A stretch of 48,970 nucleotides of DNA from a virus. Made by a program: the position numbers and the translations under genes. Location of the stretch: positions 1-48,970 of the IMG/VR virus record IMGVR_UViG_3300042691_009229, one strand, 5' to 3'. Positions 1-48,970 of this stretch are shown here, one piece after another. Under the pieces are notes generated by a model, which did not search any database, had not been told where the DNA came from, and saw only the letters and a program-made list of their open reading frames with translations. Every line of letters begins with the position of its first letter. Positions within the stretch are counted from its first letter, which is position 1.

Positions 1-14
1 GACTATGCATTATT

Positions 15-662
15 ATGATAAAACTAAGTGAAATACTAAAAGAGATAGGCGAAGGCACTGCCGAACCATTCAAATGGCGTGCCGTAGATAAAGCTGATCA
101 GAAAATTGTAACACATGCTAAATCACTACAACCATTTGGAAGTGGCGAGCATAAAACACAATTCAGAGTAACTTATTTAGCACAAGGTACAGTTTTATAT
201 AACATATCATTTCTAACAGTTATTAGACGCGGAATACATTTTAAAAAGCCAGGAGCTCCTGAAACGGCTTGGTCACCAAATGGTAAAGTATTAATTGACG
301 CTAATATATCGTTTAGTACTATGAATGATGCTAACGATCAAATGCCTGAAACTAATCTAAATGAACAATATCAGTTAATGGCTACAGTAATGGAATGTAT
401 TGAAGATTACGTTAAACGCTTGGAAGGGTTAAAGGTAGAAGTTGCTGGCGGCAAAGAGCATACATGTGTGATTTATAAATTATATGTAGTACCTAAATCT
501 GATATAGAAGCTGGCCCTCAATTGGATAGTCGCCGTGGTCGTTTATATAAAGCATTCTTACAAAAAAATCTAAATAAGCTTCCATTTAAAATGACAATTG
601 ATACGGGTAGTGATAATGACTACTTTGAATTGGTACGAGATACTGATAGCTATAAACCGTAA
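15..662 (+). CDS. Unrecognised phage protein with capsid-targeting-like N-terminus
   Basis: A 215-residue protein that I cannot assign to a family. It is mostly soluble, with no signal peptide or membrane segment. The first 15 residues (MIKLSEILKEIGEGT) look like a short amphipathic helix ending in I-G-E, the kind of site a T4-type prohead protease cuts, so it may be an internal virion protein. The C-terminal part is rich in K/R and aromatic residues (for example SRRGRLYKAFLQKNLNKL near residues 172-189). The ATG start is the first in frame in the window; an earlier start outside the window cannot be excluded. A TATTTATTA motif directly follows its stop codon and serves the next gene. Confidence 0.7.
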   Translation: MIKLSEILKEIGEGTAEPFKWRAVDKADQKIVTHAKSLQPFGSGEHKTQFRVTYLAQGTVLYNISFLTVIRRGIHFKKPGAPETAWSPNGKVLIDANISFSTMNDANDQMPETNLNEQYQLMATVMECIEDYVKRLEGLKVEVAGGKEHTCVIYKLYVVPKSDIEAGPQLDSRRGRLYKAFLQKNLNKLPFKMTIDTGSDNDYFELVRDTDSYKP

Positions 663-671
663 TATTTATTA
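663..671 (+). promoter_or_regulatory. Putative late promoter motif TATTTATTA
   Basis: Exact TATTTATTA immediately after the stop of the preceding gene, with 12 nt between the motif and the ATG at 684. It is one of a family of near-identical motifs in this window placed just before start codons. Confidence 0.55.
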
Positions 672-683
672 GAAAGATTAGTC

Positions 684-944
684 ATGGCAAATAAAAATAT
701 AAAACTTACGTCTCTACTCCCAAAGGTAAATGAAGGCCAAGCAGAAACTGAGAACTATATGTTCTTTAGTAATATGGAGCAAATGAGACGACAAATAGAT
801 ATACTGTTACAAATTGATCCACAGGTTATAGAAATGGTTTTACAAAACGGTCATAGTTGGGCCGAAGATCATATCACTGTGGCCAAAGAAAATATGGACC
901 AGGTGTTTGATTTTTTAATGAATGAATTAAACAAAGGTAAGTAA
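684..944 (+). CDS. Small acidic phage protein, unknown function
   Basis: An 86-residue protein with no recognised domain. The N-terminus (IKLTSLLPKVNEGQAE) parallels that of the gene at 15-662: a short hydrophobic/basic helix followed by V-N-E-G, a candidate prohead-protease site. The rest is helical, acidic and methionine-rich. It follows a TATTTATTA motif and directly abuts the next small gene, whose ATG begins the base after this stop codon, suggesting translational coupling. A role as a small internal or structural protein is inferred only from the N-terminus and the promoter. Confidence 0.7.
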   Translation: MANKNIKLTSLLPKVNEGQAETENYMFFSNMEQMRRQIDILLQIDPQVIEMVLQNGHSWAEDHITVAKENMDQVFDFLMNELNKGK

Positions 945-1172
945 ATGAATTTCTTAAAATCATTGTTACAGGACGAGGCTGGGCAACAATCTACTAAACG
1001 TATTTTAGCAATTATCGGTACATTATTTTTATGTATCACCATGATGGCAAACTCCTATTCTCATGAGTCAATTAAACCATCTACAGAACTAGTTTCTGCA
1101 GTTGAAGTTATTGTTTGTGTTTGTATTGGAGCTACATCATTAGATAAATTTGCCGGACGTAAAGAATCCTAA
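945..1172 (+). CDS. Small two-helix membrane protein
   Basis: A 75-residue protein with two predicted membrane spans, roughly residues 20-37 (ILAIIGTLFLCITMMANS) and 47-66 (ELVSAVEVIVCVCIGATSLD), and a basic C-terminus (KFAGRKES). Size and topology fit a small holin-like protein, but I see no family signature and topology alone does not prove lysis function. It abuts the upstream gene without a gap. The next gene also encodes a membrane-anchored small protein, so the pair could act at the host membrane. Confidence 0.65.
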   Translation: MNFLKSLLQDEAGQQSTKRILAIIGTLFLCITMMANSYSHESIKPSTELVSAVEVIVCVCIGATSLDKFAGRKES

Positions 1173-1184
1173 TGAAGTACTGAA

Positions 1185-1478
1185 ATGTTAATATTACTAT
1201 GCATATTAGTTATTATATCAACAATAATATCTAATGTGTATAGTATTATAACATGGAGATCTCAGTTACAATTATCATATCAAAAACCATATTGGATAGT
1301 TCAGAAAAAATTCTTAAAATGGTGGGTAACCGGTACCATTAATGGACAACCGGTTGCATATGAATCTGAACGACATGCGCGACTATTTATGCGTAATCAT
1401 TGGAAAACTAAACAACGACGTTTAGGAAAAAGAGAAACAATTTCTATAAAAAATCTGGACAAATATTTGGATAACTGA
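1185..1478 (+). CDS. Small N-terminally membrane-anchored basic protein
   Basis: A 97-residue protein with one N-terminal hydrophobic segment (MLILLCILVIISTIISNVYS, residues 1-20) followed by a basic soluble domain rich in W, K and R. The middle (WWVTGTINGQPVAYESERHA, about residues 46-65) looks like a compact beta-hairpin. It is not recognised. It follows the two-span membrane protein closely. The start is a weakly supported ATG; no strong Shine-Dalgarno sequence is visible. Confidence 0.6.
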   Translation: MLILLCILVIISTIISNVYSIITWRSQLQLSYQKPYWIVQKKFLKWWVTGTINGQPVAYESERHARLFMRNHWKTKQRRLGKRETISIKNLDKYLDN

Positions 1479-1503
1479 AAGATTATTCTTATCTTTATAG
1501 TCT

Positions 1504-1872
1504 ATGAGTAAACCAGTAAAACTTAAAGTAAATGACCGTGTACGTATCTTTTGGTTCGGTACACATTACAAGGGAACGGTCACCCGATTACGTGAAGAAT
1601 TAGGTGTAGATGTACAGTTAGATCATGATGTATTTTTACCGAGATGTCAGTGGAAAATTGTGGAAGCAAAGAAGAGAGCACCATGGTATATCATGGAAAA
1701 ATTACCTGCTACAGATACCATAAAAGCACCAATAATACCTGTAAAAATGGCGGAAAAACCTGTCAAGAAAATCACTAGTGTTACCGATCTTTTTGATGAA
1801 AATTCCAAGACAGAACTAGAAAAAACATTTGAAACTCAAAAGAAATTTACCCGTGGAAAAGTTAAAAAATGA
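1504..1872 (+). CDS. Small basic protein with KOW/SH3-like beta domain
   Basis: A 122-residue protein. Residues 6-55 (KLKVNDRVRIFWFGTHYKGT onward) have the pattern of an SH3/KOW-like small beta barrel: a 'vndRVRI' strand, 'YKGTVTRL' and 'VDVQLDHDVFLPRCQWKIV'. The C-terminal half is lysine-rich and probably disordered. The stop TGA sits in AAAAAATGAC. The next open frame continues in +1 with no ATG of its own, so a frameshift extension or sequence error is possible (see findings). The function is not known. Confidence 0.65.
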   Translation: MSKPVKLKVNDRVRIFWFGTHYKGTVTRLREELGVDVQLDHDVFLPRCQWKIVEAKKRAPWYIMEKLPATDTIKAPIIPVKMAEKPVKKITSVTDLFDENSKTELEKTFETQKKFTRGKVKK

Positions 1873-2194
1873 CCCATTTCCTTACTGTCATTTATACTAT
1901 GTACATGTAGGTAATAATCACGGAAGGACCTGGATATTTTATCCTTTGCATTGTGATTATCCTAACCCAATGGATAAGCGTAATATCAGTGAAATTCGCC
2001 GGAGACTTGGCTGGACATCTACCCCTATGGAGATATTTAAAATAAAACTCATAAAAAAGGATTACAATGGCCAAAGTCAAAACCAGCAGCGCCTCAAACT
2101 TCATAAAGAAGCCGCGCAAAAAGCGTCCCGGAATTCATTCAAAATGCCGCCACTCGAAATTAAAAGGCTCAAAGAGATACAAGAAGGTATATAG
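1829..2194 (+). CDS. Possible unrecognised protein with TTG start or frameshift-linked to upstream gene
   Basis: An open frame whose only upstream start is TTG at 1829, 44 nt inside the preceding gene. The first in-frame ATG is much later, at 'NPMDKR'. The region downstream of the upstream stop (KNDPFPYCHLYYVHVGNNHG onward, with ISEIRRRLGW) looks protein-like, with regular hydrophobic and aromatic spacing. The last ~45 residues (2067-2194) are read through a second, strongly protein-like frame and are low in complexity. Either this is a real gene with a weak start, or it is a +1 frameshift extension of the gene at 1504-1872, or the region carries a sequence error. No function can be assigned. 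Confidence 0.4.
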   Translation: MKLKRNLPVEKLKNDPFPYCHLYYVHVGNNHGRTWIFYPLHCDYPNPMDKRNISEIRRRLGWTSTPMEIFKIKLIKKDYNGQSQNQQRLKLHKEAAQKASRNSFKMPPLEIKRLKEIQEGI

Positions 2195-2213
2195 GGGTCA
2201 AGGCCGGGTATAA
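2067..2213 (+). CDS. Very small basic Lys/Arg-rich phage protein
   Basis: A 48-residue ORF starting at ATG 2067 after an AAAAAAGG Shine-Dalgarno sequence (2053-2060) and ending at TAA 2211-2213. The protein begins MAKVKTSSASNFIKKP and continues with KKRPGIHSKCRHSKLKGSKR and YKKVYRGQGRV. I recall small basic phage hypotheticals with a similar 'RPG(V/I)H(S/A)K ... YKKxYRGQG' ending; this is recollection, not a search. The charge suggests nucleic-acid or ribosome binding, which is inference. It overlaps the preceding open frame for 128 nt in another frame, and one of the two frames may not be used there. Confidence 0.7.
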   Translation: MAKVKTSSASNFIKKPRKKRPGIHSKCRHSKLKGSKRYKKVYRGQGRV

Positions 2214-2227
2214 TTGGTATAACTTAA

Positions 2228-2236
2228 TATTTATAT
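2228..2236 (+). promoter_or_regulatory. Possible late promoter variant TATTTATAT
   Basis: TATTTATAT lies only 3 nt before the ATG at 2240. It matches the recurrent motif in its first eight bases, but the spacing is shorter than at the other sites, so it is weaker evidence. Confidence 0.3.
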
Positions 2237-2239
2237 AAA

Positions 2240-2476
2240 ATGATAGAATTAATAAACATAAATACAGGTCAGGAATTCTACGGTGAAGAATTAGAATACT
2301 TTATCGATGATGATAATGCCATCGGAGAGGTATATCTTGATGGTGATTTAATTTTTCAACATGTAGAATGTTATTCCGAAGATCAGCTTAAAAAACAATT
2401 ATATACAGAGTTTGCGGTCCGTTATGATATAGATGATGATAACATTTATATGGACCAAGATGAGTATGAGTTATAA
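2240..2476 (+). CDS. Small highly acidic phage protein
   Basis: A 78-residue protein rich in D, E and Y (for example FIDDDNAIGEVYLDGDLIFQ and DIDDDNIYMDQDEYEL at the C-terminus). No domain is recognised. Its extreme acidity beside a very basic small protein and a histone-like protein would fit a DNA mimic or a partner of basic proteins, but that is speculation from composition. No strong Shine-Dalgarno sequence precedes the ATG. Confidence 0.65.
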   Translation: MIELININTGQEFYGEELEYFIDDDNAIGEVYLDGDLIFQHVECYSEDQLKKQLYTEFAVRYDIDDDNIYMDQDEYEL

Positions 2477-2495
2477 ATAAAAAAAAAGGAGTGTT

Positions 2496-2678
2496 ATGAC
2501 AACATTAGAGCTATTTGATCAAATGAAAACTTTATGGACTGAGTTCGAAGACAACCATCTTAAGTTCACTGAAAAGGGTAATAAAGCTGCTGCTACCAGA
2601 GCTAGAAAATCTATCGGTGATATTAAGAAGTTAGTTACAGAATACCGTAAAGAATCTGTTAACGAATCTAAAAAGTAA
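2496..2678 (+). CDS. Histone H1-like protein, Hc1 type
   Basis: A 60-residue helical protein. Residues 27-37 (KGNKAAATRAR) and 50-54 (YRKES) closely follow the conserved core of the Hc1 histone H1-like family known from Chlamydia (recalled pattern: GNKAAAxRxR then YRKES), with related H1-like proteins in Bacteroidota. Family members bind and condense DNA. This copy has the helical core but lacks the long Lys/Ala-rich tail seen in some relatives. It is preceded by a strong A-rich AAGGAG Shine-Dalgarno sequence 5 nt before the ATG. It may help organise phage or host DNA; a packaged role is possible, since the C-terminus reads S-V-N-E-S. The family call is from memory of the motif, not from a search. 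Confidence 0.75.
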   Translation: MTTLELFDQMKTLWTEFEDNHLKFTEKGNKAAATRARKSIGDIKKLVTEYRKESVNESKK

Positions 2679-2711
2679 ACCTATTCTATTGGATCAAAAT
2701 TTAAGGATAAT

Positions 2712-3101
2712 ATGAAAGATTTAAAAGAAAAACTTAGAAATTTAATTTCAGAAGAAATTGCCAGTGTCATGATGGAAGCCTCAGGAAGAGCTGGTGGATT
2801 GCTTAATCCTAAAGATTTTGATCCAGTAGATCCTGAGGTTCATATTACCGGATATGGTACTATGAGCAGATCGGCATTACGTGAAGAAATTGCACGTAGA
2901 TTGGAAATGCTAACTAAATCAGCAAAAGAAGCAGCTGCTGCAGAAACGTCATATGCTAACTATGAATCCATGTTACCATTGTTAACAGAGAAAGGAATGA
3001 TAGCATCATTGATTCGTGCTGAGCTAGCTGTTGCTGATGAAATGGAAGCTATACGTACACAAGGTGGTAGAAGAACTACACCTATCCCAAAACAAAAATA
3101 A
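2712..3101 (+). CDS. Probable internal virion protein with capsid-targeting-like N-terminus
   Basis: A 129-residue protein. Residues 1-24 form a charged amphipathic helix (MKDLKEKLRNLISEEIASVM), then M-M-E-A, resembling T4 capsid-targeting peptides that gp21 protease removes. A Gly/Pro-rich linker and a long Ala/Glu-rich helix follow (residues 55-115), and the tail is basic. No enzymatic motif is visible. It lies just downstream of the Hc1 histone gene. The virion assignment is inferred from the N-terminus only. Confidence 0.65.
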   Translation: MKDLKEKLRNLISEEIASVMMEASGRAGGLLNPKDFDPVDPEVHITGYGTMSRSALREEIARRLEMLTKSAKEAAAAETSYANYESMLPLLTEKGMIASLIRAELAVADEMEAIRTQGGRRTTPIPKQK

Positions 3102-3174
3102 ACTTTTCTTAAAAAAGATTTGGATATTTAGAAATCAGTTATTATATTTAAGTATAAATTAAAATTAATTAGTT

Positions 3175-3372
3175 ATGTATTACATTGGTAAAGTAAAAAT
3201 TGCAACAGATTCCCCTAAGGGTGGAGTAAAATGGTCAACCGAAACTTATTTGGTTCAAGCGGAGACCGTAACGCATGCAGAAGCGTTGATTGTTAAGGAC
3301 TTTGAAGGTTCTGGTATTGAATTTGATGTTAAGTCAGTTTCAGCTAGTAAAATTTGTAAAGTAATTAAATAA
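3175..3372 (+). CDS. DUF4494-like small protein
   Basis: A 65-residue protein with the layout I associate with DUF4494: an N-terminal strand 'YYIGKVKI', then 'ETYLVQAETVTHAEALIV' (compare the family's YLVDA..FTEAEARI), and a C-terminal 'FDVKSVSASKICKVI'. DUF4494 proteins are small and typical of Bacteroidota and their phages; their function is unknown. If correct, this supports a Bacteroidota host. The match is recalled, not computed. The 73-nt gap upstream is very AT-rich and holds no clear motif of the TATTTATTA family. Confidence 0.6.
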   Translation: MYYIGKVKIATDSPKGGVKWSTETYLVQAETVTHAEALIVKDFEGSGIEFDVKSVSASKICKVIK

Positions 3373-3382
3373 TCAAAAGGAG

Positions 3383-3730
3383 ATGCGTTATAAACAAGGA
3401 GATTTAGTAGTATTCAACTACAGCGGTACTAATCAAGTAGGATTGGTAACAAACGTAAGAACTAAGAAAGGTGTTTCTACCTATGATATTCGTTCTGAAA
3501 AAGGTTCTTGCCATTTAATGGTTCCGGTAAACAATAGTAAAGCCGATATCTGGATTAATTCAAAATTAACTCAAATCTGGACTAATACTGGTGGTGATAA
3601 TAACATGTGGATTGACCGTAAGTATGGTCATACTATTGCAAATTATTCGCCTGAATTAGAACTTGACGAGTTTCATTTTGAAAAGAATAATGACTTCGTA
3701 TTTAAAACAGTTGGACCAAGATCTTATTAA
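3383..3730 (+). CDS. Unrecognised small protein with SH3-like N-terminus
   Basis: A 115-residue protein. Residues 1-35 (MRYKQGDLVVFNYSGTNQVG, then LVTNVRTKKG) resemble an SH3/KOW-type small barrel, as in the gene at 1504-1872. The rest is polar, with several Trp and Tyr residues. The AAAAGGAG directly abuts the ATG, so the ribosome-binding geometry is unusual, although no alternative in-frame start is nearby. Function unknown. Confidence 0.65.
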   Translation: MRYKQGDLVVFNYSGTNQVGLVTNVRTKKGVSTYDIRSEKGSCHLMVPVNNSKADIWINSKLTQIWTNTGGDNNMWIDRKYGHTIANYSPELELDEFHFEKNNDFVFKTVGPRSY

Positions 3731-3731
3731 G

Positions 3732-4001
3732 ATGACACGAGAACAGAAAAGAGTTTTAAAGGATTATCCTAATGCTAAACTAACCGTCGATGACAATGGT
3801 AATTATATCATTGTCAACGGCGATGTTTTCCTAGCCGAAGATTATTATATGCCAGATGCATATGATCCAGAAACAGCATGGAAATATGCAGCAGTAGCAT
3901 GTCGTACCACTCAAAATTTCAATAGAACACATCCGGACCGTATGGATATGTCTGATATCGAAAATAAAATTATGCGTATCAATAAACGATTAAATCGATG
4001 A
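3732..4001 (+). CDS. Unrecognised small protein
   Basis: An 89-residue protein starting at ATG 3732 (MTREQKRVLKDYPNAKLTVD). The frame is open further upstream, but only inside the preceding gene, so the start just after that gene's stop codon is preferred. It contains 'NGNYIIVNGDVFLAEDYYMP' and a basic C-terminus (NKIMRINKRLNR). No domain is recognised. It overlaps the following methyltransferase by 4 nt (ATGA), suggesting coupling. Confidence 0.65.
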   Translation: MTREQKRVLKDYPNAKLTVDDNGNYIIVNGDVFLAEDYYMPDAYDPETAWKYAAVACRTTQNFNRTHPDRMDMSDIENKIMRINKRLNR

Positions 4002-4729
4002 ACATGTTAAATAATATAAAAAATACAATAAACAATTTGAAACAAAAATTATCACCAGATCAAATTGAATTAGAGCCTATACAAAAAACAGTTTTAATTC
4101 GTGACAATCAAGATGATGTACCGGTACCTGCCGATGAACTAACTGAAATGCCAGAGGTTGATACGGGTTATTTATTACATTCATCTGAAATTGTCGGATA
4201 TGATACAAGAGAACATCAGTGGAATACGTACCGTACTGCCATGGCATATATGGGAGAAGGCGATTCGGTATTAGATTTTGGTTGTGGTCGTGGAGATTTT
4301 AAAGCCGTATATGAATCAGAAACAGGTAATGAACTAGATTATATCGGACTTGAATTAAACCAAGCTATGATAGACGCGTCTGCAGAACTATATCCTACAT
4401 ATGATATACAAAAGACAGATTGGTTTAAAATACCAGAAGCATTAATGGCAGATTGGTGTGTTAATATTCATTCTCTTAATTTGCGATATGATGCTGATCT
4501 TACTAAAGATGATAATCAATATAAATTAGCGACAATAGAGCAAATGTATAAACATGCTAACAAAGGAGTTATTGTAATGCTAGCATCAGATATCATTTCT
4601 AAAGATGATGGATTAATTGCGTCTAATCCAGGTGAACTATTAAATTGGGCGCAAAAAGAATTTGGCAATGTGGCATTAGATCATACCTTCTCGGATGAAC
4701 TATTTGCATTGATTATATATAAATCTTAA
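3998..4729 (+). CDS. Class I SAM-dependent methyltransferase
   Basis: A 243-residue protein. Residues 90-99 (SVLDFGCGRG) are motif I of the Rossmann-fold methyltransferases, binding S-adenosylmethionine. Residues 115-122 (YIGLELNQ) give the acidic residue that contacts the SAM ribose, and 'ADWCVNIHSLNLRY' near residues 151-164 fits the motif IV region. There is no DPPY or similar motif of DNA amino-methylases, so the substrate cannot be named. The N-terminal ~60 residues are a variable extension. Phage methyltransferases can modify DNA, RNA, protein or small molecules. Confidence 0.8.
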   Translation: MNMLNNIKNTINNLKQKLSPDQIELEPIQKTVLIRDNQDDVPVPADELTEMPEVDTGYLLHSSEIVGYDTREHQWNTYRTAMAYMGEGDSVLDFGCGRGDFKAVYESETGNELDYIGLELNQAMIDASAELYPTYDIQKTDWFKIPEALMADWCVNIHSLNLRYDADLTKDDNQYKLATIEQMYKHANKGVIVMLASDIISKDDGLIASNPGELLNWAQKEFGNVALDHTFSDELFALIIYKS

Positions 4730-4740
4730 AACTTAAAACA

Positions 4741-5013
4741 ATGAGTATTAACAACAGATTCGCAGTAGATCAAAACAAAACAAAACGTTATGGACAGTAC
4801 TACGGAGGTATTGACTTTGAAGTAAATGAGGCTGTATCAGCAAAGGTATTTGCAAATAATCCTAGTAAGCCGCCAGTAGGAGAGTTTATTATTGGTAACC
4901 GTAATTTTGAAGTTACTATCGATGAACTTGAACTTATCGAGCAGACAGCTAAGGATGCACGCGAAACAATCATGAAACGTTACCGTCTTGGTTTGATGGG
5001 TCATCTGAGCTAA
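4741..5013 (+). CDS. Unrecognised small protein
   Basis: A 90-residue protein (MSINNRFAVDQNKTKRYGQY...). The C-terminal half is a helix with alternating charge (DELELIEQTAKDARETIMKR, then YRLGLMG). No family is recognised. It follows the methyltransferase by 11 nt and precedes a TATTTATTA motif, so it may end a transcription unit. Confidence 0.65.
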   Translation: MSINNRFAVDQNKTKRYGQYYGGIDFEVNEAVSAKVFANNPSKPPVGEFIIGNRNFEVTIDELELIEQTAKDARETIMKRYRLGLMGHLS

Positions 5014-5019
5014 TAACGA

Positions 5020-5028
5020 TATTTATTA
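5020..5028 (+). promoter_or_regulatory. Putative late promoter motif TATTTATTA
   Basis: Exact TATTTATTA with 12 nt to the ATG at 5041. The AGAAAGGA between them supplies a Shine-Dalgarno sequence. Confidence 0.55.
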
Positions 5029-5040
5029 GAAAGGACCAGT

Positions 5041-5241
5041 ATGGAATTTAGCTCACAAGAGAAAATGGAAATACGAAAACTTTTAGAGCTGCAAGATTCA
5101 GAATCGCGATTAATTAGACTAAAACAGTTTTTAAGTAGTCGCAATTCTGAGCTTAAAGCTGAGGGGGTTGATTATACCTATTTAGCAACACAAATGGTAC
5201 GAGAACATGAATCTAAAAGACCTCGTTATACAAGAAAATGA
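5041..5241 (+). CDS. Small helical charged protein
   Basis: A 66-residue, helical, strongly charged protein (MEFSSQEKMEIRKLLELQDS...) ending in a basic tail (KRPRYTRK). No domain is recognised. Its promoter motif and AAAGGA Shine-Dalgarno sequence indicate late expression. It overlaps the next gene by 35 nt. Confidence 0.65.
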   Translation: MEFSSQEKMEIRKLLELQDSESRLIRLKQFLSSRNSELKAEGVDYTYLATQMVREHESKRPRYTRK

Positions 5242-5620
5242 ATTTGATATTTTCGTTGCATTAGATCCTTCACAAAAAATTCAATTTGTTTGGGATGCAT
5301 TGCAAGATGGTATTGAACATGCAGTTGAACGTCAATTACATGATCTTAATTCTGGTAATAAAGGTCGTGGGATTGCATTGGTTCAACTACAAGTAATTCG
5401 TGTTGGTAATCAAACATTGAATGTAATGACAGTCGGTAACATTGTTATACTTAATTGCGATAATTTACGTATCATACGTAGATTTGTACGTAATATGTGG
5501 AACAATGGTACCGTGTTATTACGTCGTCCTGATATACGTAAAACAAAGTCACAAGACATGTTCAAGTATTTTTTAGCATATGAAATAATAGGTTCCGGCC
5601 AGATTATTTGCGATAACTAA
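5207..5620 (+). CDS. Unrecognised phage protein
   Basis: A 137-residue mixed alpha/beta protein. It begins MNLKDLVIQENEFDIFVALD and contains 'GIALVQLQVIRVGNQTLNVM' and basic stretches (LRIIRRFVRNMW, LLRRPDIRK). No known motif. The ATG at 5207 lies inside the previous gene, giving a 35-nt overlap; no later ATG lies near the N-terminus. Function unknown. Confidence 0.65.
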   Translation: MNLKDLVIQENEFDIFVALDPSQKIQFVWDALQDGIEHAVERQLHDLNSGNKGRGIALVQLQVIRVGNQTLNVMTVGNIVILNCDNLRIIRRFVRNMWNNGTVLLRRPDIRKTKSQDMFKYFLAYEIIGSGQIICDN

Positions 5621-5688
5621 TATATTATAGAAATTAATGATACTATGGGTCAGTAATTTTTTTAATTAATAACATAAACCATCTTAGG

Positions 5689-5693
5689 AGGTA
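5689..5693 (+). promoter_or_regulatory. Strong Shine-Dalgarno GGAGG before hsp20
   Basis: GGAGG lies a few bases before the ATG at 5697. It is one of the strongest ribosome-binding sites in the window, where most genes have weak A-rich sites, and predicts high translation of the chaperone. Confidence 0.6.
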
Positions 5694-5696
5694 AAC

Positions 5697-6092
5697 ATGA
5701 GTACATTTGAACACTTTGATCTTTTGGTCAGAAACTTTTTTGATTCAACTGCTGAATTTAGATCCGCATTTGATTCTAAAATACAATATCCAGTAGACAT
5801 TTATGAAACAGCATCTGGTATTGTTTTTGAAATAGCAGCTGTAGGAGCTGATAAAGAAGATATCGCTATATCAACCCAAGGCGATGTTTTAAGAGTTACA
5901 TATAATAAAGAAATAGCCAGATCTGGCAATTATATTAAGCAATCTATTGCCAAACGTAACTTCGATTTAGGGTGGAGATTATCATCTAAATTTGACTTAG
6001 GTAAAATTGAGGCTAAATTAGAGAAAGGATTACTGCATTTAGAAATTCCTTATATATCTAAAGCAACACCTAAAACAATTGAAATTAAGTAA
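5697..6092 (+). CDS. hsp20: Hsp20/alpha-crystallin small heat shock protein
   Basis: A 131-residue small heat shock protein. The alpha-crystallin domain spans about residues 28-125: 'YPVDIYETASGIVFEIAAVG' (strands 2-3), 'DIAISTQGDVLRVTY', then 'FDLGWRLSSKFDLGKIEAKL' and 'KGLLHLEIPY', matching the family's 'F.L...vd...i.A.l.nGvL.i.lPk' end. It is an ATP-independent holdase that protects unfolded proteins. Hsp20 genes are common in T4-like cyanophages and other marine phages. The GGAGG ribosome-binding site suggests strong expression. The AT-rich gaps on either side (about 75 nt each) show no late motif. Confidence 0.85.
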   Translation: MSTFEHFDLLVRNFFDSTAEFRSAFDSKIQYPVDIYETASGIVFEIAAVGADKEDIAISTQGDVLRVTYNKEIARSGNYIKQSIAKRNFDLGWRLSSKFDLGKIEAKLEKGLLHLEIPYISKATPKTIEIK

Positions 6093-6165
6093 TAAGTTAT
6101 AGTAACTGACCCGTAGATCATTAACTTTTACTTGATATCCGAACAAATAACCCCCATTTTACAGT

Positions 6166-6375
6166 ATGAATTTAATAGTATTCCAGGATAAATTATACTA
6201 CGTTAAACGAACGGTATTAGAGTCAAAATTAAGACCCGATTTTAATAATGATACGTTCCGTCAATGGACTAGAACAGATATAATATTACGTAAAGATGGT
6301 ATTATATATGCATGTGAATTAATTGCAGATGCTGTTATTGAATCAGAAACTTCCGAAAACTTTTTTGGTGAATAA
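6166..6375 (+). CDS. Unrecognised small protein
   Basis: A 69-residue protein (MNLIVFQDKLYYVKRTVLES...) with a mixed strand/helix pattern and an acidic C-terminus. No domain is recognised. It lies between hsp20 and the UV-damage endonuclease with no clear ribosome-binding site. Confidence 0.55.
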   Translation: MNLIVFQDKLYYVKRTVLESKLRPDFNNDTFRQWTRTDIILRKDGIIYACELIADAVIESETSENFFGE

Positions 6376-6392
6376 TTTGGATTCGTACATCA

Positions 6393-7484
6393 ATGTACTT
6401 ATCTTTAAGATCTAAATTAAAATATATGAATAATAATGTTAGGTTAGGTTATGCATGTGTCAATCAGACCTTGACTAATCGACCAAAAAAATTAGGTGGC
6501 CGTGTTACTACGAGTCGTACCTTACGCAAAGCTTCTTGGCATAGTAATTTTGATCTGCATAAGATTGGTGAGCTAGCTGTACAGAATGCTAAGGATTTAC
6601 TTACTTATCTTAAGTGGAACGAAGAGCATGGTATTCGTTTGTTTCGTGTAGGTTCTGAGCTTGTTCCATGGCATGATCATTTTGAGCTACACGACTTGCC
6701 TCAGTATGACTTATTGTCTATGCATCTTAAGTTAGCTGGTGATTATGCTAAGGCCCATGGGCATCGATTGACTACTCATCCTGGTCCATTTCATATCTTA
6801 GGTGCGCATGATGATGAGATTGTACGTAGAAGTATTATTGGTCTTGAGCGTCATTCTGAATTATTTGACCTTATGGGCTTTGAGCCTTCATATGAGAACA
6901 AGATCAATATTCATATCGGTGCTGCTTACAAAGATCCTGAGACTACTGCATATCGTTGGCTTAAGAATTATGACCGGTTATCTGATAACTGTAAAGCTCG
7001 ATTAGTAGTAGAGAATGACGATAAGGACTCTTTATATAGCGTTCAGATGTTACATGATCTTATCTATCGTAACGTCCAAGTACCTATTACCTTTGATTAT
7101 TATCATCATAAGTTTCATACTAGTGGTTTATCCGAGCAAGAAGCGCTGGAGTTAGCAGGTACTACCTGGCCTTCCAATGTACGCCAATGTTGTCATTATA
7201 GCGAATCTCGTCGACAAGAATATCAACTTATGTTTGATACGATGTGCCGTAACAATAACAAGACAATAGAAGAATTAGTTACGTTTCCTACTTTTGCTAA
7301 GATGAAAAAAGATTTTGATAAGATCAAAGAGCAGGCACATTCTGATTATATTATACAGCCAATTCAGACTTATGGGCATAATTTAGATATCATGCTTGAG
7401 GCTAAGGCTAAGGAGTTAGCTTTACTTAATTATCAGTATCTACCTGAACTAAATATATATACAAAAGAAAAGGAGTTAATATGA
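6393..7484 (+). CDS. uvsE: UV-damage endonuclease, UVDE/UvsE family
   Basis: A 363-residue TIM-barrel UV-damage endonuclease, which nicks DNA 5' to UV photoproducts and some other lesions. Family signatures: 'RLGYACVN' at residues 17-24, 'LFRVGSELVPW' near 83, 'RLTTHPGPFHILG' near 125, 'INIHIGAAYKD' near 172, 'RLVVENDD' near 203, and 'VPITFDYYHHKF' near 230. These supply the His, Glu and Asp metal ligands. The core begins at GYACVN, so a start at ATG 6426 is also plausible. The gene uses GAG for glutamate and CTT for leucine far more than its neighbours, a sign of separate origin. It overlaps the next small gene by 4 nt. Confidence 0.88.
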   Translation: MYLSLRSKLKYMNNNVRLGYACVNQTLTNRPKKLGGRVTTSRTLRKASWHSNFDLHKIGELAVQNAKDLLTYLKWNEEHGIRLFRVGSELVPWHDHFELHDLPQYDLLSMHLKLAGDYAKAHGHRLTTHPGPFHILGAHDDEIVRRSIIGLERHSELFDLMGFEPSYENKINIHIGAAYKDPETTAYRWLKNYDRLSDNCKARLVVENDDKDSLYSVQMLHDLIYRNVQVPITFDYYHHKFHTSGLSEQEALELAGTTWPSNVRQCCHYSESRRQEYQLMFDTMCRNNNKTIEELVTFPTFAKMKKDFDKIKEQAHSDYIIQPIQTYGHNLDIMLEAKAKELALLNYQYLPELNIYTKEKELI

Positions 7485-7651
7485 AAGACAAAGACAATGT
7501 GTTACGCCGTTTAGATGAAGCCGATGACATGGCTCGTATCTTAATTGAACTAGCAGAAAAACGTGCTATTGATACTGCAGAGGCAGTACGACGTTTACAT
7601 GAAATTCGCCATAGAATACGCTTTGTTACGGAACGCGTAACTATATCATAA
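7481..7651 (+). CDS. Small helical charged protein
   Basis: A 56-residue ORF from ATG 7481 to TAA 7651, preceded by AAAAGGAG and overlapping the UVDE stop (ATGA) and the next start (TAATG). The protein (MKDKDNVLRRLDEADDMARI..., then IELAEKRAIDTAEAVRRLHE) is a long amphipathic helix pair. The good ribosome-binding site and coupled overlaps on both sides support it as a real gene. No family is recognised. Confidence 0.7.
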   Translation: MKDKDNVLRRLDEADDMARILIELAEKRAIDTAEAVRRLHEIRHRIRFVTERVTIS

Positions 7652-8682
7652 TGAAGAATAAACTACTTCCATATATAATTGCATTGGCAGCATTAGCCGT
7701 ATCCGGGTCAGCAGCGTTTTATTCTGTATACGGCCTCGGTAAACTATTTGCCGGTGCTAGTATACAAGTGATGATAATGGCTGGTAGTTTAGAATTTGCA
7801 AAGCTTGTTATCGCATCTGCTTTATATCAGTACTGGGATGATGTTAATAAAATATTACGTGGTTATTTAGTAACTGCTGTTATTATATTAATGTTAATTA
7901 CTAGTGCTGGTATATATGGATATTTATCTGGTGCGTATCAAGAAACATATAGCCGTACTGAAGTTACGGGTCGTTCATTATCTCTGTTAGAATCTAAAAA
8001 GTCTGCATTTGAATCTCAACAAAAATTAGTTGTAGACGAAAAAAATCAATTAACTAAATCTATAACAGATATTAGATTAGCCATATCTAATCCAGGACAA
8101 ACTCAATATGTGGATAATAGAACCGGTCAAGTTATTACTAATACAAATACATCAAGTCGTGGTATTCTAGAAAAACAACTACAGCAAGCGTTAGGTGATC
8201 GTGATAAAATTGACGTAAAACTATCAGGTATAAATGATTCTATTGCTAAGTATGATCTTAAAATAATTGAACTTAAAAATAATGATACCGGTACTAGAGA
8301 ATTAGGTCCATTAATGTACTTAGCTACCTTAACCGGCCAAAGTATGGATAAGGTTATTAACTGGTATTTGTTATTAATTATATTTGTATTCGATCCATTA
8401 GCTATCACATTAGTAGTAGTTGCTAACCAAGCTTTTAGTTATAATAAACCTAAAGAGTCAGTATCTAATATACAAGAACCAGAACCAATACAAGAACCAG
8501 TTATTAGTTCGGATATAGAGTCTATTATAGAAGAATCCACTAGTATAGAAGAACCAGTACATGAAATTATAGGCAATACACCTATGCATGTAGAAATTAA
8601 AGATGACACAAAAGATATTTATCAAGAAAAAGTTATAAACGAAGAACCACCTAAAACTAAAACAGGCGGTCGATATTATTAA
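7651..8682 (+). CDS. Multi-pass membrane protein with internal coiled coil
   Basis: A 343-residue protein. Hydrophobic helices lie at about residues 5-28 (LPYIIALAALAVSGSAAF), 34-55, 72-93 (YLVTAVIILMLITSAGIYGY) and 233-258 (INWYLLLIIFVFDPLAITLV). Between the third and fourth, residues 105-205 form a coiled coil in the periplasm or cytoplasm. The tail after residue 265 is Glu/Pro-rich and disordered (repeats of 'EEP', 'QEP'). The 'FVFDPLAI' segment resembles a group of phage membrane proteins of unknown role. It could affect the host envelope, for example in lysis control or exclusion of other phages; that is inference. Confidence 0.75.
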   Translation: MKNKLLPYIIALAALAVSGSAAFYSVYGLGKLFAGASIQVMIMAGSLEFAKLVIASALYQYWDDVNKILRGYLVTAVIILMLITSAGIYGYLSGAYQETYSRTEVTGRSLSLLESKKSAFESQQKLVVDEKNQLTKSITDIRLAISNPGQTQYVDNRTGQVITNTNTSSRGILEKQLQQALGDRDKIDVKLSGINDSIAKYDLKIIELKNNDTGTRELGPLMYLATLTGQSMDKVINWYLLLIIFVFDPLAITLVVVANQAFSYNKPKESVSNIQEPEPIQEPVISSDIESIIEESTSIEEPVHEIIGNTPMHVEIKDDTKDIYQEKVINEEPPKTKTGGRYY

Positions 8683-8688
8683 TTAATT

Positions 8689-9180
8689 ATGCAATACAAT
8701 ACACGTACTTATAAAGGTAAACTTTATATGATTTGTCAGAACAGCATACCTGATGGCAAATATTGGCAGAATAAAGAATGTAAAAATTGGTCAGAGGTAA
8801 GTGCCAGAACAACAGCTGTACTATGCAGTGCATGTACAATGGAGTTATTAGGGCCTGCCGAAACGCGTCAAGGATATGTACCATCTGGTAGACCTCGTGG
8901 ATGGCAATTTATGAAAGAATATGTAGACCCGCAAGGCAATGTATTTCATAAAGGTATTGAACAACCAACTCTTAAAGGAACATTACCAGCTACACAATTT
9001 GATAATACGGTAGTTAAGAGTCGATTATCTAAACAAGAAAAAGAGGATTTACGTGATCAGTTACTTGAACAAATGGTATTCCTGCGCGGTGAAGTAAGTA
9101 AGTCAGTTACTAAAAAAGATATTCGTACTAATCAAACACAACTTAAAAAAGTTGAACGTCAGTTAAAAAAGCTTAATTAA
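8689..9180 (+). CDS. Unrecognised protein with possible zinc-binding cysteines
   Basis: A 163-residue protein. Cysteines at 16, 31, 46 and 49 (ending C-S-A-C) could form a zinc ribbon; this is the only clear feature. The C-terminal third is a charged coiled-coil-like helix (SKQEKEDLRDQLLEQMVFLR... TQLKKVERQLKKLN). No family is recognised. It lies between the membrane protein and clpP. Confidence 0.65.
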   Translation: MQYNTRTYKGKLYMICQNSIPDGKYWQNKECKNWSEVSARTTAVLCSACTMELLGPAETRQGYVPSGRPRGWQFMKEYVDPQGNVFHKGIEQPTLKGTLPATQFDNTVVKSRLSKQEKEDLRDQLLEQMVFLRGEVSKSVTKKDIRTNQTQLKKVERQLKKLN

Positions 9181-9195
9181 AATTTTGTTTCTAAT

Positions 9196-9204
9196 TATTT
9201 ATTA
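9196..9204 (+). promoter_or_regulatory. Putative late promoter motif TATTTATTA
   Basis: Exact TATTTATTA in the AT-rich gap before the ClpP-like gene, with 13 nt to the ATG at 9218. Confidence 0.5.
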
Positions 9205-9217
9205 ATTATATTTAGTT

Positions 9218-9838
9218 ATGAGTATATATAACGATAGGCCCAATACGCCAAACAATGACACTATTATAGTGCCAACTGAAACAGATAATCCTTATACTGT
9301 TATTAATGAACAAATTACTAACCTAGTAGATATCAATGATTCGGTTGTTTTTCTGAATGAAGATATTAATAACACTACTTTAATCAAACTTATGATTAAG
9401 ATACGTGCTATACTTGCTAATAGAACGGAAGGCGATAATAGTCCTATTAACTTAGTAATTAATTCATCTGGCGGTGATGTATATGAAATGTTAGGTATTA
9501 TTGATTATATTGAAACATTAGATGTTAAAGTAAATACAATATGCCGCGGCAGAGCAATGAGTTCAGCCGCAGTTATATTGGCATGTGGTACTGGTACGCG
9601 TTTGTGTAGTCGTAGATCAGCTGTAATGTTTCATCAGGCATCGACGGATTTATATGGTAAAACAACGGATATGAATTCTTATATTAAAAACTTAAACTTT
9701 ATTGAGGATAGTATCTCTGAGTTATTAGCATCTAAAACTAAAAAGGATGTTAAATGGTGGAAAGACAATCAAATATCAGATATGTATTTAACGCCAGAAC
9801 AATTATTAGAGTACGGAATTATTGACGAAATTATTTAA
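9218..9838 (+). CDS. clpP: ClpP-like serine protease
   Basis: A 206-residue protein of the ClpP/crotonase fold. 'INLVINSSGGDVYEMLGIID' (residues 77-96) is the conserved beta-strand and Gly-rich loop. 'GRAMSSAAVI' places the nucleophile at Ser115, 'VMFHQ' gives His139, and 'ISDMYLTPEQLLEYGIIDEI' gives Asp188, so the triad looks complete. The N-terminal ~40 residues extend beyond the usual protease core. No Clp ATPase is in the window, so it may pair with a host ATPase, act alone, or process phage proteins. The late promoter motif upstream suggests expression with the structural genes. Confidence 0.82.
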   Translation: MSIYNDRPNTPNNDTIIVPTETDNPYTVINEQITNLVDINDSVVFLNEDINNTTLIKLMIKIRAILANRTEGDNSPINLVINSSGGDVYEMLGIIDYIETLDVKVNTICRGRAMSSAAVILACGTGTRLCSRRSAVMFHQASTDLYGKTTDMNSYIKNLNFIEDSISELLASKTKKDVKWWKDNQISDMYLTPEQLLEYGIIDEII

Positions 9839-9842
9839 AATT

Positions 9843-10595
9843 ATGAGTTTATCAGCAGAACAAATTGAAAAGAATTGGAAAGAGTATCGTAAAAGAGTTA
9901 ACGAACTATTTCCTAACAGGTCAGAATCATTGAACAAAATGTATGACTATTTTGAAGAACGTATGGTTATGATGCCAGCATCTAGTACGGATCATTTTCA
10001 TAATGCCTTTGAAGGTGGTTATGTAGATCATGTACTCCGTGTTATGGATTGTGCAGAATCATTGTATAATACCTGGGAAGCATCTGGTGCTAGTGTAGAT
10101 GGTTTTTCTAAAGAAGAACTTTTATTTGCAGCAATGCATCACGACTTAGGTAAGGCAGGATTTCCGCAAGAGAACGGCGAAGTTTATATTCCTAATGATT
10201 CTGAATGGCATCGTAAGAATCAAGGTAAAATGTATAAACATAATCCTAATATTCCATTTACTATGGTACCAGATTTAAGTTTATGGACATTACAACATTT
10301 TACAGTACAAGTATCTTGGAATGAATATCAGGCCATTCGAATTCATGACGGATTATACGATGAAGCAAATCGTCCTTATTATATTTCTCGTAGTCCAGAA
10401 TCTAAACTAAGAAATAATATGGCATTGATACTACATCATGCAGACCATATGGCAGCTCGAATTGAGTATGAAATGTGGAGAGATAACAAGCCATCAGCTC
10501 AACCGACTATTACGGCTAAGAAAAATAATAAACTTTCTAGTACGGATGGACTGAATACGGCTAAACTATTTACTGATTTATTTGGAGACAACTAA
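9843..10595 (+). CDS. HD-domain phosphohydrolase
   Basis: A 250-residue protein with the HD metal-binding pattern: 'GGYVDHVLRVMDCA' (His63 near residues 58-71), 'AAMHHDLGKAGF' (His100-Asp101) and a later 'LILHHADHMAAR' (about residues 200-211). HD proteins hydrolyse phosphate esters such as nucleotides or cyclic nucleotides; this substrate is unknown. The start at ATG 9843 follows the clpP stop by a few bases, and an upstream TTG extension is less likely. It overlaps the next gene by one base (TAATG). Roles in nucleotide supply or in countering host nucleotide signals are both possible. Confidence 0.78.
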   Translation: MSLSAEQIEKNWKEYRKRVNELFPNRSESLNKMYDYFEERMVMMPASSTDHFHNAFEGGYVDHVLRVMDCAESLYNTWEASGASVDGFSKEELLFAAMHHDLGKAGFPQENGEVYIPNDSEWHRKNQGKMYKHNPNIPFTMVPDLSLWTLQHFTVQVSWNEYQAIRIHDGLYDEANRPYYISRSPESKLRNNMALILHHADHMAARIEYEMWRDNKPSAQPTITAKKNNKLSSTDGLNTAKLFTDLFGDN

Positions 10596-10885
10596 TGATT
10601 TATTATATATTACTTGCAATATTTGTTAGTGTAACAATTGTATTAGGTTTCATATGTTATAATCTATTACGTAAAATTGAAACATTTGAAGATGTTATTT
10701 CTGAGTTAGAAAAGAGTAACGAAGAATATGAATTATTATTTACTGATATAAAACAGACATTGAATAATTCAGCATCTCGTATGCGTCAGATTGATAGATT
10801 AGGTTCATTTGAATCAGATGATGAAACTGGATATGTATTTAAAGAACTAAAAGATATAGTTGAACAATTGAATGAGAGGTACTAA
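10595..10885 (+). CDS. Single-span membrane protein with coiled coil
   Basis: A 96-residue protein with one N-terminal membrane helix (YYILLAIFVSVTIVLGFICY, residues 3-22) and a long charged coiled coil afterwards (residues 30-95). It overlaps the HD-hydrolase and late sigma genes by one base each, so all three are likely translated together. Similar small anchored coiled-coil proteins occur in phages without a known function. Confidence 0.7.
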   Translation: MIYYILLAIFVSVTIVLGFICYNLLRKIETFEDVISELEKSNEEYELLFTDIKQTLNNSASRMRQIDRLGSFESDDETGYVFKELKDIVEQLNERY

Positions 10886-11658
10886 TGTCACCAGTTGAAG
10901 CATTTTATAGCGAACTAGAAGCTGATATAGCTATAGATCCTAAAGGTAAGAGAGGTAGAAAGCCAAGTAAAACACAGTACTTTACTATCACTACAGAGAA
11001 AGCAATTATTGCATATAACAAGGAAACTAGTCCCAATTTACGTAATAAGATCTACAGAGAATTTATCGATTATCCGTTTAATAAATTAGTTGAAAACATT
11101 TATCATACATTTAAGTTTAGTTATTTTGATGTACCATACGAAGATATTAAATGCGAAGTAGTTGCTTTCTTAAATGAAAAAATTGATAAGTTTACGGAAG
11201 GTAAAGGTAAAGCATTTAGTTACTTTAGTATTATAGCTAAGAACTATCTTATTATTCAAAACAATGCTAACTATGCTAAATTAAAACGCAAAGTCGAACC
11301 TATATTAATTGATGAGACTCGTAACTTAGGTACTGAAATGTCTATATCATCTTATCAAGAATCGTTACGTGACTTTACTAATTTATGGACAGAGTGGTAT
11401 GATGCTAACATGAGTATGATATTCACAAACAAGCGTGATATTATAATTGCCGATACTATTTTAGAACTATTTCGTATACGTGAATCAATTGAAGACTTTA
11501 ATAAAAAATCTATCTACATTTTAATTAGGGAACGTACAGGTCTTAAAACACAAAATATTACTCGAGTACTTAATGTCATGAAAGCTGATTTTACTCGTAT
11601 GTTTACTTATTATCAACACCACGGACGTCTATTACCATATGTAGCTGAATTTGCCTAG
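10885..11658 (+). CDS. gp55: Late-transcription sigma factor, T4 gp55-like
   Basis: A 257-residue protein resembling the T4 gp55 group. Residues ~62-140 hold a sigma region-2-like segment: 'NKLVENIYHTFKFSYFDVPY', 'EDIKCEVVAFLNEKIDKF', 'GKGKAFSYFSIIAKNYLIIQ' and then 'YAKLKRKVEPILIDE'. This matches the 'helix - F - KAF.YF..iakN' pattern of T4-type late sigma factors that bind core RNA polymerase and read the short late promoter. The N-terminus is a basic linker (KGKRGRKPSKTQ). The C-terminus (RERTGLKTQNITRVLNVMKA) could be an HTH. It is the natural reader of the TATTTATTA motifs, though direct evidence is lacking. Confidence 0.72.
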   Translation: MSPVEAFYSELEADIAIDPKGKRGRKPSKTQYFTITTEKAIIAYNKETSPNLRNKIYREFIDYPFNKLVENIYHTFKFSYFDVPYEDIKCEVVAFLNEKIDKFTEGKGKAFSYFSIIAKNYLIIQNNANYAKLKRKVEPILIDETRNLGTEMSISSYQESLRDFTNLWTEWYDANMSMIFTNKRDIIIADTILELFRIRESIEDFNKKSIYILIRERTGLKTQNITRVLNVMKADFTRMFTYYQHHGRLLPYVAEFA

Positions 11659-11664
11659 TTTTTA

Positions 11665-11673
11665 TATTTATAA
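11665..11673 (+). promoter_or_regulatory. Putative late promoter motif TATTTATAA
   Basis: TATTTATAA with 14 nt to the ATG at 11688; the spacer contains AAAAAAGG as ribosome-binding site. Its reverse complement contains TATAAATA, the T4 late consensus. Confidence 0.55.
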
Positions 11674-11687
11674 AAAAGGTAATCAGT

Positions 11688-12044
11688 ATGTCTACGGAAT
11701 TCGAATTATTTAAAGGTACATCTTTTTCAGACTTGATGAAAGATATATACCACAATTCAAAAAAGAAATCTAGGCAAATTGACGGTCTAATACAAGAGTT
11801 ACAGCCGTTAATTAAAAATGTAGGAGATGCAACTGTCATTGTACCTATGATCAAAGAATATCTAGAAGTATCTGTTAAAAATGATGATGCATTAGTTAAA
11901 TTAGCAGCTGTAGTACAGCGTCTAGTTTCTGCAAGTAATAAGTCTGAAGATGGCGGTGAGTTTGGTTTATCTGATGATGAACGCGAACGTCTATTGCGTG
12001 AAGCTGAAAAAGAAATTGAAACACTGCAAAGAAAACAGGAGTAA
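11688..12044 (+). CDS. Small helical protein at start of baseplate operon
   Basis: A 118-residue helical protein (MSTEFELFKGTSFSDLMKDI...), with Lys- and Glu-rich amphipathic helices and an acidic C-terminus (SDDERERLLREAEKEIETLQ). No family is recognised. It has a late motif and a good AAAAAAGG site and is followed four bases later by the gp5-like hub gene, so a role in tail or baseplate assembly is likely from context. Confidence 0.65.
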   Translation: MSTEFELFKGTSFSDLMKDIYHNSKKKSRQIDGLIQELQPLIKNVGDATVIVPMIKEYLEVSVKNDDALVKLAAVVQRLVSASNKSEDGGEFGLSDDERERLLREAEKEIETLQRKQE

Positions 12045-12047
12045 TAA

Positions 12048-13319
12048 ATGAATGTACATGCAGAAGTAGTAGATACTTCAATGGCATACAAAGAAACTGT
12101 TGATTCTACTGGTATTGTGTATCCGAAAGGTACTATTAAAGTACGTCTAGATAATGGTGGTAATAATAGTGGCCAACCGACAGAAGCATATGCTACACCA
12201 TTAAATGCTAATGATTTTGAAATACCAATAACCGGTGAACATGTATTATTAACAACGGCCAATACCAGTGATACAAATATAGATCGTATACGCACAGGTT
12301 ATTTTTATTCCAAGCCAATTAACGCTGTTAATAACTTAAACGTTAATGTATTGACAGGGTTTTATAATACCAAGGCAGTAAAATCTGGTGATCAGACATT
12401 ACAAAATGGTATACGTAATACTGACCAATCTACTAGTATATTCCAATCACCAAAACTATATACATTTGGTACGTCTAATTTATCTTTTCTTCAGCCATTT
12501 GAAGGCGATAGAATAATACAATCTAGATTTGGTTCAGCTATTAGATTTAGTTCAACTGTTAAAGGTGATACTAGTATTTATAACAACCGACCACCATGGG
12601 ACGGCAGCGCCGCTAACTCTCCTTTAATTGTTATAGCAAATGGTATATCATCTCTTACAAAAAATAGCTCGCAGTATGCTATTGAAAATATTAATGATGA
12701 TAATAGTTCTATTTACATAACATCAGAACAACAGGTAGACTTAAAACCATCACAGGTAATTAATGAAACAATATCTACTATTGGTAGTTATTCAAATTCA
12801 CAGGTTATTATTAATGCCGATCGTTTAGTTTTTAATTCCAAATCTAATAGTATCGTATTATCTGCATCAGAAACAATTGCCATGTCTACACCAGACTGGA
12901 AACTGGATATGAATAAGTTTTTTAACTTAATGTATCAGTTTGTTGATGAAGTAACTAAAATTGCAAATCAGCAAGAGACAATTGCAACTGGTGTTGGGCC
13001 TACTGGATTATCTACAAATGTAGCTAAATTTATACAGATATTCAATGACTTGACTGCAATGAAATCATCTGGTGGTACTCCAATAGCATCTATTAGTACA
13101 CCAGAAATTGTTACGCCTGCAGCTAATTTAGATACACAGACTACATTGGCAATAACTGATACCGCTACTTTAGATCCTACTGGTGCTAGTACAGTTACTA
13201 CATCACAAACACCAATCACCCAAACTACACCGGTTAGTACGGCAGCCGAATCATCATATCAAGGAATTGGTAATTCCGTCGATACTGCATCAAATGACTC
13301 TTTTGATACACTTGAGTAA
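12048..13319 (+). CDS. Baseplate hub protein, gp5-like OB-fold type
   Basis: A 423-residue structural protein. Residues ~1-85 give an OB-fold-like beta barrel ('GIVYPKGTIKVRL', 'IPITGEHVLLT'), the part of T4 gp5 that links spike and hub. Residues ~155-175 contain 'QPFEGDRIIQSRFGSAIRFS', a signature I associate with hub proteins of marine T4-like phages. There is no lysozyme domain and no clear triple-helix spike, so hydrolysis probably falls to the CHAP protein encoded next. The C-terminal ~100 residues are Thr/Ser/Ala-rich and disordered. Confidence 0.7.
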   Translation: MNVHAEVVDTSMAYKETVDSTGIVYPKGTIKVRLDNGGNNSGQPTEAYATPLNANDFEIPITGEHVLLTTANTSDTNIDRIRTGYFYSKPINAVNNLNVNVLTGFYNTKAVKSGDQTLQNGIRNTDQSTSIFQSPKLYTFGTSNLSFLQPFEGDRIIQSRFGSAIRFSSTVKGDTSIYNNRPPWDGSAANSPLIVIANGISSLTKNSSQYAIENINDDNSSIYITSEQQVDLKPSQVINETISTIGSYSNSQVIINADRLVFNSKSNSIVLSASETIAMSTPDWKLDMNKFFNLMYQFVDEVTKIANQQETIATGVGPTGLSTNVAKFIQIFNDLTAMKSSGGTPIASISTPEIVTPAANLDTQTTLAITDTATLDPTGASTVTTSQTPITQTTPVSTAAESSYQGIGNSVDTASNDSFDTLE

Positions 13320-13324
13320 TAATT

Positions 13325-14590
13325 ATGGCATTAGATGTTAATATACTTAAAGCCTCTTTAACTGCTATTTATACAGCAACTACTAATACTAATAATGCCA
13401 CAGCATTATCTAATGCTATATGTAATTATTTAATTCCAATCACTCCTGCTAGTACTGGCGTAGAATCCGGTAGAGCGCAGATGATAGCTACGTTTAATTC
13501 ATTTGCAGGTCAGCCTAATGGACATATTAATGCATTGACAACGGCATTGCCGGTATATGCAGCTGTTGTCGCATCTGGGATGTCGCCGGAATATACCGGC
13601 ACTGCACCGACATCAGTTACATTACCAAATTTTACTAGTTTATATAAAGCATTAACAGATGTGGAAGCTTCACATGCTGATTGCGCTACTATTATATCAG
13701 CTGCTATCCATACATGGTTTAGTAGTGGCACCGCAACACATAATATTGAACAGACAACTGTTAATTGGGGTACACCTGTCAAAGTATCGATAATACAAAA
13801 ATTAAAAAATAAAATTGATAAAGCTGTTACGGTATTATCGGCTGATTATAGAAAAATTATGCAGTCAGAATATAATACCATAAAAAATTCTTCGGAAGTG
13901 ACAACAAAAGAATATGCCGAGTTAATACGTGGCGAATTAAATCAAAATGAATTAGTGTCGGCACCTATTAACGTTGATAATACAGAAGTATTGGCTGGTA
14001 TAAAAAATACTCCGACTAAATTCAGATCTACAATTGGCGAACGTATTATTGCTGTTGCAATAAAAGATATAGGAATGAAAGAAACTCTAGATAAAAACTA
14101 TGGAGGAATTCCTAGTAAACGTAAAACATCTATAGGCCAGCGATTTGGATTTACGGATAAAACATCGTACAAAACTATGATAAAGGAAGGACGTATTGAT
14201 GAAATGTTAAAACAAACTGGCACAGCAAATCCAAAATCCGTGGGTGAAGGCTATTTTTGGTGTGCGGCTGCAGTGACTTCATGGTACTTAGAGGCTAATG
14301 CAGACGGTCCGAGATCAGCAGGAGTATCTCGATGGAAAGAGTATGCACAAAAAGAGAAAAGATTTACTAGTAACCCTATATTAGGCTCTGCTATCATATA
14401 CAATTTTAGTCATATTGGTATTGTAGCAGGCGTAATAGCTGATAAAAACGGTATACCAACTCGTATATTAACAATTGAAGGTAATACTAAGGGCGGTAAA
14501 GGCGAACGTAACGGTAATACTGTAGCGTATAAAAGTGTCAGTGCTACTAGTAAAACTATAGTAGGATATTTTAATCCTGCAAGCAAGTAA
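13325..14590 (+). CDS. Tail-associated CHAP-type peptidoglycan hydrolase
   Basis: A 421-residue protein. The N-terminal ~150 residues are an Ala/Thr-rich structural region. The C-terminal ~185 residues form a CHAP/NlpC-like cysteine-peptidase fold: 'GYFWCAAAVTSWYLE' gives Cys313, 'FSHIGIVAGV' gives His363 and 'ILTIEGNT' gives Glu385/Asn387, the classic C-H-E/N set. It probably cuts peptide bonds or cross-links in peptidoglycan during DNA entry, replacing the lysozyme domain absent from the adjacent hub protein. A role as endolysin is less likely given the long N-terminal extension and its position among baseplate genes. Confidence 0.75.
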   Translation: MALDVNILKASLTAIYTATTNTNNATALSNAICNYLIPITPASTGVESGRAQMIATFNSFAGQPNGHINALTTALPVYAAVVASGMSPEYTGTAPTSVTLPNFTSLYKALTDVEASHADCATIISAAIHTWFSSGTATHNIEQTTVNWGTPVKVSIIQKLKNKIDKAVTVLSADYRKIMQSEYNTIKNSSEVTTKEYAELIRGELNQNELVSAPINVDNTEVLAGIKNTPTKFRSTIGERIIAVAIKDIGMKETLDKNYGGIPSKRKTSIGQRFGFTDKTSYKTMIKEGRIDEMLKQTGTANPKSVGEGYFWCAAAVTSWYLEANADGPRSAGVSRWKEYAQKEKRFTSNPILGSAIIYNFSHIGIVAGVIADKNGIPTRILTIEGNTKGGKGERNGNTVAYKSVSATSKTIVGYFNPASK

Positions 14591-14616
14591 AAACTTGTAA
14601 CATTATAATATCTACA

Positions 14617-14625
14617 TATTTATTA
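14617..14625 (+). promoter_or_regulatory. Putative late promoter motif TATTTATTA
   Basis: Exact TATTTATTA with 17 nt to the ATG at 14643; the spacer contains an A-rich AAAAAG sequence. Confidence 0.55.
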
Positions 14626-14642
14626 AAAAGTGAGATAAATAT

Positions 14643-15101
14643 ATGGAATCAAAATCATTTTTCAATGCACTACGTAAAATTATACGCGAAGAAGTGCAAC
14701 AAGCTGTTCGTACAGAAATGAAAAGAATGCTTAACGAAAATAAATCAGATCATACTAAGGTTATACAACATGGATTAGAATTAAATCGTATGACTAATAA
14801 ACAGCCTAAAAAAACATTTGCAAAAGATCCAATGTTAAATGATTTACTTAACGAGACAGCTACAATACCAGCTCCAGTTGATGAATGGTCGACTATGAAT
14901 TTTAGATCAGAAATGGCCCAGGCCTTTGGTGGTATGCGACATTCCATGGATGATAATATTCCGTATGTAGTTCCATCAACTGACCTAAATGGCGCACCTG
15001 TTAATTTAGGTAATGAAAACGTTGCTGCGGCTGTAACAGCTATGACAAAAGATTACTCGGCATTAATGAAAGCTATTGATAAAAAGAAAGGTGTAAAATA
15101 A
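14643..15101 (+). CDS. Structural protein with capsid-targeting-like N-terminus
   Basis: A 152-residue protein. Residues 1-33 form an amphipathic helix (NALRKIIREEVQQAVRTEMK, then RMLNEN), ending in L-N-E, a possible prohead-protease site; a second L-N-E-T lies near residue 77. The remainder is Met/Asn-rich with 'MAQAFGGMRHSMDD', and no catalytic motif. It lies just before gp25, which argues for a tail role, while its N-terminus resembles head proteins; the two clues conflict. Confidence 0.65.
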   Translation: MESKSFFNALRKIIREEVQQAVRTEMKRMLNENKSDHTKVIQHGLELNRMTNKQPKKTFAKDPMLNDLLNETATIPAPVDEWSTMNFRSEMAQAFGGMRHSMDDNIPYVVPSTDLNGAPVNLGNENVAAAVTAMTKDYSALMKAIDKKKGVK

Positions 15102-15104
15102 TAA

Positions 15105-15629
15105 ATGGCACGTACTATTTACCAATATCGACCAATAAATACTTTACCTGATAAGGCCATAGGCGTTACGTTACCTTTTAATAAAAGTAGCGTATCACGT
15201 AAAGATGAAACAGCAAATTATGCTGAGCAAAGCAATGGCGTTGGAGTTTTTAATAGTTCGTATTCAACAGAAGCACAATCAATTAGCAATCTTAAAAATT
15301 TATTATTGACTATAAAAGGCGAACGCGTCATGCAACCTAGATTTGGTACCATGATATATTCACTTATTTTTGAGCAAAATACAGATGATTTAGCTGCAGA
15401 ACTTGATACAACGTTACGTGAAGATATTGCTTACTGGTTACCATATATTGTAATTAATGATATAGAAATACTACAAGTACGAGACGAGTATAGTATTTTA
15501 ATACGATTACATTTTCAGGTAACTACGTCAGGCGCTAATCGTGTTATTAACATATTAGCATCAGAAAATAGTTTACAGATCCCAGAAACATTTAATGCTC
15601 AACAGTTAACACCTATAGGTACAATATAA
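15105..15629 (+). CDS. gp25: Baseplate wedge protein gp25
   Basis: A 174-residue protein of the gp25/GPW lysozyme-like family, part of the inner baseplate of contractile tails. The conserved core runs 'SISNLKNLLLTIKGERVMQP' with 'RFGT' (residues 59-82), the family's 'T..GEr...P.fGt' motif, followed by the helix-strand pattern 'DIAYWLPYIVINDIEI'. It lies directly before gp6 with a one-base TAATG overlap, the arrangement expected of contractile-tail baseplates. Confidence 0.88.
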   Translation: MARTIYQYRPINTLPDKAIGVTLPFNKSSVSRKDETANYAEQSNGVGVFNSSYSTEAQSISNLKNLLLTIKGERVMQPRFGTMIYSLIFEQNTDDLAAELDTTLREDIAYWLPYIVINDIEILQVRDEYSILIRLHFQVTTSGANRVINILASENSLQIPETFNAQQLTPIGTI

Positions 15630-17506
15630 TGGAATTAGTTAAAAAAGATGTAAAATATTTGAATAAGGATTTTGCTCAATTTAGACAGAATCTTATTAAT
15701 TTTGCTAAACAGTATTTTCCGAATACATACTCCGATTTTAATGAATCATCACCTGGTATGATGTTTATTGAAATGGCATCATATGTTGGAGATGTATTAT
15801 CGTATTATGCAGATCAACAATTCCGTGAATCTGTTTTAAGTTCAGCGAAAGAAGAACCTAATGTTCTAATGCTATCACAGTTATTTGGATATAAACCAAA
15901 ATTAAATACGCCTGCTACGGTAGATGTTGATATATTTCAATTAGTTCCATCAATTGGTACTGGTGTAAACACTCGACCTGATTATAGATATGCATTAACT
16001 ATTAAAGCTGGTATGGTAGTACGTACCGAACAAAATATTAAATTTAGAACTATAGAACCTGTAGATTTTTCGCAATCAACAACAACTAGTCCAACTGATA
16101 TATCAGTATATTCTGTTAATGGTAGTGGTGATGTTACGGTTTATTTATTTAAAAAGACTGTTCGTGCCGTATCTGGAACTCCTAAGACATTAACATTTAC
16201 ATTTACAGATCCTAAACCTTATGATAAAATTACTTTACCTGATACTAATGTATTAGATATAATTAATGTTACTGATAGCGATGGTAATATATGGTATCAA
16301 ACTGACTATTTAGCACAAGATACTATATTTGAAGATATTGCTAATATACCATTCAATGATCCAGAATTATCAATCTATCGTAGTACTGTCCCTTATATAT
16401 TAAAGTTACGTCGTACGGCACGTAGATTTGTGACACGAGTACGTGGTGATTATAAAACTGAGTTACAGTTCGGATCTGGTATTAGTTCAGATTCAGATGA
16501 AGAAATTATTCCAAACCCAAGAAATATTGGATCAGGATTAGAATATTTAGATCGTATTACAACATCAAATATTGACCCAACTAATTTTTTGTATACTAGT
16601 ACATATGGGCTAGCTCCTAATAATGTAACATTAACTGTAAACTATACAGTAGGTGGGGGAGTTGCTGATAATGTAGGATCTAATACTATTAATACTATTG
16701 AGTTTAATACGGTAGTATATGATAATGAAATTTACAGCGTAGATTTAACTGATACAAAGACTACACTTGCTGTAATAAATGCCGATCCAGCGACTGGCGG
16801 TAAAACACGTGATGACATTGAAAGTATTCGTCAAAATGCAATCGCAAATTTTGCAGCACAGAATCGTGCTATTACACGTGAAGATTATATTTCTAGATGT
16901 TATTCTATGCCAGCAAAGTATGGATCTATTGAAAAGGCATATGTCATTGGTGATACACAATTAGATACAGCTGATATTGATTATCCTAGAGAAACTATAA
17001 CAAATCCATTAGCTTTAAATTTATATGTATTATCATATGATAGTAATAAAAATTTCATAACACCTAATAAAGCAATACGCGAAAATTTACGTACATATCT
17101 TTCAAATTATCGTATGTTAACTGATGCGTTAAATATTAAAACAGCGTACATTATTAACATTGGTATTAATTTTGAAGTTGTGCCAAGGCCTAGTGAAAAT
17201 AGTAATGAGGTAGTATTACGATGTGTAGATCGCTTAAAACAAATATTTAATAACGATCGCATGCAAATAAATGGCACTATTAATATATCTAATGTTGTAA
17301 CAGAGTTAGATAAATTACAAGGCGTACAAAGTATAGCTAGTCTAGAAATTGTAAATTTATTTGATACGAATAATGGATATGCTGGTAATATATATGACAT
17401 TACGGCTGCCACAAAAAATAATATTATATATCCAAGTTTAGATCCTAGTATTTTTGAAATAAAATATCCAAACATAGATATTAAAGGCCGTGTAGTTAAA
17501 CCATAA
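15629..17506 (+). CDS. gp6: Baseplate wedge protein gp6 (J-like)
   Basis: A 625-residue baseplate wedge protein of the gp6/P2 gpJ family. The N-terminus 'MELVKKDVKYLNKDFAQFRQ' and 'MMFIEMASYVGDVLSYYADQ' (around residues 45-66) are typical: a conserved helix with 'GDVLSYYAD'. Later, 'RQNAIANFAAQNRAITREDY' (around residues 400-420) is the 'R.Na...F..qnRaVT..DY' signature of the family. It forms the wedge ring around the hub. Directly downstream come tail structural genes. Confidence 0.88.
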   Translation: MELVKKDVKYLNKDFAQFRQNLINFAKQYFPNTYSDFNESSPGMMFIEMASYVGDVLSYYADQQFRESVLSSAKEEPNVLMLSQLFGYKPKLNTPATVDVDIFQLVPSIGTGVNTRPDYRYALTIKAGMVVRTEQNIKFRTIEPVDFSQSTTTSPTDISVYSVNGSGDVTVYLFKKTVRAVSGTPKTLTFTFTDPKPYDKITLPDTNVLDIINVTDSDGNIWYQTDYLAQDTIFEDIANIPFNDPELSIYRSTVPYILKLRRTARRFVTRVRGDYKTELQFGSGISSDSDEEIIPNPRNIGSGLEYLDRITTSNIDPTNFLYTSTYGLAPNNVTLTVNYTVGGGVADNVGSNTINTIEFNTVVYDNEIYSVDLTDTKTTLAVINADPATGGKTRDDIESIRQNAIANFAAQNRAITREDYISRCYSMPAKYGSIEKAYVIGDTQLDTADIDYPRETITNPLALNLYVLSYDSNKNFITPNKAIRENLRTYLSNYRMLTDALNIKTAYIINIGINFEVVPRPSENSNEVVLRCVDRLKQIFNNDRMQINGTINISNVVTELDKLQGVQSIASLEIVNLFDTNNGYAGNIYDITAATKNNIIYPSLDPSIFEIKYPNIDIKGRVVKP

Positions 17507-17521
17507 AATTAAAGTGTAGAC

Positions 17522-18661
17522 ATGTATCATTTATATTTTGCCGAAAGAGATACTACATTATATGAACGTTATCCTAACCGTAACACGGGTATAGATAGTA
17601 TTATAGAACTAACAAAAATAACATCAGGTAGTAAGTTAGAAAAAGTAGTACAATCTAATACATATAACAGTCGTATATTAATAGACTTTGGAGCACAGGT
17701 TACTGCAATACGTACTGCTATAGCATCTGGATTAATGCCTCCGATAGGGCCACTATCTAATAATTCAGCATCTGTATATCTTAATTTAAGAGCAGCTAAC
17801 GCAACAGATTTACCAACTGATTATACATTATATGCATATCCAGTTTCTGAATCATGGACTAATGGAAATGGTAACTATTCTGATGTACCTGAGGTACGTA
17901 ATGGAGCTTCTTGGTATTATCGTGATAATGAGGACCTTGCAACTAGTTGGCGTACCGGATCGGCTCATAGTAGCGGTGATAGTAGTGTTACTGAATTACG
18001 CGGTGGCGGTACATGGATAACCGGGTCGACATATGAAGCTAGTCAATCATTTTCATATGAACAACCTGATATACGCATGGATGTTACAGATATTGTTAAA
18101 CGTTGGATTGCACAAGATATTCCTAATTATGGTTTTATAATTAAACGTAGTAAGACTGATGAACGTTCTGGCGAAATATTAGGTAGTATTAAATTCTATG
18201 GCGTAGATACTAATACAATTTATGTACCGCGTTTAGAAGTAGCGTGGAATGATACGGTATTTAATACTGGAAATAATAGTGTAATTGATACTAGTAATTA
18301 TACTGTTTATATAACTAACATACATGACAGTTATCACGAATCTGAACGTGTTAGATTTGATGTTGGTATTCGTCCAATGTACCCAACTCGTGCATACGCA
18401 ACTAGTTCACATTATTTTACTAGTAATGTACTACCATCTTCTAGTTATTACAGTATAAAAGATGCCGTAACTAATGAAACTATAATTCCATACGATGATA
18501 ATGCTACAAAGATATCATGTGACGGTAATGGAAGTTTCTTTAATTTACGTTTAAATACATTTATGCCAGAACGTTATTATAAAATAGAACTAAAAATTCA
18601 ACGCAGTAATAATGATATTCAAATTCATGATAATGGTTTTTATTTTAAGGTTGTTAGATAA
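17522..18661 (+). CDS. Baseplate/tail structural protein with DNRLRE-like domain
   Basis: A 379-residue protein. Residues 1-220 have the DNRLRE-type pattern: 'DTTLYERYPNRNTGIDSIIE', 'SRILIDFG', 'VSESWTNGNGNYSDVP' and then 'MDVTDIVKRWIAQDIPNYGF' with 'IIKRSKTDE'. This beta-rich domain is common in secreted and phage structural proteins. The C-terminal ~140 residues are another beta-rich region. It overlaps the next gene by one base. It probably attaches to the baseplate; its exact T4 counterpart is unclear. Confidence 0.65.
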   Translation: MYHLYFAERDTTLYERYPNRNTGIDSIIELTKITSGSKLEKVVQSNTYNSRILIDFGAQVTAIRTAIASGLMPPIGPLSNNSASVYLNLRAANATDLPTDYTLYAYPVSESWTNGNGNYSDVPEVRNGASWYYRDNEDLATSWRTGSAHSSGDSSVTELRGGGTWITGSTYEASQSFSYEQPDIRMDVTDIVKRWIAQDIPNYGFIIKRSKTDERSGEILGSIKFYGVDTNTIYVPRLEVAWNDTVFNTGNNSVIDTSNYTVYITNIHDSYHESERVRFDVGIRPMYPTRAYATSSHYFTSNVLPSSSYYSIKDAVTNETIIPYDDNATKISCDGNGSFFNLRLNTFMPERYYKIELKIQRSNNDIQIHDNGFYFKVVR

Positions 18662-21291
18662 TGGCTACAAATAGATTTACAGTAAATAATAATGAAAATA
18701 CAAGTTTACCTAGTCCTGATGAGATTTTGTTAAACATATTAAGGTCAGAATTTCCTGATGACCCAGTTTACCAACAAGGTACATTATCACAATCATCTAC
18801 ACAAATTACAGCTAAACCATTACGTACACCAAATACTCGTATTACGTCGACTCGTAATGATGCAAATTTTATAGATGTATATACTGACAGTCCTATAAAG
18901 ACTTATACTGAATATACGATTGATAAAAATGTACCGACTGCTGATGAAACTATTATAGACAATTTAATAGACGAGGAATGGCAGTTTTTTATTGAACCAC
19001 AATCAGGTGTATATAGGCCAGCTGTTACACGTGGGAAGTTTTTAATACCAACTGAAGTACAACTCAACCCTGTTGATTTTCATCATGCATACATAAGCTC
19101 CGGTCCAGAAAATTTAGATGATATTTTAGCATCGACAAATTCTGATACTAATAACGTTACTAGTCAAGTATTTTGCGTGTACTATATTGATAACGATACG
19201 TCACGTCCAATACCTAACTATAAAACATTAGAGGTAATGCTAGTAGAACGTGGGTTAACATATAAAGATATAGCAGAAGCGACTAACGACCAACAGCGTC
19301 AATTTGATATGGTATTTGACGGCGTGTTTACTGGTGATACAACACCTGGCATACCAAATCCTGTCGAAGAATTTAAGGTACGTAAAATGCCGGATCGTAC
19401 AAATGAATGGAATGAACGTGTTAGATTCCAGAGCGGATATCGTCCATTAGCACCATTTAAGCGTGATCCTGGTGATTATTTAAAGCCGCAAGGCCTTCGT
19501 TCATCAAAATCTACAGATATTTTTAGGAAAGAAGATCCTAGTGATTTATATTTTGATACGGCATTTCAATGGCAGACGAATCGCGAAATGTTACGTGAAC
19601 GTTATGAAGGTAAACTAGTTATAAAAAATTGGCCTTTTGGATATGACGAAACTGTCGTAATAAATGCAGCTGATGTCGAGTTTGACGATCTTGTCAATAC
19701 ATTACGTATGATGACTAATGGATTCTGGAAACAAGTACTGGATCCAGATGTATTACGTTTATATGCATCACGTGCAAATATTACATTAAATCGATTAGAT
19801 GAATCTGATGCATTAGGTCCGCTATATGGTGAGAATGGCTATATTAATTTACTAGTTGAATTAAATGAGATTGAGCCATTACAAATTACTCAAGATACTA
19901 TAGCAGAAGCTTCAACTGATACAGAAAATCTTATTAAACCTGTATGGAATGATTTTCCTCATATAATTGAAGCTGATCGATTAGATTATCAAGAATTTTT
20001 AAATTATATTGATTATTACAGTAATAATGGCGCGCCGTTTGATATTGAACATTTAAAACCGTATGAACCGGCTGGTAGTATTAAATATTATCCAACTGAC
20101 CGAGTAGATGAACTTAATGAGCAGGCTATTTTACAAAATGCATTAACTAACGTTAAAGAACAAATTTTAGAATTATGGCCGACAACTGTTAGTATGGTTG
20201 AAAATTTAGAAATGCGTTTAAAGGGTGTATTACAGCAATCGTTTAGTGACTATTTTAGAGCAGTTTATGATGCGGATAATGGTGATCTGTATAACATGTT
20301 AGTGTCTAGGGATAAATGGAGATTCGTTAAAAAAGATAACGTTAAAGATGATGATCTTAGTTTATTACGTATAGTTGAAAAAAACTGGAACATAACAAGA
20401 GTAATGGACCGTAGTGAAGAAGATCGGATTGTAAATGTCGGTAAATGGGGTTTGGTGCCAGATTTAGTACGTGATACACGTATAAATAATATTAGTAATG
20501 TTATTTTAGGTACAATTACAGCCGCGGCTGCAGCTTCTGCATTAATTGGAGCGGCTACATTATCAACTGCTACAGCACAGCCATCTATTTACATAGTTAC
20601 AAGCCACTTAATAGCAAGTAATGCTGACTTTTTAGCATTTGCTGTTGATAGTGCTGGCTTAAAGATTGAAGAATATTTTAGTGGTATACAAAATACTGGA
20701 TTATATGAATTACCGCGTAATAATGATAATACACGTGATAAGAAATTTATCAAACAGAATTGGTATATAAACTTAATGATATCACTTGAGGCGGATAGAC
20801 GATTATTACAGCCTACTCGTGATCCTGTAGCGTCAATGCCTACAGAACTGCGTGAGCCGTTACTTGGATTGAATATGTATGAGCGTATTGATTTTGCTGA
20901 TAAATATATGCCTGAATTACGTGATGCAATTACAGAAGCGAAAGATTTGTTAGTAAATATAGATGATATTATAGCAAATTCAAACGACCTAAATGAAGTA
21001 CAAGATATTTATACTAGTATAAAGGCAATACATGATTTGTTTAGAGATGCAGAAAAAGGTACATTTCAGTATTGTGTAGATACTAAAGAAATTTTAGACT
21101 CGTATATTCAATCTCATGTGTATAACATATATCAAGGAATTGAATATTTACGTAGTGTTGTATATAATAAAGTAGGATTAAATGATAATAATTTTGGTAT
21201 AATATATCCCGACTCAGTTAAGAATATTATATCTAAATGGATACCATCAGCTAATTTTGATTATTATATACCAGAAAAATGGGAAGGTTAA
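18661..21291 (+). CDS. Large baseplate/tail structural protein with internal hydrophobic segment
   Basis: An 876-residue protein without a family I can name with confidence. It sits where T4-like phages encode wedge proteins of the gp7/gp8/gp10 group, next to gp6. It has a hydrophobic Ala-rich stretch around residues 620-650 ('VILGTITAAAAASALIGAAT'), long enough for a membrane span, flanked by charged helices. The N-terminus is Thr/Ser/Asn-rich. Assignment as a baseplate wedge-like protein rests on context and size only. Confidence 0.55.
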   Translation: MATNRFTVNNNENTSLPSPDEILLNILRSEFPDDPVYQQGTLSQSSTQITAKPLRTPNTRITSTRNDANFIDVYTDSPIKTYTEYTIDKNVPTADETIIDNLIDEEWQFFIEPQSGVYRPAVTRGKFLIPTEVQLNPVDFHHAYISSGPENLDDILASTNSDTNNVTSQVFCVYYIDNDTSRPIPNYKTLEVMLVERGLTYKDIAEATNDQQRQFDMVFDGVFTGDTTPGIPNPVEEFKVRKMPDRTNEWNERVRFQSGYRPLAPFKRDPGDYLKPQGLRSSKSTDIFRKEDPSDLYFDTAFQWQTNREMLRERYEGKLVIKNWPFGYDETVVINAADVEFDDLVNTLRMMTNGFWKQVLDPDVLRLYASRANITLNRLDESDALGPLYGENGYINLLVELNEIEPLQITQDTIAEASTDTENLIKPVWNDFPHIIEADRLDYQEFLNYIDYYSNNGAPFDIEHLKPYEPAGSIKYYPTDRVDELNEQAILQNALTNVKEQILELWPTTVSMVENLEMRLKGVLQQSFSDYFRAVYDADNGDLYNMLVSRDKWRFVKKDNVKDDDLSLLRIVEKNWNITRVMDRSEEDRIVNVGKWGLVPDLVRDTRINNISNVILGTITAAAAASALIGAATLSTATAQPSIYIVTSHLIASNADFLAFAVDSAGLKIEEYFSGIQNTGLYELPRNNDNTRDKKFIKQNWYINLMISLEADRRLLQPTRDPVASMPTELREPLLGLNMYERIDFADKYMPELRDAITEAKDLLVNIDDIIANSNDLNEVQDIYTSIKAIHDLFRDAEKGTFQYCVDTKEILDSYIQSHVYNIYQGIEYLRSVVYNKVGLNDNNFGIIYPDSVKNIISKWIPSANFDYYIPEKWEG

Positions 21292-21298
21292 TTAACAT

Positions 21299-24200
21299 AT
21301 GTCATTAGATCGATTTTCAAATAAACAGTCAGTACTTGAATCAAATGGGTTACAACGTGGTATAATTTGGTCAAATAACATATTACCATCATTAATGTTG
21401 GACCAGCGTATAATTACGCCAAAAGAAAATACATCAGTGGAAGTATTTGTATACTCTACAGATGGTACATATTTAACTGGCGATATTGTAAATGATTATA
21501 TTATTGAGAATAGTAAAATTGCAATTGACTATGCATCAGTACTAAACAAATTTAATATATCACGTGGTAGTTTTGAAGTTGTCACAAATATATACAGTAA
21601 TTTAATTGGGACAACAGACGAACCTGTTATACTAATTAAAGAAATATCACCTAACCGTAGAGAATTATTACTAGAATTAGTTACTGATACGGAGAAATAT
21701 GGTGATAAATATGCATTAACATTACCACAATATTTTAACAATTATACTAGTGCATTTACTTCAGATTTAGCATTAAATTTTGGACGTAACCGAATATATC
21801 GCATTATTAATCAAAAACTATGGACCGGGACAAATACATTTGTAGTTCGTTTATATCGGCCATTAGAAGCTGGGTTAACAGTTAATGATAGATTATGTTT
21901 AATTGAAGAATTAGCCGATACATATATTGATAATGTATTATTACATACTAAACCAGCTAATGTACTAGCAGAATTATTATTGAATGAGTCATTATCTGAA
22001 ACTGAATTACAAGCGATATTGACAGATTTAGTAAAAGATAACCCAAGATTACTTGAAGCATTATTAAACAATCCAGAGTTACGTAAAAAATTACAGTATA
22101 TACCATTATCATCCGTTAACGTATTACGTCGTCCTAATTTTGATCTTGATGCTAATTATAGTACAATAACTGAAACAGAATTTAAAAACTGGAATACGTT
22201 ATTAGATGCAAATCTATCGACATCGCAACAAATTATTAATAGTTATTTTTCTGGCTCGTTAACTGGTATTGATATAGGTATAGATTATACTGCATTTGAT
22301 AATTTTGTATTTTATGGTTCGTCTACAGATAGATTAGAAAACTTTAAATATAAATTAGAATTATTAGAATATTACAATACACAGTTACATACATTAAATA
22401 ATGCTAACGGAAACGATACTGCATTTGCAAATAATATATCACTGTTTAATACACGTATAGAAAATACATTAGGTACATTTGATAATTTTGAACGTTGGTT
22501 ATACTATGAACCAACTAGCAGTTTAACTACACATGGTACATCTGGTAGTTATATCGGAGCTGAAGGTTATTCGCTAACACCATGGCCAAAATATTTATCA
22601 GGTAGTGTATACTATGTACATCACACTACTAGTAGTATCGCTGAATCATGGTATAATGGATTTTTAGCAACAGCCTCGTTATATGACCAAGAAAATGCTA
22701 CATCTTTAGTTAAAACCGTACCAGAACATATTCGTAATGATCAAAACAATAGCGAATATGAACTGTTTGTTAATATGATCGGCCAGCATTTTGATATACT
22801 ATATACATATGTAAATGCATTAACTAAAACATATAAGCCAGAAGAACAGCCTAAATTAGGTATGGGTAAAGAAGCTTTATATGAAGTAGCACAATCAATG
22901 GGCTGGGAACTAGCTAACGGAAAGCAAGCGTCATCATTATGGCAATACAAGTTAGGTTATAATGATTCTGGCAGTTATACTAGTACTGGCAGTTTATTTA
23001 GTAAAACAGATGAACAGATTACTACCGAAGTATGGCGTCGTATTGTTAATAATTTACCATATCTACTTAAAACGAAAGGTACTGCCCGTAGTATTAAAGC
23101 GTTAATGAATGCATACGGTATTCCACAAACATTATTAAGTATACGTGAATATGGCGGCCCACATCCGGACGCCGAAACACCGGCTTTAATTGAAGATCGA
23201 TTTGCATATAACCTTTATATATCTAGTTCATATACTAGTAACACAGTTTCTGGATCAATAGTTTATTATCCAATTATATATGCTACATCTTCTGGTAATT
23301 GGAATTCAGGTATTACAGATTCGTCAAATGATAGAGTTGCTCCAATAACGCGTGAAATTAGGTTTCAACCAGCTGTTAAAAATTCTATGCCAATCTTAAG
23401 CGTACGTGGAACGGCACTTACTACAACAGCTTTTAGTGGTATTACTGTAGAATATACTGGCTCATATTCGGGTAGTACTGATTATGGTAGAGTATGGATA
23501 TCTCATTTTAGTTCATCTGCCGGAACTGCACCATATGCAGTATCTGCAAGTACTGATTGGTTACCACTATATGACGGCGATATGTGGAACTTAAGATGGT
23601 GGTGGACTGGTGGTGGATCATCTTATAATACTAGTAATAATACAAATACAACTTATTATGTACAAGTACAAAAAGCTAGTGATTATATATCAGGTAAAAT
23701 AATTCATCAAGCTAGTGCATCAGTAACTCCTAGCTCTGCTCAAGCTGACCATTGGTCATGGTGGAGCACTATCAATGCCACTACCGGCCCTAGGGCGTTT
23801 TATATAGGCGGAAATGCTAATATGACCGGTTATACTAAATTTCCGTTTAAGGTATCTAGTTCTAACATGTATGTACAAGAATATCGTGAATGGTTAGAAG
23901 AATTAGATCAAAATACCTTTGATATACATACACTTAATCCGACTAGTTATGTTTCATCACTTAATGCGACAGCTAGTTATAATACATTAGTACGTCATTA
24001 TCCATTTGGTAGTGATTTAAATGCTGTAGATCATAGTACTAATTTAATAATTACATCTAGCCACCCAGCTAGTAATATCATAACTAATTTTTCCATTGAT
24101 ACAACTACAAACTTTGGATTAGGTACTGGTGGTAGTTCATATGCATTTGCTGCTTATAGCGGTTCATTGGTATCGACATTTGCACCAGTAACAGATTCAG

Positions 24201-25858
24201 AACGTGGCCAATATGTACCGATCGAAGAAACATATTACATTGACGGTGTTTCATTAGGAGGTCAACTTCCAAGATCTGAAAAAATACGATTAGAGGATAA
24301 CTATTTAATACGTCGTTTATCGCCTAGAAATACCGCCGAGCGTAGTACTTTTGATTATGCTCCTATTGACAGTAATCGTTTAGGTTTATTTTATAGCCAA
24401 GCAGACCAGGTTAACAAAGATATATTTGATCAAATTGGTGATATTGCATTAGATGATTATATTGGTAATCCAGAAGATGAATTTGATTACCGATATCCGC
24501 AGTTAAACAGTTTTAGTACGGAATATTGGAAAAAATATACTAACCGAAATGATATAAATGCATATATACGAGTATTTAGTCAATTTGATTTTACATTATT
24601 CAATCAAATAAAACAATTACTACCAGCCCGTGTTGATGAAGCAATGGGACTTTTAGTTGAACCGCATGCATTAGAACGTAATAAAATTGCATTAACAAAA
24701 CGTGTAATTGTAGAGAATCCGCAATATGAATTTACTTTACCAGGATTACAACCTACTGCTAGTTCAGATCTAGCAACTGAATACTCAGCTTCTATTAATA
24801 CTAGTTATATTGTATCGGCTGATAGCGTTTATAATTCTGGTAGTAATAGTTATACAGATGCAGGTAACACTTTAGCTAATATAGTATTACGCGATCACGT
24901 AGTACCTACTGAATATTTAGTAGAAGAAGTGCCATTAGATCAAATTGGTAATATAGTTACATGTAGTATAGTAAATAATTTTTATAAATTAAATTCTGGA
25001 ATAGCATTAGAAAATAATGTTACAGGTAACGTATGGAGATTAAAATTACCGTATAATACTAATTTTAATAATACTACATCAGCATCATTAGCTAGCGGTG
25101 ATATTTCATCACAACTAATAACGGAATTTAATATATTTAGCCAATCAGATATACTTTATAACAACGTAACTGTTACAATAGATATACGTGATGTAGATGA
25201 TGGGGTTGCTCCGTATTTATTATCCGTATGTTCATTATGTTTAATTGATACAAATAATGTTATAACTTATATAACTACTGATTCGTTAAATATTAATCTA
25301 CAATCTGACGTCAATACAATTACATTTACATTTAATAATATTCGTATACCAGCATATACTACGAGATTTGGTGTTGCATTAGAATTTAACAATGATATTG
25401 TCAACGATACTTTAAAATTATGTATTTTACGGATGAATACAACTGTACAATTAGAAAAAGTATATACGTCAGCAATACGTCCGGAAATATTACAGAATCG
25501 TACTAGTAAAGAGTTTAGTACTATTGTATATCATTATTCGGGCAGTATTAATACTTCTGATAAAATACTAAAAAATGCATATCATGCTACTAGCCAATCA
25601 TTAGGTTTATATTATAGCTCTAGTCTAATACCATCTGAATTTAATGATGATGATATTCTACAAATTAATAATGCAAAATATTACGGTTGTAAGTTAACAG
25701 CAAGTGATATTAACATTAATTCGAATATTGCAGCTATTAATAATACACCAGTAATTGAAGTATATGAAACCAATGCTAATCAGTTAATATTTACAACGAC
25801 TCCAGAAGAACGTACTAATGGAGTATTTACTCAACCAGGTAACTTAAGAATTCGTTAA
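21299..25858 (+). CDS. Giant tail structural protein with tail-protein-I-like segment
   Basis: A 1519-residue structural protein. Around residues 485-615 it carries a helical conserved block ('FVNMIGQHFDILYTYVNALT', 'LYEVAQSMGWEL', 'VWRRIVNNLPYLLKTKGTAR', 'SIKALMNAYGIPQTLLSIRE') resembling the P2 gpI (tail protein I) type region found in many marine phage structural proteins. Around residues 700-870, Trp/Gly/Ser-rich strands resemble a LamG/concanavalin-type beta sandwich ('GPRAFYIGGNANMTGYTKFP'). The C-terminal third is Asn/Thr/Ile-rich. It probably links baseplate and fibre or forms a large peripheral baseplate component. Confidence 0.62.
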   Translation: MSLDRFSNKQSVLESNGLQRGIIWSNNILPSLMLDQRIITPKENTSVEVFVYSTDGTYLTGDIVNDYIIENSKIAIDYASVLNKFNISRGSFEVVTNIYSNLIGTTDEPVILIKEISPNRRELLLELVTDTEKYGDKYALTLPQYFNNYTSAFTSDLALNFGRNRIYRIINQKLWTGTNTFVVRLYRPLEAGLTVNDRLCLIEELADTYIDNVLLHTKPANVLAELLLNESLSETELQAILTDLVKDNPRLLEALLNNPELRKKLQYIPLSSVNVLRRPNFDLDANYSTITETEFKNWNTLLDANLSTSQQIINSYFSGSLTGIDIGIDYTAFDNFVFYGSSTDRLENFKYKLELLEYYNTQLHTLNNANGNDTAFANNISLFNTRIENTLGTFDNFERWLYYEPTSSLTTHGTSGSYIGAEGYSLTPWPKYLSGSVYYVHHTTSSIAESWYNGFLATASLYDQENATSLVKTVPEHIRNDQNNSEYELFVNMIGQHFDILYTYVNALTKTYKPEEQPKLGMGKEALYEVAQSMGWELANGKQASSLWQYKLGYNDSGSYTSTGSLFSKTDEQITTEVWRRIVNNLPYLLKTKGTARSIKALMNAYGIPQTLLSIREYGGPHPDAETPALIEDRFAYNLYISSSYTSNTVSGSIVYYPIIYATSSGNWNSGITDSSNDRVAPITREIRFQPAVKNSMPILSVRGTALTTTAFSGITVEYTGSYSGSTDYGRVWISHFSSSAGTAPYAVSASTDWLPLYDGDMWNLRWWWTGGGSSYNTSNNTNTTYYVQVQKASDYISGKIIHQASASVTPSSAQADHWSWWSTINATTGPRAFYIGGNANMTGYTKFPFKVSSSNMYVQEYREWLEELDQNTFDIHTLNPTSYVSSLNATASYNTLVRHYPFGSDLNAVDHSTNLIITSSHPASNIITNFSIDTTTNFGLGTGGSSYAFAAYSGSLVSTFAPVTDSERGQYVPIEETYYIDGVSLGGQLPRSEKIRLEDNYLIRRLSPRNTAERSTFDYAPIDSNRLGLFYSQADQVNKDIFDQIGDIALDDYIGNPEDEFDYRYPQLNSFSTEYWKKYTNRNDINAYIRVFSQFDFTLFNQIKQLLPARVDEAMGLLVEPHALERNKIALTKRVIVENPQYEFTLPGLQPTASSDLATEYSASINTSYIVSADSVYNSGSNSYTDAGNTLANIVLRDHVVPTEYLVEEVPLDQIGNIVTCSIVNNFYKLNSGIALENNVTGNVWRLKLPYNTNFNNTTSASLASGDISSQLITEFNIFSQSDILYNNVTVTIDIRDVDDGVAPYLLSVCSLCLIDTNNVITYITTDSLNINLQSDVNTITFTFNNIRIPAYTTRFGVALEFNNDIVNDTLKLCILRMNTTVQLEKVYTSAIRPEILQNRTSKEFSTIVYHYSGSINTSDKILKNAYHATSQSLGLYYSSSLIPSEFNDDDILQINNAKYYGCKLTASDININSNIAAINNTPVIEVYETNANQLIFTTTPEERTNGVFTQPGNLRIR

Positions 25859-25873
25859 AATAAGATATTGATA

Positions 25874-25882
25874 TATTTATTA
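25874..25882 (+). promoter_or_regulatory. Putative late promoter motif TATTTATTA
   Basis: Exact TATTTATTA with 16 nt to the ATG at 25899; the spacer contains AAAAAGATAGGA. Confidence 0.55.
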
Positions 25883-25898
25883 AAAAGATAGGAATATT

Positions 25899-26573
25899 AT
25901 GGGATATTTGAATAATTCTACAATAACAGTTGATGCCATCCTTACCAAAAAAGGACGTGAACTTTTAGCACGTGGAAGAGATGAGTTTAAAATTACTCAA
26001 TTTGCTTTGAGTGATGATGAAATTGATTATGATTTATATAATACAGAACATCCATTAGGTACTGCATATTACGGAGCGGCTATTGAAAATATGCCAATCA
26101 TTGAAGCTATTCCAGATGAAACTCAAATGATGAAATATAAATTAGTTACATTACCCAAAGGTACGGCTAGAATACCAATTGTAAGTATTGGACAGACAGT
26201 GTTAAATTTACAAGGACGTGAGCGTGCACTTATCGCCCCTAATACAATAAACTTTACTAATGGTAATGCACAATATGGATATACAGCAATTTTAGCTGAT
26301 TCAGATATAGCCGAAATTAGAGTAACTAGAGCAGCATCAAATCAAGCTGGAGCTCCGACAGTAGCGCAATTTATTGGTGATTCGGAAGCCGCGCAAAGTG
26401 TAACAGTCTCTGGAATGGAATTTGAAATTGTTGCTAAGGAACAATTATTAACAAGTAAGACAACTACTGTATTATTTATTGGTAATGAAACTGGTGGTAG
26501 AGCTTTGTTGACAATTAATGTAGCAAGATTAGAAGTTGCAGTAACGGCAGGTGCTCCTACTGAACAAAGATAA
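25899..26573 (+). CDS. Phage structural protein
   Basis: A 224-residue protein with an N-terminus (MGYLNNSTITVDAILTKKGR, ELLARGRDEFKITQFALSDD) that I recognise as a conserved beginning of unassigned structural proteins in marine myoviruses, with 'VDAILTKKGRELLA' and 'FALSDDEIDY'. The C-terminal half is Ala/Thr-rich beta structure. It has a late motif upstream and heads a three-gene set with 26589-27833 and 27845-29605. Confidence 0.65.
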   Translation: MGYLNNSTITVDAILTKKGRELLARGRDEFKITQFALSDDEIDYDLYNTEHPLGTAYYGAAIENMPIIEAIPDETQMMKYKLVTLPKGTARIPIVSIGQTVLNLQGRERALIAPNTINFTNGNAQYGYTAILADSDIAEIRVTRAASNQAGAPTVAQFIGDSEAAQSVTVSGMEFEIVAKEQLLTSKTTTVLFIGNETGGRALLTINVARLEVAVTAGAPTEQR

Positions 26574-26588
26574 TAAGGAAAATAATAT

Positions 26589-27833
26589 ATGGCAACATTA
26601 GGTCGTAACACAGGAAACATTAGCAGATTTGCAAATACAAACACTAATGCAGTTACTACACAAATTGAATCATTAGCTCGACAATTGGCAGATCGTACGA
26701 TACGCGAACGTGAATTTGCATTGACACGGCAGCGTAATGGTCGTATATATACGACATTTAATAGTGTAGATGATATACTAGCAAATAACATTGAAACTGT
26801 TACTCGTGGATTGTTTACAGGTACTGCTGGTAGTACTGGTAGTTTATTAACATTTAGAACATCATCAACAGCTACAGCAATACAAAATACATATTTCCGT
26901 GAAATATTTAGTGATGCAGATAATACATATCCACAGTTTTCCGTAGCATATGGTCATTTTGAAGGGTCAGGTAGTGAAGATTTAACTGGTGGGTTACATA
27001 ATGATACTCCTAGCCGTGCAATTTACAAACAATATGCACAGTTATTATTACCACCAACGGATACACGATTTACTATTAATGGTACTAATACTAATAGTAT
27101 TTACGTACTTAATTTTAATAGAGCACGTTTCCGTGAAAAATTAGATCCAGGAAATTTAGAAATTAATTTAGCAGTATTATCTGGTTCTAAAGTGGCTAAT
27201 AACGTACATACTGGTTCAAATGTACGTCCTATACCAACTAGTCAAACTGGTAATGGCGTTATTCGATTAATTGATGATTCATCATTATCAAGCGCAACTA
27301 TAGGCGAAGCTGGGCAAGTATATAATATAGTATCAGGTACCATTGACGAAGGCACTCTAATACATAATCCATCAAGTCCTGTATATTATGGATTGATATA
27401 TCCTCAGTTTGGTGTAGTAATATTAAATGCAGATACGTTAAATACTAATGTTGGATTTGGCACTGTTACTGGGTCAGGTGTTCAGGGTGATAATGCCATG
27501 AAACTTGTCGTATCATTATCGGGATCAGCTGATAGAGCACCAGCCGGTGATGATTTTGGTTTACAAGCTCGTTCAAGTGAACAAGTAAAATCAACATATT
27601 ATTTTGTACGTGTTAAAAATGGTGAATATAATTATAGTAACAATCCTACATTTACTAGTGGTTCATTAGGTCAATTAAGATATAGTACATTTATTAATGA
27701 TCCGCAGACATATATTACAACTGTAGGTTTATATAATGACCGTAGAGAATTATTAGCTGTTGCAAAATTAAGTCGTCCATTACTTAAATCATTTACTCGT
27801 GAAGCATTGATTAAAGTAAAATTAGATTTTTAA
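26589..27833 (+). CDS. Structural protein with shared GLYND C-terminal module
   Basis: A 414-residue protein. The middle is beta-rich with Asn/Thr/Ser repeats. The last ~65 residues contain 'YNYSNNPTFT', 'TYITTVGLYNDRRELLAVAK' and 'LSRPLLKSF', the same module that ends the next protein. I recall this 'YITTVGLYND..eLLAVaKL..P' ending from marine phage structural proteins. It follows the upstream gene by a short gap and probably builds a tail or fibre component. Confidence 0.65.
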   Translation: MATLGRNTGNISRFANTNTNAVTTQIESLARQLADRTIREREFALTRQRNGRIYTTFNSVDDILANNIETVTRGLFTGTAGSTGSLLTFRTSSTATAIQNTYFREIFSDADNTYPQFSVAYGHFEGSGSEDLTGGLHNDTPSRAIYKQYAQLLLPPTDTRFTINGTNTNSIYVLNFNRARFREKLDPGNLEINLAVLSGSKVANNVHTGSNVRPIPTSQTGNGVIRLIDDSSLSSATIGEAGQVYNIVSGTIDEGTLIHNPSSPVYYGLIYPQFGVVILNADTLNTNVGFGTVTGSGVQGDNAMKLVVSLSGSADRAPAGDDFGLQARSSEQVKSTYYFVRVKNGEYNYSNNPTFTSGSLGQLRYSTFINDPQTYITTVGLYNDRRELLAVAKLSRPLLKSFTREALIKVKLDF

Positions 27834-27844
27834 AATAAAATGAT

Positions 27845-29605
27845 ATGCCAGCAGTACCATACGTATTTAGACCTGTAAAGTCTGGTGATGTACAATTAAG
27901 GCCGTTCAAAGCTTATAAAAGTTATACATTACAAAGTAATACTGACTATTCAAGTTCTGGTTATCGTGTGCATGATGCAATATATAAGCGTCCTCCTATA
28001 CATGTAGGAGTTGATAGTTATAATTATCCTATTAATGCAAGTGACGGTACTAACCAACATGTAGTTTGGAGTAATATCGATCATAGATATTATCACTATC
28101 CATACGATATTAGCAGATGTCATGAACTAACAAATAATCGTGTTACAGAAAAATACTTAAACATATCAGCTAGTATACTTACTATTCCTTATTTTGATAT
28201 TGGCGAAAAAATTAAACCGGGTAGTGTTAATATAAATGGAATTGTTAATGGTATTAACATTTTACTACAAGATGATGGCCATGGAAATTTAAGAGATATG
28301 GCTATATTAACAGCTTCATTTGCAAGTGCTAGTAGTCAGATATTATATGCTTCATTTAATAATGCGTTCCGAGATACTGAAGTAGGTAGTAATTTATCAC
28401 TGTTAAATGTAAAAGTAGATAATATAAATGTTAATGCTACTGTCAATAATGTACGATTAACAGAAGGATTAGAATTACATACTAATATTAATACATCATC
28501 ACCAAACGATTTAGATTCTAGAAGTGGTTATTTGGGATTTATACCAACTAGTACAGCGGGGTATGTACAAATACCACATCATGATATTTTTAATCGGTTT
28601 AATAGAACAGACCATTGGACAATATCATTTTGGTACAGACAGGCATTAAATAAATATAATAATAACGGTACTATTATATCTAAAGCATTTCAGCGTACCA
28701 ATACTCAAATAATTAACGGAGTGCGTAGCTTTGTAACTCAAAGTATAACACCGCCCGTAGATGCATCTATAGTTGGTTCATACAATCAAATACAAACACC
28801 GTTTCATATCTTTACTGATACGGTAGGTTCTACTGATTGTATATGTTTTAAAGCTAGTAACGGTAGTAGTGAATTATTCATATCAGGCGCTATTAGTTAT
28901 AGTACTACATTAAGTTGGGAACATTTTGCTTTTGTAAATGATGGCGAATTTGTACGTATGTATATTAACGGTAATTTACATCCGCTTAGTGGTAGTTTAC
29001 CTTTAACTGGTAGTACTGCAAATAACGCCGATGTTATGATGTTTTCCGCTAATACACAGTTTGATAATCCAATTGATAATGCATATTTAGGTGAGGTACG
29101 TATGTATGATTATGCATTATCAACATCGGAAATACAATCATTAAGTAATAGACATTATATATCTGCTTCATTATATCAAACAAATGTAGCTGGTAATATA
29201 TTTTATCGTAATGGACAGATAGTATTATCATCACCTTTATCAAAATATCACTCTGGTTCAAGCTTTTTTAGTAATGAATGGACGGCCTCATGGAAAGGTA
29301 CACATACTATATATGAAAATGAAGTAATGGTACGTATACCAGCTGATCAATTTAATTATTCAGTTAATCCAACAGTGACGTACCGGCCGGCTATGGCTGT
29401 CGATTCGACTAGTGAAATTGAAAAACAAAATGGACCAGGTTCATTATATAAATCAATATTTACAGGTAGTTTAGCTAAGCCATATATTACTACTATTGGT
29501 TTATATAATGATAAAGCACAATTATTAGCTGTCGGTAAATTAGCCCAACCAGTTCAAAAACGTGATGATGTTGACATGAATATTATAGTTCGTTGGGACT
29601 ATTAA
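27845..29605 (+). CDS. Structural protein with LamG-like domain and GLYND module
   Basis: A 586-residue protein. Residues ~240-425 look like a LamG/concanavalin-type sandwich: 'RTDHWTISFWYRQALNKYNN', 'HFAFVNDGEFVRMYINGNLH' and 'DNAYLGEVRMYDYALS', a recurrent glycan-binding fold. The C-terminus (FNYSVNPTVTYRP, then PYITTIGLYNDKAQLLAVGK, 'LAQPVQK') repeats the module of the preceding protein. The N-terminus is Tyr/His-rich. It is a plausible receptor-binding or decoration protein; glycan binding is inferred from the fold. Confidence 0.65.
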   Translation: MPAVPYVFRPVKSGDVQLRPFKAYKSYTLQSNTDYSSSGYRVHDAIYKRPPIHVGVDSYNYPINASDGTNQHVVWSNIDHRYYHYPYDISRCHELTNNRVTEKYLNISASILTIPYFDIGEKIKPGSVNINGIVNGINILLQDDGHGNLRDMAILTASFASASSQILYASFNNAFRDTEVGSNLSLLNVKVDNINVNATVNNVRLTEGLELHTNINTSSPNDLDSRSGYLGFIPTSTAGYVQIPHHDIFNRFNRTDHWTISFWYRQALNKYNNNGTIISKAFQRTNTQIINGVRSFVTQSITPPVDASIVGSYNQIQTPFHIFTDTVGSTDCICFKASNGSSELFISGAISYSTTLSWEHFAFVNDGEFVRMYINGNLHPLSGSLPLTGSTANNADVMMFSANTQFDNPIDNAYLGEVRMYDYALSTSEIQSLSNRHYISASLYQTNVAGNIFYRNGQIVLSSPLSKYHSGSSFFSNEWTASWKGTHTIYENEVMVRIPADQFNYSVNPTVTYRPAMAVDSTSEIEKQNGPGSLYKSIFTGSLAKPYITTIGLYNDKAQLLAVGKLAQPVQKRDDVDMNIIVRWDY

Positions 29606-29614
29606 TATTTATAA
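29606..29614 (+). promoter_or_regulatory. Putative late promoter motif TATTTATAA
   Basis: TATTTATAA directly after the previous stop codon, with 14 nt to the ATG at 29629 and AAAAAAGGA as ribosome-binding site in the spacer. Confidence 0.5.
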
Positions 29615-29628
29615 AAAAGGAACGAGTT

Positions 29629-30081
29629 ATGGCATGGAATAGTAAGTCTAAAGTACGAGCTAACGCAATCAAATACGGTTATAGATCCGGATTTGAACAT
29701 AAAATTTCTGAACAGCTTGAACAACAAAATATCAATCCACAGTATGAAACTACAGTAGTTAAGTATACTATACCAGCGCGTGATTCTAAATATACAGTCG
29801 ACTTCACATTACCTAATGGTATCCTTGTAGAGACTAAAGGTAGGTGGATGCCAGATGACCGTAAGAAACATTTACTAGTAAAAGAACAACATCCGGAGTT
29901 AGATATTCGTATCGTGTTCCAAAGTGCTAAAAGTAAACTACGTAAAGGTAGTAAGACAACCTATGCAGATTATTGTGACAAACATGGTATTCAGTGGGCG
30001 GAAAAAACAATACCACAGTCATGGATCGATGAAGAAAAAAAAGCAGACAAAAAGGTTGATCTTTTGAAAAAGTTTTTATAA
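29629..30081 (+). CDS. Endonuclease I (T7 gp3-type Holliday junction resolvase)
   Basis: A 150-residue protein close to T7 endonuclease I (149 residues), which cuts branched DNA such as four-way junctions. Strong matches: 'YGYRSGFEHKISEQLE', 'QYETTVVKYTIP', 'KYTVDFTLPNGILVETKGRW' with 'DDRKKHLLVKEQHPELDIRI' and 'KHGIQW'. The active-site set is present: Glu23, Glu40, Asp58, Glu68 and Lys70, matching T7 E20, E35, D55, E65 and K67. ATG 29629 is the right start by family length. In T4 this role is taken by gp49, so this is a replacement by a T7-type enzyme. Debranching before packaging would fit late expression. Confidence 0.92.
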   Translation: MAWNSKSKVRANAIKYGYRSGFEHKISEQLEQQNINPQYETTVVKYTIPARDSKYTVDFTLPNGILVETKGRWMPDDRKKHLLVKEQHPELDIRIVFQSAKSKLRKGSKTTYADYCDKHGIQWAEKTIPQSWIDEEKKADKKVDLLKKFL

Positions 30082-30178
30082 ATTCATTTATATAAATTTT
30101 CAATTGAAAGTTATTGAGATTGAAACATTGTTGTATATTATATGACAATGCTAATATTAATAATATTAATAATATATA
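30082..30178 (+). other. AT-rich intergenic region with palindromes and tandem repeat
   Basis: Two abutting perfect 12-bp palindromes, ATTTATATAAAT (30086-30097) and TTTCAATTGAAA (30098-30109), follow the endonuclease I stop. A 9-bp TAATATTAA is tandemly repeated (30152-30160, 30161-30169, with a partial third copy) right up to the primase start. No ORF fits here. It could hold a promoter or operator for the replication genes, or a weak terminator. Confidence 0.5.
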
Positions 30179-31105
30179 ATGAGTAAGTTATCGGTTATTT
30201 CTCTTCTCGAATCTGTTCTTGGTAAAAGTCGCCAATCAACTGACGATAATTTAGCTTTTCATTGTCCATTCTGTCATCATCATAAACCTAAGTTAGAAGT
30301 TAATATCGTAACTCAACATTGGCATTGTTGGGTATGTAATGCGGCTGGTAGAAAGATACCTATCTTATTTCGTAAACTTAATACACCTCGAGAAAAAGTA
30401 GCTCAATTAATTAAACTACTAGATGGTGTAGAATATAAGCCTACTAAGACTACAACGGATACACCTGTAGTTGAACTTCCTAAAGAATATCGACCATTAT
30501 GGGTTATGGATAAAGCTAATCCTGAGTATCGTAACGCCGTACGTTATTTACTTAACCGTGGTATTACTATTCATGATATACTAAAATACAGAATTGGATA
30601 TTGTGAAACTGGTCAATATTCCGGTAAGATAATTATTCCTAGTTATGATGCTAATGGTAGTCTTAATTATTTTGTAGGTCGTGCCTATTATGAATCAGAT
30701 GGCATGCGTCATAAGAATCCAAAAGTATCAAAAGATATAATTGGATTTGAACTGCATATAAACTGGAATATGCCAATTATATTAGTAGAAGGCGCATTTG
30801 ATGCGATTGCTATTAAACGTAATGTTATTCCATTATTTGGTAAAACTATTTCAAATACACTTAAGAAACGTATTGTAGAACGTAAAGTGAAAACTATATA
30901 CATATGTCTAGATCTAGATGCTAGAAAACAAGCACTTGAAACAGCTGAGTATTTTATTAATAACGGTATAGATGTATACTTTGTAGAACTAACTGGTAAA
31001 GATCCTAGTGAATTAGGATTTGAACAGACTAAACATATACTAGATGCTACAACTAGATTAACAGAACAGAATTTAATGCAAGAAAAGATATTATGCGCAC
31101 TATAG
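30179..31105 (+). CDS. gp61: DnaG-type primase, T4 gp61-like
   Basis: A 308-residue primase. The N-terminal zinc ribbon has Cys29-Pro-Phe-Cys32 and Cys50-Trp-Val-Cys53 (CX2C-X17-CX2C). The TOPRIM domain follows: 'ILVEGAFDAIAI' with Glu204 and 'YICLDLDARK' with Asp245 and Asp247 as metal ligands. The length matches T4 gp61 and mitochondrial/phage short primases. It makes RNA primers for lagging-strand synthesis; no helicase lies next to it in this window. It overlaps the following recombination gene by 13 nt, so the two are probably translated together. Confidence 0.88.
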   Translation: MSKLSVISLLESVLGKSRQSTDDNLAFHCPFCHHHKPKLEVNIVTQHWHCWVCNAAGRKIPILFRKLNTPREKVAQLIKLLDGVEYKPTKTTTDTPVVELPKEYRPLWVMDKANPEYRNAVRYLLNRGITIHDILKYRIGYCETGQYSGKIIIPSYDANGSLNYFVGRAYYESDGMRHKNPKVSKDIIGFELHINWNMPIILVEGAFDAIAIKRNVIPLFGKTISNTLKKRIVERKVKTIYICLDLDARKQALETAEYFINNGIDVYFVELTGKDPSELGFEQTKHILDATTRLTEQNLMQEKILCAL

Positions 31106-34100
31106 ATATTGGGTTACCTACCATAGATAAAATTTTTCATATTGCTGATGTACATGTACGTAATGTAAAACGTCATACAGAATATGAGCAAGTATTTAAA
31201 CGATTATATAAATACATTAAGAAACATAAAACGGATAATAGTGTAATTTACGTTGCTGGCGATATTGTACATGCTAAGACAGATATGTCACCGGAACTAG
31301 TACATTGTGTATCAGATTTCTTTAGCAGTTTAGCGGCCATTGCGCCTACATTAATTATTACTGGTAATCATGATTGCAACTTAAATAACTCCCATCGTCT
31401 AGATGCCATTTCCCCTATAGTTAAAGCCTTAAATGACTCCAATATACACTATCTTAAAGATAACGGTATATACTATATTTCAGGCATACACTTTAACGTT
31501 ATGTCAGTGTTTGAAAAGCCAGCGAACTATATAAAAGCTAGTGATTTTACAGGTAATTATAAGATTGCATTTCACCATGGTGCAGTAAATTCTGCAGAAA
31601 CTGATATGGGCATGACATTGAGTAATACTCATGTTACAACTGAATTGTTTGAAGGGCATGATTTAGTATTATTAGGTGATATTCATAAACCGCAATTCTT
31701 AAATAAGAATAAGACAATTGCATATGCTGGTAGTTTAATACAACAAAATTTTGGCGAAGGACTTCACCATGGCATCATGGTATGGGATCTGGCTACACGT
31801 TCTTGTGAATTTGTTGAAATAGGAAATGATTATGGTTATTATACATTTGATATTGATAACGGAGTAATACAAAACCCAGCTACGGTAATGCCTAAAAAAC
31901 CTAGAATTCGTTTAAAGGTTAAAGATACAGATTCGGGTACGCTTAAAACGATAGTAGCTGAAATAAAACATAAATACAAAGTACAAGAAATTACCATACA
32001 GAAAGTTAATCCATTATCATCTGTTACTGCTGGTAAAAGAATATCATTTGGTAATGTACGTGATGTAGAATGGCAAAACACGGTAATATCAGATTACCTA
32101 TCTGACGAATTAGCATTAGATGACGCCATGCTTGACTGTGTACGTCATATCAATCGTACGGTATTTTCAAAACTACCAGATTCTGAGTTAACTCGCAATG
32201 TAGTATGGGTGCCAAAATATTTTGAATTTAGTAACATGTTTAGTTATGGCGATGATAATCATGTTGACTTTGCTAATATGTCAGGTACATATGGATTGTT
32301 TGCTCCTAATGCTTCTGGTAAGTCTACATTGTTAGATGCTTTAGCATTTTGTTGTTTTGATAAATGTAGTCGTACTAATAAAGCTGTTCATGTATTGAAT
32401 AATAAATGCGATCGTTTTGCTAGTAAATTTACATTTGATCTAGACGGTAAGACATATGTAATTGAACGTAATGGTAAAAAGCAAAGTAACGGGCATGTTA
32501 AAGTAGATGTAGAATTTTATCATGTAGATGATACTGGTAATATTACATCATTAAACGGTGACCAACGTGATTCTACTAATAAAATAGTACAACAGTACTT
32601 AGGTACATATGAAGACTTTGTATTAACGGCACTATCACTGCAAAATAATAATACTGGATTTATTGACATGTCTCAAAAAGATCGTAAAGACTTATTGAGT
32701 CAGTTTTTAGATATCAATGTATTTGAAAAACAGTATCAGATCGCAGCTGATGATAGTAAAGACACTGCCGCATTAATACGGGAATATAAACGAACTGATA
32801 TAGGTACAATATTGGCAGATGCTGAACGTATCATATCACATACATCTCAAAGTTACAATGAATTGTTAACTGAAAAACAAACAGTTGATCGTATGAAGGA
32901 TGATATTAATGATCAGATTATTGATCTGTCAAAACAACTACGTCCTATAGATGATAATATAAAACACCCAGAGCAACTACAAACGGCATATCATACCATG
33001 CTGTCAGAATTAGATACATTAAAAGAGACTGTTACGGCTATTGAAACAGATATTAACAATCAACAAGATATTGTAGATTCATGGCGTAATAATGTAGCAG
33101 AATATGACATTACAGAAATACGTAGTAATATTATTACTGAAGAACAAAATAAAAAACGTTTAGCTGAGTTAACTACAAAATTACAAGTATTACAACAACA
33201 AATATCACATGCTAACCGTATGGTTGATAAATTAGATAATCATAAGTGGGATCCAAATTGTGAATATTGCATGGCTAATCCATGGTTACATGATACTAAA
33301 TTGGAGGCCGAAAAATTACCAAAACTACAAGAAGAACATGATAATCTATTAATTGAAATTGCCGATATTAAAGTTAATTTTCCAACAGTAAGTGCTACTA
33401 ATTTATTAAATGGGTATCAAGTAGCAGAACAACGTTTACATACTGAAGAACAAAAACTATCGACACTGACAAATAAACTAAATAGTACATTATTAACAGT
33501 ACAATCTAGTGAAGATAAGATTACTCGATTAGTAGAGCTAATAAAAACAGCTGAAGACCGTATTACTGATATTGAAACTAATAAACAACTAGAATCTGAA
33601 ATATCAGAACTTCAAAGTGAAGTAACATACTTAACATCAGAACTTAAACAAGTAGATAATCGTTTATTAGAATGTTCTGGTAAACTTCATGCTGCGGAAA
33701 CAGCTAAGCAAAATGCTATACGAGATATTGAGCGGTTAACTGAGTTAGAAGTACAGTACAAAGCATATGAATATTATCTACAAGCAGTTAAACGTGACGG
33801 CGTACCGTATCAATTAATAGCTCGAGCATTACCACAAATTGAAGCCGAAATAAATAATATATTAACGCAGATAGTAGATTTTACTGTTATATTAAATACT
33901 GATGGTAAAAATATACATGGCTTTATTGTATATGATAATGATAATTATTGGCCAATGGAACTAACATCCGGTATGGAAAAGTTTATTGCATCTCTTGCAA
34001 TACGTACGTCATTGATTAACGTCAGTAGTTTACCTAGACCTAATTTCTTAGCTATTGATGAAGGGTTTGGTGTACTTGATTCGGATAATTTGAATAGTAT

Positions 34101-34245
34101 GTACATGTTGTTCGACTACCTTAAATCTCAGTTTGGTTTTATTATGTGTATATCTCATATTGATGCTATGCGTGATGTAGTTGATAAGCTTATTGAGATT
34201 AAAAAAGAAAACGGGTACTCTAAAATAAATTACTCATATTTATAA
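31093..34245 (+). CDS. gp47-gp46: Fused Mre11/SbcD-like nuclease and Rad50/SbcC-like ATPase
   Basis: A single 1050-residue ORF. Residues 1-~270 are a calcineurin-type nuclease: Asp19/His21 (ADVH), Asp57/His60 (GDIVH), Asn92-His93-Asp94 (GNHD), His161-His162 and Asp196/His198 (GDIH). Residues ~370-1050 are an SMC-like ATPase: Walker A 'APNASGKST' (404-412), coiled coils, zinc hook Cys723-x-x-Cys726, signature 'LTSGMEKF' (957-964), Walker B 'FLAIDEGFG' with Asp989-Glu990, and His1022 of the H-loop. T4 gp47/gp46, E. coli SbcD/SbcC and Mre11/Rad50 are separate chains; here they are joined through a linker near residues 330-370. It resects DNA ends for recombination-dependent replication. Confidence 0.88.
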   Translation: MRTIDIGLPTIDKIFHIADVHVRNVKRHTEYEQVFKRLYKYIKKHKTDNSVIYVAGDIVHAKTDMSPELVHCVSDFFSSLAAIAPTLIITGNHDCNLNNSHRLDAISPIVKALNDSNIHYLKDNGIYYISGIHFNVMSVFEKPANYIKASDFTGNYKIAFHHGAVNSAETDMGMTLSNTHVTTELFEGHDLVLLGDIHKPQFLNKNKTIAYAGSLIQQNFGEGLHHGIMVWDLATRSCEFVEIGNDYGYYTFDIDNGVIQNPATVMPKKPRIRLKVKDTDSGTLKTIVAEIKHKYKVQEITIQKVNPLSSVTAGKRISFGNVRDVEWQNTVISDYLSDELALDDAMLDCVRHINRTVFSKLPDSELTRNVVWVPKYFEFSNMFSYGDDNHVDFANMSGTYGLFAPNASGKSTLLDALAFCCFDKCSRTNKAVHVLNNKCDRFASKFTFDLDGKTYVIERNGKKQSNGHVKVDVEFYHVDDTGNITSLNGDQRDSTNKIVQQYLGTYEDFVLTALSLQNNNTGFIDMSQKDRKDLLSQFLDINVFEKQYQIAADDSKDTAALIREYKRTDIGTILADAERIISHTSQSYNELLTEKQTVDRMKDDINDQIIDLSKQLRPIDDNIKHPEQLQTAYHTMLSELDTLKETVTAIETDINNQQDIVDSWRNNVAEYDITEIRSNIITEEQNKKRLAELTTKLQVLQQQISHANRMVDKLDNHKWDPNCEYCMANPWLHDTKLEAEKLPKLQEEHDNLLIEIADIKVNFPTVSATNLLNGYQVAEQRLHTEEQKLSTLTNKLNSTLLTVQSSEDKITRLVELIKTAEDRITDIETNKQLESEISELQSEVTYLTSELKQVDNRLLECSGKLHAAETAKQNAIRDIERLTELEVQYKAYEYYLQAVKRDGVPYQLIARALPQIEAEINNILTQIVDFTVILNTDGKNIHGFIVYDNDNYWPMELTSGMEKFIASLAIRTSLINVSSLPRPNFLAIDEGFGVLDSDNLNSMYMLFDYLKSQFGFIMCISHIDAMRDVVDKLIEIKKENGYSKINYSYL
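34237..34245 (+). promoter_or_regulatory. Putative late promoter motif TATTTATAA
   Basis: TATTTATAA overlaps the last codons of the Mre11-Rad50-like gene, ending with its stop codon. It leaves 16 nt to the ATG at 34262. Overlap with coding sequence makes chance occurrence possible, but the spacing fits the other sites. Confidence 0.5.
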
Positions 34246-34261
34246 GAAAATGAGGATATAA

Positions 34262-37200
34262 ATGCCGTTACGTAAACGTGTAGGTTATTTTGGCTTACGT
34301 GATTTATCTTATTCAATAATAGATACTAGTGAAAATTCACCAAACTTTTTTCGGATAATTGAATTTCCTGAAAAGTTTAAAGCTGGTAAAAATCTTATTA
34401 AGATATCAGCAAATCGTGAATATTTAGTTGATGGTAGTGAAATACATATTGAAATACTAGATTATAATAATAACCCAGTTTATTACGAACCTATCCGTTA
34501 CGTAGAAAAAGATGGTACACGTGTAATTGCAGTTTATATCTACCCGGATACATCGCCAGGTGATTGTACTGTATTTTTAGCAGGAAGGGCTTCTCAAGAC
34601 CCCAGTACTGGTAATCTATATCGTTTTAGTAAAAATAGTAATGACGCTGATTATTTTCAAGTACCAAATGTTATTTGGTCGCGTAAATGTAATGTAGCAC
34701 CAAAGGCATCAAACGATATTGAAATAATATTCACACAACAACCTAGAGTTACTATAACAGAAATAGTACAGCCTTATTTGCAACCAGTTAATTTAACTAA
34801 TATATTTACTCAGGTAAGTAGTAGTGGTACTATATCATTAAGTACTCCATCTACATTAGCACGTACAGGGCTTACTGATATTGATAGTTCAGTTGCAGAA
34901 GGAGCAGGGTCTACTCGTACGCCGTCATTCGGTAGACAATTTTATAATAATAACACTGTACAGTCGCAATTAACTGATACATCTGCAGCAGTTACAGTAT
35001 CTCCGACACTGCAAACTTTAACTGGATACTCCACTGTAACAACTAGTCAGCCATTTTTCTCAGCAAGTATGGTTAACGGTACGTTAACTGTAAAAAATCC
35101 GATATTGACTATTAGTGGATTAACGGCTGGTGCTAATAATTTAGTATATCCAGCATCGCAGTTTAATGAAACAACTAATGATTATGGAGGTGCGACACGC
35201 GCATTGAGCGGTTCATATGATTTTGCAATCGTACAGGTACTTAATAATACATCAGCACGTGTATCACAAATTGGTGGATTTCTTAATGGTGAAGATACAT
35301 TAGGTCAATTTAATGTTAGTTTGTTGTCTGTTGGAACATCTGGTACATCAATTCGTGATTCGCGTGATTATACATTATATAACGTAAATAGTTTTAACGC
35401 GTCTTCAGATTTTACAGCTAGTTTTATAAAGCCTTCTGAAGTAATATACACCGAAAATTCTGCTAGCTTTGCTGATATTATATTATCAAATACAGAACCA
35501 GCAACCGGCGATGTATATCGTATTAAAACATTATTTAAACCTAGTGGTCAATTTGGTGATTTTATTGATTTAGGTGATACTATAGTAGAACAGACAGATA
35601 TATTAATTGATACAAGTTCTTTAGAAACTAATGTAACAGTTGGTTCATATTATGAAAATTTTGGAACAATAGAAAGTTTATCTGAAATAAACACATACTG
35701 GACAGCATCGGCATTGGGTACAATTAGTACATCTAATCCAATGACCATTGCATATGATATGGATACACTAGTCGGTGGAATAAAAATGACACCTACAACT
35801 ACTGCGTTTCAAGATAATGATGCGGTTATATTATCAATTAAACCACAATATAATCCAAGAGTATATAAAGATACGGAATATATTGTAGTATTTAATATAG
35901 CAAATACATCTAATATAACATCATTTTCATCGACAAATACTAATATACCTAATGCGCGTTTAGATGTTTATATATCCGGATCTGCGGTTACATCTCAAGA
36001 AGCATTTAAACGAGTCACTACCGGTGATGTACTACCAGTAAGTAATTTTAATTCGACGGTTATTAATAATTTTAAAGATAATGGAGTACTAGGTTCACGT
36101 ATTGGTACATATGAAACAACTAAAGTACCAGAAGCAAATGCTACAGTAACATTTAGATTTATTGCAACAGAAGATAAACCTATTGATTTAAAATTTGTAA
36201 CACGTCATGGTGCATTTATAATAAGTGATATTCAAGTTTTGGCTAATCAAGAGACTGGATTTTCACCTAATTATATACGTATTAATAAAAGAATACCGAC
36301 AGAGCATCTTAAAACGCCATTAACGTTTAAGTTTCAATATTTTGATTTTCGTGGACGTAAAGCTGATACTGAAACTATAGCTTATGGTGCGGTATTTGAT
36401 GGCGATAACACATATATAAATGGTACTAATAATCTATTAACAGGCTCTGTATATATAGGTAATGGTATTGGTACTGGTATTGAAATGGCCGGTGTAAATT
36501 CAGGTTTTATACGTTCGATAGGATATGAAGGATTTATATCAGCATCAGATCCAGCAAAAGGTGGCGCACCCGGATGGATGTTGTATTCAGGATCAGTACT
36601 ACCAAATTCGGGTGATAATTATTCAGGTGTAGGACTTGAACTAGTTGCTGGATCTGATAATTACTTTAAATACGGAACGTCAAATGGCGGCTCATTAGAA
36701 GTACGTACTAACAAATTCTTTTTAGGTAGTGCTAATCAATTTATTTCTGGGGCAAATGGTAATATAGAAATATCATCTAGTAATTTTCATTTAACTGCTC
36801 AAGGTAATGTAACAGCATCAAATGCATTATTTACTGGTGTGGCATTAGCAAATATAATACGCGATAAAACCGTAGTTATAACAGCCGCAAACTCTGCTAG
36901 TTATTTTGACCGTTATGATTATAGTAGTAATCTAGGCGACCAGTGGGCATATTGGTTACGATTAGATGGTAACAATGGCGGAGAGCAAGTACGACGTGTG
37001 ACAATTAATTGTGATTTATTGTATCCATTAGGAAAAATTGCATTTCCTAGTTTAGGTAATAGTTCTAGGATTGATATTATTATAGAAAATAACGTAGCCG
37101 GTAATGAAATTTTAGATATATTCAATGTTGAAAAAGGTACTATCACAAATCCAGCTAGAGTATCATTACCAGCAGGAGCCGTAATGCAACTTGCCTCTGT

Positions 37201-37780
37201 ATTTCCTGGTACATCACAAACAGATTGGAATTGTATTGGTGGTAGTATACAGCCATTCTCTGGATATACATATAAACGCGGTGTAATTGTAACAGGTTCG
37301 TTAGAAGTTACGGGTTCATTAATAATGAACAACAATAAGCAGTTTAATCATGGAGCTTTTAGTAATACATCTAGCATAACAAATCCAGGGGCTAATGTAT
37401 CGGCTTCATTTACATATACTACGGTAGATGTTGCTGACGGTATAACGTATACAAACAACTCTCGTATACAATTTCCGAATGATGGAGTATACAATATACA
37501 ATTTTCAGCTCAAATAGATAACATCAGCGGAGCAGATGATGTGTATATATGGTTAAAGAAAAACGGTCAGAATATTGCAAATACCGCAACACAAATAACT
37601 GCCGCAAATAATATAACAACTGTTGCAGCATGGAATTGGGTATATTCATTTTTAAACGCTGATTATGCGGAAATTGCATGGCAAACTAGCGCAGGAAATG
37701 CTATAATTGATGCATTCCCTGCCTTAGGGAACATACCAGCTATACCAAGTGTAATAGTAACCGTAACGCAAGTAGCGTAA
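34262..37780 (+). CDS. Tail fibre-like large structural protein
   Basis: A 1172-residue protein. The N-terminal ~130 residues ('RVGYFGLRDLSYSIIDTSEN', 'PVYYEPIRYVEKDGTRVIAV') are a beta-rich attachment-type region. A Thr/Ser/Asn-rich repetitive shaft follows. Around residues 815-865 it has 'GGSLEVRTNKFFLGSANQFI', 'SGANGNIEISSSNFHL', a pattern I recall from tail fibres of marine T4-like phages. The last ~130 residues ('IQFPNDGVYNIQFSAQIDNI', 'DDVYIWLKKNGQNI', 'WQTSAGNAIIDA') resemble a C1q/TNF-like jelly-roll head, a likely receptor-binding tip. It is preceded by a late motif. Confidence 0.75.
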   Translation: MPLRKRVGYFGLRDLSYSIIDTSENSPNFFRIIEFPEKFKAGKNLIKISANREYLVDGSEIHIEILDYNNNPVYYEPIRYVEKDGTRVIAVYIYPDTSPGDCTVFLAGRASQDPSTGNLYRFSKNSNDADYFQVPNVIWSRKCNVAPKASNDIEIIFTQQPRVTITEIVQPYLQPVNLTNIFTQVSSSGTISLSTPSTLARTGLTDIDSSVAEGAGSTRTPSFGRQFYNNNTVQSQLTDTSAAVTVSPTLQTLTGYSTVTTSQPFFSASMVNGTLTVKNPILTISGLTAGANNLVYPASQFNETTNDYGGATRALSGSYDFAIVQVLNNTSARVSQIGGFLNGEDTLGQFNVSLLSVGTSGTSIRDSRDYTLYNVNSFNASSDFTASFIKPSEVIYTENSASFADIILSNTEPATGDVYRIKTLFKPSGQFGDFIDLGDTIVEQTDILIDTSSLETNVTVGSYYENFGTIESLSEINTYWTASALGTISTSNPMTIAYDMDTLVGGIKMTPTTTAFQDNDAVILSIKPQYNPRVYKDTEYIVVFNIANTSNITSFSSTNTNIPNARLDVYISGSAVTSQEAFKRVTTGDVLPVSNFNSTVINNFKDNGVLGSRIGTYETTKVPEANATVTFRFIATEDKPIDLKFVTRHGAFIISDIQVLANQETGFSPNYIRINKRIPTEHLKTPLTFKFQYFDFRGRKADTETIAYGAVFDGDNTYINGTNNLLTGSVYIGNGIGTGIEMAGVNSGFIRSIGYEGFISASDPAKGGAPGWMLYSGSVLPNSGDNYSGVGLELVAGSDNYFKYGTSNGGSLEVRTNKFFLGSANQFISGANGNIEISSSNFHLTAQGNVTASNALFTGVALANIIRDKTVVITAANSASYFDRYDYSSNLGDQWAYWLRLDGNNGGEQVRRVTINCDLLYPLGKIAFPSLGNSSRIDIIIENNVAGNEILDIFNVEKGTITNPARVSLPAGAVMQLASVFPGTSQTDWNCIGGSIQPFSGYTYKRGVIVTGSLEVTGSLIMNNNKQFNHGAFSNTSSITNPGANVSASFTYTTVDVADGITYTNNSRIQFPNDGVYNIQFSAQIDNISGADDVYIWLKKNGQNIANTATQITAANNITTVAAWNWVYSFLNADYAEIAWQTSAGNAIIDAFPALGNIPAIPSVIVTVTQVA

Positions 37781-37789
37781 TATTTATTC
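37781..37789 (+). promoter_or_regulatory. Putative late promoter motif TATTTATTC
   Basis: TATTTATTC (last base differs from the consensus) directly after the tail fibre stop, with 12 nt to the ATG at 37802 and AAAAGGA in the spacer. Confidence 0.5.
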
Positions 37790-37801
37790 AAAAGGATATC
37801 A

Positions 37802-39463
37802 ATGAATTTAGGTGAATGGCTAGTAGAACAAATCATAACTGAAGATACTAATATTAAACAAATCATAGCTGTATACCCAGGACGTTTTCAACCATTTGGT
37901 CGTCATCATGCAGAAGCATTTCGCTGGTTACAAAAACAATTCGGCGCTAACAATGCATTTGTAGTTACTAGTGATAAAGTGGAAAAACCTAAATCGCCAT
38001 TTTCATTTGCTGATAAAAAACTTATAATCGGTCAGTATGGTATTAAAAATGTAATACAAGTTAAGAATCCATATAAAGCCGAAGAGTTATTATCACAATA
38101 CGATCCAGCCACTACTGCGGTAGTATTTATGGTTGGTGATAAGGATATGCAAGAAGATCCTAGATTCCGTATTGGTAAACTTAAGTCTGGTAAAGATTCT
38201 TATTTCCAAGATTATAAAACACATAAAAACAATATGGTCGGATATGACCAACATGGATACTTAATTGTAGCACCTCATGTATCATTAAACATTCCAGGAT
38301 ATGGAGAAATGTCAGGAACGGCATTAAGAGCTGCATTAAAAAACGGTACACCAGAAACATTTAAAAAAATATTAGGATGGGATGATATGAAGTTAGTTGA
38401 TTTAGTAAAAGATCGTTTATCAGAAGGACTGATAACAGAAGGTGGTGCTGGTGGACACATGGCACATCCATTTGATATTGATTGGGTAAAGACTGGAAAG
38501 GATCTAGTTAAAGTATTTGTACAGTCAGCTGAATACCTAAAGAAAGGACCAGCCTCTGTTAAAATTGATGGCGTAAATGCTAGTATTCGTTTAGTAGATG
38601 TCGATGGTAAAAAAGTGTTTGTAATGGACCGCGGTTCTAATAAACCATTAGATGTTAAAGGTATTACAAAAGCTGATTTAGAAGATCGTTTTGGTGTGGG
38701 CCATGGTATGATTATTATTGGTGGAAAAGTATTAGATATATTTAATGACGCATTACCAGATATTACGCCAATGCTTAAGAAATTAGGAATGTGGGACAAT
38801 CCAAATATTTTGTTTAATATTGAATATGTAGCTGGTAGTACTAATGTATTATCATATAATAAAAACTTCTTAGCTATACACGGATTGCTAGAAATTGAAC
38901 AAGTAACTCCAAAGCGTAGAGCTACTAAAGAGATTTCATATAATAAAAAAGCATTGCAAGACTTATTAAATGCTTTAGCTCCGACTGCTAATGAAAATGG
39001 ATATGAGGTATTAGGATCAGTTCCTACTACATTAGATTCAGATCCGGACTTTCAAGGCGAATTAGCAAAGAAATATACTGTTATTGTTAATGGTAAAAAA
39101 GTATCAAAGACATTGAGCCAATGGTTAGCTACTGCTACTAATCAAAAAGAAACTATGATTAAATTAGCAGATGGTAAAACGGTAGGTGCTCAAAGTAAAC
39201 AAATATTAATGGCAATTGCAGATAAAAAGGATGTAGCCGAGTTAGTAGCAGATCCTGCAGATCAACAAAAAGCAATTGACGGATTTGTTATGTATTTAGC
39301 TACTATGGAACTAGGAAATGCAGTACTAGAAGCATTAAGTTCTCCACTAGGTCCAGTACGTGAACATGAAGGTATTGTAATACGTGATCCTAAAATATAC
39401 AGTAAACCATTTAAGATTACTGGTAGATTCATAGTTAAAGGATTAGAATCATCTTTTAGATAA
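37802..39463 (+). CDS. Nucleotidyltransferase fused to a ligase-fold domain
   Basis: A 553-residue two-domain protein. Residues ~20-195 are a cytidylyltransferase/NMNAT-type fold: 'YPGRFQPFGRHHAEAF' (25-40, the HxGH region in altered form, G-R-H-H) and 'MSGTALRAALKNG' (170-182, the ISxTxxR-like motif). Residues ~225-550 carry motifs of covalent nucleotidyltransferases (DNA/RNA ligases, capping enzymes): motif I 'KIDG' with Lys254, 'NIEYVAG' (339-345), motif IV 'HEGIVIR' (522-528) and motif V-like 'GRFIVKG' (541-547). The first residues (EWLVEQIITEDT) resemble a capsid-targeting peptide, and L-S-E-G and I-T-E-G sites (207-214) lie between the domains. Its substrate is unknown; NAD or RNA metabolism is plausible. 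Confidence 0.7.
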   Translation: MNLGEWLVEQIITEDTNIKQIIAVYPGRFQPFGRHHAEAFRWLQKQFGANNAFVVTSDKVEKPKSPFSFADKKLIIGQYGIKNVIQVKNPYKAEELLSQYDPATTAVVFMVGDKDMQEDPRFRIGKLKSGKDSYFQDYKTHKNNMVGYDQHGYLIVAPHVSLNIPGYGEMSGTALRAALKNGTPETFKKILGWDDMKLVDLVKDRLSEGLITEGGAGGHMAHPFDIDWVKTGKDLVKVFVQSAEYLKKGPASVKIDGVNASIRLVDVDGKKVFVMDRGSNKPLDVKGITKADLEDRFGVGHGMIIIGGKVLDIFNDALPDITPMLKKLGMWDNPNILFNIEYVAGSTNVLSYNKNFLAIHGLLEIEQVTPKRRATKEISYNKKALQDLLNALAPTANENGYEVLGSVPTTLDSDPDFQGELAKKYTVIVNGKKVSKTLSQWLATATNQKETMIKLADGKTVGAQSKQILMAIADKKDVAELVADPADQQKAIDGFVMYLATMELGNAVLEALSSPLGPVREHEGIVIRDPKIYSKPFKITGRFIVKGLESSFR

Positions 39464-39472
39464 TATTTATAC
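39464..39472 (+). promoter_or_regulatory. Putative late promoter motif TATTTATAC
   Basis: TATTTATAC right after the previous stop, with 17 nt to the ATG at 39490; the spacer contains AAAAGGA. The last base departs from the consensus. Confidence 0.5.
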
Positions 39473-39489
39473 AATATAAAAGGAACAAT

Positions 39490-40032
39490 ATGACAGAAAA
39501 ACAATTACGTGAAGCAATTCGTAAGGAAATACGTAGCCAAATAAGTGAAGCGGATACTGATTTTTTAAACAAAATTGGTAGCAACTTAAGATCTAAATTA
39601 GGATCTGCAAAAACTCAGTTAAACGTTGGTTTAGGTAAAATTGACCCAAAACGTATTGCTAGTATGACACCGGAACAAAAGGCTGAATTAACTGCACAAT
39701 TAACACAGCAGTTAGGATTAACGGCAAAAGATTTTAATACTATCAAACAACGTATTGCTCGTAAATTAGGAGCGGCTGAAAAGTTAACAACAACTGAGAG
39801 TATAATTAATGAGTTAGATATGGATACACCAGAATCTAAAGTATCTTCTGGATTATCACAACGATCAGATCGAGTTAAAGAAACTGCTGCGTTTAAGCAG
39901 ATGGTAAAGATGTTAGAAAATAAGCCAGCTACGGAACAAGCTAATTTTGTATTAGAATTATTACAAGGTTTACCATTAGATGAAGCAGCTAAACGTATGT
40001 TACGCATGCGTATTAAAACCGAGTTAAAATAA
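39490..40032 (+). CDS. Probable internal virion protein with capsid-targeting-like N-terminus
   Basis: A 180-residue helical protein. The N-terminus (MTEKQLREAIRKEIRSQISE, then AD) is a textbook amphipathic helix ending in I-S-E-A, resembling T4 capsid-targeting peptides; a second candidate I-N-E-L lies near residue 109. The rest is Lys/Gln/Ala-rich helix with no enzyme motif. It follows the nucleotidyltransferase/ligase gene and could be packaged with it. The T4 resemblance is general (peptide plus cleavage site), not a sequence match. Confidence 0.68.
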   Translation: MTEKQLREAIRKEIRSQISEADTDFLNKIGSNLRSKLGSAKTQLNVGLGKIDPKRIASMTPEQKAELTAQLTQQLGLTAKDFNTIKQRIARKLGAAEKLTTTESIINELDMDTPESKVSSGLSQRSDRVKETAAFKQMVKMLENKPATEQANFVLELLQGLPLDEAAKRMLRMRIKTELK

Positions 40033-40033
40033 T

Positions 40034-40636
40034 ATGTCAAATAAGTTACAAAACACAAAAGCTTTAAAAGAGCTATTATCTGGCCAACACAAAAGTCAAA
40101 CCAGAACTAGTTACGGTTACACTAGTACATCAACTGAAAAACATAATGTAGGTGATGTATGGACAGAAACAGATCCTAAAACAGGAACTGTATGGAGATT
40201 TGAACAGAAGGATGGATATCGTACAAAAACTGTTGATAATAGTATTTTAGATACAATACGTAAATCATTAGCAGTTCCAGATAAATGTCCTTGTTGTAAT
40301 GGTAATATGCGAGATCATGAAAAGCAGTTACATTTCAAAATGTATTTCATGCATAAAAAATGCTTTTCATGTGTATTAAAGGAAGAACATGCTATTCGAT
40401 TACAAGGTACGGAGGCATGGGAACAGTATAGTAAACAGCGTATGTTAGCAAATGCAGAAGCATGGTTTACTGATGCAGATAAAGAAGTGGCATTATTACG
40501 TGAAGCGGTTAAATTACAATTTGCACAAAATGCGGACGGTCGTATGGAAGAATGGGACCAATCAGCATTTTTAGAAAAATTTGATAGTGATTATATCAAA
40601 CTTAAAGAACAAATATTAAACGACCTTAAAGGATAA
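40034..40636 (+). CDS. Unrecognised protein with zinc-finger-like cysteines
   Basis: A 200-residue protein. Cys85-x-Cys87-Cys88 (KCPCCNGNM) and His107/Cys110/Cys113 (MHKKCFSC) could bind zinc. The N-terminal third is Thr/Ser/Lys-rich ('SYGYTSTSTEKHNVGDVWTE'), the C-terminal half helical and acidic. It sits two bases after the upstream gene and one base before the next, so it is translated as part of the same unit. No function assigned. Confidence 0.65.
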   Translation: MSNKLQNTKALKELLSGQHKSQTRTSYGYTSTSTEKHNVGDVWTETDPKTGTVWRFEQKDGYRTKTVDNSILDTIRKSLAVPDKCPCCNGNMRDHEKQLHFKMYFMHKKCFSCVLKEEHAIRLQGTEAWEQYSKQRMLANAEAWFTDADKEVALLREAVKLQFAQNADGRMEEWDQSAFLEKFDSDYIKLKEQILNDLKG

Positions 40637-40637
40637 G

Positions 40638-42020
40638 ATGGCAAAAGGACGATCAATTAGTAAAATATCTAAAGAGCTTGAGACATTAGTCGATAAAATG
40701 AAAAAGAAGGCCAAAGAGTTTGCAGAAGCCGATGGTGCTAAGAAGCAAAAAATTACCAACGAGTTAAAGAAAATGACATTTGATAAAAAAATGTTAGAAA
40801 AAGAACTTGAATCATCTGTTGCTGAATTAGATAAAAATGCTCAATTACAAGTTGATGAACGTGTTATATTATCCAATGCCATTAAAAAAATAGTCGAGCA
40901 AGAAATTAAGTTTTTTTTTCCTAATAGATACACCCGACGTAAACTACAAAAACTGACAGAATCTACAGTAGTGTTAGAAAGTCAGGCTAAGCGAGTAGCA
41001 AAATCATTAAAACGCGGTATGTCTGAATCCCAATGGACCAACTTAGTAAATTTTGTACAGCCTGTAATGGGTGTTAATGAAGTTGGCGCTGTATCAGATG
41101 ATGTTGTAGCTAAGGCAATTGCTCAAATTGCTAAAGAAGCAACAAAAGGAAAAGTAACTGTTGATCCAAATAAAATTAATGTAGATGCATTAGAGGATCC
41201 CAAGTCAATAGATTCAAAAGATGATGTTATTGATGAAGGATTACTTATGGAGATGGGGCCATTAGAAACTGGATTATTAGCTGCTCCTACCTTACTAAAA
41301 TTTTTAGGAAATATAGTCGATTGGATTGGCGGATTAACTTTTGGTGATGAAAAATCTAGATCTATACGTCGTATTATAGGTCGTATGTACGAGTATGCTA
41401 AGAAAAACAAAGAAATACCGTCAAAAGCTGACATGGTAAAGCAACTAGGTGGTACAGTTAAAGGTATGTTACAAGGTGTATCATTTGAAGCAGATAAAAA
41501 GTATATTGATGATGCATATGCATATCTTGGTCAAACGATAGAAAAAAGTCATAAGTCAGATGATCATGCAGTAAGTTTTGATAGTAGTGGAGCATCAGCA
41601 CAACCAGTCGATGAACACATGTTACATGTTATACATGATGCATCCGCAGATACAAAATTAGGTAAATGGCTTAAAAATACGGCTCATGAAATGCATGATG
41701 CATATTTAATACCATTAAGGGCAGTTATTTCAGGCGTAATGTTATTAGGAGATCCGAGTAATTTTTTACGTGTAAAGAAAGTATGGGAGACTTCTAAACG
41801 TGTAGCAGATGTAATCTATACTATAGGTATGTTTTTTATTGCTATTGATGGTGGAATGCATGCAATTGACCAAGTAGTTGAGGCATTACCAGAAATCAAA
41901 GCTACTGCATCAGCGGCTGGTCAATCCGGAACTATATTTACAGCAGTAGCCGATTCTATTAAAGCTGGTGATATGTCAGTAGCTATATTGAAAGGTGTAT
42001 TGGAAAAGGCATTAGCATAA
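40638..42020 (+). CDS. Unrecognised large protein with hydrophobic helices
   Basis: A 460-residue protein. The first ~70 residues are a Lys/Glu-rich coiled coil (KISKELETLVDKMKKKAKEF). Hydrophobic stretches lie at about residues 207-236 ('METGLLAAPTLL'-like region) and 395-420 ('VIYTIGMFFIAIDGGMHAID'), which might cross a membrane. Candidate prohead-protease sites (V-I-D-E-G, L-M-E-M near residues 196-206) separate the coiled coil from the hydrophobic part. A nine-T run at 40911-40919 lies in the coding frame. It could be an internal or ejection protein beside the terminase; this is inference. Confidence 0.6.
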   Translation: MAKGRSISKISKELETLVDKMKKKAKEFAEADGAKKQKITNELKKMTFDKKMLEKELESSVAELDKNAQLQVDERVILSNAIKKIVEQEIKFFFPNRYTRRKLQKLTESTVVLESQAKRVAKSLKRGMSESQWTNLVNFVQPVMGVNEVGAVSDDVVAKAIAQIAKEATKGKVTVDPNKINVDALEDPKSIDSKDDVIDEGLLMEMGPLETGLLAAPTLLKFLGNIVDWIGGLTFGDEKSRSIRRIIGRMYEYAKKNKEIPSKADMVKQLGGTVKGMLQGVSFEADKKYIDDAYAYLGQTIEKSHKSDDHAVSFDSSGASAQPVDEHMLHVIHDASADTKLGKWLKNTAHEMHDAYLIPLRAVISGVMLLGDPSNFLRVKKVWETSKRVADVIYTIGMFFIAIDGGMHAIDQVVEALPEIKATASAAGQSGTIFTAVADSIKAGDMSVAILKGVLEKALA

Positions 42021-42041
42021 TAATAAATTAACTAGAGTTAC

Positions 42042-43625
42042 ATGGCACAGAAAAGTTTACGTGAAATAATTTCAGAAGAATACAAACGTTGTGCAGTGGA
42101 TCCTATCCATTTCATGCGCAAGTATTGTATTATTCAACATCCCACAAAAGGTAAAATGTATTTTAACCTTTATCCATTTCAGGAAGAGGTATTAACATCC
42201 TTACAACATAACCGATATAGTGTAATACTTAAATCGCGTCAGTTAGGTATATCAACAGTAACTGCTGGTTATGTGTTATGGGCAATGCTGTTTAAATCAG
42301 ATTATAATGTATTAGTTATTGCAACTACTCAAGACGTTGCTAAAAACTTGGTTACAAAGATACGTGTAATGCACGAAAATCTTCCTAGTTGGTTAAAGGG
42401 TACGTCTATTGAAGATAACAAATTATCCTTACGCTTTAAGAACGGTTCTCAAGTTAAAGCTGTATCAAGTACTGGTACTGCCGGTCGTTCTGAAGCATTA
42501 TCTCTTTTAGTAATTGATGAGGCAGCGTTTATTAGAAACATTGATGAAATATGGACATCGGCTCAACAAACACTTGCGACAGGTGGTGGATGTATTTCTT
42601 TATCTACTCCTAATGGTACTGGTAATTGGTTTCATAAAATTTGGTCAGATGCGGAAGCGGGTGGTCAATTTCATCCGATAAAACTGCATTGGACAGTACA
42701 TCCAGATCGTGATGACAAATGGAGAGTTCAACAGACAGAGTTGTTAGGAGAAAAACAAGCAGCCCAAGAATGTGATTGTGACTTTATATCATCAGGACAT
42801 ACTGTTATTGACGGTCCTATTCTGCAATGGTATGAACAAACATATATTAAAGAGCCAATAGAAAAACGTGGATTTGATAGTAATTATTGGGTATGGGAAT
42901 ATCCAGAATACGGTACTAACAAAAGCTATGCAGTTGTAGCTGACGTTGCCCGAGGCGATGGAGCAGACTATTCAGCTTTCCATGTTATAGAAATCAATTC
43001 AATGACTCAAGTAGCTGAATATCGTGGTAAGATAGGAACAACTGATTACGGTAATATGCTTGTATCTGTAGCAACTGAATATGATAATGCCTTACTAGTA
43101 ATTGAAAATGCTAATATAGGATGGGCAGTACTACAAGTAGCGATAGATCGTAATTACAATAACTTATATTATTCATATCGTTCAGATGCATATGTAGATG
43201 AAAATGTACATTTAGCAAAAGGATATGATTTGAAAAGTAAGTCAGATAAAGTTCCTGGCTTTTCAATGAATTCAAAAACTCGTCCACTTGTAATATCTAA
43301 ACTAGAAACATATTTTCGTGAAAAAAGTCCAGTAGTACGTAGTAAACGATTAATAGATGAACTGTTAGTATTTATATGGACTGGTCAACGTGCAGAAGCA
43401 CAAAGAGGTTATAATGATGACTTGGTAATGTCCTTTGGTACCGCTTTATGGGTACGTGATACAGCACTTCGTCTACATCAACAAGGTATAGATTTATCTA
43501 GAAAAACGTTAGGTCATTTTGGCAAGACTACCCCGGGTGTATATAGTAGTAATAATACTGCTGCTAATAATAGTTGGTCATGGGGTACAGCTAATGGAAA
43601 CGAGAGCCTTACCTGGCTTATCTAA
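42042..43625 (+). CDS. gp17: Terminase large subunit gp17
   Basis: A 527-residue packaging motor. The ATPase domain has Walker A 'KSRQLGIST' (64-72), Walker B 'LLVIDEAAF' (155-163) and the coupling region 'SLSTPNGTGNWFHKIW' (187-201). The nuclease domain starts near residue 295 with 'AVVADVARGDGADYSAFHVI' (Asp301, Asp306/Asp309) and continues to 'YNDDLVMSFGTALWV'. It cuts concatemeric DNA and pumps it into the prohead. The small subunit is not seen in this window. The start follows an A-rich leader without a late motif. Confidence 0.93.
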   Translation: MAQKSLREIISEEYKRCAVDPIHFMRKYCIIQHPTKGKMYFNLYPFQEEVLTSLQHNRYSVILKSRQLGISTVTAGYVLWAMLFKSDYNVLVIATTQDVAKNLVTKIRVMHENLPSWLKGTSIEDNKLSLRFKNGSQVKAVSSTGTAGRSEALSLLVIDEAAFIRNIDEIWTSAQQTLATGGGCISLSTPNGTGNWFHKIWSDAEAGGQFHPIKLHWTVHPDRDDKWRVQQTELLGEKQAAQECDCDFISSGHTVIDGPILQWYEQTYIKEPIEKRGFDSNYWVWEYPEYGTNKSYAVVADVARGDGADYSAFHVIEINSMTQVAEYRGKIGTTDYGNMLVSVATEYDNALLVIENANIGWAVLQVAIDRNYNNLYYSYRSDAYVDENVHLAKGYDLKSKSDKVPGFSMNSKTRPLVISKLETYFREKSPVVRSKRLIDELLVFIWTGQRAEAQRGYNDDLVMSFGTALWVRDTALRLHQQGIDLSRKTLGHFGKTTPGVYSSNNTAANNSWSWGTANGNESLTWLI

Positions 43626-43634
43626 TATTTATTA
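43626..43634 (+). promoter_or_regulatory. Putative late promoter motif TATTTATTA
   Basis: Exact TATTTATTA immediately after the terminase stop, with 13 nt to the portal ATG at 43648. Confidence 0.6.
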
Positions 43635-43647
43635 ATAAATAGAACTT

Positions 43648-45549
43648 ATGGCAGATACTTCACTACAAGCTAGACTTAAACGACTGTTTTCAACTAATGT
43701 CGTTGTGCGTAGAATAGCAAAAAACCGTTTAAAGGCTATTGATACTAATAAGTTACAATCAAACGGTTCATTGTCAACAACTGCATATATAGATCGTTTT
43801 GCCGGTCTACATAGAGGTCAAGGAGGCCAGTCAGTTTACAATGGTACATATAACTTTCATCAATCTAAAGTAGAATTATTTTCAGATTATGAGGCTATGG
43901 ATTTAGATCCTATTATCGCATCGGCATTAGACATATATGCAGATGAAAGTACAGTTAAAGATTCGGAAGGTGATACTTTAACAATATCATCGCCTAATAA
44001 TGAAATACGTAAAGTACTTCATAATTTGTTTTATGATATACTTAATATAGATTATAATTTATGGCCATGGATACGTAATGCTTGTAAGTATGGAGACTTT
44101 TATCTTTATCTAGATATTGAAGATGAGTTAGGAGTTATTAATGTAATTCCAATGTCTGCATATGAAATGGTACGTGAAGAAGGATATGATCAAGAAAATC
44201 CATATGCATATCGATTTGTAATGCAAGGTGCTCATACTACTACTAGACATTTTGCGGGTACCGGAGGACAAAATCCACGTAATGAATTTGAAAATTACCA
44301 AATAGCTCATTTCCGTTTATTATCAGATACTAATTTCTTACCATATGGTAAATCAATGATTGAACCAGCACGTAAGATTTTTAAACAACTTACGTTGATG
44401 GAAGATGCTATGTTAATACATCGTATTATGAGAGCACCAGAACGTCGTATTTTTAAAATTGATGTCGGTAATATACCACCTAACGAAGTTGATAGTTATA
44501 TGCAACAGATTATCAACAAGATGAAAAAGACCCCGTATATTGATGAAACAACTGGGCAATATAATTTAAAGTTTAATATACAAAACATGATGGAAGACTA
44601 TTATCTTCCGGTACGTGGTGGAGATTCGGGAACAGCTATTGATACATTATCTGGATTAAGTTCGGATGGTCAGATTGAAGATATTGAATACTTACGTAAT
44701 AAAATGCATGCCGCTCTTAAAATACCTAAAGCATTTTTAGGATATGATGAAGGTGTAGAAGGTAAAGCTACTTTAGCGGCTGAAGATGTACGTTTTGCTA
44801 GAACTATTGAACGTATACAAAAAATATTCGTATCAGAGTTAACTAAAATTGCTATTGTACATTTATATGCACAAGGATTCCGTGATGAAGATTTGGTTAA
44901 TTTTAGTTTATCACTAACTAACCCATCATTAATATATGAAAAGCAAAAAATTGAATCTCTTAATGAAAAGGTAAGTTTGGCCGGTAATCTTAAAGAGACT
45001 ACCATGTTTTCAGAAAAATATATTTATGAAAATGTATTTGGATTAAGTGAAGAAGAATGGCAAGCTGAACGTGAATTAGTTATTGAGGACTTAAAACAAG
45101 ACTTCCGTAAGGAACAAATTAAGTCAGAAGGTAATGATCCAAAGAAAACTAATATGAGTTTTGGTACACCTCATGATATTGCTAGTATGCACGTTGCTAA
45201 TAAAGGTGGATTGTTACCAGGTATGGAGCAAGAACATGTAGCCGGGCCAGGAAGACCTCAAGAGCCAGGTACTTGGGGTAGCCATGCAAGTCCGCATGGA
45301 AGAGATCCATTAGGTATTAAAGATTTAGGTAAAACATTTACTACTGATAAATCACCATTACAACATAATTTCCGTGGTGGTAGTGCATTAAGTACGGAGC
45401 ATATTGATACTAAAGCTATAATAAAATCAATGGCTAGTAAAGTAAAAACAAAACAAGTATTAAAAGAGTCATTAGATATTGAGATTAAAAATGATGATGC
45501 TGGTACTATGTTAGATGAAAACAATTTACTAGATATAAATTTAACATAA
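43648..45549 (+). CDS. gp20: Portal protein gp20
   Basis: A 633-residue portal (head-to-tail connector) of the T4 gp20 type. Diagnostic stretches: 'YEAMDLDPIIASALDIYADE' (around 72-91), 'GDFYLYLDIEDELGVINVIP', 'PYGKSMIEPARKIFKQLTLM', 'EDAMLIHRIMRAPERRIFKI', 'GGDSGTAIDTLSGLSSDGQI' and 'DIEYLRNKMHAALKIPKAFL'. The C-terminal ~100 residues are a Gly/His/Pro-rich, disordered tail, as in many marine T4-like portals. It sits between terminase and head genes as in T4. It forms the dodecameric ring through which DNA is packaged. Confidence 0.93.
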   Translation: MADTSLQARLKRLFSTNVVVRRIAKNRLKAIDTNKLQSNGSLSTTAYIDRFAGLHRGQGGQSVYNGTYNFHQSKVELFSDYEAMDLDPIIASALDIYADESTVKDSEGDTLTISSPNNEIRKVLHNLFYDILNIDYNLWPWIRNACKYGDFYLYLDIEDELGVINVIPMSAYEMVREEGYDQENPYAYRFVMQGAHTTTRHFAGTGGQNPRNEFENYQIAHFRLLSDTNFLPYGKSMIEPARKIFKQLTLMEDAMLIHRIMRAPERRIFKIDVGNIPPNEVDSYMQQIINKMKKTPYIDETTGQYNLKFNIQNMMEDYYLPVRGGDSGTAIDTLSGLSSDGQIEDIEYLRNKMHAALKIPKAFLGYDEGVEGKATLAAEDVRFARTIERIQKIFVSELTKIAIVHLYAQGFRDEDLVNFSLSLTNPSLIYEKQKIESLNEKVSLAGNLKETTMFSEKYIYENVFGLSEEEWQAERELVIEDLKQDFRKEQIKSEGNDPKKTNMSFGTPHDIASMHVANKGGLLPGMEQEHVAGPGRPQEPGTWGSHASPHGRDPLGIKDLGKTFTTDKSPLQHNFRGGSALSTEHIDTKAIIKSMASKVKTKQVLKESLDIEIKNDDAGTMLDENNLLDINLT

Positions 45550-45555
45550 TAACTA

Positions 45556-45564
45556 TATTTATTA
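45556..45564 (+). promoter_or_regulatory. Putative late promoter motif TATTTATTA
   Basis: Exact TATTTATTA after the portal stop, with a longer 30-nt gap to the ATG at 45595; an ACAGGA sequence lies in the spacer. Confidence 0.5.
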
Positions 45565-45594
45565 AAAAGATACGTACAAACAGGATGTATAAAC

Positions 45595-46443
45595 ATGAGT
45601 AAGATTAAACATGCGAAAGTAAAGAATACTGGTTTAATTTTTGAGTTACTCGTACGCCAAGTAGCATCGGATACTATGAACAATAAAGATTCGGCAGCAC
45701 TTCGTATAATTAAAAGAAATTTTAGAAAGAACTCAGAATTATCAAAAGAGTTAAAATTATACCGTTCTTTACATGAAGAAACGTTTAACTCACAGCGTAA
45801 AGCAGAAATGTTTTTAGAAGCAGTACTTCGTACAAAACGCAGTATTAACGAAACAGCTTTAAAGCGTGAAAAATATAATTTAATAAAAGAAATACGTAAC
45901 AATTATAACATTGAAGATTTTTTCAAATCACGTGTTAATAATTATAAACTACATGCTTCGATTTATAAATTATTTGAATTTGCAGAATCAGATGATCCAA
46001 AAGAATATGTAGAAAATCGATTTTCATTAACCGAATATATTTGTACAGTACGTAAGACAGATACTGAAGCAGTACCGGTATTAACTAATGAAGATAAAGA
46101 TGTTCGATTATTAGCATCTAAATTAATCATTGATCGTTTTAACGAAAAATATGCTACATTAAACGAATCACAAAAACGTTTACTACGCGAATATATTAAT
46201 AATGTAACTAACTCAGTGACACTTAAACAGTTTATTGTTAAAGAATCTGCTATGTTACGTGATACTATTAATAAACTAAAAACTACAGTACCTAGCAAAG
46301 TTATACGTATCAAATTAAATGAAGTCGCTAATTTATTAACTACAATGAGCCGTCGTAATAATATCGAAGATAAAGATATATTAACAATGCTTCGTTACTA
46401 TGAATTAGTAGAAGAACTTAAAAGCATTAAAGGAGCAAAATGA
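45595..46443 (+). CDS. Conserved head-region protein, unknown role
   Basis: A 282-residue, helical, basic protein. The start 'SKIKHAKVKNTGLIFELLVR' with 'QVASDTMNNKDSAALRIIKR' is a conserved beginning I recall from marine T4-like phages, where the gene lies between portal and prohead protease. The remainder is charged helix. This position is occupied in T4 by small prohead core genes (67, 68), so a scaffold or core role is plausible but not shown. It ends four bases into the next gene. Confidence 0.65.
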   Translation: MSKIKHAKVKNTGLIFELLVRQVASDTMNNKDSAALRIIKRNFRKNSELSKELKLYRSLHEETFNSQRKAEMFLEAVLRTKRSINETALKREKYNLIKEIRNNYNIEDFFKSRVNNYKLHASIYKLFEFAESDDPKEYVENRFSLTEYICTVRKTDTEAVPVLTNEDKDVRLLASKLIIDRFNEKYATLNESQKRLLREYINNVTNSVTLKQFIVKESAMLRDTINKLKTTVPSKVIRIKLNEVANLLTTMSRRNNIEDKDILTMLRYYELVEELKSIKGAK

Positions 46444-46742
46444 GTTTTTATCCTGGATATACAGCCACAGAACAAAATCAATTTACTAGACTAGGGCATC
46501 CTGGTAAGTATGTGTCATCGTATTTATATACTAGTGGTCAAGTAGACTTTACTGGTAGTAATTATGGATATGGTAGTATTATTGTTAAGACACCTGGTAA
46601 TGCAACCGCTAGTTTATCGGACGGCGGAGAAATTATATTAAATGACTTAACAGCCGGTGTTATATATGACTTGTCAGTGAGACAGATTAAAGGTGGATCG
46701 GCTAGTGTTATTTACGTACTAAAGCGTCAAACAGGATTCTAA
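46440..46742 (+). CDS. Small beta-rich structural protein
   Basis: A 100-residue protein, beta-rich with Gly/Ser/Thr/Tyr content ('GYGSIIVKTPGNATASLSDG', 'DLSVRQIKGGSASVIYVLKR'). The length and strand pattern suggest a small jelly-roll or decoration-type protein. It overlaps its upstream neighbour by four bases (ATGA) and lies in the head gene cluster. No family is recognised. Confidence 0.65.
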   Translation: MSFYPGYTATEQNQFTRLGHPGKYVSSYLYTSGQVDFTGSNYGYGSIIVKTPGNATASLSDGGEIILNDLTAGVIYDLSVRQIKGGSASVIYVLKRQTGF

Positions 46743-46743
46743 T

Positions 46744-47565
46744 ATGGGCCTACGTAAAGATATAGAAAAGAATTTTCGTCGGTTAATGGAAGCAGTAGAC
46801 CGCGTTTCTGATAAAGAAGCCAACACGGATTTTGAAGACTTGGACGATAAAGATTTAGACAATGATGGCGATACTGATAGTTCAGATCGATATCTAAAAA
46901 AGCGTTTAAGTAAAGTTGCTAAAATGGACGAAGAAGAAGAGTTAGATGAAATGTCTACGACTGCAGGTGTACCTGGCTATGATTCGCCAATGGCATTTGG
47001 TAAAGCTGATGATGATACTATTGAAGCTGATGGTTGGAAAAAAACTCCTAAGACAAATAAATTCTTTAAACGTATGGAAAGTAAAACATCTGATTATAAA
47101 AAAATGATGTCCGAAATGTACGGTGTTAACCCTAGTATTACAGAATCTAGTAATCCAGAAATGGATAAGTTAGTTACGGCATTTGTTGATAAGATAGCGG
47201 ATAGAAATGGGTATCCAACATCAGAAGCTATCATATCAATATTTGAAGCACTTAAGCGAAAAGGATTTTTACATAAAAGCGTTGAATACAAATCACCTTC
47301 AGGCTATAGTATTGATGAAGCAGTATCATATCGTGAATACAAAAAAGATGAATCTGCTACACCATCACAAAAGGTAAACAAAAGTATTATGGAAGTTAAT
47401 CGTATGTTAGCTGAAATAGAACGAGTAGTAGCACATAACTTAAAATTAAAAAATGAATCTGGTGTTAATTCTGGACAATTCTGGAAATCAACAGGGGCTC
47501 GTTTTTCAAAAATTAACGAACGTATAGTTCGTATTTCAAATAGATTAAAGGAATTATCAAAATGA
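46744..47565 (+). CDS. Probable prohead core protein with EF-hand-like loop
   Basis: A 273-residue acidic-then-basic protein. The N-terminus (GLRKDIEKNFRRLMEAVDRV) is an amphipathic helix ending in L-M-E-A (14-17), a candidate prohead-protease site. Residues ~35-48 ('DKDLDNDGDTDSSD') form an EF-hand/dockerin-like calcium loop, with D37, D39, D41, D43 and D45 spaced for metal binding. The C-terminal half is helical and Lys/Ser-rich. It sits just before the prohead protease region, as core proteins do in T4-like phages. The assignment is by context and the N-terminal pattern. Confidence 0.65.
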   Translation: MGLRKDIEKNFRRLMEAVDRVSDKEANTDFEDLDDKDLDNDGDTDSSDRYLKKRLSKVAKMDEEEELDEMSTTAGVPGYDSPMAFGKADDDTIEADGWKKTPKTNKFFKRMESKTSDYKKMMSEMYGVNPSITESSNPEMDKLVTAFVDKIADRNGYPTSEAIISIFEALKRKGFLHKSVEYKSPSGYSIDEAVSYREYKKDESATPSQKVNKSIMEVNRMLAEIERVVAHNLKLKNESGVNSGQFWKSTGARFSKINERIVRISNRLKELSK

Positions 47566-48377
47566 GTAATTTTTTAGATTGGCGTGATTATACAAGACAG
47601 CCACATATCAAACAATTAATTGAAACAAAAGGCGTTGAAGCTGCCCGTATACAATTCGTAAAAGAAAGTAATAAGGCATTATGGGATGATCCATTTATTA
47701 TAAACGAATCATATGAATCACCTGGTACGTCGGTATCATCTAATAATTCAGCTGCGGTCGGTACTAATCCACAGTTGATTAGCGTAACAGCTGAAACTCA
47801 GAGCTTTGCATGGGCATCTGGATTGACTAATAATATTACCGGTTCTAATCATCCGACAAGTGCTAGTATACATGAATATTATTTTGATGTAACTGCTTAT
47901 AACGGAGGAGTTGACTATACATATGACCACGTTGATACATTTAAAAAATTCAGATTTTTAATTGTATCTGGAGCAGCTGGATATACATATAGTAATACAA
48001 CTGGTTTAGCAGGATTAATTACTGCATCTTATACAAGATCTGAAACTGGTAATATTACTGGTAGTTTGTTAAACAGATTTAAAGATGCCGTTAATACCCA
48101 AGCCGCCGGAGCAGTAGTTGCTGGATTTACAAATACAATCGCACCAGCTGATTTATTTACTGTAACATTAACAGCAGGAAGTGGCTCTTTGACAATTGAA
48201 CATGACAATGAAGGTGGTGTACCGGATCCATATACAAACTTTATATCAGCTACAGCATCAATCACAGTAACTACAAACGGTACAGATAAGATATATGATG
48301 AGACAGGTACGTATTATGATACAATTTTAGTAGATGGTGCTGTGTATCCATATACATCATTAACTCGTAAAGGATAA
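47562..48377 (+). CDS. Structural protein of the head gene cluster
   Basis: A 271-residue protein. The first ~55 residues are a helical, charged region ending 'FIINESYESPG', with I-N-E-S as a possible prohead-protease site. The rest is Thr/Ser/Gly/Asn-rich beta structure ('SGAAGYTYSNTTGLAGLITA', 'SVTAETQSFAWASGLTN'), which would fit a decoration or surface protein released or matured by cleavage. It overlaps the previous gene by four bases and ends one base before the prohead protease start. No family is recognised. Confidence 0.62.
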   Translation: MSNFLDWRDYTRQPHIKQLIETKGVEAARIQFVKESNKALWDDPFIINESYESPGTSVSSNNSAAVGTNPQLISVTAETQSFAWASGLTNNITGSNHPTSASIHEYYFDVTAYNGGVDYTYDHVDTFKKFRFLIVSGAAGYTYSNTTGLAGLITASYTRSETGNITGSLLNRFKDAVNTQAAGAVVAGFTNTIAPADLFTVTLTAGSGSLTIEHDNEGGVPDPYTNFISATASITVTTNGTDKIYDETGTYYDTILVDGAVYPYTSLTRKG

Positions 48378-48378
48378 T

Positions 48379-48970
48379 ATGAGCAAACAACTTTTAGTTG
48401 ATTATACAGTATTTGAAGTATCACCTCAACAAATAAACGAATCATTAACACAAAATAACGGACGTTTAATTGTTAATGGAGTACTACAACGTGCTAATGC
48501 TCAGAATCAAAACGGCCGTGTATATCCAATGGAAATATTACAACGTGAAGCAAAAAAATATAGTCAAACATTTATTGCGGAACGTAGAGCATTAGGAGAA
48601 CTAGACCATCCAGATTCATCTGTTGTTAATTTGAATAACGTTAGTCATAATGTATTAGGTATGAATTGGAATGGTAACGATCTTGTCGGTACAGTAGAAA
48701 TTCTCAATACACCGTCAGGTAATATACTTAAAGCATTATTTCAATCAGGAATTCGTTTAGGTATTTCATCACGCGGCATGGGGTCAGTTAAAGAAGTAAT
48801 GCGTGAAGGAAATGCTACATTAGTAGTACAAGATGACTTTGATTTGATTGCATTTGACTTTGTAAGTAATCCATCCACCCACGGAGCTTTCTTATCACCC
48901 GTCAATGAGTCAGTTAATAAAGTAATAAATGACAAATACGGTCATATAAATCGTATTATACAAGATATCA
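48379..48970 (+). CDS. gp21: Prohead protease gp21, partial
   Basis: The first 197 codons of a prohead protease, cut by the window end. The start ATG is at 48379, two bases after the previous stop. Signatures: 'GELDHPDSS' (around residues 73-81, His77) and 'RLGISSRGMGS' (126-136, with the catalytic Ser in GISS), matching the T4 gp21/herpes-protease-like fold. It matures head proteins by cutting after hydrophobic-x-Glu. Its own sequence contains I-N-E-S (residues 19-22) and V-N-E-S near residue 175, possible self-processing sites. Confidence 0.9.
   Translation, partial: MSKQLLVDYTVFEVSPQQINESLTQNNGRLIVNGVLQRANAQNQNGRVYPMEILQREAKKYSQTFIAERRALGELDHPDSSVVNLNNVSHNVLGMNWNGNDLVGTVEILNTPSGNILKALFQSGIRLGISSRGMGSVKEVMREGNATLVVQDDFDLIAFDFVSNPSTHGAFLSPVNESVNKVINDKYGHINRIIQDI

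Follow-up and report, generated by a model that had tools for sequence, protein, structure and literature searches.

The window analyzed here, a linear virus record of 48,970 bp that represents a fragment, carries a gene that we read, with a probability of about 0.82, as encoding a single-chain R555-like Mre11-Rad50 of a contractile-tailed phage, which would act in ATP-gated end processing for recombination-dependent replication. Mre11 and Rad50 are usually separate proteins. The observations behind this reading are an intact open reading frame (ORF), its catalytic motifs, its predicted fold, a conserved linker length, and a conserved gene order. As baseplate wedge, terminase, and portal genes are present in the window, a contractile-tailed phage is the most likely bearer.

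The fused Mre11-Rad50 (SbcD-SbcC) gene spans positions 31093 to 34245 on the plus strand, where all features of the cassette described below also lie, and consists of a single ATG-started frame of 1,050 codons (1,050 aa) to its stop with no stop inside, exactly as claimed by a sequence-only reading that preceded this study. The nuclease and ATPase motif residues listed by that reading were all found at their positions, and its domain identities, nuclease-to-ATPase order, and completeness of both halves were borne out by motifs and by Pfam and PHROG matches. The calcineurin-type nuclease core (residues 13 to 232, positions 31129 to 31788; Pfam, motifs, and AlphaFold2) contains D19/H21, D57/H60, N92-H93-D94, H161-H162, and D196/H198. 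Two of these assignments stood in part: H162 is invariant but H161 is not conserved (H, F, or Y among relatives), leaving H162, not H161, as the candidate metal ligand, and D196 is correctly placed but is not the canonical residue, which is His in T4 gp47 and in Herelleviridae. In the second half of the protein, the Rad50 ATPase N-lobe (residues 371 to 541, positions 32203 to 32715; Pfam, motifs, and AlphaFold2) holds the Walker A motif APNASGKST (404 to 412), and the C-lobe (residues 900 to 1050, positions 33790 to 34242; PDB relatives, motifs, and AlphaFold2) holds the signature LTSGMEKF (957 to 964), the Walker B pair D989-E990, and H1022. Between the two lobes, AlphaFold2 places an ascending coiled coil (residues 542 to 722, positions 32716 to 33258) and a descending one (residues 727 to 899, positions 33271 to 33789), separated by the CxxC hook CEYC (residues 723 to 726, positions 33259 to 33270; motif and alignment). 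The whole Rad50/SbcC set (Walker A, signature, Walker B, His switch, and CxxC hook) is present, with the signature reading TSGME in a departure from the canonical form.

These motifs are conserved over 94 aligned rows of relatives, one of which duplicates the window protein, and the hook cysteines C723 and C726 are found in 94 of 94 rows. Moreover, the protein matches Pfam Metallophos at residues 13 to 200 (E = 1.2e-8), Pfam AAA_23 at residues 380 to 607 (E = 9e-12), and a PHROGs SbcC-like family at residues 375 to 1047 (E = 4e-50), and its sequence relatives in the PDB are E. coli SbcC, archaeal Rad50, and T. maritima Mre11. Thus, these E-values and the motif conservation over the 94 rows exclude chance motif matches.

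The fusion is real and intact. A first scan returned 15 viral contigs at 56 to 84% identity, each with one open frame across the match, a profile scan returned at least 540 relatives, the best 80 of which were kept, and a scan of genome contigs added seven more loci, most of them on short MAG contigs of probable viral origin. Altogether, both domains span the junction within one frame at 102 loci, a count that leaves out the window's own locus and one interrupted locus (L018, see below) and that, being drawn from the best-covered matches and phage records, is not an unbiased ratio of fused to split genes. Apparent stops in the ranges of some relatives correspond to natural gene ends. An assembly artefact or a missed frameshift joining two genes, which the sequence-only reading had named as a way for its claim to fail (a missed stop or indel), is refuted by these independent contigs with the same single frame; published phage genomes are among the 102 loci, and Sphingomonas phage PAU gp288 and Tenacibaculum phage PTm1 ORF-075 are single genes too, so that the probability of such an artefact is practically nil. 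In a plasmid search, only partial ATPase or nuclease matches were obtained.

The AlphaFold2 model, built from 56 sequences, reached a mean pLDDT of 82.7 and a pTM of 0.46, indicating that each domain is well predicted but that the model does not fix how the domains are arranged relative to one another. In the predicted order along the chain, the nuclease is followed by a capping-like region, a pair of helices, an 11-residue linker, and the Rad50 head from residue 371; a coiled coil of ~175 residues runs on either side of the CxxC hook. The capping-like region (residues 237 to 305, positions 31801 to 32007) was delimited from the AlphaFold2 secondary structure and would correspond by its position to that of Mre11. 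The helices at residues 325 to 340 and 344 to 359 occupy the place of the Mre11 helix-loop-helix (HLH; residues 325 to 359, positions 32065 to 32169), the C-terminal element that in the family anatomy binds the Rad50 coiled coil (PMC3175470). The linker (residues 360 to 370, positions 32170 to 32202; AlphaFold2 and alignment) is 11 residues long in 92 of 94 aligned rows. For the T. maritima complex, the distance to be bridged was calculated as ~28 angstroms, i.e., 9 to 12 residues (PMC3175470), a range into which the linker falls, with the capping and HLH region also present. Foldseek searches with the model recovered both the Mre11 and the Rad50 folds, matching among solved structures E. coli SbcCD, Chaetomium MRN, and the T. 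maritima and M. jannaschii Mre11/Rad50 complexes. Full-length matches were the giant-virus fusions of Tupanvirus, Harvfovirus, Yasminevirus, and Catovirus, together with Tenacibaculum phage proteins; mimivirid proteins ranked at the top (Tupanvirus, 26% identity, Foldseek E = 5e-74).

The ORF might nevertheless yield two chains, if translation began internally or the product were cleaved near residues 330 to 382, and hence an ordinary two-subunit complex; the sequence-only reading had pointed to residues 330 to 370 for such an event. The conservation of M382 in 92 of 94 rows speaks for such a start, but this residue sits inside or immediately behind the first ATPase strand (371 to 380), and T4 gp46 carries a Met at the same place. 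Upstream of it, the 94-row alignment has no conserved Met between residues 300 and 381, the fourfold-site synonymous divergence from relative L001 is 0.56 to 0.57 at residues 301 to 400 with no dip at the junction, and the linker length is fixed. A Shine-Dalgarno (SD) scan found no SD-like motif at start codons inside the ORF, an absence that weighs little because merely 19 of the 43 window genes have one. An internal start in the suspected region is thus unsupported, and we hold a two-chain product to be highly improbable. If the chain stays whole, the fusion fixes the nuclease-to-ATPase stoichiometry at 1:1.

The gene order around the fusion is also conserved. A T7-type endonuclease I of the Holliday junction resolvase family (29629 to 30081; Pfam and PHROG) lies directly upstream of a DnaG-type primase of 308 aa with a zinc ribbon and a Toprim domain (30179 to 31105; Pfam and PHROG), the end of which is overlapped by 13 nt by the start of the fused gene, an order that agrees with the neighbors reported in PMC3175470. 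The primase ends at most 150 nt from the fused frame in 89 of the 102 loci having a primase match. Upstream of the primase, relatives carry a nuclease whose family varies among four that are unrelated to each other: T7-type endonuclease I (74 loci, counting the window), a PD-(D/E)XK protein (10 loci; matches to PDDEXK_15 and to the PHROG "RusA-like Holliday junction resolvase"), a SegE-type GIY-YIG protein (5 loci), or a RuvC-like protein (1 locus); no slot nuclease was found in 5 loci, and in another 5 the contig did not reach far enough. We infer that all four act as resolvases here, the primase and the fusion being accompanied by an exchangeable "resolvase slot" (positions 29629 to 30081 in the window; relatives L017, L018, and L056 to L104). 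Such an exchange of nucleases supports a recombination role of the cassette.

Several other observations were made around this cassette. In nine relatives (L056, L059, L069, L070, L071, L074, L085, L103, and L104), which probably form one clade, the DxH motif reads DIQ, so that Gln replaces the metal-ligand His21; the resolvase slot is occupied by the PD-(D/E)XK protein in every one of them, and the motif change may signal an altered nuclease. At positions 5998 to 6831 of a Bacteroidales MAG contig (L106), the nuclease half has a stand-alone relative (36% identity); a primase lies nearby, and no Rad50-like half follows immediately downstream. Within the window, the endonuclease I, primase, and fusion genes lie between a LamG-domain gene and a large unassigned gene that probably encodes a tail fiber (27845 to 37780), and a second endonuclease gene is found at 6393 to 7484 (phrog_8420, E = 9e-44). 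Microcystis phage Mel-JY01 and the 484-kb phage LR756508 share the upstream structural protein, which ends in GLYxxxxxLxAVGKL.

We propose the following model, in which dimerization, ATP gating, cis docking, substrate, and pathway are transposed from knowledge of Mre11-Rad50 and T4 gp46/47. Two copies would pair through their nuclease and ATPase heads into a homodimer, the HLH of each chain holding the coiled coil of that same chain at its root by way of the 11-residue linker. ATP binding would engage the heads and restrain the nuclease, and ATP hydrolysis would open the nuclease for the processing of DNA ends tethered by the CxxC hook. The resulting 3' single strands would feed recombination-dependent replication, with the adjacent primase providing priming and endonuclease I resolving branches ahead of packaging. 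The location of the fusion module among tail genes, not replication genes, counts against this role. It would rather suit a protein with another main job, namely, breakdown of DNA from the host or a competitor, or the trimming and resolution of concatemers for packaging, as the module is set among tail and packaging genes and T4 gp46/47 is also annotated as required in host-DNA degradation. The conserved association of the fusion with primase and resolvase genes, however, indicates replication and recombination, and the two kinds of role are not mutually exclusive; we therefore consider degradation or packaging unlikely to be the main job. A bolder proposal, rather doubtful at this stage, would make these proteins a distinct regulatory class of Mre11-Rad50, defined by a linker of 11 residues locking the nuclease to its own ATPase, a His-to-Asp metal site, the SGME signature, and a cassette with swapped unrelated resolvases. 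For the model proposed above, D196 in place of the usual His is a further point against, as the metal chemistry could differ.

Whatever its main job, a single-chain Mre11-Rad50 would allow ATP gating to be studied in a homodimer of two polypeptides instead of a four-chain complex. The novelty of a nuclease-to-ATPase fusion implied by the sequence-only reading does not hold, because it was described in 2011 by Yoshida, Claverie, and Ogata, who reported Mre11/Rad50 fusions for Mimivirus R555 along with twelve further sequences (PMC3175470), and several sequenced phages carry fusions. Besides Mimivirus and a Bacillus phage, the carriers described were bacteria, plasmids, and eukaryotes; in aquatic viral metagenomes, R555 homologues were shown to be abundant, and the scaffolds bearing them also encode phage primases and T7-like endonucleases (PMC3175470). 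Those marine sequences were partial, whereas the whole gene and its neighborhood are available here. What is new is the set of full-length aquatic phage members with their gene neighborhood, which supplies what the 2011 paper was missing and ties the fusion to a primase and interchangeable resolvases.

SbcC and SbcD are near-universal in jumbo phages according to a 2021 survey (PMC7824862). The fused protein can be compared with the enzymes encoded by two genes. T4 gp47/gp46 and their Herelleviridae counterparts (EF24C, Twort, and P59) are the same two enzymes with the same short phage-type coiled coil and the same likely pathway, but they are encoded by two genes, their nuclease reads GHxH instead of the GDIH of the fused family, their signature is of the SEGE or SAGE type instead of SGME, and their head domains are only 19 to 24% identical to those of the fusion. 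The Asp at position 196 is invariant in the fused family, but it occurs in a split homologue from a Vibrio phage too, so this residue is not exclusive to fusions. E. coli SbcD and SbcC have similar folds in separate chains, and NCBIfam scores far under the cutoffs (84.5 versus 478.5 for TIGR00618 and 35.9 versus 77.65 for TIGR00619) place the protein outside the canonical bacterial SbcC/SbcD. In a maximum-likelihood tree of the head domains, 23 fused proteins, of which that of the 735-kb phage LR756501 is the most divergent, are set apart, at 100% support, from the five split pairs of phages; with the tree unrooted and the split sample this small, the topology is consistent with one fusion event for this family.

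Among published phages, Mel-JY01 (42% identity over 99% of the protein) and LR756501 (~27% identity) have both halves in one gene, as here, and so do Sphingomonas phage PAU (gp288), Tenacibaculum phages pT24/PTm1, and Chryseobacterium phage MA9V, which were seen only with LR756501 as the query. Mel-JY01 and LR756508 also share with the window a primase and a nuclease upstream. LR756508 differs in that an insertion (L018, 6590 to 7690) breaks its fused gene inside the nuclease, just after GDIHK; the insertion holds an endonuclease-like ORF (TnsA-like fold and HNH-family PHROG match), its flanks sit in different frames, and an Rfam search of it detected no group I or II intron. It could be an unrecognized intron, or a homing endonuclease could have split the gene again. 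The closest described group remains that of R555, whose features include the GDxxH motif and an Asp replacing His206 of Pfu Mre11 (PMC3175470). The window protein shows the motifs of that family (D19-H21, G56-D57-H60, G91-D94, and G195-D196-I-H198) and shares with it the N-to-C order, the Asp for Pfu Mre11 His206, the capping-plus-HLH arrangement, and the short linker; like the marine homologues of 2011, it has a primase and a T7-type endonuclease as neighbors on a phage-like scaffold. Since gene order, GDxxH, and the Asp match that description, the protein is a full-length addition to a described family, unlike R555 itself in its phage host range and in its shorter coiled coil, for a length of 1,050 aa versus 1,351 aa.

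Follow-up and report, generated by a model that had tools for sequence, protein, structure and literature searches.

The gene at positions 37802-39463 of the viral fragment IMGVR_UViG_3300042691_009229, which at its full 48,970 bases is the window analysed here, raises the question of what two nucleotidyl-transferring domains are doing in one chain among the structural genes of a phage, and whether that chain is destined for the virion. The ORF is complete (ATG at 37802, stop codon ending at 39463, 553 amino acids), and an AlphaFold2 model of the full-length protein has a pLDDT of 91.9. It is flanked on one side by a large structural-looking gene (34262-37780), and on the other by genes leading to the large terminase (42042-43625), with a T4-type portal gene at 43648-45549. 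An earlier note on this DNA had placed the gene among virion genes, and the presence of terminase, portal and prohead protease in the same window bears this out; a location among tail and head genes, taken alone, nonetheless proves nothing about packaging.

37802-39463, plus strand: whole gene, HIGH-type adenylyltransferase plus ligase-type covalent nucleotidyltransferase (ORF, AlphaFold2 model)
48379-48969, continuing past the window end, plus strand: T4-type prohead core protease (Peptidase_S77; PF03420 E 2e-27, phrog_207 E 4e-54)

Elsewhere in the window are a gene for the UV-damage endonuclease UvdE (6393-7484, E 1e-51) and one for a ClpP-like protease (9218-9838) that matches head-maturation-protease PHROGs and is additional to the T4-type prohead protease at 48379.

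The C-terminal part of the protein, residues 214-553, contains the following features.

38441-39460, plus strand: ligase-type covalent nucleotidyltransferase domain, residues 214-553 (AlphaFold model, VIA-align)
38561-38572, plus strand: motif I KIDG, K254 being the presumed nucleotidyl-lysine (K, D and G invariant in 47 relatives)
38627-38638, plus strand: DRGS (residues 276-279), counterpart of motif Ia (KRTG in T4 Rnl2), conserved in at least 90%
38813-38827, plus strand: motif III FNIEY, with E341 (invariant)
38867-38884, plus strand: motif IIIa FLAIHG, with H360 (invariant)
39368-39385, plus strand: motif IV EGIVIR, with E523 (invariant)
39413-39424, plus strand: motif V KITG, with K538 (invariant) in P-F-K538-I-T-G-x-F-I

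Modelled separately, this domain reaches a pLDDT of 93.3 and a pTM of 0.88, and VIA-align returns ligases or capping enzymes in all of the best 50 rows listed (Z 5.5-8.8). The top match is T4 Rnl1, with a Z of 8.8 over 178 residues at 3.9 A, where values of 8-9 are moderate; the Naegleria RNA ligase (7.4), T4 Rnl2 (6.5) and DNA ligases (5.5-6) are also matched. T4 Rnl1 is likewise first in a Foldseek search, at low to modest confidence (E 7e-3, prob 0.75). Among 47 diverse relatives, down to 23% identity, residues K254, D256, G257, N259, E341, H360, E523 and K538 are invariant, and they follow one another as do motifs I, III, IIIa, IV and V in covalent nucleotidyltransferases. In the T4 record, the Rnl2 motifs KIHGTNFS, KRTG, FGEF, FYVFDI, EGYVLK and KCKNSK follow one another in the same order as their counterparts KIDGVNAS, DRGS, FNIEY, FLAIHG, EGIVIR and KITG in the window protein, with a particular resemblance between K-I-D-G-x-N-x-S and the K-I-H-G-T-N-F-S of Rnl2 at motif I. 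The earlier note had read covalent-nucleotidyltransferase motifs in this domain, and both the fold matches and the invariant residues agree; structure prediction, which might have found no ligase fold around K254, places one there. The motifs lie at the positions it gave (KIDG at 254-257, E341 within FNIEYVAG, EGIVIR at 523-528, IVKG at 544-547, and, in the first domain, GRFQPFGRHH at 27-36 and SGTALR at 171-176). Its choice of IVKG as motif V has to be abandoned, as K546 varies among relatives (ILGG, IVGG, ITGK) and motif V is at K538.

Sequence comparison sets the domain apart from the named ligase families. No family in Pfam or the PHROGs covers it, its profile finds no ligase among PDB sequences, and an hhalign comparison with T4 Rnl2 alone aligns only motif IV, without significance. 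The RNA_ligase family PF09414, which above its curated cut-off defines the Rnl2 type, has no match to the window domain and matches five of the 47 members weakly and below that cut-off (best E 0.004); in L062 and L075 the match takes in only the motif IV-V end or C-terminal quarter (E 0.025-0.06), and L062 scores 15.1 bits against a cut-off of 27. For the Rnl1 type (PF09511), hmmscan of the window protein and the 47 domain members gives no match. The likeness to T4 Rnl1, Rnl2 and their relatives is one of predicted fold and of the ordered series of motifs from I and Ia through III, IIIa and IV to V, and about 180 of the 340 residues form the structural core that aligns with ligases. Two features are specific to the family: roughly 140 residues inserted between IIIa and IV, and a conserved GGxxGHMxHPF segment at the N-terminal end. 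Past motif V there is nothing resembling the separate OB-fold domain found in DNA ligases; the chain ends 15 residues beyond K538. The window domain is also fused to an adenylyltransferase and is probably head cargo, whereas the T4 RNA ligases are expressed in the cell.

With the nucleotidyltransferase fold in the predicted structure and motifs I, III, IV (EG) and V in order, the domain falls within the covalent nucleotidyltransferase superfamily. The consistent VIA-align list together with the motifs makes the ligase-type assignment firm: the domain almost certainly has the fold and active-site equipment of a ligase, and is very likely to be catalytically active, as predicted. That its target is RNA, rather than DNA or something else, is a prediction we moderately favour; the fold alone does not settle this.

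The N-terminal domain has the following features.

37853-38422, plus strand: HIGH-superfamily adenylyltransferase domain, NMNAT/PPAT fold, residues 18-207 (profile matches, VIA-align)
37880-37909, plus strand: GRFQPFGRHH, NMNAT-type nucleotide-binding motif in which HxGH has become GxHH (sequence, alignment)
38312-38329, plus strand: SGTALR, equivalent to (I/S)SSTxxR in HIGH adenylyltransferases (alignment)

The Pfam CTP_transf_like match to this domain is slightly under the cut-off (E 0.0015), PHROG 'cytidyltransferase' families match it at E 5e-6, and a profile built from ten relatives matches solved PPAT/NMNAT chains (E 1.8e-4 to 2.1e-3). In the whole-protein model, residues 18-210 align with PPAT, NadD, NadM and archaeal NMNAT at VIA-align Z values of 11-12 over 143-160 residues, so that the NMNAT/cytidylyltransferase-type fold originally proposed stands, with PPAT/NMNAT closest. 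The domain therefore has the Rossmann-like adenylyltransferase fold of the HIGH superfamily; the (H/T)xGH signature is replaced by GxHH in the clade of the window protein. This alteration, which the earlier note had taken to leave the activity open, is real and clade-specific (G/S/A-x-H-H), and canonical HxGH is retained in L011, L012 and L100, relatives with reversed domain order or separate genes. Both S171 and R176 are invariant in the ten first-domain relatives. Purifying selection acts on both domains, with dN/dS of 0.06-0.11 for the ligase-type domain and 0.14-0.18 for the adenylyltransferase, and from the latter value it follows that the first domain is not decaying and that GxHH is more likely a functional variant of HxGH than a loss of function. 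Because the Rnl Pfam models and the HxGH signature do not fit, the protein is filed in two superfamilies and in no named family.

The substrate of the first domain is a separate matter. With NMN adenylyltransferases (NadM and archaeal NMNAT) and PPAT it shares the fold, the GRFQP motif and the SGTxxR motif, from which it differs in having GxHH for HxGH and a ligase-type domain fused on. The GRFQP and KSPF motifs resemble those of archaeal/NadM-type NMNAT, and a prediction of NMN adenylyltransferase activity has roughly an even chance of being correct, GRFQP being suggestive only. Phage NadM is said to be always accompanied by a phage nicotinamide phosphoribosyltransferase (PMC9503650). This enzyme is found in one of 13 relatives' contigs, several of which are fragments, and the NAD+ reading is weakened as a result; NAD+ salvage by way of such an enzyme was rejected as a general context.

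Relatives of the window protein are numerous, and their architectures bear on whether the two domains need one another. In scans of IMG/VR, 498 of 600 candidates were confirmed for the ligase-type domain and 579 of 600 for the adenylyltransferase. The loci that were read include 66 distinct fusions in the N-C order of the window protein and eight in the C-N order, and in L012, L013, L014, L096, L099, L100 and L101 the domains are adjacent genes, some of which overlap. A diverged member with the adenylyltransferase-E↓GG-ligase order (the arrow marking a predicted cut) retains it at about 30% identity (hhalign E 7e-12); it lies at L184:4221-6170, on a 400-kb contig binned as Erysipelotrichaceae and possibly from a jumbo phage. 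As the domains are fused in either order, occur as adjacent genes and stay together at this distance, the pairing appears to be old and modular. In cellular genomes only six contigs with the family were found, the 400-kb one among them, and these are likely viral. The family is also present in an isolate, Microcystis phage Mel-JY01, with the gene at 11243-13162. Neither the window nor any of six loci has tRNA genes near the family genes. A recurrent linker peptide, DPCWxGYxQxGxKKKGxxxVPNCVxE, is present in L010:4998-6932, L026:5254-7029 and L027:4295-6706.

Other partners are also encountered. In L061 and L076, the ligase-type domain is joined to a different HIGH adenylyltransferase, a HAD-type DFDDT module (recognised by motif, the profile match being weak) and DUF192 (E 4e-21 and 2e-20). 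In L016-L019 and L150, the same adenylyltransferase as in the window is joined to a Pol-beta-like module (GTTGKKxxSGDLDL, by motif) and DUF6267. Upstream of the fusion in L172, a free HAD gene matches a phage polynucleotide-kinase PHROG (E 3.5e-6), and a weak Pol-beta-type nucleotidyltransferase gene is present as well; at L172:48-7095 the HAD phosphatase gene, with the leader-like start MLKKWKQFLSE, the Pol-beta-type gene and the C-N fusion are clustered. By analogy, the HAD phosphatase and Pol-beta-like partners may resemble a kit for healing and sealing RNA ends (compare PMC7824862).

DUF6267 (PF19782, phrog_455), at L150:7348-8445, L016:6378-7475 and L116:7612-8766, has invariant KWDG, GD, EGYV and K-x-V-x-R. 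Like the ligase-type domain, it stands after the same adenylyltransferase in related phages, mostly with an LxE junction, whereas the two domains align only weakly and around motif I alone (hhalign E 2.4e-4), and PF19782 matches L150 and L116 in hmmscan, with no match for the window protein or its C-terminal domain. Judged from its sequence, DUF6267 is probably another phage ligase-type nucleotidyltransferase.

The boundary between the two domains is suggestive of proteolytic processing.

38429-38440, plus strand: LITE↓GG, predicted prohead-protease site after E213 (relatives' consensus, low pLDDT)

Of 117 distinct sequences, 105 have the pattern [LI]xE directly before GG, a pattern with a background frequency of 0.92% elsewhere; the sequences share ancestry and are not phylogenetically independent. 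The T4 prohead protease cleaves after L/I-x-E (PMC9026906). Residues 209-212 of the window protein have a pLDDT below 50 in the model, and in leaderless ligase-type members the protein begins at these very glycines (MGGAAGHM in L087, MGGGSGGHM in L172), which independently places a mature N-terminus there. In seven sequences the E is replaced by C. In four of the loci concerned, L050, L115, L120 (L120:5986-8457) and L163, an HNH-like segment (HNH by eye) is inserted in frame exactly at [LI]xE↓GG, and the downstream junction in these loci is LLxC↓GG; a group I intron as the cause of the insertions was rejected, Rfam giving no match. The same junction C is seen in L005-L008 without the HNH segment, perhaps as a scar. 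Cleavage of the window protein between its domains is a prediction from sequence, and one that we consider likely.

The start of the protein has a second candidate site.

37802-37843, plus strand: putative capsid-targeting leader MNLGEWLVEQIITE followed by D, residues 1-14, with a predicted cut after E14 (leader conserved in relatives)

Ahead of the adenylyltransferase, the window protein and a subset of relatives carry a putative leader of the type M(N)LGxWLxxQ(I/L)(I/L)xE; others start at the domain, and several fusions are without any N-terminal leader. The proposal that an N-terminal helix ending in x-E marks the packaged proteins of this phage is weak in the window, where [LI]xE falls within residues 4-24 of 15 of the 50 gene products, the expectation being 20%. 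This is not a clear enrichment, so N-terminal [LI]xE by itself was not used as evidence, and the case for packaging is built on the relatives instead. In L012, the separate genes start MITFKQFLLE↓GG (ligase-type) and MKTFKQYISE↓V (adenylyltransferase), and in L011, where the ligase-type domain is first in the chain, the leader is MKTFKNYILNE↓GG. These L012 leaders are nearly those of the T4 internal proteins, with IPII and IPIII starting MKTYQEFIAE↓A and IPI starting MKTFKEF in the T4 record. The prohead protease family is found in 13 of 15 relatives' contigs, including all ten of at least 93 kb, and the gp21-family protease at 48379-48969 puts the enzyme expected of a T4-type internal protein in the same genome. 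The T4 internal-protein leader is removed by gp21 after L/I-x-E (PMC9026906). The L/I-x-E site and the protease, along with the putative leader type, are common to the window protein, IPI-IPIII and Alt, whereas the window gene has such a site between two enzyme domains as well, and may be a two-enzyme cargo precursor; in Alt, cutting takes place at both ends of the protein and at no point between enzymes (PMC9026906).

NMNAT-like proteins have been reported from virions. Mass spectrometry of CsCl-purified particles is described in two studies as identifying NMNAT-like/cytidylyltransferase proteins in S-CREM2, S-SCSM1, S-CBWM1 and S-SZBM1, both also warning of possible carry-over (PMC10665884, PMC9602691). 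The cytidylyltransferase gp154 of S-CREM2 starts MKNFSSFLTE↓ADEK and keeps HKGH (its record); nearby gp156, also listed as virion-detected, has the Pol-beta-type motif GGNANYNYTPYSDIDLHLV. The stretch from gp154 to gp156 is L177:6609-8726. The first-domain profile does not detect gp154, which is too diverged, so that the relation is by annotation and motif only. As far as these sources go, such proteins (S-CREM2 gp154, S-SCSM1 ORF91, S-CBWM1) share with the window protein a HIGH-type adenylyltransferase, detected in their case in virions, whereas gp154 is free-standing and distant in sequence, and a ligase-type partner is not described in the portions available (PMC10665884, PMC9602691). Polyvalent proteins and packaged NAD-ADPr effectors (Iyer, Burroughs, Aravind; PMC9503650) are likewise multidomain and proposed to be virion-carried and deployed early, whereas the available text of that paper mentions neither a HIGH adenylyltransferase-ligase fusion nor a protease site between modules. 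Overall, the comparison with relatives makes the window protein a putative, and indeed probable, component of the head.

The best single reading combines packaging, splitting and RNA repair by the ligase, and has about an even chance of holding as a whole, its components not being independent of one another. The gene would encode, as one precursor, two enzymes that the phage directs to its head. The N-terminal leader would direct the protein to the prohead core, where the T4-type prohead protease encoded nearby would remove the leader after E14 and separate the domains by cutting after E213, and both mature enzymes would be ejected along with the DNA. With less certainty, the second enzyme may self-adenylylate at K254 and, in the opening minutes and ahead of phage gene expression, reseal broken RNA, the likeliest target being tRNAs that host anticodon nucleases have cleaved; the first may adenylylate a nucleotide, for which NMN, yielding NAD+, is the most plausible candidate. 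By analogy, the protein can probably be understood as an NMNAT-like enzyme linked to a counterpart of the T4 RNA ligases, with delivery in the manner of the T4 internal proteins. The scheme originally suggested, in which a cofactor made by the first domain is transferred by the second, is not supported: the predicted protease site at the junction makes it probable that the enzymes come apart in the head, relatives encode them as separate genes, and ATP is all that a ligase requires.

A single uncut bifunctional enzyme, unpackaged and acting in the infected cell, where the first site makes NAD+ or another dinucleotide for the second, is one rival to this reading. The fusion is stable in the 66 N-C relatives sampled, some fusions are leaderless, and a late-gene position does not prove packaging. 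However, reversed order and separate genes make obligate coupling improbable, the junction is flexible and carries the protease-site consensus, and the leaders are like T4 capsid-targeting sequences, so that we regard an uncut enzyme as quite unlikely. An alternative that accepts both packaging and cutting is that the ligase-type domain acts on DNA, or AMP-tags a protein or small molecule. Its fold matches include DNA ligases and capping enzymes (Z 5.5-6), and the cargo injected alongside is DNA, with nicks or ends that could serve as substrate. Against this, RNA ligases rank first and score highest in both Foldseek and VIA-align, motif I (KIxGxNxS) is T4-Rnl2-like, the HAD phosphatase and Pol-beta-like partners recall RNA-repair sets, and the separate OB-fold domain is absent; we consider this alternative unlikely.

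The emphasis could also be reversed, with restoration of NAD+ by the first domain as the main task, countering NADase-based host defences, and the ligase-type domain as an accessory or structural internal protein. The NadM-like GRFQP and KSPF motifs fit such a role, as does the recurrence of NMNAT-like proteins in cyanophage virions (PMC9602691, PMC10665884). Yet it is the ligase-type domain that has the lower dN/dS and keeps all of its catalytic motifs, HxGH is altered in the clade of the window protein, and the nicotinamide phosphoribosyltransferase was found in only one of the 13 contigs, which leaves this explanation improbable. The preferred reading thus remains a packaged precursor, cut in the head, whose ligase repairs RNA.

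Head-packaged proteins, such as T4 Alt and the IP proteins, and phage RNA ligases are already known. In the literature searched, neither head cargo of the ligase type nor a cargo precursor processed between two enzymes is described, and this GGxxGHMxHPF ligase-type family is likewise absent from it. As a tentative generalisation, T4-like phages may encode head-packaged enzyme polyproteins, single chains of reshuffled modules separated by prohead-protease sites, which would be matured in the prohead and injected to reverse the RNA damage that host defences cause as infection begins; the modules would, equally tentatively, comprise the HIGH adenylyltransferase, the HAD phosphatase, the Pol-beta nucleotidyltransferase, the new RNA-ligase family and DUF6267. 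If the preferred reading is true, it would add an unrecognised ligase family present in hundreds of viral-contig stretches (the 498 confirmed candidates), give DUF6267 a testable function, and suggest that the NMNAT-like proteins of cyanophage virions may belong to a repair kit. Phages so equipped could counter tRNA-cleaving defences ahead of any phage gene expression.
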